64,000 bases of DNA from Leptobrachium leishanense (lineage: Eukaryota; Chordata; Amphibia; Anura; Megophryidae), in NCBI GenBank assembly GCA_009667805.1, contig CM019063.1:354664942-354728941 (forward strand), written 5' to 3'. Within the stretch, counting starts at the first letter, position 1. The number at the start of each line of letters is the position of its first letter. The notes below the pieces were generated by a model. That model saw only the letters and a program-made list of their open reading frames with translations, was not told where the DNA came from and made no database searches. The position numbers were made by a program, and so were the translations under genes. Below, one piece after another: positions 1-64,000 of the stretch.

Positions 1-95
1 CAGACCCTAACATTAGTTTACAACTTTATATTGGATTAAAAAGGGCTAGAGACACAAAGCACTGCGGGTGTCATGCCACTAAAAATGACCGTTAA

Positions 96-567
96 GGCTA
101 ATGTCAGACGAAAGCAGTCTGAGCGCACTCTGCGTGTGTGCATAACGGACGGATGTACTGACGGAAGAGTCTGTAGACACTACACGAGCCATTTTGTTTG
201 ACGGATGTAGAAAAAAAAAAAAAAGGAAAAAAAAAAGGAAATATGGGAATCAAAATTACTTAAAATTAAGCGACAGGTACAGTCAGCCAGACCAAAAAAA
301 CCTGAGTGGCAATGTGATGGACGTCGCAAATAAGTCTGATGTCGCACCATCACGCACACAGGCCGCTATGCGGACGCGGCGCACTCTGGGTGTCTGTCGT
401 AGCACTTTTACGTCGAGGCCTAAATGGTGTCTATTGCCACCTACGTGCTCACTTCGGTGCACACATACTTTGTGTGTTTGTCTCTATTGATCACAAATCA
501 ATGCTACGACGGACGTTAAACTGAAGCGACACAGACGTGATGACTGTCTGTTCATCTGATGCTAGCC
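96..567. mobile_element. PIF/Harbinger-like MITE, copy 1 (diverged)
   Basis: The ends are inverted (GGCTAATGTCAGACGAA at the left; CATCTGATGCTAGCC at the right). They match the terminal motif GGCTAGGGTCAGAC of five better-preserved copies in this window. The interior contains the same 'gcgcactctg...' and 'ggacgtt' blocks. Flanks are TAA on the left and TTA on the right. There is no transposase, so it is non-autonomous. This is the most decayed copy and has A-rich insertions near 210-240. Confidence 0.6.
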
Positions 568-1393
568 TTAATGTGTTAATACATAAGTTTAGAAGTTCTC
601 TTACCTTGAGGTGCAAGAAAAGAAGAAAAAAAAAACAATGCAGGGAGCACATACATTACATTTAGGTCAGGATAACACAGTATTATATCCTTGAAGTGAC
701 ATAGCCACCAAAAAAAATGAAATGCTCTTATTTTGTTTATTTTACTGTCATTGTCTGTATCTATTTTAAGTTGTGAACTGCCCCTCTCCCACAGTATCTT
801 TACAGCACTTGCTACTAACTGTATGGCATTGGGCACAGAATGGAGGTTATAGGTCAGATCTCAAGACCGACTCAAAAGAATTGCATTGTGTGGGATTATA
901 CAAAGGGCTTCACCCGGTGGGGTGGTGGTGTAAATTAAAGTGTAGTTAGCCTGCTATCCAATCTTATTCAGCTGCAATCTCTTGAGTAAGCTAGACAATA
1001 CAATAGAGCCTTGTCTAAATATTAATTGCCATTTCATTGCCTCTTCACTACCGTTTTATCGTATAACACAGCTGTAAAGTGATATGTGCTACGATTTTGA
1101 TAAAGTAATAAAGTTAGGTGTTTAATTCCTTTTTATATGAAATAAATTCAAACGAAGAAAAGAAAAATTGTAGCATGTTTTATAGTGCACAACTAATGTA
1201 GTTACAGCATAGGTTAATGCTGGTGTTCCTTTAATAAATAATGCCAGAAGGATAATAATAGAAGTACACACAAAACTATAGGAAATTTCTGTTCAAATAG
1301 CGATGAGATGAGCAAGATACACATTGGGAAGTGTCAACAGTCCTATAGTAGTCATTGCTCCACTGGCCTTACTGCTGGATCAGAGATATTCAT
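568..1393. other. Non-coding stretch without recognised gene
   Basis: AT-rich sequence with no splice-flanked exon or transposon terminus that I recognise. It lies downstream (3') of the last visible MKNK2 exon on the minus strand, so it is probably intron. Confidence 0.5.
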
Positions 1394-1775
1394 TAGGGAT
1401 GAGCTGTTCGGACGGTTCGGAGTTCGAAAGTTCGCGAATTTCGAACTTTTGGGCGTGTTTGGTTCGAGTTCGAAAAAAAAGAAGAAATTTTGAAAAAAGT
1501 ATAGAAAATGCTTAAAAAAAAGTACTAAAAAATCTAGAAATAAAGAGACTCTTTACTGCAGAATATAAGCAACGGTTTATTAGATATTGAATTAAAAACT
1601 AATGTGTACGTGGAAAGATTATCAACTCTAAATGACCTCTGTTCACAAATGGGTGTTTTTAGTCTGGTAATCAATTTGATACATTGTACAATATAGTGAG
1701 GGGTGGGGTGGTGTCTGCTTCTGATTGAGATTTGAGAATTAATTTCCCTAAAACATCCTAATATGCTGCATTTAA

Positions 1776-2918
1776 CCCTTTCGCTGCTGAGGCTTTTCAC
1801 ACCTCTGTGCTGAGGTCATTTTTATCACTTTCGCTCATCATGTTTAACCGCATTTTGGAGCCATATTTTGATATATGACCCAGACATATATCGTTCTTTC
1901 CGGCAGACTTAACAGATTCATAATATGTCATTATTATATGTATACGTTATGTCATGTCTGTATATTATAACAAAAAATGCAATAAAATTTGAATTTAATC
2001 ATTTATTATGTGTAAAGTGTTTTGTTTCACATTTTAACATGCGATCGTTTGCGGTTATATTTTGTATGGGGTGCGCTTAATAAAATTAAATTAATATAAT
2101 AAAAATTAGAAATGGGGTCTCGTTACTTTTTTTGGGGGAAAATTTCGCTTTTTTCAACAAACGCACCGCATACAAAAATCGTTAGTGCAGCATTATTGTT
2201 CACATTATAATTGAAATGGGAACAATATTGCTGCATTAACAAAAAAAACTTGTTTTTTTTAGAATTTTTTTTTAAAATATATTTTATTTTTATTTTTTAT
2301 TTTTTTAATAAAACATTTTTCAGTATCCTTGGAAAGGCCATGCTCTGGCCGATCCAACGATATCAAACATGAACCCCTAGCTGCCACGGATCGGGCACCA
2401 TTGGTGGCAGCTAGGGGTTAACTCCAGGACTGGCGTCATCGTGCTATGCATGATGACGCCAGTCCTCAGGGGGAGTTCCTGGAGGCTTGGCCGACATCCA
2501 AGATGTCGGCCAGCTCCAGGAGAGGATCACGATTCAGCGCAGTTTCGTGACCCGGCTCCCCAGGGGTTAATCACAGCCACCGTTTGGAAGGGCAGGCTTT
2601 GCCCTTCCAAATGGTGCCTGGATTAACCTACTGCCCCCCGGCGTAGGACCTCCCCCCTCCCTTTCAGGCGCTTCCTCCGCACATGCGGGGGGGGGCGCCT
2701 GAATTAGATGTCATCGCGCCGCCGCAATGACATCTAATTGCTCCGCCGGGGTCCCGGAGTGCTGGGCTGACATCCAAGATGTCAGCCCGCACCGGGGGGG
2801 GGGGGCGCAGCAATCCGCCAGAATCCGGCAGATTGCTGCCTCCTGTGCATGGATGCGCTCAGCGCGTCCATAGCACAGGAGAACCACTTGGCTGGACGCG
2901 TCCATAGCAGCCAAGTGG
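1776..2918. mobile_element. piggyBac-like non-autonomous element
   Basis: It is flanked on both sides by TTAA (1772-1775 and 2919-2922). The termini are partial inverted repeats of the piggyBac type: CCCTTTCGCTGCT on the left, and the inverse of AGCAGCCAAGTGG on the right. The interior contains several long hairpins, for example 'cccctagctgccac...gtggcagctagggg' near 2372-2417 and 'gatgacgccagtcct' pairs. It has no transposase ORF. Superfamily assignment rests on the TTAA site and the CCCTTT ends only. Confidence 0.6.
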
Positions 2919-2980
2919 TTAACTGGTGTTTGAAAAAAATCTAAAGCAATGTTATTTTTCACCTCGGGATTAAACATTCA

Positions 2981-3860
2981 CAGGGTTATTCAGAGAGCGG
3001 GGAAAAGCAGGAGAATAACTGGAGAAGTGAAAATTGTAGGTCAAAATAGCCAAACCAAAAATTCTCCCATTTAACTCACTTTCCAAATTGGCTATTTGGT
3101 CTAGATTGTTCTCTTCTCTTGCCAGTTCTCCTGGCTTTCACCTCTCTCTCAGGGTTGTTCAGAGAAAGGTGAAAACCAGGACAATAGCAGGAAAAGAGAA
3201 CAATCTGGACCAAATAGCCGATTTGGAAAGTGAGATAAGGCTAGGGTCAGACTAACGCATTTTTCACAGCGACAGTCAAAAAGTGCGTCCGAACGCATTG
3301 CCGTATTTTTTCACGGATTGCGCGAAAACGGTCATACGATGCATTTTTGTGTGTGATTTTTTACGGATCCAAACCAGGAAACTTTGGGTGTCTGGACGTT
3401 ATGTTGGCCGGACATGAGCAGGGTCTGACGTCTCCAAATCACGCACACACGCCGCTAGTGGACGCAGCACACTCTGTACGTCCGTACTAGCGGTTCTGCG
3501 TTCTCGAAAAAATGCGTTCATTTTCCACTTGCGTTGCGCAGCCGGACTTTCGTGCGACTGTACTTCGTATATTGGCCGTGATTAAGTGCGCCTAAACGCA
3601 CGTTAAAAATTCGCTAGTCTGACCCTAGCCTAAATGGGAGAATTTTTCATTCTCCAGTCATTCTACTGCTCTTCACCGCTCTCTGAATAACTGACAGGGT
3701 TATTCAGAGAAAGGTGAAACTCAGGAGAATGACTGAAGAGAAAATTCTAGGTCAAAATAGCCGAACCAGAAAAATTCTCCCATTTATCTCACTTTCCAAA
3801 TCGGCTATTTGGTCTAGAATTTTTCATTCTCCAGTCATTCTCCTGCTTTTCACCGCCAAA
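2981..3860. mobile_element. Cluster of CAGGGTTATTCAGAG-type MITEs
   Basis: Repeated blocks start with CAGGGTTATTCAGAGAG or close variants at 2981, about 3147 and about 3697. Their internal inverted arms are 'gcaggagaa...ctgg' and 'aaatcggctatttggtcta'. The block at 3147-3680 is split by a Harbinger MITE at 3239-3630. The same family occurs alone at 21463-21666, and as a longer 725-bp version at 12671-13395. Superfamily is uncertain. Confidence 0.6.
3239..3630. mobile_element. PIF/Harbinger-like MITE, copy 2
   Basis: Starts GGCTAGGGTCAGAC and ends with its inverse, GTCTGACCCTAGCC. It is flanked by TAA on both sides (3236-3238, 3631-3633). Removing it rejoins the 'gtgagataaatgggag' text of the surrounding MITE, which is also found intact near 17034. 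The nesting is therefore clear. The 3-bp TWA duplication is typical of the PIF/Harbinger superfamily. Confidence 0.8.
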
Positions 3861-4359
3861 AACTCAGTAAACTTTTTCTGCGTGTCCGAAAATGTCTCCT
3901 CTTTTCATACAGACTGCCGCCCCGAGCAGTTGTTTATGGTTAGATTAAAGGAAAAGCATTTACCGTCATTTGAAATGTAATTTTTTGGTTTTTACATATT
4001 TCTATACATCCTAGAAATCCGCCACTTCACGGGCAGGTTACGGGGACCTCCTAGGCACGATATTTGAAGGAATTTTTGTTTTTTATTTTTAACCCTTATT
4101 TCATGGAAAACTCACTGTCCCTTTAAAAACGTTTTTTTTTTACTTTTTGTCCCTGTTTCCTGTCCCCCAGGGCACTACCCGGACACCCCATACACGTTTT
4201 ATGGCAAATATCTAGCATATATGCCCTCTTGGAGGGCACTCTAAAAAACCGAATTTTCAGCCCCATTGACTTGCATGGGGGTTCGGGTTCGGTCCCGAAC
4301 AAATGGGAAGTTCGGGTTCGGGCTCGAACCGAACTCGGGGAGTGTTCGGCTCATCCCTA

Positions 4360-4929
4360 ATATTCACCACTCGAACAGGTGTAGATCGTCAACAGCTTTA
4401 AACAGACCAAAAGCAAGATCCTCTGGAGGAATTCTCAGGGTGGGTCGATATCCGCAATATAAAATTATAGGTGCTATGAAAGCTAGCAGCTCAACATATT
4501 TCGTCTGAACAATTTAACTTTCAAGAGCTGGGATTAAAGACCAGAGATGGCCAAAAAAAAAAACAAAAAAAAAAACAGTGGTGTTTGTGACAATACTTAT
4601 CACTTTGGAATCTACAATTAAGGCATATTAGCAGAACATAAAAAATTCTTTGGCTACTTTATTAAAAACTGTATGACGCCATGAAGATTCACTCATTCTC
4701 TTTTTAGGATTTCCTGACCACAATGTGATGTATTGTACGTGTTCGCAACATTATAACCCTTTACTGGTATTCTTAAGCTGCTCACGCTTGAGAAATTTGT
4801 CATTTTCAGATTTGTTTACGTCTTTTTTGATTACACATTTACTGTCAAACGATTTACAGATGAAGCTGAACATGCAGATATCAAAACAGATATTCTAATG
4901 TGGACTTGTCTACAAGGTGGTTCATCTAA
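4360..4929. other. Non-coding stretch, nothing recognised
   Basis: Intronic or flanking sequence between a hAT element and a Harbinger MITE. It has an A-rich tract at 4550-4577. No exon with splice sites and no element termini were found. Confidence 0.5.
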
Positions 4930-5342
4930 GGCTGGGGGCAGACGTACGCAGTGCGAACGTGCGTTGAGCCGCACTTTATTATGGCAGTAGTAGCAACAAA
5001 TGACGTCCAATGTTGGCGAATATACGAAGTACGGTTGCACGAAAGTTCGGCCGCACAGCGCAAGCGGCAAACTAACGCATTTTTTTCGAGAACGTGGAAC
5101 CGCTAGTACTGTCGCACAGAGTGCGCTGCGTCGACATAGCGGCGTGTGTGCGTGTGAGACGTCAGACGCTGCACATGTCTGGCCTACATCACATCCATTT
5201 GTTTTTTATAGCTCCGTAAAAAACACAGCCGAAATTGCGCATCGTATGACTGCTATCGCGTCTTCTGTGAAATAATGCGTTCGGACGCATCAACGCACTT
5301 TTTTACGGTAGACATGAAAAATGAGTTCGTCTGACCCTAGCC
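4930..5342. mobile_element. PIF/Harbinger-like MITE, copy 3
   Basis: GGCTGGGGGCAGAC at the left end and GTCTGACCCTAGCC at the right end, flanked by TAA on both sides (4927-4929, 5343-5345). About 413 bp. It has the family's GCGTT/AACGC-rich interior and no ORF of its own. Confidence 0.8.
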
Positions 5343-5556
5343 TAAATCTTCAACTATTACATTTTGAGACACATGACTGACAGATGAAACCGTGTCGATA
5401 CCAGTAGTAGGATACAGAGAGCCTGAAAATTTCACCTTTAATATCAGATAGCTAGGGAAAGTACAATCAGGATAAAACTCCTACATAAAGATTTATGCAA
5501 AGATAACTCGGTGGACATTACAGATCAGACTAGTGTCAGTCTGGCTATGGTTATCA

Positions 5557-6671
<1,115 letters not shown>

Positions 6672-6765
6672 TCAAAAAGGCAACGTATGGGATAATGACC
6701 AGGATTGAATCATAAGACAGAAAGCATTGGAGGAAATAATACCCCATTCCATCAAATCTACACTA

Positions 6766-7265
6766 TATTGATAAAAGTATTGGGAAATCTCTTAATTATT
6801 GAATTCAGGTGTTTCAAATCACACAGGTGTATAAAATCAAGCACTTAACCATGCAGTCTTCAGAAGGACACAAATGTTTGTAAATGCAGAGCTCCGTGAA
6901 TTCAAGCACAGTACTGAGAAAAAGTGAAAGCATTTTTGGAAAACCAGCATCTCAGCCATGAAGCAGAAGGTCACATAAAGTCAGAAAGGTCATACAGTGG
7001 TGAGGTGCTAAAAAAAAAAAAAAGTCACCACGCTTTGCTGATTCCATAGCTGAAGAATTCAAAACTTCCACTGCCATTAATATCAGCACAAAAACTGTGC
7101 GGTGAGAGCTTCATGGAAGGGGTTTTTATGGTTGAGCAGCTGCATGCAAGCCGCACATCAATGCCAAGTGCTGGATGGAGGTGGAGTAAAGCATGTCGCC
7201 ACTGGGCTCTGGGGCACTGAGTCAAGTTGCTGCTGTGCAGAATTGCTTCCACTTTTAAATAATAC
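6766..7265 (+). pseudogene. Degenerate Tc1/mariner-like transposon remnant
   Basis: The left part begins 'acactatattgataaaagtattggg', a terminus typical of vertebrate Tc1-like elements. Downstream plus-strand fragments resemble Tc1 transposase: an 'ELREFK'-like N-terminal piece near 6890, and 'SISAKTV' followed by 'ELHGRGFYG' and 'ACKPHINAK' between about 7080 and 7170, each broken by stops. No matching right terminus is seen. It sits in the 8.7-kb MKNK2 intron. Assignment is by remembered family resemblance. Confidence 0.6.
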
Positions 7266-7439
7266 CAATTACAGTTGGCCATGGCATATCTAGCAGAGAT
7301 GAAACTTATTGCACAGGTTTCACTCTAATGCAATACTATGCTTAAATTCACAGAAATCTTCAAAACCAATTTTTTACTGAAATTTATTTTGTAAATGCAG
7401 ACTATATGGATAGGTGCTTGATTTTAGACAACTGTGGTC

Positions 7440-8115
7440 AGGACCGGACCAAAATATAGGTCCAGGCATTTTATACAGCGCACATTAATGTGAGTTTAAT
7501 TGCTGTGGAGCTCTGATCTGCTCATACACTGCACACATTACTGTGGAGCTCTGACACCCCTAGAACACTGCACATTACTGAAGAGCTCTGTGGCACCCTC
7601 ATAAACACTGCACATTACTATGGGGCTTCGTGACACCCCCATAAACACTACACATTATGGGGGTGTCAGAGCTCCACAGTTATGTGAAGTTTTAATGAGG
7701 GTGTCAGAGCTCTACAGGAATAAAATTCAATGTAATGTAACGGAGTTTATTCATCCCCAGCAAATCAATTCATTCATCCCCCAGCATATAAATTCCCCTC
7801 CCAGCATATCACTTTCCTCCCCTCAGCATATCAACCCCCCCCCCAACAGGCACCCCATCCACACGCTTCTGTCAGAGGTCCCAGCCTTTCTCCTCCACTG
7901 AACTGCTCGAGTTCCAGGTCAGTGATCAGAGATCACATCCCTGTAGGTGCAGCAGTAGATCTGCCAGCGGCAGGGTGCTGCTGTGAGCCTGTGTGTCCTG
8001 CACCATGACAGGGTAAGAGCTTTTATAAAGTGGTACTGCAATAAAATGCCTATGTATATAATGTCTGTCTATGGTAAACGCATGCCTGTCTATAGAGAAT
8101 GCCTGCCTGTATATA
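7440..8115. repeat. Composite repeat: 'cacattactg(t)ggagctctg' units plus C-rich tail (copy A)
   Basis: Tandem-like units carrying 'actgcacattactgtggagctctg(tgacacccc)cataaac' run from about 7475 to 7735. A pyrimidine-rich tract with 'cagcatatcaa' spaced by C-runs follows (7750-7850). The same two-part arrangement recurs at 39840-41180 and at 60120-60454. The sequence to 8115 continues with 'gcctgtctat' units and is cut by the Tc1 element. Confidence 0.65.
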
Positions 8116-9689
8116 CAGTTGTGTTCAAAATTATTCAACCCCCACTGAAATTGAGTGTTTTGGCCACTTTGACATTGATTTTGATCATTCAGTCATCTTG
8201 CTTACAATTAAATCAAAGAGGCACGTGTTGGTCAGACAAATATAACATTTATAATGAAATAACCACAAATGTCTTTTCTGTGCTCACATCATTATCAGTT
8301 TTATTCAACCCCCAAGTGACATTCAATCTTAGTACTTAGTACAACATCCTTTTACAGTTATAACAGCTTTTAAATGTGAAGCATAGCTTGACACAAGTGT
8401 CTTGCAGCGATCTACGGGTATCTTCGCCCATTCGTCATGGGCAAAAGCCTCCAGTTCAGTCACATTCTTAGGCTTACGCACTGCAACTGCTTTCTTTAAT
8501 CCCAGAGGTTCTCAATCGGATTTAAATCAGGTGACTGCGATGGCCATTCCAAAATGTTCCAGCCTTTAATCTGCAACCATGCTCTAGTGGACTTGGAGGT
8601 ATGCTTGGGATCATTGTCCTGTTGAAAGGTCCAACGTCTCCCAAGCCTCAGGTTTGTGATGGACTGCATCACATTGTCATCCAATATCTCCTGGTACTGA
8701 AGAGAATTCATGGTACCTTGCACACGCTGAAGCTTCCCTGTACCTGCAGAAGCAAAACAGCCCCAAAGCACGATTGACCCCCTGCCATGCTTCACCAGTA
8801 GGCAAGGTGTTCTTTTCTTCATAGGCCTTGTTCTTCCTCCAAACATAGCGTTGATCCATGGGCCCAAACAGTTCTAATTTTCGTTTCATCAGTCCACAGA
8901 ACACTATCCCAAAACTTCTGTGGTCTGTCCGCATGACTTTTGGCATACTGCAGTCGACTCTTATTCTTTGGAGACAGCAAGGGGGTGCGCCTGGGAGTTC
9001 TGGCATGGAGGCCTTCATTACGCAGTGTGCGCCGTATTGTCTGAGCTGAAAACTTCATTACCCACATCTGACAAATCTTTTCTCAGTTCCTCAGCAGTCA
9101 CACGGGGACTTTTCTCCACTCTACGCTTCAGGTAGCGCACAGCAGTCAAAGTCAGCATCTTCTTTCTGCCACGACCAGGTAGCGTTTCAACAGTGCCCTT
9201 TGCCTTGAATTTGCGAATGATGCTTCCTATGGTCTCTCTTGGTATGTTTAACATCTTTGCAATCTTATAGCCATTGCCCTTCCTGTGAAGAGTAATCACC
9301 TCTTCTCGTCTTCCTAGACCATTCTCTTGACTTAATGTTTGTAACCACACCAGTAAATGTCTAGAAGGAGCTGAGTATCAGTCATTTTAAAGCTGCCTAA
9401 TTGGTGCTTATTATACTTTATTGCTGCTCCGTGACATCCACAGGTGTTTTCAATACCTGATTGAAAACACTTGAATGAACCTCTGTTCTTCAGAGTGGGG
9501 TAGTCTTTAAGGGGTTGAATAATTGTGTGTAATACTACTGTATTACAAAACCAATTGATGTAATTTTAGTTGCATATGGTTCTTTAAAAAGTCCCTGTAG
9601 GATTTTATTCTGAATACAATTACAAATGTACACTAAATTCCCTAAAACCCTTTACAGCATTGGGGGTTGAATAATTTTGAACACAACTG
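8116..9689 (-). mobile_element. Tc1-like DNA transposon (full length, decayed)
   Basis: The inverted termini begin CAGTTGTGTTCAAAATTATT at 8116 and end with its inverse at 9689. They are flanked by TA on both sides (8114-8115, 9690-9691), the Tc1/mariner target duplication. The element is 1574 bp and contains one minus-strand transposase reading path, broken by frameshifts. It is inserted in the 'aatgcctg(t/c)' repeat sequence found on both sides. Confidence 0.93.
8496..9350 (-). pseudogene. Tc1-family transposase, frameshifted
   Basis: Three overlapping minus-strand frames together cover a Tc1 transposase. 9350-9018 carries the paired-like helix-turn-helix region (REEVITLHRKG, KIAKMLNIPRETI) and a GRGRKK AT-hook-like link. 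9067-8819 carries the first catalytic Asp in VLWTDETK. 8867-8496 carries the second Asp in QQDNDPKHT and the Glu in NPIENLWD, with 34 residues between them: the DD34E signature. At least two frameshifts break the gene, so the protein cannot be made as one chain. The family cuts and pastes DNA at TA sites in the nucleus. Confidence 0.9.
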
Positions 9690-10496
9690 TAGTAAAATAC
9701 GGTCTGTGTATAATGCATTTATGTGTATATAATGCATTGCCTGTATGTGTATATTTATATATTTGCAAAGTATTTTACCAGGAAGGATACATTGAGATTT
9801 CTCTTGTTTTCAAGTATGGCCTGGGTTCAAGAACATTGAAATTTTACAGTCGTTACAGAAATAAAGTAATAAATGCAAGATATTAAAAACAAAACACAAC
9901 ACAGAAAATAAATATGGAGGAAATAGTCACTATGTTACATGTTTACAGGTGCATTCCGTATTGAGGTATGTCAATAGGGAGCTCGAGTGACTTAAGACTG
10001 GGGGAAGATTTGATGGCGTCTGGGAGGTTATTCCATAATTGTGGTGCTCTGTAGGAAAATGAGGATCGAGACACCTTTTTGTATTGTGGTATTGCAAGTA
10101 AAGTGCTGGTCCTGGAACGTAGGTTATAGGATGAGGGAACTGCAGCCTATTCAGGTAGGGTGGTAGCTTCCCAGAAAAGCTCTTAAACACCAGGTTGGAA
10201 AGGTGAAGGGTGAGTCTAGATTCCAGCGACGGCCAGTTAACTCTTTTAACATGTCAATGGTGTATCATGTAGATACATTGTAGCACAAAGTGACAGAATG
10301 TGTTATACAATGTAAGTTTCTGAAGGTGCGTTTGCGGGGCAGCTGCATACACTACATCTCCGTATTCAATAGCTGGCATAAGCATTTGATGTACAATCTG
10401 CTTTCTCACCGCGGGGCTCAGGTAGGATTTGTTTCTGTACAAGGCACCTAGTTTGGGGTAAAGTTTAGGAGAGTTTTTCGATGTGGTGTCCAAAGG

Positions 10497-11845
10497 CATA
10501 GACGTCAGCAGCATTTTTCCAGGGGGGGGGGGGGCAAAATTTTAATGGCATCCATATTCTGCCCTTTTGACAATGTCATGAAGGTGACAGTCATAAAATA
10601 AAGCGTAGTAATACAGAGGCTGCGAAACGTGATGCAAGTCTAATAGAAGAAGAAAGGTGTAAGTGTCTGATCTGAGGGTTGCATTTTCTAGTCTGTTAAC
10701 GCCATTCAATGCACAACACACCCAGGATTAAGGCTGGGGGTCAGACGAATGCAGTGCGAACGTGCGTTTAGGCGCATTTTATTACGACCGTGGTAGCAGC
10801 AAATAACATCCAACGCAGGCCCACACACTTAGTACGGCCGCACGAAAGTTCGGCCGCACAACACAAGCGGCAAACGAACCGCTAGTACTGACATACAGAG
10901 TGCGCTGCGTCCGAATAGCGGCGTGTGTGGGTGATTAGGAGACGTCAGACACTGTTCATGTCCGGCCAACATAACGTCCAGACACCCAAAGTTTCCTGGT
11001 TTGGATCCGTAAAATTCACGGGCGAAATTGCGCATAGTATAACCACTATCGCGTCTTCCGTGAAAAAAGCGTATTGACGCACTTTGACGGTAGACGTGAA
11101 AAATGCGTTTGTCTGACCCTAGCCTAAGGCACTAAAGTGTTTTTTTAAGGCCGGCTCTGTATACACAAACTAGGATGACCCCCCCCCCCCCGCAGATACT
11201 GGCACAAACACCAGGCCCCCACTCATATATACACATATTTACATAAACACACACCAGCCCCCCTTCCTACATATTTATACACACTCACCTTCCCTGCATA
11301 CACACACACACATCTCCTCAACCCTCTTTTAGATTGTAAGCTCTGGGGCAGGGTCCCCTCTCTTAGATAAGATCTGGAGCAGGGTCCTCATCCCCACTGC
11401 CCAGGCAAGACCCTGCCTAGAGCACCTGTATACTGACAATATCGCCTGACTTGTACCTCATGCAAGCTCTGAGCTTAACACAGGCCCCCCACCAGATTCC
11501 TATTAGTCATTTTGTGTCCTTCCTCCCCAGACAGATAAACTAGACCTCAGATCAGGGGCCTCTCATAAATAAAGACACTGGCATCAAGCTTAATAAAAAT
11601 GTATTTGACAATCATTACCTTTTTTCCTGTGTTCAGCATTCCATCCAGTGGCCCATAGCAGCTGCACCTGCATCTCAGCCCTGTCTCTCCCAGCATGCAA
11701 AGTGAGGGGGAGCACGTGGTGGAGTGGGGATGTGATGTTTGTGCAGCCTAATGGAGAGCCCAGGAACTGCAGTGTATAAATCATTATAGTTTAAGCCAGG
11801 GTGGGGGGGGGTGCCCCCCCTTGCCCCATGCTGCGGATGCCCATG
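10497..11845. mobile_element. hAT-like non-autonomous element inside the LINE
   Basis: Termini CATAGACGTCAGCAGCAT (left) and inverse of ATGCTGCGGATGCCCATG (right) agree at 14 of 18 positions. The flanking 8-bp duplication is tccaaagg / gccaaagg (7 of 8). Removing it restores LINE sequence that is continuous in copy 2 ('gtggtggccaaatgatagatttggg' near 50225). Subterminal G-runs are present at both ends. A Harbinger MITE is nested within it (10732-11124). No transposase is present. Confidence 0.78.
10732..11124. mobile_element. PIF/Harbinger-like MITE, copy 4
   Basis: GGCTGGGGGTCAGAC at the left and GTCTGACCCTAGCC at the right, with TAA duplicated (10729-10731, 11125-11127). It is nested in a hAT-like element that is itself nested in the LINE. 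Confidence 0.8.
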
Positions 11846-12670
11846 GCCAAAGGATAGATTTGGGTCTAACCACATACCTAGATATTTGAGAGCTGTGACT
11901 GGTCAGCGTGCCATTTGATTTTGTCCTGCCACGTAGATGGGGATTTTGCAATTTATGTAGTTTAGGTGCTGTTCCAAAGAGCATCTTTACAGTTGTCAGT
12001 ATTTTTTAAAAAACGTTTGTTATCTGCAATCCACTTTTCTACCTCTGAATTGTTCTTGCAGCACGGCCTCCAGCTGCGGGAGATTTGGTTTCCTGGTATA
12101 GATTACGGTGTCATCTGCGTACAGTTGAGGCTTTGCAGACATTGGGCAGATCATTTATGAATATTGTGAATAGCAGGCGGCCGTGTAGCGAGCCTTGGGG
12201 TACTCCGCACGTGACTGGGAGGAGCTGCCAGAAATTGACACATGTTGCGATCGGTTGGATACATACGATTGAAACCAGGTTAGCATGCGATCACCAATAC
12301 CGGAGTTTACGTTTTTTTAAGAAGATGCCATGGTCTACGGTGTCAAAGGTCTTGGCAAAAATCAAGGAAGATGGCTCCAGTTAGGTCGCCTTGTTCCATG
12401 CCAGTTTGGGTATCATTGCAAACTTTTAAAAGGGCAGTTGTAGTTGAGTGATTTGGACGAAAGCCGGATTGATCTGGCGTTAAATAGTTTGAAGATTGAT
12501 AATAATCCCGTAATTGCATGTACACGCATTTTTCCAAAATTTTGGACTTAACAGGGAGCAATGAAATCGGACAGTAGTTGGATACCAAAGTACTGTCACC
12601 ACTTTTATGGATAGGTACCACTCTTGCAGTCTTCGAGTTTGGGTACGTATCCAGTCGCCAGTGATTCATT

Positions 12671-13395
12671 CAGGGTTATTCAAAGAAAATCGAAAAGTCA
12701 CCGCACGTTCAGGAACTTTTCATTCTCTTCAAGTCGGTGCGATTTGGCGACCCTGCGGTGTATTCAGCAAGCACCACAGGCCGTTGTAGTGCAGGAAAAA
12801 GCTGCCGCAAACCCGAAGAACACTCACCGCAAAACCTGGTGAACGCACACCGAAACCTGCAAAAACATCTGGATTAACCCTGCTGAAAAAACCCGAGCAG
12901 CTGCCGGAGAAAGCCGACACAAACAAATGGAGTGAACAAAAAAAAAAAAAAATGTACGCTTGAATGTTTGAAAAGTGAAAGGCTGTTACAGTAAAGAAAA
13001 AATTTAAAAAGAAATTTTCGCAAATAAATCCCGAAAAATCCCTTAAAGATCCTAAAAAAATCTATACATAAGACTTTTTACTGCAGATTATTAGAATTAT
13101 AATATTAGATATTGAATTAAAACGGGAATATTTTTAACATTGAAGCCTATGGGATTCGCAGGGCAATTCGGCAACTCTTCACTGCTGGTTTTTGGTTCTC
13201 TGAATAGACGAAGCATTGCTTCTCTATGGGGATTTCACTGCCCTCGAACAGGCACCGTATGTGCAGGCAATTCGCCAACATTTGGTAAACTGCCTGCTTT
13301 CTGAATAGCCGAATGGCCAAGAAAGGTAACCGTACGCTGAATTTCAGTGTTCGATTACCTTTCGGCCACAATTCGGATCTCTTTGAATAACCCTG
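12671..13395. mobile_element. Longer CAGGGTTATTCA-type element inside the LINE
   Basis: Inverted termini CAGGGTTATTCAAAGA and its inverse, ending in AATAACCCTG. 725 bp. It interrupts the LINE reverse transcriptase between the segments read at 12669 and 13530. Its centre (about 12960-13130) resembles 1500-1610 in the first hAT element ('ttactgcaga...ttagatattgaattaaaa'). The flanking duplication is imperfect (gattcatt / attgatta). Confidence 0.7.
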
Positions 13396-14596
13396 ATTGA
13401 TTAGGGTTGCAACAGGATTTGCAATTGCTGGCGCATCGTTTTTCAGCAGCATTGCTGGGATTTGATCAGGTCCAGACTGGTATTTAATTTTTTGATTATG
13501 GATAAGTTTAGTAATGACACTGACAGGCACTGGTCTAAAGTTAAATTTATTTGCTGCGATACAGGGTCTTTACACGCTTGGAGGGGCCTGACCTGCGTGC
13601 GGCCTTTCTGTAGGTGTGTCATTTGTTAGCTTAGCAATCAGGGTGGTGGCACATCCAACATAATAATTAAAAGACATTTGCTACATCTAGGGGGTGTTGC
13701 AGGATTTGGTTGTTTACTTTGACAGCAGCTGGTTGGGAGTGGATGGGGGTGCTTGTATGTTACTTATGATTCTCCAAAAATTTCTAGGGTTTGATATGTT
13801 ATTGTTTAGATTTTCGTTGCAGTATTGGGCTTTAGCCATTTTGTTTTGAGCATGTATTCCGGTATTTTCGGTATACAGTGATCGTTCATGGAACCAGTAC
13901 GCTTGAAATTTGACCACAGTGAATCTCTCAGCTGGTACATTTGCGCAAGATCAGCTGTAACCCAGGGGAGATGAGCCCCTTTTACGTAGTGGGGCATGGT
14001 CATGCCAGACTTGCAGGCGCTCAGACTGAAAGTATTAAATTGCACAGTCCAGGTCTGGGATTAGGTTTACTCGAGACGTTTAGGGAGTTGTTTGAGATCA
14101 CTTAGGAAGGATTCAAGATTAAATTTCTTGAAAGACCTGGTGATTATTGCCTTTGGGGGAGATTTTGTGGCCTTTATTTTGCACACAGTACACTAGACAG
14201 TAGTCACTGAAACTATTAGCAAGAATGCCTGCCTGTATTCTATCAGGATATGAAGAGAGAATCCAGTCCAGCAGGATATGGTTAGGGCTCTTCATATTAA
14301 TGCAAGTGGGGGAGGAGATTGAGTTAGTTGCAAGGCCTTGAACAGTGAGCAGTGTTTATTGGCTTTAGGATTCAGCCAATCTGTATTAAAATCGTCGAGG
14401 ACCAGCAGTTCACTTTTTTGGTTTTGTGCAAGTAAGTTAAGGATTTGAGTTATGTCAGAGAGGGAGTGCACTGGAGAGCTTGGTGGACGATAGAATCCAG
14501 CAACAATGATTGATTTACTGACTAGAATCTCAATTATACCAGAGAAGAAATCAAAGGTGGCCGGGCAGCTAGAATTCTGTAAAGGGGTGAACTGTA

Positions 14597-15606
<1,010 letters not shown>

Positions 15607-16836
15607 CAGTGGTGTACTAAGGGGGGGGGCGATCTGCCCCGGGTGACAGGGGTCACATACACACTGGTGCTTGGGTGGGGTGCAAAAAATCCAAATCACT
15701 ACCCCCTGGATGTGGATTAATGCCGACAGCCCTGCCACACTCATCAGCGCTGTGCCCCCTTCCTTTCCACAATGTGAAGCCGGAGATTGAATATAGCAGG
15801 ACTTCCCTGTCTGGCTCCTCCCCCAGTCTCCTGTCATCATCCTGTGCATGCTTGGAGGCTGCTGGGGAGGAGGTCGAGGGACAAACTCCAGCCTGAGACC
15901 TGGGACAGGAAGAGAAGCTACAGGTGCAAGTTTGGCAATGTTTTTTTTTGGATGATTGGCCCCTCACACGGTGTGTGCTTAGCTCTGTATGCTGCTGAGG
16001 AGAGGGAGGGGTGCTGTTCTTGATGTTTAGGGGGGGTGTACTGCTCTAGATGCTTTTGGGGGGGTGTACTGCTCTAGATGCTTTTGGGGGTAATGCTCTG
16101 GATGATTTTGGGGGCAGAGGGAGGGGGTACTTCTCTGGATGCTTTTGGGGGGGGAGGGTGGTACTGCTCTGGATGCTTATCTATTCTAATGCATAATTTA
16201 CTTTATTAAAATATATTAATTGTACTTTAATGATCTAATTTTTACATTTTATTGCTGTGTTACTCTGATACGCGCACAAACAGCACAATACTGTGAGTTT
16301 TATTGCTGTTTAGCGCTGTGATACGTTCATACACACTGCACATTACCACATATCACAGAGCTCTACAGCAACAAAACTTACAGCACATATACACACACAC
16401 ACACACACTGCACATTATGGTGAGTTTTATTGCTGTGGAGCTTCAAAACAGCTGTACTGTTTGACACTTGCAGCACACCATCTACAACTCCAGTCACCCC
16501 TAGAGTATATGGAGGACTGCCGCAGTGTAATATGATACTTATAACCCATGTATTTCCATATATATTTTCTGATATGAGATGTAAGCAGTGTGCTATGTTT
16601 TATTTTGAATGGGTTACGGTCCGTAAAGAAAGGTCTCTCTAAACAGAGATGCTCTTAAAATACTTAGTGAGACCCCCTCATTACACTCCACTATTGTACT
16701 CTATAATGGGGCCTCTTTCAAACAGGGACGGTCTTAAAGGACACTGAGAGAGCCTCTATTAGTGAGACTTTTTTGCTCGGGGGGGTGCAAAAGGGAGTAT
16801 CTGCCCCAGGTGCCAAATACCCTAAGTACGCCTCTG
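15607..16836. mobile_element. hAT non-autonomous element with CAGNGGCGTACTTAGGG ends
   Basis: Termini CAGTGGTGTACTAAGGG and the inverse of CCCTAAGTACGCCTCTG. The 8-bp duplication atcctcat is perfect (15599-15606 and 16837-16844). 1230 bp. The interior has short tandem units ('ggatgcttttggggg...ctgctct' near 16030-16180) and a (CA)n tract near 16391-16409. It includes the 'ctgcacattatggtgagtttt' motif shared with the composite repeat family. No transposase. Confidence 0.9.
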
Positions 16837-16954
16837 ATCCTCATCACTATAAAACCGCTAATAGTTGGTAATTGCAAGGAGACATTTAAAATGCATAAGA
16901 GATTTTAAAAGATGTGCAAAAAAAAGTCTTCCTATTTCCTTGTGAGACATTCAT

Positions 16955-17126
16955 GTCTATTCACTAAAAGTGAAACTCAATAGGACCGGCAGGAGAAGAG
17001 AACAGTCTAGACCAAATAGAGGATTTGGAAAGTGAGATAAATGGGAGACTTTCTGGTTTTGACATTTTGACCTAGAATTTTCACTTCTCCTGCCAGTTCT
17101 GAGTTTCACCCTTTAGTGAATAGACC
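16955..17126. mobile_element. Small palindromic MITE
   Basis: Inverted ends 'gtctattcactaaaagtgaaact' and 'agtttcaccctttagtgaatagac', about 170 bp. The interior is related to the CAGGGTTATTCA-type MITEs ('gatttggaaagtgagataaatggga'). Confidence 0.7.
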
Positions 17127-17286
17127 TGTATAATTGTTCATTCCCTTTTTAAGTAATATTTGCACTGCATCTGCAACTGGAATAAAAATAGAGATTGTTT
17201 AAAAGGTTACCTAAATACAAGTTGGAGTGGAAATAAAAATAAACTAGACTAACATTATCTTCCAATGAGTTGTAGTGCATATTTAG

Positions 17287-18099
17287 TAGGGATGCACAGA
17301 TACTAGTATCGGTGCCGATCCTGGGACCTGCACGAGTACTTGGTCTGTTCTTATTGAAAAGCGGTCACCTGACATTAACCTCCCTGGCGGTCTAAATTTC
17401 AAAATTTCGTGTCTAAAAGCATCTCAATTTTTTTTAAAGGAAACGTGTTTTAGTACATAGTGCGTCTGTAATAATTAGGAATCATGCACTGAAATCCGTG
17501 CAATCAAGAGTCCTTACTGGTAAAATCCTTTATAAATAAATTTAAATAAAAAAAAAAAAAAAAAAAAAAATAGTAAATACACCGAGTCCGATAAAGTTTG
17601 AAACACGACATAATTTATTATCCCAAAAATAATTATCCAAAATAATGCAAATAAATGATATTCAATAAAATACAACAAAAAAAACACTGAAATCTGAATA
17701 CAAGGGTGAGAGGATGTATGGTGTGTTTCTTATCCTGTAGTGCCACCTAGTGGCCGTTCATAAACGCACTTTGGATTATTAGTTTATTAGTTTTACACTT
17801 AGTTTATTATAATTTTTTTCTAAATTTGCTGCTGGTCCCGCCCCCTGCATCGTGTGACTCGCAGGGAGCCTTACCAGGAAGCAGCTCGTCGCGATCACAC
17901 TGCGGGGACAGCCAGGAGGAGGTGAGTATGCATCCAGCCCCAGTGTGGCTCAGGGTTACCGTTCGCGGTAGTGAAATTTAACCCCGAGTCACTCGGGAAT
18001 ACCGCCAGGAGGAGTATCGGTACTCTGTATCGGTGAGTACTTTTAAAAAGTAAAGGTACTTTTACTCGGTCTTAAAAAAATGGTATCGGTGAATCCCTA
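17287..18099. mobile_element. hAT non-autonomous element (TAGGGATGCAC ends)
   Basis: Begins TAGGGATGCACAGATACTAG and ends GGTGAATCCCTA. Subterminal inverted 'tatcggt' blocks are present. Imperfect 8-bp duplication atatttag / ataactag. 813 bp, no transposase. It contains a poly-A run near 17548-17570. It shares the terminal TAGGGATGCAC with the element at 49467-50170. Confidence 0.75.
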
Positions 18100-18708
<609 letters not shown>

Positions 18709-18770
18709 TCACCAGCCTATGTATTCATGTAATGTGGCAAGACCACTTTGTGTGTTAATACAAGTCACAC

Positions 18771-18872
18771 CTTCAAAGCGTCCAGTAAAGCTGTCTGTTG
18801 CCCTGCACCGTTTTTTCTTCTTGGTTCTTTTCTTGGCATCAGGAATGTCAATGGGGGCACTAGATGGCATGT
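18771..18872 (-). CDS. MKNK2: MKNK2 exon with the basic nuclear-localisation/eIF4G-binding region
   Basis: 102-nt exon. Acceptor CCAACAG ends at 18873 and donor GAAG|GTGTGA begins at 18770. It encodes [16 protein letters not shown] followed by the lysine-rich [12 protein letters not shown] and TGRFE. In vertebrate MNKs the polybasic stretch here serves in eIF4G binding and importin-alpha recognition. The [10 protein letters not shown] wording is what points to MKNK2 rather than MKNK1. Confidence 0.96.
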
Positions 18873-19666
18873 CTGTTGGAAAATAAAAATCTATAACTTC
18901 TGTATGAGAACAAGGAACAGCTTTAAATACATGTTGAAAGCACATTCACAGCCGCCCATTATTAAAAAATGCGAGACAATTTTCATTATTTCTTAATGTT
19001 GAATAGGATTTTAACAATAACAAATCACAATTGTAATTCGCTGAATGTTTAGAGCAACATTAACTTGTTCTTAAATCACATCATGCATCTGGCTTCTTTC
19101 GCCAGGGTACATCAAGATCAAATTATCTTGCTGTAATTATTATACACATATCAATAACATTGCTTTGATGAAGCCGTAAAACAAGACAGTTTTGTTTAGA
19201 ACATGCTAAAGAAAGACTAAGTAATACTCTTTTCTGACAATTACCTTTGACAGCTATAGTGCAAATAAAATAAAACACTATAGTTGTAAACGCCAAAACT
19301 TAAAATGGAACTTTACAAACAAATAATAAATAACATAACTGCAGGTCGAGCAACCCTGCATTATTGCCAGTTTCATTATGAACTAGAGAAGATCCTCCCT
19401 ATTATCTAGGTCTTTCCTGTATCCTGTTACTCTTGACAGAGAAATGACGTGACATCATTTAATTTTCCAGAACTTTGCAGGATCTTGATCTTGCTACATA
19501 AACACTGCACAAGCAAGGTGCTCGGGCAACAGAAATAGACAGTGCAATGAAAAAAAATGAAGTACGTACTTAAAGTGCAATGTCACAATTTTAGGTGTTT
19601 ATATCCCATAGTGTTAAAAGACATTCATTTGATTAAAACCACCATTTAAAATTCTGAAATCATTAC
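18873..19666 (-). other. MKNK2 intron
   Basis: 794-nt AT-rich intron with no recognised element. Donor GTAATG at 19666 and acceptor CAG at 18873-18875. Confidence 0.8.
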
Positions 19667-19754
19667 CAGGACGTGGGGGGCAGTCAAAATTGAAAACAGT
19701 CTCCATGTTTCTGGATCCCATCTCGTAATCCACCATCTCAAATGGGTTTTGACC
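19667..19754 (-). CDS. MKNK2: MKNK2 exon 2 of the coding region
   Basis: 88-nt exon. Acceptor CTTTAG ends at 19755 and donor CCTG|GTAATG begins at 19666. It encodes [16 protein letters not shown] and [13 protein letters not shown], the acidic N-terminal region preceding the basic motif. Phase enters 0 and exits 1. Confidence 0.93.
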
Positions 19755-20058
19755 CTAAAGTGAACATAATAGATCATTTATCCATAAACTAAATCTAAAG
19801 AAAATAATAATTATTCTGGCTTTGTGCTACAACCTATATACACACACACACTGAAATAGGATCGTAAAATGTACCTGTACAGTTCAGCACTTAATACATA
19901 AAGAAATTTAAACAATATTCAGGTTATACTTTAAGACATTAGTTATAGTAACTATAGAAGAAGGTTCCAATTTCAAACTTAGCATTGTCTTGCCGAGAAA
20001 TATATGTGTTAGATAAATAATTGCAATATTTATTTTTCTGTTAAATATTTATTTTTTG
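19755..20058 (-). other. MKNK2 intron
   Basis: About 300 bp of AT-rich intron with a short CA run near 19842. No other feature. Confidence 0.6.
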
Positions 20059-20212
20059 TTAATCTGTATATTTGTGTTTAATATCTTGCATTTTATTGCA
20101 GTAGCTACAGAAATACAAAGTAACAATTCAATGCTCTTGAACCCAGGACATACTTGAAAACGAAAGAAATCACAATGTATCCTTCCTGGTAAAATACTTT
20201 CTAAATAAATTG
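20059..20212 (+). repeat. LINE 3'-end fragment (CR1/L2 type)
   Basis: Contains 'ttgaacccaggacatacttgaaaac' and 'atgtatccttcctggtaaaatacttt', the 3' tail of the LINE copies at 9748 and 48763. It is in the opposite orientation to those copies. Severely 5'-truncated. Confidence 0.8.
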
Positions 20213-21462
20213 TAAAGATGGTTTCTGAAAACTCATTTATTGAAGCAAGAATTTCAGTCTTATTGGAAATGCTGTGTACAATCTAGCTAAAGGGAAAAAA
20301 AAAATGGGAGCAACTTCTTGCTTTTGGGGGAGTTAGTAGCGACGCAAATGCTCACTTGCAGAAGTTTTTCATAATCCTTTTTGCGCCATAATCCTTTTTG
20401 CGCCCTGGCTAAGAAGGTTTAGCAGCAAGGAAAAGAAAATGCTCACATTTCAATTATTTTAACAGCCAAATAACTCTGCCAGGTTTTATTCTGATAAAAG
20501 TCTGTGCAATTACAGTGTCAAGCAAGACTAAAGATATTTTGCGAGCAACAGAAAAGACAATAGATACTGGTCTAGAAATGTTAGTTTGAGTTTCAATGAT
20601 AATCAGTGTCTACTGGAAGCATGTGGGGTTAATGATGACATGACTCAAGCAGGAACTCCCTCTGTGTAGGGCTCCTCCTGTCTACACATGATCTGCCTGG
20701 CAACAAGTCTTATTTTAAAATGTGGGAGGCTACTAGAACCAACGTCACTTGGAGGATGTGATCCAATACAGAAGTAGAACACAGAGGAACATAACAGGGG
20801 ATTTTGAAGGTGGGGTAATCTCACTGCGCCCAGAGGGCATGGGTTGGTTTCGGACATCTGTGGTTACTCTCCCTTTCAGTAATGCTTAAATGACACTTAA
20901 CAATCCAGTGCAAAAAAAGTTAACTGCCAGTGCTAGACTGCAGAGCCAGCGATTCAAATGAAAATCACTTTAACTCCTGTGTTACTGGATGTAAAAAAAA
21001 AAAAAAAAAAAAAAAAACAACATTTCATTTGGACATATAAATTCTAAATATGAATCTGTTTACTCGAACACAAGAGGCAAATTAACATTACTGACATTTA
21101 ACTACAGTGTTTATACATAAAATAGAAATTATATTTATCAATCTAACACCATTATTCAAAGCATTTCCAGACAATACAGACTATTCAGCGAGGAATACAT
21201 TATGCCCAAGTCAAATAAGAATTTTGCCTATACATTATCTATTCCTTCGACATTAAAAAAAGGGGGGCAATCATGTTGAGACAATATAAGTATTATTTAT
21301 TAGAATATTAACGTAATAGTAACTCAGTTATAAAAATCACAAATGCTTATTGAAGGAAACAATTTACATTGGCAGAAAATTGGGAGGAAAAAAACCCCCA
21401 AAAAAACAAATGACTACCCCTCCAAACAAAGGGTCATAACACATGTGACTCATTGACACTAT
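20213..21462 (-). other. MKNK2 intron, no recognised feature
   Basis: AT-rich intronic sequence with a 25-bp A-run at about 20993-21017. A duplicated 'ataatcctttttgcgcc' pair occurs near 20371-20403. No exon signal found. Confidence 0.6.
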
Positions 21463-21666
21463 CAGGGTTATTCAGAGAGCGTGAAAAGCAGGAGAATGAC
21501 TGGAGAATGAAAAATTCTATAGTCAAAATAGCCAAACCAGAAACATTTTCCCTTTCATCTCACTTTCCAAATCGGCTATTTTGAACCTAGAATTAGTCAT
21601 TCTCCAGTCATTCTCCAGTCATTCTCCAGTCATTCTCCAGTCATTCACGCTCTCTGAATAACCCTG
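21463..21666. mobile_element. CAGGGTTATTCAGAG-type MITE (compact copy)
   Basis: 204 bp, from CAGGGTTATTCAGAGAG to its inverse CTCTCTGAATAACCCTG. The right arm carries four tandem 'tctccagtcat' units (21600-21645). This is the cleanest member of the family in the window. Confidence 0.8.
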
Positions 21667-22444
21667 CAAGTAAAAGTATCCTCAGTGCAACTGAGTTGCT
21701 CCACATTCCTTCGACGCAGACACCATAGGGTCAAATGGAGTTAGTCACAAACCCCAAATTGGCCTCAAATGCGCAAAACACAGAATTGCACCATAATTCC
21801 AGTGAAATGTCTTGATTTTCGAAGTTTCAATGCAACAGGTTTAAACATACGAGTCCCATTAGGTATCGATGTTGAAAATTTTTTGTTTTATTTATTCCTT
21901 TTAAAATACCTTTTTGGGTTTTTTGTTTTAAGAGGATTTGTTTTTATTTAGTAAGACTTTAATTTTTTAACAGTCCATTCATTTAGACACATTTCTTACG
22001 TTTTTAAATCGATTTAAACTCCTATTAGGAGAATAGAAGACTTTTCTAAGTCCAGGGAAATTTGGCGGATATCAGATTTTGACAACATCCGAAAACTGCT
22101 CCAGTTTCAGCAAAATATGGTGACTATTCGCCAAGTAGTGTATTTGCCATATTTTCGGCAAAATGGATTCAAGAAGTGTGCCGAAATTGCATACAATTTC
22201 AGTGCTTTGTGAATGGACCCTTATGAGTTACAATTCGTGATGGATGAATACAGCTGGGAGCAAATGGCAGCAGAGACAGCTGGTTTAGTGGAACAAATGA
22301 TGTCGACAGATTTAAACACTCTTTTGGTGTTACGTTTAGTATGGAGTTAAATGGGGTTTTTTTTTATACTAACAGTTAATAATTGGAACTTTAACGTAAA
22401 ATGAAAGAAAGCAACACAAGTAAAGCATTATTGCATATCCTCAC
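21667..22444 (-). other. MKNK2 intron, no recognised feature
   Basis: Intron between coding exons 1 and 2. The 'ccaagtagtgtatttgcc' portion near 22130 has weak self-complementarity. No element boundaries were identified. Confidence 0.5.
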
Positions 22445-22495
22445 CTTAAAAGAACGGTGAAATCCTTTCATCTCTGGGCTTTTCTTCTGCACCAT
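22445..22495 (-). CDS. MKNK2: MKNK2 first coding exon (MAP kinase-interacting serine/threonine kinase 2, N-terminus)
   Basis: The initiator ATG is at 22495-22493. The translation is MVQKKSPEMKGFHRSFK, followed by the donor AAG|GTGAGG at 22444. MKNK2 is a cytoplasmic/nuclear kinase, activated by ERK and p38, that phosphorylates eIF4E while docked on eIF4G. With the exons at 19754, 18872, 18644, 15410, 6648, 6243 and 5663 it gives 654 nt, exactly 218 codons. All splice phases agree and there is no stop. The N-terminal region, basic motif, Gly loop, Lys, alphaC Glu, hinge and HRD loop are all present. The C-terminal half is outside the window. A possible acceptor at 22573-22574 (after a pyrimidine-rich tract) would give this exon a 77-nt 5' UTR part. 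Identity rests on recalled MKNK2 sequence. Confidence 0.95.
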
Positions 22496-22572
22496 GTTGA
22501 CCAATAAAAGATTAGAAATATAATCCCAAAGTTTTGAAAGGCAAAAGGAGAAAACAGATCAAATGTGGAGGA

Positions 22573-23070
22573 CTGGAATTTTGGGGGGAGATGGAGGAAT
22601 AATAATTTGGGAGAACCGAGATCCCAGCTTCCTGGAAAGAGACCCTGTGAAAGAAAGATATTATTTGAGAACTCAAGTTGTCTTTGACTAAATACAATTT
22701 ATTTTGCAACAACAAAACACCCACAAGTCAAAAAAAAAACTTTATAGTTTGCATAAATGTTTCAGTCTACATTCTACTCCTCCAGAGCTACAAAAGGAAC
22801 GTTAATTTATTCATTTGTGTGCCTCCAAGCAAAGCCCTATCACGCTATATGGCCTCCGTACATAAGACATACTGATCCAGGCTTTTTTGGAAACGCAGTG
22901 GTTATACTACTGTAAACCTAGGATGAGTGCTCCCCGCCCCTTTGATTCCAAGAAACCGTTTACAGTTGGAAAAGTGAGAAGCCATGGGGGAGGAACTAGA
23001 AAGAAAAAAAAAAGCAGGAGAATAGTATTTTTTTTCTTAAAATTTTTCCAGTTCAATTTATGTGTACTTA
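22573..23070. other. Upstream of MKNK2 coding start, nothing recognised
   Basis: Probably 5' intron. No element termini were seen before the Harbinger MITE at 23071. Confidence 0.5.
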
Positions 23071-23463
23071 GGCTAGGGTCAAACAAGCGCATTATACGCA
23101 GCGATTGTCAAAAAGTGCGTCCGAACGCATTGACGTATTTTTTCACGGAATGCGCGAAAACGGTCAGACGACGCGCATTTTCGTGCGTGATTTTTTTACG
23201 GTTCGGCAATAAAACACTTCTTGCGTCTGGACGTTATGTAGGCTGGACATTAGCAGCGTCTGACATCTCCTAATCACACACACATGCCGCCGCAGCGCAC
23301 TCTGTACGTCAGTACTAGCGGTTCTGCGCTCGAAAAAATGCGTTAGTTTTCCACTTGCATTGCGCAGCCGTACTTTTGTGCGGCCGTACTTCATATATTG
23401 GCCGTCATTTGCTGCTACTGCGCCGTGATTAAGTGCGCCTAAACGCGTTAGTCTGACCCAGCC
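23071..23463. mobile_element. PIF/Harbinger-like MITE, copy 5
   Basis: GGCTAGGGTCAAAC at the left and GTCTGACCCAGCC at the right, flanked by TTA on both sides (23068-23070, 23464-23466). The TTA, in contrast to TAA at the other copies, supports a TWA target. Confidence 0.8.
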
Positions 23464-23883
23464 TTAGTGAAGTAATGAGGACTTTCGTTGCGACTTAGAA
23501 AACATGCAGACCAACATAACTGGTCAAGAGAAAAGGCACAATTGGATATACAATTTTAGAAAAACATGAAAGTGTTCTCACTTTTGAGAGAATTTTTTAT
23601 TTAATGCAACAAAAGGAAATACATCATAAAAGTAGAAATTGTAGTTAAAAACAAATTATAATTACATGGGGCCTTCAAAAGAGAAAAATAGATTGTGTTA
23701 GTCTTAACAAAAAACAGAATCAATAGAAAATAAAACAATAATCCATAACTAGACTTGCATTAGCGGTAGGATTTTACAAAGGGCTGCAATAAGAGTTTCG
23801 TGGGGAGAGGTGCAGTGTGTTTTTAAATTAAAGTAATATTTTCTGATGCAATAAAGGTTTTACTTTACAACAATCCTCTACAT

Positions 23884-24067
23884 CAGGGGTTCCCAACCGC
23901 GGTCCTCAAGTACCCCTAACAGGTCAGGTTTTCCAGATATCTGAAGCGCAGCACAGGTGATATGATTTGCTGCTCAGTGATTGCAGGATTCAGTCTGCAT
24001 TTCCCCAAGGTAATCCTGAAAACCTGGCCTGTTGGGGGTACTTGAGGACCGCGGTTGGGAACGACTG
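23884..24067. mobile_element. Palindromic hAT MITE
   Basis: CAGGGGTTCCCAACCGCGGT at the left, with its near-exact inverse ending at 24067 (ACCGCGGTTGGGAACGACTG). 8-bp duplication ctctacat / ctttacat (7 of 8). 184 bp. The CAGNGGTTC ends are typical of vertebrate hAT MITEs. Confidence 0.88.
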
Positions 24068-24282
24068 CTTTACATTAATCATACTGCACCAGTGACGTTA
24101 ACTGCAGTGTTAGGTTCAAGCAAATATTCCACGACCCAACTGTCTTGGATCTTACGTGGAAGCAGCTCAAGGGTGCAAAATTCTGTGTCTTTACAACAAA
24201 GTACTTTCAAAAGAAAAAAAAAAGTATCGCCTGTTCATTATTCTTAGACCCATGAAACATACAGGCAAGTGCAGTAGAGTAA

Positions 24283-24713
24283 GGCTAGGGTCAGACGAAC
24301 GCATTTTTCGCATCGTCTGTAAAAAAGTGAGTCTGATTGCATGAACGTACTTTTTCACGGAATACGCGATAGCGGTCATACGATGCGCAATTTCGGCCGT
24401 GATTTCATACGGATCCAAACCAGGAAACAAACTTAGGGTGTCTGGACATTATGTAGGCCGGACATGAGCAGTGTCTGACGTCTCGTAATCACGCACACAC
24501 CCCGCTCTGTGGACGCAGCGCACTCTGTATGTCAGTACTAGCGGTTCGACGTTCTTGCGAAAACGCATTCATTTGCGGTTTGCGTTGCACGGCCAAACTT
24601 TCGTTCGGCCGTACTTAGTGTGTGGGCCTGCGTTGGACGTCATTTGCTGCTACCACGGCCGTCATAAAGTGTGGGTAAACGCACGTTCGCACTGCGTTCG
24701 TCTGACCCCAGCC
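24283..24713. mobile_element. PIF/Harbinger-like MITE, copy 6
   Basis: GGCTAGGGTCAGACGAACGC at the left and GTTCGTCTGACCCCAGCC at the right. Flanks are TAA on the left and AAA on the right, so one base of the duplication has changed. It is the longest terminal match among the copies. Confidence 0.8.
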
Positions 24714-26467
24714 AAAATACTAGGTGTTGACATTATATTCAAGATAACGTGTCACCTGTCCCAGATAAGTTCAAGGTAGGGAGCATAAACACATGCCTAG
24801 ATTCTGCAACTCACTGGACAAGACTTTTAAGACCTATATGACAAGGAGTTATTAGACTCCTGTGCAAAGAGGAGATAACCACACGGAGCACATTCTTCAT
24901 ATTCAACTGCGCAGTAAATACTGATCATAATGCATTACTAGAAATGCATTAAAAAATAAGACAATATGTAAAAAAAGGGAACAATAGCATTTGAGAGGGT
25001 GCTTTATCAATGTAATCAATTTTACACAAACGACAGTATTTTCTGATACACATAAATTCTCAGACTTAGGCCCTAGAAGCCTGCTACTTCCTGCTCGTCT
25101 CAAAACATGACGGACCAGGCCTCACCTTAAGTAAAAGTCATCAAAATAAATTATAAAACTCTTCCAAGTTAATAATAATAGAAAGGAGGATCCTGTCAAA
25201 TAAAGCTCACTTTTTGTGTTATCTACCAGTCATTAAAATGGAGCAACGCTTAGAACCTTCATTCCCTGCGTTGCATAATATTACATTTTTATTGTTACAG
25301 TATTGCAAAATCATCCACAGTGTAGATCTGCCAAAAGCTCACACAGGCCTCATAAATGAATGCTTGGAGGGGACTGCCATTCCTGGAACTTCTTGTTAAC
25401 TGGAAGGGGGGGGGGGGAGAGACTTAAAACACCTTTTAGACTCCCCCCCCCCCATCTACGTGATCAATAGGAAGATGCTAGATAACATACCCATGAACTA
25501 GAGAAAGAAAATTCGCCTGATGGGAGTGTTGTGATTGGGAAAGTGAAAATCAGAAACTGCTTGTGTTTATGTTGGCAATGCAAGTAATTTCACTGTGTAT
25601 ATGTGGAGGGTGATTGTGGCTACTGAGTATATATATGTCATCTCTCTCTGACAACCATTGCAACATCTGTGACATAATGAATGCTTGGTAAACAGCAAGC
25701 CCACAATAAAAATTACGTCATATGCTGCCTTTGCAAAGGAACAGAACATAGCAGTAGAAATACAACCACCTCAAAAGGTTAAGAGCTGGATGAAAATGAT
25801 TGCACATTTAATCTTGAGGGTTATAAGACCATATGTTATAGTTAATGCAGAACACGAGAACCATCTAGATCAAGATCACATTGCACCAAATGCAAACAGG
25901 ACATGAGCTTTGCATCAAAAAACTCTTACCTGCACCGGATGCAAAATTGTACGTTTCATAAGAACACCGAATATCGAATACCCTTCCGTAGGAGAAAATA
26001 GATGAACCATTCTCCCTGGATACATTACAGTATGTATTGTTTTGCACGTAGAACCCCCCCCCCCCCAACAAAAAAATAAGAAAAAGAAAAAAAAAAAAAT
26101 TATGTTGGAAGACAGTGAATGTAACTGATTATGTATTACACGGATTTGATGATATATCCCGGAAAATAAACGTGGACTAAACCGCATTATTGATACAAAA
26201 GCCTTGAAAAGGTTTATTTCGCGTCAATGTTTATTTCTAAAACAGAATCTGCTTTTAGAAAAAGAGCAGGACAACAGCTTCATGTATCACACGAACCCCA
26301 ACATTCCATTCCAATTCTCCCTGTAGTCACATGACTTCCCCTCTGCAAGTAGATTGCAAGCTCTGCGAGTCAGTGTCCTTGACAACCCCCACCACAAAAA
26401 AAGGATGCACATCCCCTCAGCACCACACGAATTCGGGTCTGGTGCCCACCACCATCCAACTACTTAC
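24714..26467. other. Non-coding, no gene recognised
   Basis: Contains G- and C-runs (25407-25418, 25442-25453, 26048-26060) and an A-rich tract at 26067-26099. A minus-strand donor-like GCAG|GTAAGAG at 25930/25929 could belong to an alternative 5' exon, but nothing else supports that. Confidence 0.4.
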
Positions 26468-26535
26468 CTAGAGGGCTCTGCAGTGAAAACTGCTCTCAGC
26501 CTCTGAGACACCTACTGCTGTTTACATGAGAGGGC
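26468..26535 (-). other. Candidate non-coding first exon (possibly MKNK2 5' UTR)
   Basis: The minus strand reads into a consensus donor, TCTAG|GTAAGTAG, with the exon end at 26468. The start is set only by distance from the TATA box at 26566-26559. It contains no long frame. It lies 4 kb upstream of the MKNK2 initiator exon on the same strand. It could instead be part of an unrecognised LTR. Confidence 0.35.
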
Positions 26536-26558
26536 TGATTCCTCGCGCACTTACTCGC

Positions 26559-26589
26559 CTTTTATACCATTCTGCTAACAGGGGGCGTG
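26559..26589 (-). promoter_or_regulatory. TATA box with upstream GC-box-like site
   Basis: On the minus strand TATAAAAG lies at 26566-26559 and CACGCCCCC at 26589-26581. The spacing to the donor-bearing segment below suits a core promoter directed toward MKNK2. No transcript evidence is available. Confidence 0.4.
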
Positions 26590-27602
26590 ACTAGCAGTAG
26601 CAGTCCCTCACATGATGGCATATGTAAGGCTCTGGATGGAGAGGATGGCCCTGGCCTTGCATGATGTAGAATGCCTTTCCTCCCTTTGTACGTGCAGCTA
26701 ATCACTGGCTCTTGTTCACCAACCCCCTCCCAGTCTGGATGCTGCTCCTAGACCAGTTCCAACCAACATTTGCTGCTATCTCAGCCCCATTCCTGACTTC
26801 AAAACATATTGCATCACATAGGCCGCAGCTTACAGCACATTGTCCATGTTACTATTGTATAAGAATGGTAAACACTGGAGCCTATCTGTACAGCACACAC
26901 AGCTGCACATAGTGCGCAAAGCGGGCAGTGGAAGGTACAACCGATTCTTTTTAATAATAGCTAATTAAAACGCTGCAGTGGCAGGTGTGTGGGAATAGCT
27001 TTGACTGTCACATACTGCTATCCAGCCTTATAATGTAGTAAAGTCAAAGACATAAACAAGATAACTAAAATTCCCATGTTGATTGATTTCCTGCCTGCAG
27101 CATCTCCAGGCCTGTAAGCTGCAAGGCAGCTCTTTTCGCCTGCTTTTCTTTAACATGTACATGGAGCTTTGAAAGAGCAGACGTCCTTTCTGCAGAATTG
27201 GAGTGTTAGCCTCTGCAGAGCTGTGCTTTTCATGTGCTGCCCATTAATGCATAGCTGCAGCACATTGTACAAATCCGGGTTAGTACAATGAATATAGGGA
27301 CTAGGTGAGAGGAGTGAAAACGTTGCAGGGATGATGCAATCTGCAGCAACATCAATTTCCTTCCATACATGAGTATGCTTGTTCTGTGCATAGCTGTTAT
27401 ACAAGGTAGTCTGAAGAGAAGCAAAGATTTTGAATCTAAATCGTACTATACAGTATGTAAAATATTATCTGTGGGTTACCCATGGACAGGGAGAGCTGTG
27501 GCTGTGTTATTCTTAAAATCAGATTATTGAGTATTATCTAAAAATAAAAAGCAGGAAGGATAGAAGTGATGAGTTTATCATAAAAAACAAATTATTTTTA
27601 AA
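26590..27602. other. Non-coding, no gene recognised
   Basis: Unique-looking sequence between the candidate promoter and the Helitron. I see no element ends or supported exon. Confidence 0.4.
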
Positions 27603-27640
27603 CTAGTTGTAAAGCCTGCCCAGAGGGCAGTCTATTGTGG

Positions 27641-28425
27641 ATATACTGCCCCAGCTCATGGATATACTGCCCCAGCTCATGGATATACTGCACCAGCTCA
27701 TGGATATACTGCCCCAGCTCGTGGATACTGCCCCAGCTCGTGGATACTGCCCCAGCTCGTGGATATTGCCCCAGCACGTGGATACTGCCCCAGCTCGTGG
27801 ATACTGCCCCCGCACGTGGATACTGCCCCCGCACGTGGATACTGCCCCCGCACGTGGATACTGCCCCAGCTCATGGATTTGCCCCAGCTCATGGATTTGC
27901 CCCAGCACGTGGATACTGCCCCAGCACGTGGATACTGCCCCCGCTCGTGGATACTGCCCCAGCACGTTGATACTGCCCCAGCACGTGGATACTGCCCCAG
28001 CACGTGGATACTGCCCCCGCACGTGGATATTTGCCCCCAGCTCATGGATTTGCCCCAGCACGTGGATACTGCCCCAGCACGTGGATACTGCCCCCGCACG
28101 TGGATACTGCCCCCGCACATGGATATTTGCCCCCAGCTCATGGATTTGCCCCAGCTCATGGATTTGCCCCAGGTCATGGATTTGCTCAGCTCATGGATTT
28201 GCCCCCAGCTCATGGATTTGCCCCCAGCTCATGGATTTGCCCCAGGTCATGGATTTGCCCAGCTCATGGATTTGCCCCAGGTCATGGATTTGCCCCAGGT
28301 CATGGATTTGCCCAGCTCATGGATTTGCCCCAGGTCATGGATTTGCCCAGCTCATGGATGTGCCCCAGGTCATGGATTTGCCCAGCTCATGGATTTGCCC
28401 CCAGGTCATGGATATGGCCCCCCCA
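27641..28425. repeat. Minisatellite inside the Helitron, units of 21, 19 and 18 bp
   Basis: About 40 units related to 'ccagctcatggatttgcc'. The unit changes along the array. 21-bp 'ggatatactgcc' units come first (27641-27720), then mainly 19-bp 'cgtggatactgcc' units (27720-28130, with some 18-bp units). Units of 18 bp, 'catggatttgcc(c)', fill the rest. Unit lengths divisible by three leave several frames open on both strands. These frames are artefacts of the repeat, not genes. Confidence 0.92.
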
Positions 28426-28439
28426 GCGCTCATACTTAC

Positions 28440-28985
28440 CTGTCGAGCGGCGCCAGGGAAGTGAAGATTTCCCCGCTTCCTGTTTTTGAAGGACCCAAGC
28501 CCCGGTCACGTGACCGGGGCTTGGGTCCTTCAAAGCGGAAGCGAGGGAACTTTCCCTCCGCCGCTCGGGGGGTAGGATGCGCGCGGCAGCCGGGTAGAGG
28601 CGCAGCCTCTACCCGGCTGCCGCGCGCATCCTACCCTGAGCGGCGGAGGGAACTTTCCCTTCGCCGCTCGGGGACCCGTTAGATGCGCACAGCAGCCGGG
28701 TAGAGGCTGCGCTCGCAGCCTCTACCCGGCTGCCGCGCGCATCCAACCCCCGAGCGGCGGGGGAAACTTTCCCTTCGCCGCTCGGGGGGTTGGATGCGCG
28801 CGGCAGCCGGGTAGAGGCTGCGAGCGCAGCCTCTACCCGGCTGCTGTGTGCATGTGTAACCGCCGCGGCGAGCCGGCAGCCGGCTCGTGCCGCGGCGGTT
28901 GCATGCGCGCGCAACCAACCGCCGCTGGTTGCGCGCGCATGCGCAGTAGGGCTTTGGCGACGGACAGCCAAAGCCTTACTCTATT
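28440..28985. repeat. Cluster of GC-rich inverted repeats in the Helitron
   Basis: Successive palindromes are present. 'ggacccaagccccggtcac' is mirrored by its complement at 28491-28534. 'cagccgggtagaggc' pairs occur at 28588-28622, 28691-28734 and 28804-28845. 'gccgcggcgagccggcagcc' pairs occur near 28862-28900. Blocks 'gagggaactttccct(c/t)cgccgctcgg' separate them. CpG is far more frequent than in the flanks. Confidence 0.85.
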
Positions 28986-29039
28986 ATAGTATAGATAACT
29001 ATGGCTGTCACTGGACACAATCCATTTCTCAATTCATTT

Positions 29040-29155
29040 ACTATTTCATATAAACTATATCACATCTCCCTATGCCACAGCGTTTGCTTCTGGACTCAGA
29101 ATCTAAGCCCTGCCACAAGCTCACATCTCCCTCTGCCACAGCGCTTGCTTCTGGA
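29040..29155. repeat. Tandem 'tctgccacagcgcttgcttctgga' units
   Basis: About 1.8 copies of a ~62-bp unit ('cttctggactcagaatctaagccctgccacaagctcac...'). The unit continues on the other side of the hAT element (37994-38075) and again near 38310-38385. The hAT element therefore landed in a pre-existing tandem repeat. Confidence 0.75.
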
Positions 29156-29689
29156 TAGGGATGAGCCGAACACCCCGGAGTTGTTCGATTTCAAAAGTTC
29201 GAACACGAACCGAACTCAATGCAAGTCAATGGGACTCGAAAGTTCGATTTTTAGAGTGCCCTCCAAGAGGGCATATAAGCAAGATATTTGCCATAAAAGG
29301 TGTATGGTGGTCCGGGCAGTGCCCTGGGGGACAGGAAACAAGGACAAAAAGTTTAAAAAAAAAGTTTTTAAAGGAACAGTGAGTTTTCCATGAAATAAAG
29401 GTTAAGGATAAAAACGAAAAATTCCTTCAAATATCGTGCCTAGGAGGCCCCATAACCTGCCCGTGAAATGGCGGATTTGTAGTATGTATAGAAACATTTA
29501 AAAACAAAAAAATTACATTTCAAATGACGGTAAATAGTTTTCTTTTAATCTATTCATAATCAACTGCTTGGGGCGGCAGCCTGTATGAAAAGAGGAGACG
29601 TTTTTGGACACGCAGAACAAGTTTAGTGATTTTTTTGGCTAAATTATGGTGAAACTTATGCAGGCTTTGGATGAAAGTAACAATAGGTG

Positions 29690-30450
29690 CTTTAAAATTG
29701 GGCCTTTAGTGTCGGCAACAGTGCCGTCACACCGTAACCCCTCTGTGGTATTGTGGAAGAGTGCAGGGGTGGACCCTGCATTCAAATATTAAAATGATTG
29801 GAATCTAGTACACGCGTCAGGGCACCCAAATATTTTGCTTTAGGTGGCTTCAAGTGCCTTCACACCGTAACCCCTCTGTGGTATTGTTGAAAAGTGTAGC
29901 GGTGGACCCTGCGGTCCAATATTAAAATGATATGAATCTGGTATAGGGGTCAGTGGCATTGCACCCAAATATTGGGCCTTTGGTGCCAGCTAGTGCCTTC
30001 ACACTGTAACCCCTCTGAGGTATTGTGAAAGAGTGCAGGGGTGGACCCGGCATTCAAATATTAAAATGATTGGAATCTGGTACACACGTCAGTGCACCCA
30101 AATATTTTGCCTTTGGTGGCAGCAAGTGCCTTCACACCATAAGTAACCCCTCTGTGGTATTGTGGAAGAGTGCAGGGTTGGACCCTGCGGTCAAATATTA
30201 AAATGATATGAATCTGGTACAGGCGTCAGTGCACCCAAATATTGTGCCTTTGGTGGCAGCAAGTGCCTTCACCCCATAAGTAACCCCTCTGTGGTATTGT
30301 GGAAGAGTGCAGCGGTGGACCCTGTGGTCCAATATTAAAATTATATGAATCTGGTATAGGCGTCAGTGGCAGTGCACCCAAATATTAGGCCTTTGGTGCC
30401 AGCTAGTGCCTTCACAACGTAACCCCTCTGAGGTATTGTGGTATTGAGGC
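29690..30450. repeat. Tandem array of ~130-bp units in the hAT element
   Basis: About six units share 'gtgccttcacaccgtaacc' and 'cctctgtggtattgtgg'. They also share 'caaatattaaaatgat(at/tg)gaatctgg'. It lies just 3' of the transposase on the element's coding strand. Confidence 0.88.
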
Positions 30451-30499
30451 AGGGGTGGAGGTTTTGGTAATGCAGAAGAGATCCCCAATCTATTCAGTT

Positions 30500-33400
30500 A
30501 CGTCAGCATCAGGGGATTGATAGCTACTGATGCAGGACTGATTCATTTTTATAAATGTCAGCCAGTCTACAGAGTCGGTGGACAGACGCACTCTTTTGTC
30601 TGTGACAAAACCTCCAGCGGCACTGAACGTCCTTTCAGAAAGCACGCTGGAAGAAGGGCAACCTAGTAGCTGCATAGCATATTGGCTAAGTTCTGGCCAG
30701 TGATCCAATCTCTACACCCAGTAAGCCAGTGGATCATCTGCCGTAGAGGTATCCAGGTCTGCCCTTGCCCCTAGGTAGTCCTGCACCATACGGTGAAGAC
30801 GCTGGCAATGGGTGCCTACATTTGACATCCCTGGGCGTCGTGGTCTAAAAAAATTTAAAAAGGCATCAGTCAAGTGGCCCCGGCCTTCACCGCTCTTCCT
30901 CTGATCATCCGCAGCCTCAGAAGCACCTGTGTCATCACCTGGTAACCTACCAGTGCCTGGAAAGGTGTTACACAAGTGTCGCTTTAGAGCGTTCAAGATG
31001 TTTCATCCTGTGCTCCCTCTGTGCGGGCAGGATGAGCTCTGCAACTTTACCCTTGTATCGTTGATCAAGAAGGCTTGCCATCCAGTAATGATCCCTTTCC
31101 TTGATAGCACAAATCCTGGGGTCCTTTAGCAGGCTTTGCAGGATAAGGGAGCCCATGCAGCGTAGGTTGGAGGTGGCAATAGTTTCCGAGTCTTCCTGGT
31201 CAATGAGGATGACCCCATCGTGCACTTCCTCCTACCAGCCACGTACTAGTCCTTGGGTTTCTGGGCACACAAAACCCTCCCTTGAGGAATCCCCACCTTC
31301 AATGCCCCCACTACTTAAATATTCCTCATCCTCCTCATCCTCCTCCTGTCTGATCTGAGGACTCACAGGAATGCTGTCTGCGTAAAGACTGGGGCCTTGA
31401 GAGCTAGGGAAGGCCTCCATTTCCTCCCGCTGCTCTTCCTCTAGTGCCACATCTATAATTCCCCGCATAGTGCGCTCCAGCAAAAAACACTAAAGGAATT
31501 GTGTCACTGATGCATGCGCTCTCCCTGCTCACCAACCTTGTTGCCTCCTCAAATGGTGACAGTACAGTGCATGCATCCTTGATCGTCAGCCACTGCGGGG
31601 GGGGAACAAGTTGACCTGAACCTGTCCTTGTGCCATACTCACACAGGTACTCATTGATGGCCCTCTGCTGCTTGCACAGACGCTGCAGCAGTGACAATGT
31701 CGAGTTCCACCTGGTGGGCATGTCACAGATCAGACGGTTTGTGGGAAGGTGGAATTCTCTTTTAATTTCTGCCAGGCGAACACTTGCTGGGAATGACCAT
31801 CTGAAGTGGCTGCAGACTTTTCTGGCCTGGCTGAGAAGCTCTGCCAGCCCTGGGTACCTGGTTAGGAAAATGCTGTACCACCAGATTTAGGACGTGTGCT
31901 AGGCATTAGACATGTGCATTCGTTTTAGTACTAAAACGATTTAGTCCGAATTTTGGGATAATTTCGTTTTCGTATGACTCAAGAGAAACGAAACTGCTCA
32001 GTACAAAAAACGAAATAAACTAAAATAAAATGCACTACATTTTAGTTTCAGTCCTTTTTGTGATATTGCATTGATGAGTGAAGGAGACCAGCAATGAAGA
32101 GCGCAACATCGCAACATCCGTAGTTCTGCACCCTCCACCTGCCAATGCAGTAGGATGTTCTATACAGAGAGGGGCATTAATTAATGCAGGAGGATGTTCT
32201 ATACATTATACAGAGAGGGGTATTAATGCAGGAGGATGTTATATACATTATACAGAGAAAGTTATAAATTGAGGAGGATGTTCTATACAGAGAGGGACAT
32301 TAATTAATTCAGGAGGATGTTCTATATATTATACAGAGAGGAGTATTAATTAAGGCAGGTGGATGTTGTATACATTATATAGAGAGGGGTATTAATTAAT
32401 GCAGGAGGATGTTCTAAACATTATACAGAGAGGAGCCTTTTTTTTAGCCCTTTAAATCCAGTGGCTGGGAGCGCTGAGATCGGCTGCTTGTTACATTATC
32501 TCTCAGTACAATGTATCAGGCTCAGCTTTTACAGTAACTGACTGTAACAGCGCTCAGAGTTTCAGTAAAACAAGGAAATAATATTGTTCTAACCTCTTAT
32601 ATATAAAAATATTATTTACTAGTTTTACTGAAACTCTGAGCGCTGTGATGAGCAGCAGTCAGTTACTGTAAAGGCTTTGCCTGACACGGGGCAGTATTAC
32701 AATGTTGGTGCTAACTTAACCAGAGCTGTTGTAAACTGAAAACCTCCATAGGCTATAATGGCTCTGGGAAGTTTACAACAGCTCTGGTTAAGTTAGCACC
32801 AACTATGTAATATCACCCACATTGTGCTGAGAGTGAGAGATACTGTAACAAGCAGCGATCTCAGCCCTCTGCGGAGCCACCACTAGAATAGTAATTGTAT
32901 CCGCTGGTTTTCGGATGAATGAAATTAGTTTTCATACTAAAGAACTGAAAACGAATTTCTTTAGCAACTAAATAAATTGCATTTTAGGACTAATCCATTA
33001 GTTCAAAACGAAATTTTGTGCTGTGCACATGTCTACTAGGCATGGTACATGGGTCAACTTACCCTGGCGTAGGGCGGAGAGAAGGTTGCTGCCATTATCA
33101 CAGACGACCATTCCCAGCTGAAGCTGGCGTGCTGTTAACCATCTCTGCACCTGCCCCTGCAGAGCTGACAAAATTTCTGGCCCGATGTGGCTCCTTGTCT
33201 CCTAAACAAACCAGCTCAAGCACAGTATGGCATCTTTTTGCTTGAGCCATTGCGTAGCCCCTGCCACGCCTCGGTTTAACTGCCACTTCACCAGAGACAG
33301 AGAAGGAGGAGGAGGAAGAGGTGGTGGAGCAGACAGACCTCATACAAGCAGCTTTCTGGAGGCGTGGTGGATGAGCAAGCTCCAGCACAGAGCCCCGTCC

Positions 33401-34835
33401 TGGATCCCTCCCAGCTGTAATCAGAGTTACCCAGTGTGCCGTGAAGGAAATGTAATGGCCCTGTCCATGCTTGCTGGACCACGTGTCTAAAGTCATGTGC
33501 ACCTTGCTGCTGACTGCCTTTCCCAATGACTCCATAACATTGTCTTCCACGTGCTGGTATAGTGCTGGCCTTAAGTGAAAAGAAATGGCGTTTTGGAACC
33601 TGCCACTGTGGTACAGCACATTCAGCAAATTCACAGAAGGAAGCAGAGTCCATCAGCTGGAAAGGCAGCTGCTGTAATGTGAGTAATTTTGCTAAGCTGG
33701 CATTTAGACGCTGTGCCTGGGGATGGATGGGACTATATTTTTTCTTACGCTGCAGCAGCTGGGGCAATGTAATCTGACTGCGTAAATCTTCAGCTGATGG
33801 GATGCTGTCACATTCTGAGGAAGGACCTGGTACACCCATTACTGTAGCATCATCCCTGTCAGTGGAGGTTGTAGGCAATGACATGGCAGGACATATAGGG
33901 GGACAGATGAGGAGGAGGAGGACCTATACAAAGTGTTGTGCCAACGGGAAGCGTGGCAGGTGGTCATATGTCTGCTTCAAGCACGTGGTACCCAAGCGTG
34001 GGATGTCTTTCCCGCGCTTGCTCCTCATCTGACATAGATTACAAATAGAAACGGTGCGGTCTGCTGCACATTTCTTAAAGAATTCCCAGACAGCAGATTT
34101 CCTGTACATGTGCTTTGAGACAACAGCGCTCTGCACCTGACTGACCAGCTGTGACTTCTGATGCCTTGGACTGGCTATGGTTGCTCATAGAGGATGTTGT
34201 GCCTTGTGTTTGTTGTGCCTCCTCCTCCTCACTTGACTCTTCTGTTCGATCAGGCACCCAGGTGGAGTCAGTGATCTCATCATCGTCATCACCCCCTATC
34301 TCCTCGTCACTGGAGCCAACTTGGCAGTATAATGCAACTGCTGGGGCAACATGAGTGCCAGTTATTTGTGTGTCACTGGCACCCCTCCCTCTAGGTGTAT
34401 TATACTCCCTTCCTCAACCTCAGAGTTTGAATCAGAGCACTGTAGTTGCTGCGCATCCTCAAGCAGCATGTCACTGTCATTGTAGTCAAACAATTCAGCT
34501 GACTCCTCCTTGTATGTTGGTGAGGCTACGGCAGGAGTAGCTCTGGACATGGAAGCTGCATTAGATGCTTTGGCAGCTGAGGTGGACTGCAAACCACTAC
34601 AAGCCTGGCAGGCAGAGGACTCAGAGGATGAGGATGGCCTGGTTAGTCAATCCACCAAATCCTCTGTATGTTGCTGCTGCTTAAGACGGCCAGCACCAGT
34701 TAGAAAGGACAAGCGTGCCCCTGCAGATGCACCACATCCACGACGACCAGAGGCACAGCCTCCAGACACAGAGGCTGCTTGCCCTCTTATCTGTATCTGG
34801 GAGCGTCTGCCTGTCCTTTTTGGTCTTTCTGACAT
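30500..34835 (-). pseudogene. hAT transposase with BED zinc finger, broken
   Basis: A minus-strand reading path in several frames starts at MSERPKRTGRRS (34835). It includes acidic Ser/Glu-rich pieces (34592-34160) and a BED-type zinc finger (SAVWEFFKKCAADRT...CNLCQ...YDH, about 34105-33960). The central hAT domain has VHMTLDTWSSKHGQGHY and SFTAHW (about 33495-33425) and MPTRWNSTLSLLQRL (31721-31680). The C-terminal hAT dimerisation region has SSSVLSERTFSAAGG...DKRVRLS (about 30650-30580). It is disrupted by a MITE at 31907-33035 and by several frame changes. The family excises and inserts DNA with 8-bp duplications, matching the element's own flanks. ZBED-type host genes derive from this group, but the damage argues against a domesticated gene. 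Confidence 0.85.
31907..33035. mobile_element. hAT MITE with TAGACATGTGCA ends, copy A
   Basis: Starts TAGACATGTGCATTCGTTTT and ends GTGCACATGTCTA. Perfect 8-bp duplication ctaggcat (31899-31906, 33036-33043). 1129 bp. The interior has 8-9 'gcaggaggatgttctatacattatacagagaggggtattaat' type units (about 32148-32435) and long inverted arms ('cagcgctcagagtttcagtaaaa' near 32548 against its inverse near 32620). It inserted into the hAT transposase. Confidence 0.93.
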
Positions 34836-34854
34836 GGTGAGTGATATATAGATT

Positions 34855-37660
34855 AAAGATATACAGAACTCTGATTCAACTCTGTTATAAAAATTGGAGA
34901 TATGCAGAACTCTGATTCAACTGTGTTATCTAGATTAAAGATTTCCAGAACTCTGGTGTAACTCAGTGAGACACCCTGATAGCTGGCAGCCAGTGACAAG
35001 ACACAGATTAAAATTTGCAGAAATCTGCTACAAGTCTGTGAGACCCCCTGATAGGACCCCGTGATAGCTGACAACAGTGACAAGACACAGATTACAATTC
35101 CCAGAAACCTCCTATAAATCAGTGAGACCCCCTGATGGGTGGCAGTGACAAGACACAGATTAAAATTCCCAGAAACCTATAAATCAGTGAGACCCCCTGA
35201 TGGGTGGCAGTGACAAGACACAGATTACAATTCCCAGATATCTGCTAGAAGTCTGTGGGACCCCCTGATGGGTGCCAGTGACAAGACACAAATTACAATT
35301 CCCAGGAACCTCCTATAAATCAGTGAGACCCCCTGATGGGTGGCAGTGACAAGACACAGATTAAAATTCGCAGATATCTGCTACAAGTCTGTGAGACCCC
35401 CTGATGGGTGGCAGTGACAAGACACAAATTACAATTCCTAGATATCTGCTACAGGTATGTGGGACCCCCTGATAGCTGGCAGTGAGAAGACACAGATTAC
35501 AATTCCCAGGAACCTCCTATAAATCAGTGAGACCCCCTGATGGCTGGCAGTGAGAAGACACAGATTACAATTCCCAGATATCTGATACAAGTCTGTGAGA
35601 CCCCCTGATGGGTGGCAGTGACAAGACACAATTTACAATTCCCAGGAACCTCCTATAAATCAGTGAGACCACCTGATGGGTGGCAGTGACAAGACACAAA
35701 TTACAATTCCCAGGAACCCCCTATAAATCAGTGAGACCCCCTGATGGGTGGCAGTGACAAGACACAAATTACAATTCCCAGGGACCTCCTATAAATCAGT
35801 GAGACCCCCTGATGGGTGGCAGTGAGAAGACACAGATTACAATTCCCAGGAACCTCCTATAAATCAGTGAGACCCCCTGATGGGTGGCAGTGACAAGACA
35901 CAAATTACAATTCCCAGGAACCTCCTATAAATCAGTGAGACCCCCTGATGGGTGGCAGTGCCAAGACACAATTTACAATTCCCAGGAACCTCCTATAAAT
36001 CAGTGAGACCTGTGGCGGGATGGAGTATCCGCCTGCGGTCCTGCTCTATCTGACCCCCTCTTTGGTGTTGCCAAGCCCGACTACCGAGTGGCACGGCACC
36101 CGGCGTCTCGAGCGGCTTGGGTAGAAGACCACGTGGCGGTGGAGATCTGGAGAGTATATGGGGCACCAACGGTGGAAATCCGCCCGACTACTGAGTGGCA
36201 CGGCACTCGGCGTCTCGAGCAGCGGATCTACTGACCTTTGGAAGGCTGGAGACGGTCTGCGTGGCGAACCGCGGTTCGGTAGAGTCTCCTTGAAGATGCG
36301 GGGCACGGCGCTGAGTCGAGGTCCCGATTCGGGGTGGTTGCGGTATCCCGAGGTACCGATCCAAGGTGGCGCAACGGCGCGGCGAATCGATGTTCTGCTG
36401 CGGAGTTAGAGTGACCCGTTCCTGGGTGGTGGTGATATATAGCCGGCGTGAAATGACAACACCAGACGAAGCTGCATGTATCAAACACTCAGATGAACTG
36501 CCTTTTAATGAACAACGCCACTATTTATGCTGAAGTACAACAGTCATAATTTGCATACCCATACTAATTAGTAGCATACCCATACTAATTAGTTATGTCA
36601 GTTATTTACAATAAACATTCTTCACATTCTCTTAGCCTTCAGCTCACACAACGTTTGTACATCCATTGTTCCAGCACATCAGATTAAACACACACTATCA
36701 GAGATCCCTTAAATTAAACATGTAGCTAGATAATGGGGAAAATCCCTGACGCATAAATTACACAGCAGCAAAACTTGTTTACTAGCTACAGAAACACACA
36801 TTTACCTACAGGAATATAAGTATGTTTTAAAACCAAAGCTATGTCATTTCACTAAACTAAATTAAACTAAAACCAAACGATGTAAAATATATTTAAAATC
36901 ACACGATATAAATGACCATAAAATCCTTTGAGGTTTGAAGCATGGAGCGTTACCTCAGCTCCATGACATAGGTCCTTTTAAAAAATGTCTTGGGTTTGAG
37001 TCCTGGGCTCGCTGCGCCGAGCCCCTATGTCCCTTCCGTGACAAGACCCCCTTATGGGTGGCAGTGACAAGACACAAATTAAAATTCCCAGGAACCCCCT
37101 ATAAATCAGTGAGACCCCCTGATGGGTGGCAGTGACAAGACACAAATTACAATTCCCAGGAACCTCCTATAAATCAGTGAGACCCCCTGATGGGTGGCAG
37201 TGACAAGACACAAATTACAATTCCCAGATATCTGCTACAAGTATGTTGGATCCCCTAATAGCTTACAGTGAGAAGACACAGATTACAATTCCCAGGAACC
37301 TCCTATAAATCAGTGAGACCCCCTGATGGCTGGCAGTGACAAGACACAAATTACAATTCCCAGGAACCTCCTATAAATCAGTGAGACCCCCTTATGGGTG
37401 GCAGTGAGAAGACACATATTACAATTCCCAGATATCTGATACAAGTCTGTGAGACCCCCTGATGGGTGGCAGTGACAAGACACAAATTACAATTCCCAGG
37501 AACCTCCTATAAATCAGTGAGACCACCTGATGGCTGGCAGTGACAAGACACAAATTACAATTCCCAGGAACCTCCTATAAATCAGTGAAACCCCCTGATG
37601 GGTGGCAGTGACAAGACACAAATTACAATTCCCAGATATGACCCCCCAATAGCTGCTGGC
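34855..37660. repeat. 68-bp minisatellite upstream of the hAT transposase
   Basis: About 24-25 units are built on 'cagtgagaccccctgatggg' and 'tggcagtgacaagacacaaa'. A variable third block is either 'caggaacctcctataaat' or 'cagatatctgctacaagtct'. The first ~150 bp (34855-35000) hold degenerate units. The array is split by a solo LTR at 36011-37043. It lies between the element's terminus and the transposase start, where a promoter would be. Confidence 0.9.
36011..37043 (-). mobile_element. Solo LTR (same family as the element at 52766-57255)
   Basis: Starts TGTGGCGGGATGGAGTATCC and ends TTCCGTGACA. Perfect 5-bp duplication agacc (36006-36010, 37044-37048). It is collinear with the LTR at 56248-57255. 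The family's internal element reads on the minus strand here, so the LTR's own orientation is minus. It is probably the product of recombination between two LTRs. Confidence 0.92.
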
Positions 37661-38001
37661 ACTGAGAAGACACACTAACATCTCAAAAAACATGTGCTGG
37701 GACTGCGAGAGACGCCTTATATAGTGTGCTGCGGGACTTAGCTCTGTGAGCCCATGAGTGGACAAAATTTGCCCAATCAGGACTCTGAGCCGTGATTGGC
37801 ATAGTCTTGCAGCTGACCTGTGGTCAGGTGCAAGGCTGTAGCCAATTACAAGCTTCAGGCCAGTGGAAAAGTGCATTGTGGTCCATTGTGGTGCATTGTG
37901 GGCGAACATGCGGCAAACACGCGGATATGTTCGGAGTTCGATGAACAGCCGAATGGGCGATGTTCGAATCGAACACCGAACCACTCATCCCTACTTCTGG
38001 A

Positions 38002-38493
38002 CTCAGAATCTAAGCCCTGCCACAAGCTCACATCTCCCTCTGCCACAGCGCTTGCTTCTGGACTCAAAATCTAAAGGTATCAGCGATCAACATGTCTTCT
38101 GCAATTCTACTCCACAATCTCGACTTTAATCCTCCTGTTCATATTTTATGCTTGCATCTATCTATTAATATTTTGTCTGTTTTTTTCTTGATAAATTTAT
38201 GCTCTCCTTTGGTAAACCCATGCTCTCATATGGCCTCCCCACCCCCTCACCATGTCGTAAAAATACCTGGCATATACAGCCCACACTCTGTAACTCTGCA
38301 ACCTCTTTAATCAACAGCCCTGCCACATCTCCCTCTGCCAAAAGCTCACCTCTCCCTCTGCCACAGCGCTTGCTTCTGGACTCTGCTGTCCCACCCACCC
38401 AGTGCTGGTCTAAAATTTGTAGCTTACTTTCCAGCTGCTTCCACTTTGCAAATCACCCTAATTAACCCAAGGTTTCTATCCCTTCCCATGATA
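38002..38493. repeat. Old repeat DNA upstream of a LINE end
   Basis: Further 'ctccctctgccacagcgcttgcttctggact' units (38030-38065, 38325-38385) are mixed with unrecognised sequence. It may be the body of a degraded LINE because it leads directly into a LINE 3' end. Confidence 0.45.
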
Positions 38494-38640
38494 TGTTAAT
38501 CTGTATATTTGTGTTTTGTTTTTAATATCTTGCATTTTATTACTTTGTATTTCTGTAACAATTCAATGTTCTTGAACCCAGGACATACTTGAAAACAAGA
38601 GAAATCTCAATGTATCCTTCCTGGTAAAATACATCAAATT
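38494..38640 (+). repeat. LINE 3'-end fragment (CR1/L2 type)
   Basis: Carries 'ttcttgaacccaggacatacttg' and 'aatgtatccttcctggtaaaatac', matching the tails of the LINE copies in this window. Plus orientation. Confidence 0.8.
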
Positions 38641-39817
38641 AATAACAGAAGTATAGGTTTTATGGAAGACATGTCTGGACATTTCCGTTTGGGTGTATTA
38701 AAGGGACACTACTCACCCCCACTACTTCAACCAATTAAAGTGGTCAGGGTTGTAGAGTGCCCCCCCATCCCTGTTTTGTAGATATCGCTTTGTGAAGCAG
38801 AGGAGTTTCCTCCAAATGGACAGCTGTCATCAGATGTGAGTTTGAATATTCCAACTGCTGGCGACCAATGATGTTTGCAAGCTCTATATTATTATATATT
38901 AAAATGAAACAATTGGGCATATGCCCTCTGCAGCATTTGCCAATTATTTAAGGGGACAAGGGGGGTCATTTATTTAGTACACTGTTCTAACATTTTTCTT
39001 GTAAAGAATGGTGACCCATTGGGTGCACTTATTAGACTAAATTTGGACCATTTTCTGAGCCCATACCTTCCAAACTTGTGAAACGGTCAAAGTTGGTAAT
39101 TTGCATTTCAGGGATTATCACTGTATGCAGGGGTCAAAATCTAGACTATTTTCACACTTTCTCAGTATTATTTATTTTAAATAAAAACAATCTATTGGGG
39201 AAATTTATGTACAAATAACTATAATTTAGAACAAGAATACAGAATTCTGTTTACACCAAATTATGAAGAAGCAGATGATAGTGGAGAAGTAAGACCATTA
39301 GAAGTAGAGAAACTATGGGCTTTACTACACTTAGGGTCAAGCCTGCCCTTTAAGCGGGTCATGCAGGATGCACGCCCTGGGCCCCTCACTTTGGAGGGGC
39401 TCATACCACTGCGGACACCCTCCGTGAGACAAAAAGTGTCAGTGACCACCACCTCTCTATTTGGAGAAGGGATGTCTATTTATGGAGAGGTGTTGAGGGG
39501 GTGTCTGGCGGCGAGCCAGGTCAAAAGTGTCTATCAGAGGGAAGGTGGGTAGATGGGGGGGGGGGTCATTCTGTGTATCTGTTTTATTTATCTGTGTGTG
39601 AAAAAAGGTGGAGTATAAGCAGGTGGGGTGATCAAAGCATAGCGAAGGACCCCAACAAAAATATCTAGCCAAGGGCCACTCAAATGCTAGAATGGCCCTG
39701 GCTGCTAGGGTTGTCACCTTCATTCCAAACCTGAACACTCTAACAGCAAAAGGTTTTGCTATACACAGACGCTCATACACATATACAGGTAATTTTTGGT
39801 TGAGGGGCTCCTATCAC
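38641..39817. other. Non-coding, no gene recognised
   Basis: Unique-looking or very old repeat sequence. A segment near 39345-39410 ('gcatgcacgccctgggcccctca'-like) recalls hAT termini but has no partner end. No exon support. Confidence 0.4.
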
Positions 39818-40000
39818 CCAAGCCCGGACTGGGACAAAATATTATTTATGAGGGTGTCACAGAGCTCCACAGTAATGTGTGGTGTGTATGAGCGTATCAC
39901 AGAGCTCCACAGCAATAAAACTCACAGTAATGTGCGCTGTGTAGAACAAAATGTGGGCTGCTCACTCCAAAAGGCCCAGGCCAATATTTTGTCCCAGTCC
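39818..40000. mobile_element. Small palindromic MITE carrying composite-repeat units
   Basis: Inverted ends: 'caagcccggactgggacaaaatatt' and 'aatattttgtcccagtccgggcttg'. Between them are two 'cacagagctccacag(t/c)aat' units, also found in the composite repeat families. About 180 bp. Confidence 0.7.
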
Positions 40001-40189
40001 GGGCTTGGGGGATAGGAGCTGATTTAGGGATGAAAGGGAAATGCGATATGGAATCATGAAAGGGAAAGACATACCTACATATTATATTGAAAAGGATGGT
40101 AAGTGCCCACAATATGTGCCACCACCAAAACCCCAATGCCAAATCAGATATATAGTGGTTTCCCCTCAATCAAAAAATACCTGTATATG

Positions 40190-41180
40190 TGTATGAGCGT
40201 CTGTGTATAGCAAACAGTGCAAACTACTGCAGAGCTCTGTGACACCCTCATAAGCACCGCAAATTACTGTAGAGCTCTGTGGCACCCACAAACACCGCAC
40301 ATTACTGTAGAGCTCTGTGGCACCCTCATAAACACTGCACATTACTGTAAAGCTCTGTGGCACCCCCATAAACACCACACATTACTGTAGAGCTCTGTGA
40401 CACCCTCATAAACACTGCATATTACTTTGGAGTTCTGTAACACCCTCATAAACACTGCACATTACTGTGGGGCTCTGTAACGCCCTTATAAACACTACAC
40501 ATTATGGTGGTGTCACAGAGTTTCACAGTAATGTGCAGTTTTTATGAGGGTGTCACAGAGCTCCACAATAATGTGCAGTTTTTATGAGGGTGTCACAGAG
40601 CTCCACAGTAATGTCCAGTGTCTTTGAGGGTGCCACTGAGCTCCACGGTAATGTACAGTGTTTGAGGGTGTCACAGAGCTCCATGATAATGTGCAGTGTT
40701 TGAGGGTGCCACAGAGCTCTACAGCAATAAAATTCAATGTAATGTACCAATATCAATTCATTCATCCCCCCATCATATCAATCCCCCCAAACATATCAAT
40801 TCCCCCAGCATATCAATCCTCGCAAATATCAATTCCCCCAGCATATCAATCCCCCCAACATATCAATTCTCCCGCCCAGCATATCAAACCCCCAGCATAT
40901 CACTCCCCCCAGCAACTCAATTCTCTCCCCATATCAATTCTCCCCCCAGCAAATCAATTCTCCCTCCCCATATCAATTCTCCCCCAGCGCCTCAATCCTC
41001 TCCCCATATCAATTCTCTCTCCCCCAGCAAATCAATTCTCTCCCCCAGCAAATCAATTCTCTCCCATATCAATTTTCTCCCACCCAGCAAAACAATTCTC
41101 CCACCAATTCAATTCTCCCCCAGAAAATCAATTCTCCCCCCATATCAATTCTCTCCCCTCAAGCATATAATTTCCCCGCC
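40190..41180. repeat. Composite repeat: 'cacattactgt(a/g)gagctctg' array plus C-rich tail (copy B)
   Basis: About ten units in one orientation (40200-40505) are followed by about five in the opposite orientation (40510-40735). A 430-bp pyrimidine-rich tract of 'catatcaattctcccc(cc)agca' units follows (40743-41170). Open frames across it are repeat artefacts. The same arrangement occurs at 7440-7850 and 60120-60454. Confidence 0.8.
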
Positions 41181-42833
41181 CCATACATCGTGGCTAACCC
41201 GCGGCAGCCAGGAGAAGGAGACATCCTGTTGTGTGCAGGAGGATCCAGCCCACACACGCAGCATGTGCCAGGCCGTGTGTGTGTGTGCGTCCTGCGAGGG
41301 AGCAGGCCGTCAACTTCCGCTGATGATGTCACGTGGTACGCCGTGTGACCTAATCAGTGGGTGCAGAAGGCTAGCCAGCATCCGCTGATTAGGCCGGCCA
41401 TCTTCCCCCCTTCCTTTTCAGTCGGCCTATGCTACCTTGCCGGGTGGCTGGCTGTGTCGGCCGGCCGTCTGGCAAGGGAGGCTAGAGGCTGACCGGTCTG
41501 GGAGGCCAGCGGCCTTCCAGGCAAACGCCTGGTTTGCCCGATGACAAGTCTGGGCCTGCTGTCACCCAAAACCTCAAATTAGTCTTTTTCATACCAAATC
41601 AGCCCCTATAACCTTAAACCACACATCAATTCCTTTCACTCTCAAATCTGCCTGTCACCCAAACCTCAAATCAGACCCTATCACCCCAAACTTTCTATCA
41701 CTGTACACACACTGTATACAGTATATAAAAATAAATCCCTGGCAGTATTGTGGGCCAGTGTGTCTTCCCATCATTCATTCACACCAAAGACTGACACCCT
41801 CCATCCTCAAACACCCCCAGTCTGCATCTCACCACTCTCACACCGACCAGTCTGACATTATCTGTCCTCATACCACTCAGCACGAGTCAAGTCGAACAGG
41901 GATATGTGGGAGCGCAGTTCCTTAACTATTTTTGGTGGAGGACTGGAGTTCCCATTTAGCAAACGCTAAGGGGCCCCCTTGAATTGCACCCACAGGGTGC
42001 ATATAAAACCGCATCCCTACAACGCAACACCCACATGTACATTGTTGGGCTGAAGAATTTGTTAACTCATAAAAAATAATCTTTTTGAAATTCCACTTGA
42101 CCCAGCAGCGAATTAGGTAGTTTTGCCCCCTTCAGATTTACAGATGGCCACCGCTCTGCTGCTGCAGCCATCACCCACTCATTGCAGCTAAAGCCTGAGA
42201 TACACTGAGCACGTAGCGACGCACAGTATAGTGAAGCAAACATTTTGCAGGCTTGACTTCACTCTGCTCTGCCTCGCAGCCTGTCTACACTGTATTACGT
42301 TAGCTTCTCTCCACACTGGACAGGAATCAAATACTTTGCAGATCAAACTAGAGAAGAAATGTTTGTTTCTCATCAAATGAAGCAAAGTCTATTTCGTAGA
42401 AAAAACAAGTTTATTGTAAAACAACTTTTAAATTACAATTTACAACATGCCAAAACTTTATTTACACAAAGCATATGTCATATAGGCAAGGTCTAAACTC
42501 TGGGATTTATTTTTTATTCTAGCACATATTGGACCATTAATTTATAGCATGCATAAAAATTAGATCACTTCTATCTTTGCATATCACTCTTCTGAATTAT
42601 ATTTGGCTATTTCTAAACAAGTAAAAGGTACAATATAGTGCTTCTATTGTAAGAAATATTATACCAGTTAATCTAGTGGTATAAGAAGCCTTTATGAGCA
42701 GCAGGATTCAGCAATATTGGCAATATGGCTTCAGTTACTGCTGAGGTCTCTATTCTAGAATGCATATAGGCTTAGTAGAACCACGTTAAGTCCAGGAGTG
42801 TTGGCAGGCGCTCCTAACTAACTCTTTTTCATG
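41181..42833. other. Non-coding, no gene recognised
   Basis: GC-rich in 41200-41560 ('ggccggc' palindromes) and AT-rich after 42400. No coding exon or element boundary is clear before the ERV LTR. Confidence 0.4.
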
Positions 42834-43422
42834 GTAGTTGTGAAGGAGTAATATCTAAGATGGCAGCCATCTTGTATGGTTTCATTATAAGAAATACTAA
42901 TTACCTCTTTAAGCTGCTTGCATAGATTCTAACATTCCAGACTTTTTGTAGCAATTAAGTACAATATCTAGTTATTGTAAATACAGGAGGCTGATTTAGT
43001 TAGACAAGGTCATCCAAGACCACTGCCTGGCCAAGACGTAGAACAAAGAATCATGTTTTCGCAGATGTGTTTCTTATCAGTTAGGAGTAACACTTCTAGC
43101 TGTGACATGGTACCAAGCGTTCCCTGACTCCCTTCTAAATCAAGTTGGTGTCCAAATTATTTATTAAATGTATAATTGCAATGTGGTCTTTGTTTCGTAG
43201 ATGGAGGGAGGGGGAATGTCAGAGGGGATGTACCTTTTTGATTGTCAATGTATAAGAATACTGAATATGTGACGAGAGCTTCACTTGAGATTTCGGACTC
43301 GATCCTGCTCAAGTCTGGTACCATAATAAAGAACGCCTGTCTTGCAATTGACTCGTGTCTGGAGTGTCATTGCCCGCACCATGTCGACCTTTCACGAATA
43401 AATCAACAGATCGACTGTTACA
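42834..43422 (+). mobile_element. ERV 5' LTR
   Basis: The first ~95 bp ('gaaggagtaatatctaagatggcag', 'tggtttcattataagaaatact', 'gctgcttgcatagat') recur at 59590-59675 as the 3' LTR. It has AATAAA near 43325 and ends in TGTTACA at 43422, four bases before a primer-binding site. The start is uncertain by about 10 bp. Confidence 0.8.
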
Positions 43423-43426
43423 TTTC

Positions 43427-43444
43427 TGAGGGCTCATCCAGGAT
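43427..43444 (+). promoter_or_regulatory. ERV primer-binding site, proline-tRNA type
   Basis: TGAGGGCTCATCCAGGAT differs from the proline-tRNA complement used by many gammaretroviruses at 3 of 18 positions. All three are G-to-A changes. A 4-base spacer separates it from the LTR end. Confidence 0.7.
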
Positions 43445-43739
43445 TGTACGATAGCTGATCGGTAGTGCTTACCATACAGTAGTGGTTGACTGCAAGCCCA
43501 CGTGGTCCCGGGATCGGGGCGACCATTGAAGGTGAGCTGACATCTACAGGCACCAAGTGGGACTTCCTGCTAAGTGGACCTCGACTCGTCCCTAACGGAC
43601 TCCCGGCCTGGGAACTGGGACATCACCGAGTCACGGGAAATAGCATGCGGTGTGCGTCTAGAACTGGTAACCTGTCTTTGTTTTTGCCCCTGGTCATTGA
43701 TCGGGGAGGGGAATCTTGATCACATTCTCTTAATTGGTA

Positions 43740-43905
43740 GCCACAAGGGCTAGTTGTAGCCTGGGGCTAGTTGTAATCTTGGGCTAGTTGTAGTCTCAGG
43801 CTAAGGTGTAGTCTCGGGCTAAATTGTAGTCTCAGGCTAAGTTGTAGTCATGGGCTAGTTGAAGTCTTGGGCTAAGTTGTAGTCTCGGGCTAAGTTGTAG
43901 TCTCA
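43740..43905 (+). repeat. Tandem 'gggctagttgtagtct' repeat in the ERV leader
   Basis: About nine units of 16-20 bp ('gtagtctcgggctaagtt' and variants) lie between the PBS and the gag start, in the region that normally holds the packaging signal. Confidence 0.85.
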
Positions 43906-44160
43906 TTTGTTAAACTGCACGCTGAATTGTTTGTATTGTCTGTATCTGGTATAGTGTGAGCTCAGCGTGTTGTGAGTGTGTGCCTACCCAGCAATGGGGA
44001 AGCAAATCTGAGTGTGGACCCTTATTATGTGCGGTTCTGTTCCAGGTGACTGAACGGCCACGAACGGGGAAAAAGAGACATGAAAGCCCAGTTGAATGAC
44101 ATACCAGACTGTAATTGTAACGGTTTTTATTTGTTGGGTTGTACGAACACGGGATTGAAA

Positions 44161-45840
44161 ATGGGTAAAGGAGCATCCCCCCCTAAGAAAAGGAAGCCAG
44201 GCGAGACTCCTCTGGAATATATGCTACGTTATTTCAAGTTTTGTATACGGTAAACCAATATGGGGTTAAATTAAGTAAGGAGAGGCTGCGGACTCTGTAC
44301 ACTAGAATAGCCTACCCTTGTCCCCAAGGGGCCGAAAGAGGGGTTAATGGACCCAGCGTTGATCCAAAAGGTTTATGCAGGTGTCACCCTGAGCATATCT
44401 GGAGGCACTGTGTGAAGGATAAGAGAGTCACCATGTAATGTTAGCCATGGGACAGGGAAACAGCTGCACCCCGTGCAAGTCGCTGACCCCCCTTGTCTTG
44501 GCAGACCATCCTGATGATCTCCTGCTTCCCCCGCCCTACCTGTCCTATTATACTGTCCTATTATACTGTTGCGCACCAAGCCACTGCTGCGAGCGCGTCA
44601 CACCCAGCTTCAGGGGCCACGAAAGCCGCTATCTCCCCACCCGTGGACCTATCCACCCCATCTACCCCCTGTGATGGGACCCCGTCTGCAGTAGCGGAAG
44701 AGATAGGGGTCCTTGGCGCACAAGGGCTAGTTACCCCCAAGAGGAGTGGTCCTGTTCCTGTCGAAGGATTTATGTACGGGGCAGAGAATCCGCAGCTAGC
44801 CCTTCAGTTTATGTCCCCAGACATAGCCAACATACAAGCTGTTTCACTTGAGAAAACTCGTGCTGATAATATTGTAAGGCGCCGAGAGCCATATCAATAT
44901 ATAAAGCCCCTTCGGGCTGCCCCTGGTCCCCAGATAGACAGTCAACCGGGTTAACTTACTTTCCGTTCACTACCACTGTTTAATTGGAGAACCCAGACCC
45001 CCGCCTACTCGGAAAAACCTGCTTTTATGACTAGCCTGGTGGAATCTATTATGGCCACACACAACCCCACATGGGCAGATTGCCAACAGCTATTATTAAG
45101 CCTCTTCACTAGCGGGGAACGGAGTAGAATTATTGTAAATGCCCACAAGTTTCTAGAAAGGATAGCCAAGAGGAGAACCATGCTAATCCCTAGGTGTGGG
45201 CGGTGGGACATTACCCCATCACATATCCCCAATGGCCATACATTGCTGCAGGGATGACCAGTCTCCGACACTACCAGTCAGCCGTCTTAGTAGGCATATG
45301 GGAGGGGGCTAAGAAGCCAGTAAATATTGGCAAAATATCTGAGATATTGCAAGGCGCAAATGAAACCCCCAGGGTGCATCTATAAAGGTTAATGGAAGCA
45401 TATTGTAAATATAGTCCATTAGATTCTGAAGCAGCTGAAAATCACTGTATGGTGAACACCTCATTCTCAGTCAAGCCCAAAGAGATATCCATAATAAATT
45501 ACAGAGACCAGAGGGATTTGTTGGCATGAACATTAGCCAGCTGGTCGAAATCGCGAATAAAGTTTTTCATAATAGAGATGTAGAATCCAAGTGGGAAGAG
45601 GGACGAGTGCTAGTCTGCTGGCTGTTGCTCTTACAGAGGGAAGAGAAGGAGGAGGAGGGGTAGGAAAGGAAACGGCAACTGATGGAAAAGGCCGGTGCCG
45701 CAAGACGAGAGGAAGGGCTGGCAGGCTCGTATTAGGCAAGAAGTGTGCCTTTTGTAAATTAGAGGGGCACTGGAAAAATGCCCGTACCATTTGGCCATGG
45801 GAGGAGATGGGAATGGGGCACCTCATGGGCAGGTTTTGAA
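44161..45840 (+). pseudogene. ERV gag (matrix, proline-rich region, capsid, nucleocapsid), broken
   Basis: Begins MGKGASPP at 44161. The Gly2 context suits N-myristoylation of a matrix protein. The frame changes near 44235. The matrix continues to about 44430, a Pro/Ser/Thr-rich stretch covers about 44560-44760, and capsid follows. Capsid landmarks are WADCQQLLLSLFTSGERS (about 45073-45126), LVGIWEGAKKPVNIGKI (about 45290-45340) and QGANETP. The nucleocapsid knuckle at 45744-45785 reads CAFCKLEGHWKNAR, so the final Cys of CX2CX4HX4C is Arg. There are several stops and frameshifts. The capsid order and motifs are of gammaretrovirus (class I ERV) type. Not functional. Confidence 0.85.
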
Positions 45841-46234
45841 TGTGAGGTATGAGAGGGAGGGAGTCGCGGAAGGCTTTGTGGTTCTGGCGTGCGCATCCTT
45901 CTTGGGGCAGACACAGACCGGACTGATCCCACTCGGTGCCACCGAGCCCACGGTCCTGATGAGAGTGGGGGAAGAAGAAACTATTTTTATGGTTGACACC
46001 GGGGCAGAACATTCTGTTGTAACCCAACCCATTGCGCCTCCTTCAGGTGGGGAAGCTAGTATAGTGGGAGCAATGAGAATAAAAGTTAAATGCCCCTTTC
46101 TCAGCACCCAGGTTTGCAGCTTAGGTGTGTATCAGGTTGAGCATCAATCTCTCTATATGCCCGAATGTCCAATCCAGCTCCTGGGACGGGATCTCTTGAG
46201 TAAATTACAAGACCCAATCACCATGTTATTCTAG
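45791..46234 (+). pseudogene. ERV protease
   Basis: The reading frame contains the retropepsin motif VDTGAEHSVV (about 45993-46022), a flap-like stretch, and the ILGRDLL-like C-terminal segment QLLGRDLLSKL (about 46178-46210). This order is standard for retroviral aspartic proteases. The ORF overlaps the end of gag in another frame. The catalytic DTG is intact, but upstream gag damage makes translation unlikely. Confidence 0.88.
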
Positions 46235-46379
46235 GCCTACCTGAGACTGGTAGCTCTACCTGGCAGCACAGCCAAACCACATCAGATCAAACATCCGGTA
46301 TACTAGCTCTGGTAATTCAAGAGAGGAAGAATGGTAGGCAATCCTAGCCCAGGTGGTCCCTGATCAAGATCCGTTAGTA

Positions 46380-47860
46380 CAGTGCCTCGGCACTCCAGGG
46401 GTGTGGGCAGAAGATAACCCGCCAGGACTGGCTTTAAACATTCCTCCAGTATACGTTGATCTCAAGCCTGGAGCTATGCCTGTAGCGCTCTGACAATATC
46501 ATATCCCTCAGAAAGCCAATGAGAACATTCAGACCCACCTGCAGCGCTTATTAAAACACGGTATATTGAAATTCTGTGTGTCGCCGTGGAACACCGCACT
46601 TTTACATGTACAGAAAGAAGAGATTATTATTATTATTATTATTATTCTTTATTTATAAAGCGCCAGCATATTCCGCAGCGCTGTACAATAAGCACAGTAT
46701 AGACAGGGTTACAATACATTGAACAACATTTGACAAACAGTACAGGAGGAGATGAGGGCCCTATTCCCGTAGGAACTCACAATCTGGGAGGGTTGGGGTT
46801 GGAAACAGGAGGAGAGGACTGTAAGGTGAGAGTGATTGATGGTTGCGTCAGTGAGTTGGGTGGTAGGCTTCCCTAAATAGGAATGTTTTAAGGGAGCGTT
46901 TGAAGGAAGAGAAGTTAGGGGAAAGTCTGACAGTACGAGGGAGAGCGTTCCAGAGAGTGGGAGCTGCGCGTGAGAAATCCTGCAGTCTATCATGGGAAGA
47001 GGTGATGCGGGGAGAAGCTAGGCGCAGGTCACTGTTTGACCTTAGGGAGCGGGCTGGGGTGTATTTGGTGATTAGTGAGGACAGGTAGTGGGGAGCTGAG
47101 TTAGTGGACAAGAGACAAGAGTATAGGCCTGTACAGGATTTGTGAGCTGTAAACAATGCGGCTGTGACGTTGTATCCCGTTGTTCCTAACCCATACAATT
47201 TATTGGCACTGATACCCGGAAATACATAGCTCTGCACAGTGCTAGACTTGAAAGACGCTTTCTTCTGTATCCATTTGGCCCCTGCAAGCCAACTCCTATT
47301 TGCATTTGAGTGGGCGGATTCAATAACCTGTTCAAACCACCAAATGACCTGGACTCGTTTGCTGCAAGGTTTCAAAACTCACCCACGATCTTCGGCAGCG
47401 CCCTGAGTCAGGATCTCCTGGCCTTTCACTTTCAGCCAGACAAAGATGTACTGTACTGCTGCAATACGTAGATGATTTGCTGCTCGCATCTCCAACTGAA
47501 AAATACTGTATAGCCACCACCCAGGAGGTCCTGCATCTCCTATGGCAAGCAGGCTACAAAGTATCAAAGATAAAAAGCACAAATTTGCAGACACTGTGTA
47601 AAATATCTGGGTTTTCATCTGACAGGAACCAAGCGTGCAATGGGTCCTGCACGTAAAGAAGCAGTCTGCCGTATTCCTCAGCCACAGACACAACACCAAG
47701 TAAGAGAGTTCTTAGGTGCAGCAGGATTCTGTCACCTGTGGATCCCCAATTTTGCCATGATTGCCAAACTTCTCTACCAAGCTGCAAAGGGGGGAGAAAA
47801 AGATCCATTTCTCTGTGGTGAAGAACAAGCCTTTCCACCTGTATGTACATGAACACAATC
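46380..47860 (+). pseudogene. ERV reverse transcriptase, split by a LINE fragment
   Basis: N-terminal landmarks are LNIPPVYVDLKPGAMPV (about 46436-46486) and SPWNTALL (near 46582). The gene is then interrupted at about 46620-47104. It resumes with RPVQDL and VPNPYNLLALIP (47118-47217), [15 protein letters not shown] (near 47241-47285) and the catalytic YVDD box at 47465-47476. The connection region follows (REFLGAAGFC near 47704-47735). In-frame stops (for example a TGA after QDL) and frameshifts are present. The order and motifs match gammaretrovirus-like Pol. Confidence 0.9.
46620..47104 (-). mobile_element. Second LINE type, 3'-end fragment with (ATT)n tail
   Basis: Begins with (ATT)n at 46622-46645 and the 'ataaagcgccagcatattccgcagcgctgtacaata' tail. 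It encodes on the minus strand a reverse-transcriptase C-terminus (DRLQDFSRAAPTLWNALP, SFKRSLKTFLF). The possible target duplication is agaagaga / acaagaga. It splits the ERV reverse transcriptase. Its family (L2/CR1-like) differs from the LINE at 9748 and 48763. Confidence 0.8.
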
Positions 47861-47864
47861 ATAC

Positions 47865-48681
47865 TGCTGCTGGAGTCCTGATCCAGTACCTGGGCTCCTG
47901 GCAAATACCTGTGGCCTACCTGTCTAAACAACTACTGGACTACAAGGGAAATTACTGGTTTAGCAACAGCAGAATCACCAAGTATCAAGCCATGTTGTGT
48001 GAAAACCCACAAGTTCACCTGGAACTCATCTCGACATTGAATCCAGCAACACTGCTTCCTGACTCCTCAGAAGACCTGAGTCATGAATGTCTTCAAGTGA
48101 TGGATGAAGTATTCAGTAGCAGACCTGATTTGAAAGATATACCCCCCAAAGGCAAATATGACATGCAACGGTTTACTGATGGAATTAGTGATGTAGAAAA
48201 TGGCAAAAGATACGCTGGATACGCAGTGGTCTCGCTTGATGAAGTTCTTGAAGCAGAACTGCTGGCTTCTGGAACGTCTGCCCAGTTAGCAGAAATTATT
48301 GCTTTCACCAGAGGACTTGAACTATCTCAAGATCAGAGAGTGAATATCTTCACGGATTCGAAATATGCATTCATGACTGTCCACGCACATGGAGCACTCT
48401 ACAAAGAGCAAGGCCTCTTAACCTCTGCAGGAAGAAAAGTGAAATATGCTTCAGACATTCTCAGACTACTTGATGGTATATGGATGCCCAGCGCTGTCAG
48501 TATTGTCCTTTGCCGGGGTCATCAGAAAGGGAAAGAAGAGGTACCCAGGGGCAACAGGAATGCTGTTCGAGCTGCTAAAGAGGCTGCGAGAGTTACTCCT
48601 GACATTGAACCTGGCCATAACAGTCCTTCTTTAAGCAAGGTGCTATCCTGCCTGGCCCAGTGCAGGCAACAGTATATCTGA
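47865..48681 (+). pseudogene. ERV RNase H domain
   Basis: The frame 47761-48681 contains MQRFTDGISDVENG (first Asp), QLAEIIAFTRGLEL (Glu) and VNIFTDSKYAF (second Asp). It ends with VLCRGHQKG and GNRNAVRAAKEAA, where the usual catalytic Asp after Ala is Val. The domain degrades the RNA strand of RNA-DNA hybrids during reverse transcription. The frame ends in TGA at 48679. The sequence right after this stop continues in the same frame into the OGFR-like segment. Confidence 0.9.
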
Positions 48682-48762
48682 GAAATACCCTCTTCAGGAA
48701 GTGAGGAGTCAGATTCTTGGGATGAAGAAGATGATGGAGAATGGCAGAAGGTTAAAGTCAAG

Positions 48763-50625
48763 AGTTTATTTATTTATTTGCAAAGTATTTTACCAGGAAG
48801 GATACATTGAGATTTCTCTCGTTTTCAAGTATGTCCTGGAACATTGAAATTTTACAGTCGTTACAGAAATACAAAGGATTAAATGCAAGATATTAAAAAC
48901 AAAGCACAAATATACAGATTAACACAGAAAATAAATATATAGGAAATATAGTCACTATGTTACATGTTTACAGGTGCATTCCGTATTGAGGTATGTTAAT
49001 AGGGAGCTCTTGAGTGACTTAAGACTGGGAGAAGATTTGATGGCGTCTGGGAGGTTATTCCACAACTGCGATGCTCTGTAGGAAAATGAGGATCGGGACA
49101 CTTTCTTTTTGTATTGTGATACTGCAAGTAAGGTGCTGGTCCTGGATCGGAGGTTATAGGATGAGGGAACTACTAGGGGAAGCAGCCTATTCAGGTAGGG
49201 TGGTAGCTTCCCAGAAAATCTCTTAAACACCAGGTTGGAAAGGTGAAGAGTGCGTCTAGATTGCAGCGATGGCCAGTTTAGCTCTTTTAACATGTCATAA
49301 TGGTGGGTAATGTATTGTAGCAGAAAGCGACAGAATGAGTTATACAATGTAGTAAGTTTCTGAAGGTGCGTTTGCAGGGCAGTTGCATATCATTCAATAG
49401 CTGGCATAAGCATTTGTTGTACAATCTGCTTTCTTACTGTGGGGCTCAGGCAGGATTTGTTTCTGTTAGGGATGCACAGAAATTTCAGCCACCGAAAACT
49501 ATAGGCTGAAAATGGTGTTTTGGGTTTTGTCCGAAATGGAAATTCAGCCAAAAAAAAAAAACGGTCGAAAATTTCCGTTTCAAAATTGGGCCTGGAGGCC
49601 CGGCAGAGCCGGTGGCTCGCCTGAGCCTGGAGGCCGGCCGAGCTGCCTGCTCGGCCAGCTTCCAGGCTCAGGTGAGCCCCCGGCTTGGCCTGGGCCTAGA
49701 GGCCCAGCTGAGCCGGAGGCTCACCTGAGCATGAAGGCCGGCCGCGCAGGCAGCTCAGCCGGCCTCCAGGCTCAGGCGAGCCCCCGGCTCGGCCGGGCCT
49801 CCAGTCCCAATTTTGAAATGGAGATTTTCGGCCTTTTTTTTGGCTGAATTTCCATTTCGGCCAAAAACACAATTTTTGGACGATAATTTTTGGTGGCCGG
49901 GGGCTAGCCTGAGCCTGGAGGACGGCCGAGCAGCCTGCGACAGCCGGAGGACTGTCACCGCTGGAGCTCAGCACTGAAGTAGGAGGATGTAGGTGAGTAT
50001 GGTGCAACCAATCAGCCATGCAAACCTGGGCCGGCCTTCGGGATCAGACGAGTCCCCGGCCTCCAGGCCCAGGTTCTCATGTCTGATTTTTGGTTTCGGT
50101 ATTGGTTTTCGGACGAACCGATCCCAAATTTTCAGTATCGGCCGGAAATTACCGTTTTGATGCATCCCTAGTTTCTGTACAGGGCACCTAGTTTGGGGTA
50201 AAGTTTAGATGAGAGTTTTTTGATGTGGTGGCCAAATGATAGATTTGGGTCTAACCACATACCTAGATATTTGAGAGAAGTGACTGTGGTCAGCGTACCA
50301 TTTGATTTTGTCCTGACACGTAGTTGGGGATTTTGCAATTTTTGTAGTTTAGGTGCTGTTCCAAAGAGCATTGTTACAGTTTTGTCAGTAATTAAAAAAA
50401 GTTTGTTATCTGCAATCCACTTTTCTACCTCTGTGAATTGTTCTTGCAGCACGCCCTCCAGCTGCGGGAGATTTGGTTTGCTGGTATAGATTACGGTGTC
50501 GTCTGCGTACATGTGTACAGTTGAGGCTTTGCAGACGGTAGGCAGATCATTTATGAATATTGTGAATAGCAAGGGGCTGAGTATCGAGCCTTGGGGTACT
50601 CCGCACGTGACTGAGAGGGGGAGGG
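48763..50625 (-). mobile_element. CR1/L2-type LINE, 5'-truncated (copy 2)
   Basis: Minus-strand LINE of the same family as 9748-14596, with the 3' tail '(tttat)n gcaaagtattttaccagg' at 48763. It carries reverse transcriptase segments: GVPQGSILSPLLFTIF (about 50605-50558), MYADDTVIY (about 50511-50485) and a C-terminal part (LWNNLPDAIKSSPSL about 49065-49020). The 5' end is truncated at about 50625, judged by loss of match to copy 1. It is interrupted by a hAT MITE at 49467-50170. Confidence 0.9.
49467..50170. mobile_element. hAT non-autonomous element (TAGGGATGCAC ends) in the LINE
   Basis: Starts TAGGGATGCACAGAAATTTC and ends TTTTGATGCATCCCTA. Perfect 8-bp duplication gtttctgt (49459-49466, 50171-50178). 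704 bp. The interior is GC-rich with repeated 'gcctggaggccggcc(g/c)' blocks and inverted 'ccaaaaa' arms. Confidence 0.93.
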
Positions 50626-51360
50626 AGGACAAACAGTTACAAACAGGTTTGGCAATATGAGATTGCCAGGGACCTGAGAAGATACCGGAAAGGATATCCG
50701 GACTGCTTAGATGCCGAGAATTGTTCTGATGAGACTTCACTTGACATGCCTAACTTTGAATTCTACATGAACAGACGGCGTTTTGAACCAAATGGAGAAT
50801 TCATTGAAGTTTTTCTCCACAAATGGAATAACAATTATGACCTACTTGAAAAGAATCACCACTATGTCCTGTGGCTGTTCTCTCTACGAGAGCAAGGCAG
50901 AAATAAGTGGGCCAAGAAACTTAAGTTGCAAGAAATAGAACTTATGAAGAACACCAAAGAAGTCCAGCAAAGGATTCTTGAGGCCTACAAGATGATGCTG
51001 AAATTCTTCGAGGTAAGATTAAAGGGGGAGTATGGAGAAGTTGAAGTTGAACGGGCTGAAAATTTTCCAGAAAGGTTTGAGAACCTGAACTCCAACAGTC
51101 ATAATAAACTACGAATCACCTGAATTCTTAAGTGTCTGTGAGAATTAGGAGCCAAACAGTACCAGGCCCCCCTGGTGAAATTCTTCTTGACAGAGACGTT
51201 GGTTGAAAAAGTCTACCGAATATGAAAGACAGTGCCCTGAACTACTTCATGTTCACTATGAAGAACAAACAGAAACAAAGACATCTGATATATTTCTCAT
51301 GGGAGAAGTACGAACCAAGGAGTGAGTTCATCTGGGGACCCAGAGAGAAACTCGAGAGAT

Positions 51361-52516
51361 ACAAGAAACCCTACTCCGTGATTGCTCCCTTGCCACCTCC
51401 TCCGCTCGACAAGTGGTCACCAGCTTACTCTGAAAAGGGGAAGAAATGGCTCTCTGAGAAGGCAGGTGATTACAGAGAAGATGGATGGTTCCAGTTAGCC
51501 AACAATCAAATAGTCCTGCCCAATTGACACCAGAAATTGTCCGAGCTCTCCACACCAGCATCCATGGAGGGAAAACGGCTATGGAACAGCAATTAGAACC
51601 GCATTTCTACGTCCCTGGTCTCTCAGCTATTTGCCGAACAATAGCCCAACAGTGTGTTACCTGGTGCCAGGAACAACCCTAAACAAGGACTGGTGCAACC
51701 GCCAGGGATACAACCTATTGGTCTGTCCCCAATGGCTTCTCTCCAGATTGACTTTACCGTGCTCCCGTCCTGTAAAGGGTACAAGAATTTACTTGTGTTG
51801 GAGTGCACATTAACTGGATGGGTTGAGGCCTTCCCAACCAGAACAGAGAATACTGCAGAAGTGGTGAAGTGCCTCCTGAGAGAAATCATTCCTCGGTACG
51901 GATTGCCACTTGAGATTGGGTCAGACAATGGTCCAGCCTTCATACAAGCCTGCCTGCAACAACTTGCCTGCCATTTGGGCATCACCTGGAAACGGCATAC
52001 CGCCTACAGGCCCTAAAGGTCCGGAAAAGTGGAGCGGATGAACAAAACTCTAAAGACTTTGATGGCCAAAATATGCCAAGAAACATTACTGAACTGGCTG
52101 GATGATATGCCGATAGTCCTCCTACACGTTAGGTGTAGCCCCACCCCACTCCTTAATTTGAGTCCATACAAACTCCTGTTCAGCTGTCCTACCCCTTTGT
52201 TAAGTGGGATGAAGGGGGACCTTCAGGCATTAGGGGAAAGGTACTGCTGCTAGGCCAGACAATGCAAACGTTGAACACTTGGGTCAGTGATAATCTACCT
52301 CATTTATTGTATCTGCCTTTGCATAAATACTGTCCAGGTGATTCTGTTTGAGTGAAAGAATGGAAAACTGATCCATTAGGCCCTAAATGGATGGGTCCAT
52401 ACCTTTTTCTGTTGTCCACTACTACAGCAGTGAAAGTGACTGAGGTGGTACCATGGAAACACCACTCGAGACTTAAGCCTGCACCACCTACCCCTGAGCC
52501 TCAGTGGAAGGTCTGA
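51361..52516 (+). pseudogene. ERV integrase and Pol C-terminus
   Basis: The zinc-binding N-terminal domain shows HTSIH (near 51550) and QQCVTWC (about 51645-51665), giving HHCC. In the catalytic core, Asp lies in LQIDFTVL (near 51748), Asp in IGSDNGPAF (near 51921) and Glu in KVERMNK at 52032-52034. That is DD35E spacing, with one in-frame TAA between the last two. The C-terminus retains the GPY/F-like module (KWMGPYLFLLSTT, VVPWKHHSRLKPAP, about 52388-52485). The stop is at 52514-52516. The family joins viral DNA ends to host DNA. Decayed. Confidence 0.9.
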
Positions 52517-52765
52517 TCCACTCAAGCTGCGCCTTACCCAAGCTGCCCCAGAATCTGCCCTCACCAACAAGTAGGTGTTTTGACAGCCATAATAATGCCT
52601 GACCACCTACCAATGATGGAAAGTAGGGAATCCCAAAGGGAAGCCTGTGAACACCTTCTACCCCCAATGATTGCCAAAATGGAGATACGGCCTTTTGAGC
52701 AGCTCAAGAAACGTATTGTCTTTTTCTGCTACATGGCCTGTTTCTGTTTCTGATAATATACATTA

Positions 52766-53408
52766 TGATGGAATGGAGTATCCACCTGCGGTCCTGCTCT
52801 ATCTGACCCCCTTCTTTGGTGTTGCCAAGCCCGACTACCGAGTGGCACGGCACCCGGCGTCTCGAGCGGCTTGGGTAGAAGACTACGTGGTGGTGGAGAT
52901 CTGTAGAGTAGATGGGGCACCCACGGTGGAAATCCGCCCGACTACCGAGTGGCACGGCACTCGGCGTCTCGAGCAGCGGATCTACTGACCATTGAAGGGC
53001 TGGAGACGGTCTGCGTGGCGAACCGTGGTTCGGTAGAGTCTCCTTGCAGATGCAGGCACGGCGCTCAGCCGAGGACCCGATTCGGGGTGGTTGCGGTATC
53101 CCAAGATACCGATTTAAGGTGGCGCAACGGCGCGGCGAATCGATGTTCTGCTGTGGAGTTAGAGTGTCCCGTTCCTGGGTGGTGGTGATATGTAGCCGAC
53201 GTGAAATGACAACACCAGGCAAAGCTGTATGTTTCAAACACTCAGATGAACTGAACTCTTAAAATCACACGATAAAACCGACCATAAAGTCTTTTGAGGT
53301 TTGAAGCATGGAGCGTTGCCTCAGCTCCATGACATAGGTCCTTTTAAAAATGTCTTGGGTTTGCGTCCTGGGCTCGCTGCGCCGAGCCTCTTGGGTCATT
53401 CCGTGACA
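52766..53408 (-). repeat. 3' LTR of the non-autonomous element (deleted version)
   Basis: Collinear with 56248-57255, except that about 365 bp are missing between two short 'aatcacacg' matches, near 53260. The terminal TG..CA motifs are preserved. Confidence 0.9.
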
Positions 53409-53423
53409 CTCCTCCCCCTTTCC
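53409..53423 (-). promoter_or_regulatory. Polypurine tract of the LTR element
   Basis: On the minus strand GGAAAGGGGGAGGAG lies directly against the 3' LTR start (TGTCACGG). This is where plus-strand DNA priming occurs in LTR elements. Confidence 0.8.
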
Positions 53424-53911
53424 AAAGTCCGACGGACCCGGTTGGACCCCAACGGGTCGCACCGGGGAAGTCGGTGCAGTCTCTGCGGCCCATAGTCCGT
53501 GGGCAAGAGGCGAGCCGCCAGGCTTCTCCAGTGGTGCTCGCGGCCGTGCCTGGCAGGTTGTAAGTCCTTCGGGGTACCCCCTCCGGAATAAGTGTCCCGT
53601 GGTTGGGGAGAGGTACCACCTGTGCCGTCTCCAGTGGTACCGTGCACCCAGGAAAAACGGGTGCCAAGTGCACGCGCCCCGAGTGTCCTGGTCAGCCGTT
53701 GGGGAAAACAGTGGCTGCATGGGGCCTCCGGGCCAAAGGGTTGTGGAGATGGGCAGAGGGGGACCAGGCTCTGCCCCATTGCCAGCGCGTCGGCTGGGTG
53801 GTTCAAGGCCGAGAAAGGGTCCCCGGGCAGGAGAATGGCGTCCTCCAGCTCCGGTGGGGTCCGTGGCTGCGGGATAAGTAGCCCGAGGGTACCCCCCTTC
53901 TGCTCCTCGGG

Positions 53912-56190
53912 TCAGATGGTGGAGGATGGGCAGAGGCCAGCGGCCCTCTCTCCCGTTGCCAGCTCTTCTGCTGGGGGAGTGGGCACAGGAACAACGTCCA
54001 GGGGGTCAGATGGGGTCAATGGCTGCGGGCTAAGCAGCTCGGGTAAATTCTGCTGTTCCTCAGGGCAGACGACGGAGAGTGGGCAGAGGCCAGCGGCACT
54101 CTGCCCCGTTGCCAGCTCTTCTGCTGGGGAAGTGGGCGCAGAAATGACATCCCGGGTGTCAGGTGGGGTCAACGGCTGTGAGACAAGCAGCTCGGGTAAA
54201 CTCGCCTGCTCCTCAGGGCAGACGACGGAGGGTGGACAGAGGCCAGATGCACTCTGCCCCGTTGCCAGCTCTTCCGCTGGGGAGGTGGGTACCGGAACAA
54301 AGTCCAGGGGTTTAGATGGGGTCAATGGCTGCGGGATCAGCAGCGCGAGGGTATCCCCTTTCTGCTCCTCGGGGCAGAGGGTGGGAGATGGGCAGAGGCC
54401 AGCGGCGCTCTGCCCCGTTGCCAGCTCTTCTGCTGGGGAGGTGGTTACCGGAACAAAGTCCAGGGGGTTGGATGGGGTAAACGGCTGCGAGATCGGCAGC
54501 GCGGGGTTATCCCCTTTCTGCTCCTCGGGGCAGCTGGGAAAAGGTGGGCAGAGGCCAGCGGCACTCTGCCCCATGGCCAGCTCTTCGGCTGGGTGGGGGT
54601 CTCCTTGCGGGAGGGTGGCTTCTTCCATCCCCAGGGCGGTCAATGGCTGCGAACAACCCAGCCCGGGGGAACCATCTGTCTGCTCCTCCTGGCAGACTGT
54701 GGGCAGTGGGCAGAGGCCAGCGGCGCTCTGCCCTGTGGCCAGCTCTTCGGCTGGGTGGGGAATAACTTTCTCTGCTGCTGAGGGTGGGCAGAGGCCAGCG
54801 GCGCTCTGCCCCGTTGCCAGCTCTTCCGCTGGGCCCGCGGGCACGGACACGTGTCTTCCTGCGGGTTGAAGGGGGTAGCTTCTTCTGCTGGGGCCCCAAC
54901 GGGGACCCATGGGAGCATCTCGGCCTCCCATACTTCCAAGTCCTGTGGACTGTCGGTTCCTTCCGCCGACCCGTCCCAGTACATGGGACTCAGACCCGAC
55001 TGCGGAACGCTGTCCAACAATCTCCTGTAGGCCTTCTCGAGCTCCCACTCTCGCTCTGCTAGGAACTCCAGTTCCTCGAACTCCGAGTCCCTGCTGTCGT
55101 ACGGGAGCTCCTGTTCCCGTCGCTCCAGTATCTCCTCCGACCGCTCTTCTGTCTCTTCTCCGAACCCGGGGTCTGTGGCCATGCTCTCGTAAAGCAGCCC
55201 CGTGCCACCATAGTGGGGCCCTGCGGTGGAGGCGCCGTCAATGGTGCGGGGTATCAGGGGGCCGGCTAGCCACCGGAGTGCGCGGTACGCGGCGTCCAGT
55301 GCAATCTCCTGCTGCACCAGGTACTGGAGCTCTGCCTCCCACTCCTCCGGGGCCCGATCTTGCAGGAACGCCGCTCGAGCGTCATACTGCACCTGGTGGA
55401 TGACAGCGTCGGAGGGAACATAGACGCCATGGTAGTCCCTCTCATGGTACAGGGCCTCGTACCAAAGTTCCTGGCGGATCTCGTCTCGCCACTCGTACCC
55501 GGTGGGCTCCACTGTGGACCCATGGTACCGGACCAGGCCCTCCTGCAGCCTTCTCGGGAATTCCGCCCTCGAGTCCGCGAGGGTGCTGAAACAGTGGCAC
55601 TGCCACTCGCTGGGGGGTGTGGCGTCCTCGGATGCAGCTCCAGGTGAGCTGTAAGCCTCCACCCAAGGGTCACTGGGATGTGCGTTTTCCCCCATACAGG
55701 CTCCAGGCGAGCTGTAAGTCCCGAAAGGGGTATCGCTGGGGGGGGTAGGTTCCCGGGGTGAAGCTCCAGTCGAGCTGTAAACCTCGACCCAGGGTCCTAC
55801 GGGTTTGGGGACGGGGTTAGAAAGTTCACTCATTCTTGCACTGAGCGCCGCCATCCGCAACTCGTGCTGATGGTCCTTCTCTTGCTCCTCGCGGTCCTTG
55901 TCCCGCTCCTCTTCCTGCCGGACCTCCTGGATCACCTTGCTTATGTCAGCCTCCGATGGGGCAGCTCCGAGTAGGGCGATCCGTTGCCGCGCCTTTCTGA
56001 CGAAGGCATCTTCCGTTTCCTCTGCGAGGACAGGGGTGGGGACGGGTGGCTTCACCGTCGCCGCGCCCACCCGGTCTAGGACCTGCAGCTCCTTAATCAA
56101 GGTCTTCTTGCGTTTAGAGCCTGGGGTACCTCCCCGATTCTCCAGCATGCCCCGCAGGGTGTCCCTGTTGTAATGGCTGTACACCGCCAT
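53912..56190 (-). pseudogene. Gag-like protein of the LTR element, one frameshift, C-terminal tandem repeats
   Basis: The ATG at 56190 gives MAVYSHYNRDTLRGML. It lies 36 nt past the PBS. The N-terminal third is basic then strongly coiled-coil (EVRQEEERDKDREEQEKDHQHE-type, about 55920-55860). The middle contains repeated YSSPGA(S/C/A) and PSD/PSE motifs (about 55800-55600). The following part is Glu/Trp-rich. The frame passes to another near 54840. The C-terminal region holds about nine repeats built on AEELATGQSAAGLCP. I recognise no zinc knuckle, protease or RT, and no known protein family. The coding strand is the minus strand. The 425-residue plus-strand frame (53592-54869) is its shadow. 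Confidence 0.75.
53925..54835 (-). repeat. Coding tandem repeats AEELATGQSAAGLCP
   Basis: About nine nucleotide units each contain 'gggcagaggccagcggc(g/a)ctctgcccc'. Spacing is irregular, from about 60 to 170 bp. The 15-residue core is almost invariant while the linkers vary in length and sequence. Confidence 0.9.
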
Positions 56191-56225
56191 GGTGTAGGTC
56201 TCCTTGCTGGGGGGTTGCAGAGAGC

Positions 56226-56244
56226 GATCCCACCGCTGCCACCA
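56226..56244 (-). promoter_or_regulatory. Primer-binding site of the LTR element, tRNA-Leu type
   Basis: On the minus strand TGGTGGCAGCGGTGGGAT begins three bases after the LTR end. From memory it is an exact complement to the 3' end plus CCA of the vertebrate tRNA-Leu(AAG). Confidence 0.8.
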
Positions 56245-56247
56245 GTA

Positions 56248-57255
56248 TGACGGAATGGAGTATCCGCCTGCGGTCCTGCTCTATCTGACCCCTTTCTTTG
56301 GTGTTGCCAAGCCCGACTACCGAGTGGCGTGGCACCCGGCGTCTCGAGCGGCTTGGGTAGAAGACTACGTGGCGGTGGAGATCTGTAGAGTAGATGGGGC
56401 ACCCACGGTGGAAATCCGCCCGACTACCGAGTGGCACGGCACTCGGCGTCTCGAGCAGCGGATCTACTGACCATTGAAGGGCTGGAGACGGTCTGCGTGG
56501 CGAAACGCGGTTCGGTAGAGTCTCCTTGCAGATGCAGGCACGGCGCTCAGCCGAGGACCCGATTCGGGGTGGTTGCGGTATCCCAAGATACCGATTCAAG
56601 GTGGCGCAACGGCGCGGCGAATCGATGTTCTGCTGCGGAGTTAGAGTGACCCGTTCCTGGGTGGTGGTGATATGTAGCCGACGTGAAATGACAACACCAG
56701 GCAGAGCTGTATGTTTCAAACACTCAGATGAACTGAACTCTTTTAATCACACGCCACTATTTATGCTGAAGTACAGCAGTCACAATTTGCATACCCATAC
56801 TAATGAGTTAGGTCAGGTATTTACAATCAACATTCTTCACATTCTCTTAGCCTTCAACTCACACAACGTTTGTACATCCATTGTTCCAGCCCATCAGATT
56901 AAACACACACTATCAGAGATCCCTTAAATTAAACATGTACCTAGATAATGGGGAAAATCCCTGACGCATAAATTACACAGCAGCAAAACTTGTTTACTGG
57001 CTACAGAAACACACATTTACCTACAGGAATATAAGTATGTTTTAAAACCAAAGCTATGTCATTTCACTAAACTAAATTAAACTAAAACCAAACGATGTAA
57101 AATATTTAAAATCACACGATAAAACCGACCATAAAGTCTTTTGAGGTTTGAAGCATGGAGCGTTGCCTCAGCTCCATGACATAGGTCCTTTTAAAAATGT
57201 CTTGGGTTTGCGTCCTGGGCTCGCTGCGCCGAGCCTCTTGGGTCATTCCGTGACA
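56248..57255 (-). repeat. 5' LTR of the non-autonomous element
   Basis: 1008 bp, ends TG..CA. Matches the solo LTR at 36011-37043 along its length and the shorter LTR at 52766-53408. Confidence 0.92.
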
Positions 57256-58091
57256 CTCATGGAGTGTCTTTTCCCTAAAAGACTGTTGCCTAAACCGACT
57301 CCACCTACCCCCGGATTTTCCACCACTGACCAAGTACCTGTACGTGAGAAGCATGATGTACCCACCTACGGGACATCAGAAGATCACTTATTGGTGAAGT
57401 TCAAATATGCATATGCTCAGAAATCCGGTTATGAGGCATGTTTGTTTTGTTTTAGTAAGTTAGATCAGCATACGGTTACCATCCCTACCATGGCAGTCCC
57501 ACTTAATGTGACTGATATCCTGGCAGAAGAGAATGTAATAGGGCCCGGAGATATTCCTTTAACTAGGGCCCTGATCCCGCCCAATGAAACCAATATTCTC
57601 CGTTTACCCTCTTGCGTTTACCTCCCCACCTGGTGTTTCTCACAGCAAAAAGAACCCCCTCACCTCAGCCCTAGTTGTAGAAACGCTGTTTAATTTTTCC
57701 CTAGGTGTGGACAATTCCAGTGTGTTGAAGGCCCAGCTGGAACAGCTAGAGACCCTTGCAGCCACCTACCGGTATAACCATACCCGTTCTCAGGCGTTTG
57801 CTAACAGTGTAAGTACCATAAGCTTGTATATTGGCCTGAGAGGTTATAAAGCCTACTACTTGATGCCAGTTAATAATGTCTCTATGTTTGCTGCGAGAAA
57901 ACTTGTTCTACCTGGGTGACTTCAACCCAGGAAGGATGGTGTTGTTTAGCTTGGTTGATTCCTCTCCAGAGGATTCAAAGTGTCCTATTCTAGGGGTGCC
58001 ACACCCATGTTATCCCTTAAATTTCAATGTCGAGAAAAGAGAGTTGTTCATGGAGAAAGATATGGCCTGGGATTGGTTTCATGCAGACAGT

Positions 58092-58792
58092 GGCCCTGAT
58101 TCCAATCCTCGTACCAAATGCGCTTTTGCACGAGGACAAAACCATTTGCGCGGAATGTCGTATTACGACGTTCGCGCAAAACAATGCGCGTTAGCGTCTA
58201 CCGCGATTGTCCCTGCGCGAACCCAGCGCAAGTGCGTGTGTGCATCCCATACTTACCATTGTCAGCACAAATGCGTTCGAGCGGATGGTATTATGATCTT
58301 CGCGCAACGTCGTATGAACGACATTTGCACAAAGTATCATAACGTCTTTGAAAACCTGGTGTTAATTTACAATCTGAACGTTCTGGCCGAAACTAAATGA
58401 AACTGCACAAAAAAAAATATAGCACAGTACAGTTACACATTCTACACACGCCCAAACAATAAAATTAATAAATTGTTTAATTTTTTATTTTTGTTGCAGC
58501 ACATATACCCAGATTGACTTTTACAGGCGCAACAACCGAAACCTAGCAAATGGTGGTTCTTAATTCTGATTGGCTGAATCACGTGAAAAAACAGTCTGCC
58601 CACCGATTCCTGCACACAAAGGTCATTTGCGCCCGGCTTTGCGCGTCGGATTTGCACTCGAAAAAACATGAAGGCTGAAAAACTGCGCTCGGATCGTAAT
58701 ACCGCGTTAATTTGCGCACGCTAACGTTTTTTGCGTGCGCAAAAAAAATTGCGCTGCGCAAGCGCATTTGCGCGAAGATTGTAATAGGGGCC
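58092..58792. mobile_element. CpG-rich MITE in env
   Basis: Inverted termini GGCCCTGATTCCAATCCTCG and the inverse of CGAAGATTGTAATAGGGGCC. Flanked by AGT on both sides (58089-58091, 58793-58795). The interior is full of 'gcgca', 'cgcgc' and 'aacgt' words, arranged as partial inverted arms near both ends, with an AT-rich centre (58400-58500). Superfamily is not assigned. The 3-bp duplication would fit PIF/Harbinger, although AGT is not its TWA target. Confidence 0.75.
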
Positions 58793-58850
58793 AGTGTGGG
58801 GAATCAAACTAATGAGGTGTCTGAATAACTATGCTGCTCCCATCACATTG

Positions 58851-59066
58851 TACCGGCTGGGTGGAGTAGAGGTAACATCACTGCTCTGCGTGGAGAGAGC
58901 CTATGGAGTCATGGGTTCAATCCCGACAAGCACCTCTCCAGTAAGTGTCCTTGGGCAAGACACCTAACGGTACATACTCGCCATCCAGGACATACTTGAA
59001 AACAAGAGAAATCTCAATGTATCCTTCCTGGTAAAATACTTTCTCAAAAAAAATCATAAGATACAG
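58851..59066 (+). mobile_element. tRNA-derived SINE with LINE tail
   Basis: The 5' part has a box A-like 'ggctgggtggagtagaggt' and a clear box B 'gggttcaatccc' (58913-58924), the RNA polymerase III internal promoter. The 3' part, from about 58986, is the tail 'ggacatacttgaaaac' plus 'atgtatccttcctggtaaaatacttt' shared with the CR1/L2-type LINEs here. Flanking 'ttgtacc' (about 58848-58854 and 59067-59073) may be the target duplication. It sits in the env region. Confidence 0.85.
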
Positions 59067-59579
59067 TTGTACCACAAGCTAACCTTGGAACAAATTGGTG
59101 CTGCCTTGAACAGAGTATGTGAAATGACTTTGCACTTTGAATGTTGTACTTTTTTCAGTAATGCAACCAATCATGCCCCTGATTATTTTGAAATTATTCA
59201 GGACCACCAAGCAAAGGTTTCTCAATATCAACACCAGGCCCACCAGATAGCCGCAGAAAGTTGGAACCCTTTTAGAGGATTCGGAGCCTACGGAGCTTTG
59301 TTTGGAGCCATTCTCAGCCTAATTTCCTATGCTGGATCCCTCATAATGACAGTTGTTTTGTTTCTAGTTGTAGGACTGATATGCTACAAACTAGCCATGT
59401 GTTTGTGGCCACTTTGTAAAAAGATCTTAAAGCCAGCCAAGGAAAAACTACCTGTTATTATCCCTGAGTTTTTCCCAATGAAGGACAACGGACCCTCAGA
59501 TTACAAGGCTTTAGTTTTGTAACTCTTTAAGTAGAATTGGCTAGGGTAAGTAGGTATAAAGACTACCCTCTGCCAGAAA

Positions 59580-59678
59580 TGAGGAACGAAGGAGCAATAT
59601 CTGAGATGGCAGCACTCTTGTATGGTTTCATTATAAGAAATACTACCTCTTTGAGCTGCTTGCATAGATACTAAAGAG
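59580..59678 (+). mobile_element. ERV 3' LTR, truncated
   Basis: About 95 bp match the start of the LTR at 42834 ('gatggcag', 'tcttgtatggtttcattataagaaatact', 'gctgcttgcatagat'). It begins 58 bases after the env stop. The rest is missing. Confidence 0.8.
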
Positions 59679-59728
59679 GTTTGTGAGGGTCCTGAGGATG
59701 AGCAGCGGCACTAGTGGCCTGCTCTACA

Positions 59729-60119
59729 GCAGGGCCGGTGCAAGCATTTTTGTCTACTCAGGTGAAGGTGCGTTTTGGTGCCCCCCCATCCGTGCCACGC
59801 CAATCAGCATTGAGATGCATAATAATCTCTAAAACATAGCTTATTTTCTTGTTGTCATTTGCACTCACCCCTGTAGCTCCATGCAAAACAAAACACAGTG
59901 GTTTTGGTTTACTTGTATGGACATTAAAGTGTAAGCCCACCTTCCACGTCACGGCACCTCTGGTAAGGTGAGTCCTACCTAATGAAACCAAAAGCTGCTT
60001 TCTAAGCAGCCACATATGCTCATGCTGCGTCTCAGCCATGAGAGAAACTGGTGGGTTTTATTTATACCCACACCAGGAACAATTCAGATTTATAAGATAC
60101 GTAATTGATGTATTTATAC
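59729..60119. mobile_element. Possible hAT-like element, left end only
   Basis: Begins CAGGGCCGGTGCAAGCATTT, a terminus I associate with amphibian hAT-type repeats. No inverse end is seen before the next repeat, so extent and type are uncertain. Confidence 0.35.
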
Positions 60120-60454
60120 ACATTGCAAATTACAGAGCTCACTTCAATAAACCTTCCAGTAATGTGCATTGTGCATGAGTGTATCACTGAGCTCCACAGC
60201 AATAAAACTCCCTGTAATGGGCAGTGTGTATGAGCGTATCACAGAATCCACAGCAATAAAACTCACAGTAATGTGCGGTGTGTATGAATGTATCACAGAG
60301 CTCCACAGCAATAAAACTCACAGTAATGTGCGGTGTGTATGAATGTATCACAGAGCTCCACAGCAAAAAACTCACAGTAATGTACCAATATCAGTTTATT
60401 CAAACCCCCCCTGTATATCATTTTACACCCCCAGGCCCCAGCATATCAATTTAC
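60120..60454. repeat. Composite repeat (copy C), cut by an LTR element
   Basis: Four or five 'gtgtatgaatgtatcacagagctccacagcaataaaactcacagtaatgtgcg' units (about 57 bp). The start of the C-rich 'cagcatatcaat' tail follows, as in copies A and B. The LTR at 60455 interrupts it. Confidence 0.75.
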
Positions 60455-61569
60455 TGTAGCGCTGTGTTAAAATCTTGCTGTGGCAGTACCTATTTTTGGC
60501 CACAAGATGGAGACTATCGCGATCAGAGACACTGGACATTGGGACTACAATGCCCGGCATGCTTGGCAAGAAGACAGGAAGTGGGTGGGGACTGGACGCT
60601 TACATCCTCTGCCTCGTGGAGAACGTGCCAGAGCGCGCCAGGGAACGAGAGAGAGCAGACGCAGTGCCATACTTTGTGAGAGGGCCTAGGGCGGAGAGCA
60701 AGTGAGACCTGTCAGTTCTGTTACCGGGTCATTCAGTCGCAAGAGAAGGAACCCTCCAAGTTCCAGAGTTGCTGCAGATGGAACCAACCGAAGACCTCGA
60801 GTAAGGAGTCACCGCAAGTTGATCGGGTACAGAGAGCAGGCGGTGAGCTGAGGAAAAGTCGTGGACAAGCTACGGGAAGTCAGACAACGGATCCGGCCGC
60901 TAGTATCCCCAGTCAAAATCCAGCGGAGAGACGTCCTGGGTCATCGGAGCCTAAAGCAACCGGCGGTTGGGTGAGAGGCCTCCAAGGCCGATTATAATAC
61001 AAAGAGCACGCTGCTGTTTTCTCTTTAAAGTCCACAGGGCCCCAACTTGACTAGTCGAAGACATTTCTTAAGTAAATTCACTGGCCAGTTGTACAGTACC
61101 CGGGTACCACACACACATACACACCTTTTACATTCCGGGACTTAACCTGTGCAGGACTCATTTTGTTACGAATCGGAACGGGGGTTAAAGATACGTTCCG
61201 AAATATATTTTTCTCTTTCCGCTGCGCGTTTATCGTGATACGAAGAGATTGTATATTCTGGGGTTCCGCTACGTGTCCCTTTTTTCTAAATATTCGTGCA
61301 ATTGCATTTCTTTTATGTTCGGTTACGAATATTTTATTTTCGGAAATACGACGCCTCGTGTTTCGGTTCTTTTCTGCTACGCGTTTTACCGCAATACGAA
61401 AGTACTGTAATAATATTTGTGAGTACCGTATCTCAACATCTGCCTATTATTTTAGTAAACTATTTAAATGATAAAAACCCACAACTGTGTAGGAGTATAT
61501 TTATTCCCTAGTGCGGGGAGACTGACCCGTGGTTCATTTTCAGCGGCTCCTCTGGCAGTGAGCGCTACA
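60455..61569 (+). mobile_element. 5' LTR of a Ty3-type retrotransposon with PNMA-like Gag
   Basis: 1115 bp, starting TGTAGCGCT and ending AGCGCTACA: a 9-bp inverted repeat with TG..CA ends. A proline-type PBS follows directly. The matching 3' LTR would lie beyond the right edge. The region 61180-61420 has unusual CpG-containing words ('tacgaa', 'cggttc'). Confidence 0.8.
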
Positions 61570-61571
61570 CG

Positions 61572-61592
61572 TGGGGGCTCATTTCCGGGATT
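61572..61592 (+). promoter_or_regulatory. Primer-binding site of the Ty3-type element
   Basis: TGGGGGCTCATTTCCGGGATT resembles the proline-tRNA complement with a 2-base insertion in the middle. It starts two bases after the LTR end. Confidence 0.6.
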
Positions 61593-61671
61593 CAGTCTCT
61601 GGAAAAACCGCATCTAAAGGGTTAAATATGGATCCAGACACTGTTGCCGAATGGTGTGAGGAGCACAGTAG

Positions 61672-62624
61672 TAGACATGTGCATTCGTTTTAGTACTAAA
61701 ACGATTTAGTCCGAATTTTGGGATAATTTAGTTTTCGTATGACTCAAGAGATACGAAACTGCTCAGTACAAAAAACGAAAGAAACTAAAATAAAATGCAC
61801 TACATTTTAGTTTCAGTCCTTTTTGTGATATTACATTGATGAGTGAAGGAGACCAGCAATGAAGAGCACAACATCTGAAGTTCTGCACCCTCCCCATGCC
61901 AATGCAGTAGGATGTTCTATACAGAGAGGGGCATTAATTAACGCAGGAGGTGTTCTACACATTATACAGAGAGGGGTATTAATGCAGAAGGATGTTATAT
62001 TACTGTACATTATACAGAGAAAGGTATAAATTGAGGAGGATGTTCTATACAGAGAGGGACATTAATTAATTCAGGAGGATGTTCTATACATTATACAGAA
62101 AGGGGTATTAATTAATGCAGGAGGATGTTCTAAACATTATACAGAGAGGAGACTTTTTTTAGCCTTTAAATCCAGTAGCTGTGAGCGCTGAGATCGGCTG
62201 CTTGTTATATTATCTCTCAGTACAATGTATCAGTCTCGGCTGTTACAGTAACTGACTGCTTCTCATCACAGCGCTCAGAGTTTCAGTTAAAACAAGGAAA
62301 TAATATTGTTATAACCTCTTATATATAAAAATATTATTTACTAGTTTTACTGAAACTCTGAGCGCTGTGAATGAGCACAGTCAGTTACTGTAACAGCTTT
62401 GCCTGACACAATTTGCTGAGAGAGTGAGAGATACTTGTAACGAGCAGCGATCTCAGCCCTCTGAGGAGCCACTACAATAGTAATTGTATCCACTGGTTTT
62501 CGGATGAATGAAATTAGTTTTCATACTAAAGAACTGAAAACGAATTTCTTTAGCAACTAAATAAATTGCATTTTAGGACTAATCCATTAGTTCAAAACGA
62601 AATTTTGTGCTGTGCACATGTCTA
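61672..62624. mobile_element. hAT MITE with TAGACATGTGCA ends, copy B
   Basis: Same ends and interior as 31907-33035. Perfect 8-bp duplication cacagtag (61664-61671, 62625-62632). 953 bp. It differs from copy A by fewer tandem units and loss of the block around copy-A 32690-32810. It interrupts the gag start. Confidence 0.93.
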
Positions 62625-63933
62625 CACAGTAGTCAGTTAGAATGTTGTATAGTCATGGATATTCCCGCAGACACTTGGGCCGAAGAGCAGATCCGCCAGG
62701 CTGTGGCCACGCTAGCACCAGATCATCGGGGGTTAATACTGGACATTAAGAAAAACCCAGACACTTCTCACACGTATGTTCTTCTCGAGTGGAGAGAGGG
62801 TGTTCCACCATGTTTTCAGGGCGCGAGCGTGAAACTGGCCAATGAGGTGGAAGTCCAACTAATTCAGCCAAGTGCGCCACGTGGTGAATCCGCAAGTGTT
62901 CCCGCGCCTATTCCGTTGGCCATGATCGGGCCGGAATTTATCGTGGCTATTGGAGATCTACTGGCTAAATGTCAGAAAACAAGCCCTCCTCACACTAATT
63001 TCGGTTATCGACGGTTAAGAAATTTTACAGGAAACGTACCAACTCCGGCGGGAGAAGAAACCTTTGAAGAATGGGTGGAACAGGCGATGCAGGCTCTGGA
63101 TGAGTGGGACGTCCCTGAGGCCCAGAAAAAGCAAAGGATCACCGAGAGTTTAAAGGGACCCGCGTCAGAAGCGATGAGAAACCTAAAACTGAGCAGAAAA
63201 GATTGTACTGCTTTAGATTACTTAAACGTTCTTGAAGAAGTTTTGGGCGAACCGAAAAGGCGGCCGAACTGGTATATCAGTACGAACACACCTATCAGAG
63301 AAGAGGTGAAAGGATGACCGAGTACATGAGGCGCCTAGATAAGATTCTACACCAGATACTCCTCAAGAAAGGGGCCGAACCGGCCGAAGTAGATAAGATC
63401 CGAATAAAACAGATCCTGAGGGGCTCTCAACCTCTAGATCCAGTAATGATGCAGCTGAGAAGCAGAGCAGGTAACCAAGAATTGAAGTACCTGGAACTGA
63501 TCCGAGTTGTACGAGAAGAAGAGGCTTTACTGGAAGAGAAATCCTTCAGGCGGGGGGAAAGGGCTTATGCACAACCTGTGAGACATAGCGACGGTCTGCA
63601 GCCTGAAAGCGACTCCCTAGATACTTATGGATCGGACGAGGACGAACAAGAGCACCTAGTCGTTTTTAAATCTACAGAGAGGGCTGCCAAAGAATCGAAC
63701 CCTCTGAACGTGGTGAATTGTCCAAGACCGTCAAGAAAGTACAGGAAGCTCAAGCTGAATTGCAACAAGCGCACGCGGAATTGTGCCGAGTGTTGATGAA
63801 GGTGACCGAAATGCAGGCAGAAATGCAGAAATTCCTCACAGACATGCAGACGACGGGAGCCGCTGTGGCGTCTGGTCCAAGTCCTTTAACAAAATCCCAA
63901 CAAGCAACTACGTCTCCGCTCTCTAAGAAGAGA

Positions 63934-63975
63934 TGTTTTGGTTGTGGAGAAATGGGCCATTTCCGCGCACAGTGC
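63934..63975 (+). other. CCHC zinc knuckle of the PNMA-like Gag
   Basis: Encodes CFGCGEMGHFRAQC, a perfect CX2CX4HX4C RNA-binding knuckle. It is found in the retrotransposon and in some PNMA genes (for example PNMA3), and lost in others. Confidence 0.9.
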
Positions 63976-64000
63976 AAAGGCCAAAAGTCTGAGAAGGATA

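What the first reader, a model, noticed from the sequence alone, without database searches (positions are those of the whole stretch)
48682..51527. OGFR-like host domain embedded in retroviral pol between RNase H and integrase
Seen: acidic residues follow the RNase H frame after a single TGA. After a later LINE insertion the text continues as a clear match to the conserved OGFR N-terminal domain (RDLRRYRKGYPD, NNYDLLEKNHHYVLWLF, FIWGPREKLERY). The last ORF runs without a stop from the OGFR-like end into the integrase N-terminus. No introns are present. Known: retroviruses capture host cDNA, and some lentiviruses hold dUTPase at exactly this Pol site. Inference: this ERV lineage once made a Pol polyprotein with an extra OGFR-like domain. 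I know of no described case, though I cannot search. A caution: 'tactcctgacattg' near 48597 and 'tactccgtgattg' near 51369 could be a decayed target duplication from an ordinary retrocopy.
Basis: partly seen in the sequence, partly recalled or inferred. Interest (0 to 1): 0.92.

Follow-up and report, generated by a model that had tools for sequence, protein, structure and literature searches.

The report
Frog retrovirus with captured OGFR domain
A retrovirus family with thousands of copies in a moustache-toad genome copied part of the toad's own opioid growth factor receptor message into the middle of its replication polyprotein and kept it under selection; what the captured piece does there is not yet known.

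Summary
The window lies in a 3.54 Gb Leptobrachium genome, most likely L. leishanense. A gammaretrovirus-like ERV family there carries OGFr_N (PF04664) in frame between RNase H and integrase. An OGFr 24-mer occurs 3,587 times and an RNase H 24-mer of the same copies 3,022 times (controls 0). Of 85 exact RNase H hits, 61 have an exact OGFr hit downstream, 57 of them 509-527 bases on. Ten of 20 copies picked for long frames run open from RT to integrase. The domain is under purifying selection (omega 0.20; RT, RNase H, IN core 0.09-0.12). The viral domains form one clade (100/100), sister to the toad's own OGFR. The host gene has an 8 kb intron that viral copies lack, and two older copies still match OGFR 5'UTR (0 of 1000 shuffles). 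So a spliced OGFR mRNA was captured from the 5'UTR to the end of OGFr_N. No protein of another organism listed in three searches joins OGFr to Pol. Function is inferred only: a virion-carried module acting with RT/integrase (about 0.4) or a decoy of host OGFR growth control (about 0.3).

The parts
45758..46234 (+). retroviral aspartic protease (PR) piece
   Evidence: Pfam RVP E 9.1e-11
47348..47656 (+). reverse transcriptase piece with YVDD
   Evidence: Pfam RVT_1 E 1.7e-5, below its cut-off
47761..48681 (+). RT connection + RNase H, ends in TGA
   Evidence: Pfam RNase_H E 1.5e-17; stop at 48679-48681
48635..48667 (+). probable remnant of the OGFR 5'UTR read as linker (translated KVLSCLAQCR; host 5'UTR TVLPCLVLPR)
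   Evidence: weak in the window itself (E 0.21; 13 of 1000 shuffles); strong in L062 and L063 (0 of 1000)
48682..48765 (+). captured OGFR N-terminus (acidic tract)
   Evidence: window 48712-48747 vs host exon 1, 77.8%, E 0.001; L002 aligned to P0024
48760..50655 (-). later LINE insertion (RT ORF 50168-50749, minus) with a nested palindromic element about 49470-50175; approximate bounds
   Evidence: ORF and repeats; absent from L002, where acidic tract and OGFr are adjacent and in frame
50680..51123 (+). captured OGFr_N domain, first part
   Evidence: Pfam E 7.8e-44
51207..51395 (+). captured OGFr_N domain, last part, ending near ...RYKKP
   Evidence: Pfam E 4.7e-14; host P0024 reads FIWGPMEQLKMYKKP then diverges
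51396..51527 (+). OGFr-integrase junction and IN N-terminus (SVIAPLPPPPLDKWSPAYSEKGKKW...)
   Evidence: the IN N-terminal motif with its upstream residues was found in 24 loci, 22 of which show the OGFr end plus the VAALLP/VIAPLL linker in the frame printed (L020 and L048 differ); aligns by eye with the IN N-terminus of an OGFr-less lizard Pol, P0123
51470..51682 (+). integrase H2C2 zinc-binding domain
   Evidence: Pfam E 5.2e-8
51645..52016 (+). integrase catalytic core (rve)
   Evidence: Pfam E 1.6e-15
52017..52253 (+). integrase C-terminal part
   Evidence: no Pfam match in the window; tblastn matches in 10 of 19 other loci and 20 of 20 larger loci; MLVIN_C in L028

Best explanation
SHOWN (the confidence below is for this part): the segment is a resident domain of a high-copy gammaretrovirus-like ERV family whose Pol reads PR-RT-RNase H-OGFr_N-integrase. 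It came from a spliced OGFR mRNA of the Leptobrachium lineage, from about 105 nt of 5'UTR through the OGFr_N domain, placed in the linker just upstream of the integrase N-terminus with no loss of a Pol domain. Purifying selection has kept it. The window copy is an old member, broken by a stop, a LINE and frameshifts. INFERRED, capture: template switching by RT onto co-packaged OGFR mRNA (no poly-A, no supported target duplication, a 5' part of the mRNA only). INFERRED, function (about 0.4): the module is made as part of Gag-Pol, packaged, and freed or left on RT or IN by the viral protease. It acts in the early phase with RT/IN, most likely as a protein-binding module of a normally nuclear protein that helps the preintegration complex at or in the nucleus.
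For: Gag_MA and Gag_p30 in one ORF, RVP in the next, then RVT_1, RNase_H, OGFr_N, H2C2, rve, MLVIN_C in order in a third (L028). 20 of 20 loci of about 10 kb have RT-RNaseH-OGFr-IN pieces in order; 10 of 20 in one frame from RT piece to IN C-terminus, 13 of 20 from RNase H to IN core (picked for long frames). 9 of 10 integrase-anchored loci have OGFr upstream; the tenth has a deletion from mid RNase H. Pattern counts 3,587 and 3,022, controls 0; 61 of 85 paired. Omega 0.20 over 18 stop-free copies, RT 0.10, RNH 0.09, IN 0.10; 2 x delta lnL 373 against omega = 1. Tree 100/100, 99/93, 99/92. Host intron and 5'UTR. LTR pairs 97.0-99.1% alike in the 7 of 9 copies where both were found.
Against: Nothing found speaks against a Pol-resident domain, but the integrase query gave 25,884 first-look candidates against 5,243 for OGFr, so related elements without OGFr may exist in this genome and were not examined below the top 150. 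Against the functional step: OGFr_N has no solved relative, the OGFR tail after the domain is not in the virus, omega is about twice that of RT/RNase H/IN, and no expression, cleavage or binding data were available. The omega sets hold only stop-free copies and mix viral and host-side evolution. In 10 of 20 long-frame copies the Pol frame is broken somewhere between RT and IN C-terminus.
Confidence: 0.92

Rival explanations
1. Decoy function: the Pol-borne OGFr domain mimics host OGFR without its C-terminal tail and relieves the OGF-OGFR brake on cell division, which would help a gammaretrovirus that needs mitosis.
For: Known retroviral captures often act on cell division (Src, walleye cyclins, KIT-ligand; PMC4299795 sections 9 and 15 read). 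The tail after OGFr_N is absent from the virus. Host-invariant positions are largely kept: on average 86% and 78% over 43 columns in two viral clades.
Against: Gag-Pol is a minor product (recalled) and the position is fixed inside Pol rather than as a separate ORF, which suits a virion-linked role better. No binding data.
Confidence: 0.3
2. Tolerated passenger: the domain is an inert spacer that hitch-hikes in Pol.
For: Pol tolerates a domain at this site (dUTPase upstream of IN in non-primate lentiviruses, PMC8278194 passage). Omega is higher than in flanking Pol. The young clade lacks the acidic N-terminal part and L050 lacks the domain.
Against: Omega 0.20 with 2 x delta lnL 373; preferential retention of host-invariant residues; 9 of 10 integrase-anchored copies keep it; spacing to RNase H is 509-527 bases in 57 of 61 pairs.
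Confidence: 0.1
3. Ordinary processed pseudogene of OGFR dropped into one provirus by a LINE.
Against: Thousands of pattern hits at fixed spacing and the same 3' junction in many loci; long open frames; no poly-A at the window's 3' junction; flank similarity at chance level.
Confidence: 0.02
4. The retrovirus gave the domain to the host, not the reverse.
For: Sequence similarity alone gives no direction.
Against: OGFR genes occur in mammals, birds, reptiles, fish and other frogs; the viral clade nests next to Leptobrachium OGFR within them (midpoint root); the virus carries host 5'UTR and lacks the intron.
Confidence: 0.01

Closest known systems
dUTPase of non-primate lentiviruses (in Pol, upstream of integrase)
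   Same: Extra domain in Pol just upstream of IN (PMC8278194 passage)
   Different: A different domain with no known enzyme activity, a different retroviral class, and here the host donor gene and the mRNA boundaries are visible
Crocodile CrocERV29 KIT-ligand capture (PMC4299795, sections 9 and 15 read)
   Different: Separate ORF between pol and env, nine ORF-bearing copies reported; here an in-frame domain inside Pol in thousands of copies
Walleye retrovirus cyclins and RSV src
   Same: Host-derived genes in replication-competent retroviruses (PMC4299795 section 15)
   Different: Additional ORFs or proteins, not part of Pol
Host OGFR (opioid growth factor receptor)
   Same: Domain source: OGFr_N and N-terminal acidic tract
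   Different: Virus lacks the sequence after YKKP and the intron between exons 1 and 2; long viral stem branch (0.4)
OGFr_N in Marseillevirus LCMAC202 and in nematode effector MiISE6
   Same: OGFr_N in a virus / in a secreted effector (PMC5876317 passages)
   Different: A DNA virus and a nematode; no link to retroviral Pol

Membership tests
OGFr_N domain family (PF04664) | Pfam score above gathering (22 bits) over the domain | tested here: met
   150.1 and 52.8 bits for the two window pieces; 236.1 bits, profile 3-204 of 208, in L028
OGFR orthologue (as donor) | nests with OGFR genes of the host lineage | tested here: met
   viral + Leptobrachium OGFR 99/93, with Pelobates/Spea 99/92 (48 rows chosen by hand from the 153, which agrees)
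Functional OGFR | binds met-enkephalin, nuclear localisation, inhibits growth | not testable with these tools
   recalled; nuclear entry and growth regulation cited in PMC5876317; the region after OGFr_N is absent in the virus
Gammaretrovirus-like (class I) ERV | Gag_MA/Gag_p30, MLV-type IN C-terminus | tested here: met
   Gag_p30 E 1.6e-56 (L022) and 3.3e-54 (L028), Gag_MA in both, MLVIN_C E 4.3e-17 in L028; in other copies, not in the window
Gammaretrovirus-like (class I) ERV | env with CWxC in SU and CX6CC in TM | tested here: inconclusive
   CWVC, RQKR and a hydrophobic segment seen in different copies, no CX6CC in the pieces scanned, no Pfam match
Retroviral capture of host mRNA | intron-free copy of a spliced transcript inside the provirus | tested here: met
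   residues of exon 1 (C12:9515100-9515198) and exon 2 (C12:9506868-9506945) are contiguous in L062-L064; the other introns were not mapped
Processed pseudogene | poly-A tail and target-site duplication | tested here: not met
   no poly-A at the window's 3' junction; flank similarity reached by 438 of 2000 shuffles

The most novel reading that the evidence does not exclude
A retrovirus lineage made a captured host nuclear growth-regulator domain a permanent, virion-carried subunit of Pol, working with RT or integrase in nuclear entry or integration. A spliced host mRNA, 5'UTR included, thus became a new domain of the replication polyprotein.
Probability: 0.4. Interest if true: 0.92.

Novelty: new variant of a known kind. 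Interest (0 to 1): 0.83.

Why it matters
Retroviral gene capture is usually seen as a separate or replacing gene. Here host, donor gene, mRNA boundaries and thousands of descendants are all in one genome, so the birth of a new Pol domain can be followed step by step. It also makes two open questions testable: what the OGFr_N domain does, and what Pol gains from modules at the RNase H-integrase boundary, where non-primate lentiviruses keep dUTPase.

Tried and rejected
Literature (open PMC subset only, 8 searches; of these, searches listed only 20 of 280 and 10 of 46 papers, 10 of 11): no paper on OGFr in a retrovirus was listed. L. leishanense is named once in a paper on invading ERVs (PMC10435555, outline, abstract and one passage; the word OGFr does not occur in its main text). 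The L. leishanense genome paper (PMC6895153, passages) and an anuran repeat paper (PMC12822217, passages) do not contain the word OGFr in the main text. No supplements were seen.

Structure: a model of a viral OGFr protein (P0012; mean pLDDT 79, 188 of 342 residues at 90 or more, mostly helical) has no PDB match at E <= 0.001, so it gave no functional hint. IMG/VR scan: 3 stretches matched patterns, none a relative. PDB sequence search: no match better than E 0.55.

The 583-aa ORF downstream of pol in L024 has no Pfam match; I considered a second captured gene, but CWVC and a basic cleavage motif make it env-like.

Rejected: lone retrocopy, virus-to-host transfer. Not tested by reads: assembly error, made unlikely by thousands of hits on many contigs. 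Left open: species (L. leishanense by 100% identity of P0001 to L017; L. ailaonicum has a similar genome size), age of capture, and whether OGFr-less relatives live in the same genome (25,884 integrase first-look candidates against 5,243 for OGFr).
Full report
What is there. The window is G000:C1:354664942-354728941 of a 3.54 Gb assembly. An ORF of another copy in that assembly (L017) is 100% identical to a UniProt protein of Leptobrachium leishanense (P0001), so the host is Leptobrachium, most likely that species.

It is a family trait, not one event. The OGFr piece gave 5,243 first-look candidates; the best 150 were scored, all at E < 1e-46, and 125 of 150 (window included) have no stop within the match, counted by eye. 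Of the 19 loci fetched besides the window, 13 have both RNase H and integrase pieces beside OGFr in the expected order within the stretch held (about 1.5 kb each side) and 6 have one side. Twenty loci of 9.5-9.9 kb, picked for long open frames, all have RT, RNase H, OGFr and IN pieces in order (PR in 19 of 20); 10 of 20 hold the RT piece through the IN C-terminus in a single frame and 13 of 20 RNase H through IN core; frames reach 1440 aa. L018 and L027 are the same place. Ten integrase-anchored places, taken from ranks 2-28 of the list, have OGFr pieces upstream in 9 of 10; L050 has a deletion from mid RNase H into the IN start. Against universality: the integrase query had 25,884 first-look candidates, five times the OGFr number, and what lies below the top 150 was not read.

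Copy number. An OGFr 24-mer with up to 2 mismatches occurs 3,587 times, control 0; an RNase H 24-mer of the same copies 3,022 times, control 0. Each call printed 100 exact hits, all on contig C1. Of the 100 RNase H hits, 85 lie in the stretch that the OGFr list covers (15 beyond it were dropped); 61 of these 85 have an exact OGFr hit downstream on the same strand within 2.5 kb, 57 of the 61 at 509-527 bases. This is a lower bound, since hits with mismatches were not printed. The patterns were made from the young clade and miss older copies.

Viral anatomy. L028 shows Gag_MA and Gag_p30 in one ORF, RVP in the next, and RVT_1, RNase_H, OGFr_N, H2C2, rve and MLVIN_C in order in a third: gammaretrovirus-like. 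Downstream ORFs look like env (CWVC, RQKR, a hydrophobic segment) but have no Pfam match and no CX6CC in the pieces scanned. LTRs are about 675-700 bp; both were found in 7 of 9 copies tried, with 97.0-99.1% identity (L021 and L026 gave none; L023 and L033 were compared over part of the LTR). With a neutral rate near 1e-9 per site and year (recalled), that is roughly 5-15 million years.

Donor and direction. In a careful tree of 48 rows, chosen by hand from 153, all 20 viral rows form one clade (100/100); with the two OGFR proteins of L. leishanense 99/93; with Pelobates and Spea OGFR 99/92. A quick tree of 153 rows agrees (114 of 120 proteins went in). The host gene lies on C12: exon 1 at 9515100-9515198 and exon 2 at 9506868-9506945, with GT and AG at the exon ends; further copies of these exons are at C12:9489490/9488531 and on C2726. 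Three older viral copies, L062-L064, read from the RNase H end through OGFR 5'UTR and across the exon 1-2 junction with no intron. Host 5'UTR plus exon 1 matches L062 at 68.9% over 209 nt (E 1e-24) and L063 at 67% over 194 nt (E 5e-19); L064 matches over 66 nt of coding sequence (E 4e-12). The 5'UTR alone, from about -105, scores above all of 1000 shuffles for L062 and L063; 19, 13 and 42 of 1000 shuffles reach the score for L064, the window and L002. At the other end host and virus agree to YKKP and then part; the virus continues with the integrase N-terminus that OGFr-less Pol proteins have (P0123: IAALIP...PHYTPEERKW; virus: VAALLP...PVYSEKEKKW; by eye). So the insert is a 5' part of a spliced OGFR mRNA placed in the RNase H-IN linker. 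The youngest clade lacks the acidic N-terminal part.

Selection. Omega by IQ-TREE GY+F3X4 on stop-free copies: OGFr 0.203 (18 copies), RT 0.102 (19), RNase H 0.087 (23), IN core 0.097 (18); on the same 11 copies 0.198, 0.104, 0.104, 0.124 in that order. Fixing omega at 1 costs 186 and 118 log units (kappa fixed at 2.6 in that null). Over 43 columns nearly invariant in 89 host rows, the young viral clade (39 rows) keeps the host residue in 86% and the older clade (13 rows) in 78%, against 23-29% in variable columns; five fish/clam rows, P0038/P0042 and viral loci L012 and L014-L017 were left out.

Reach. Three protein searches: 15 of 120 listed (779 found) join OGFr_N to a retroviral Pfam domain, all 15 from L. 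leishanense; 3 of 120 listed (146 found) by integrase, the same species; 4 of 120 listed (358 found) by RNase H-OGFr-IN, the same species. The nearest listed OGFr-less Pol in a frog is from Pelobates fuscus (65% over 60%). Only listed rows could be read, and unannotated frog genomes are not covered.

How it works. Shown: origin, position, open frames, selection. Inferred: template-switch capture; translation as part of Gag-Pol; packaging. OGFR is reported to sit at the nuclear envelope and to enter the nucleus (cited in PMC5876317, passages), so a role with RT/IN near the nucleus is my first choice (about 0.4). A decoy of OGFR growth control is second (about 0.3). The model is mostly helical with no PDB relative.

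Novelty. A domain at this site (lentiviral dUTPase) and capture without loss (KIT-ligand in CrocERV29) are known separately. The combination - a traceable spliced host mRNA turned into a selected Pol domain in thousands of copies - was not found in the eight searches named, which cover open PMC papers only and partly capped lists.

Noticed in passing
window 52761-53253, 56243-56735, 36007-36500: One repeat in three copies (52761 and 56243: 97% over 300 nt; 36007: 81%) around a minus-strand ORF of 546 aa (54640-56280): looks like a separate LTR-type element nested 3' of the ERV.
   Followed up: no
window 49470-50175: Palindromic, GC-rich element nested inside the LINE that interrupts the OGFr segment (arms 49555-49685 and 49711-49841, 89% complementary).
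   Followed up: no
G000:C12:9488531-9515198 and C2726: Exons 1 and 2 of host OGFR appear twice on C12 and again on a small contig.
   Followed up: partly
P0002, P0004: Some frog and fish OGFR-like proteins seem to carry two or more OGFr_N units (seen by eye).
   Followed up: no
P0038, P0042: A further viral lineage with a different RNase H-OGFr linker and a long branch.
   Followed up: no
BFVD A0A481YX38: A marseillevirus protein is the only viral structure match at E <= 0.001.
   Followed up: no
window 36976-37723: Array of about eleven 68-bp tandem units.
   Followed up: no
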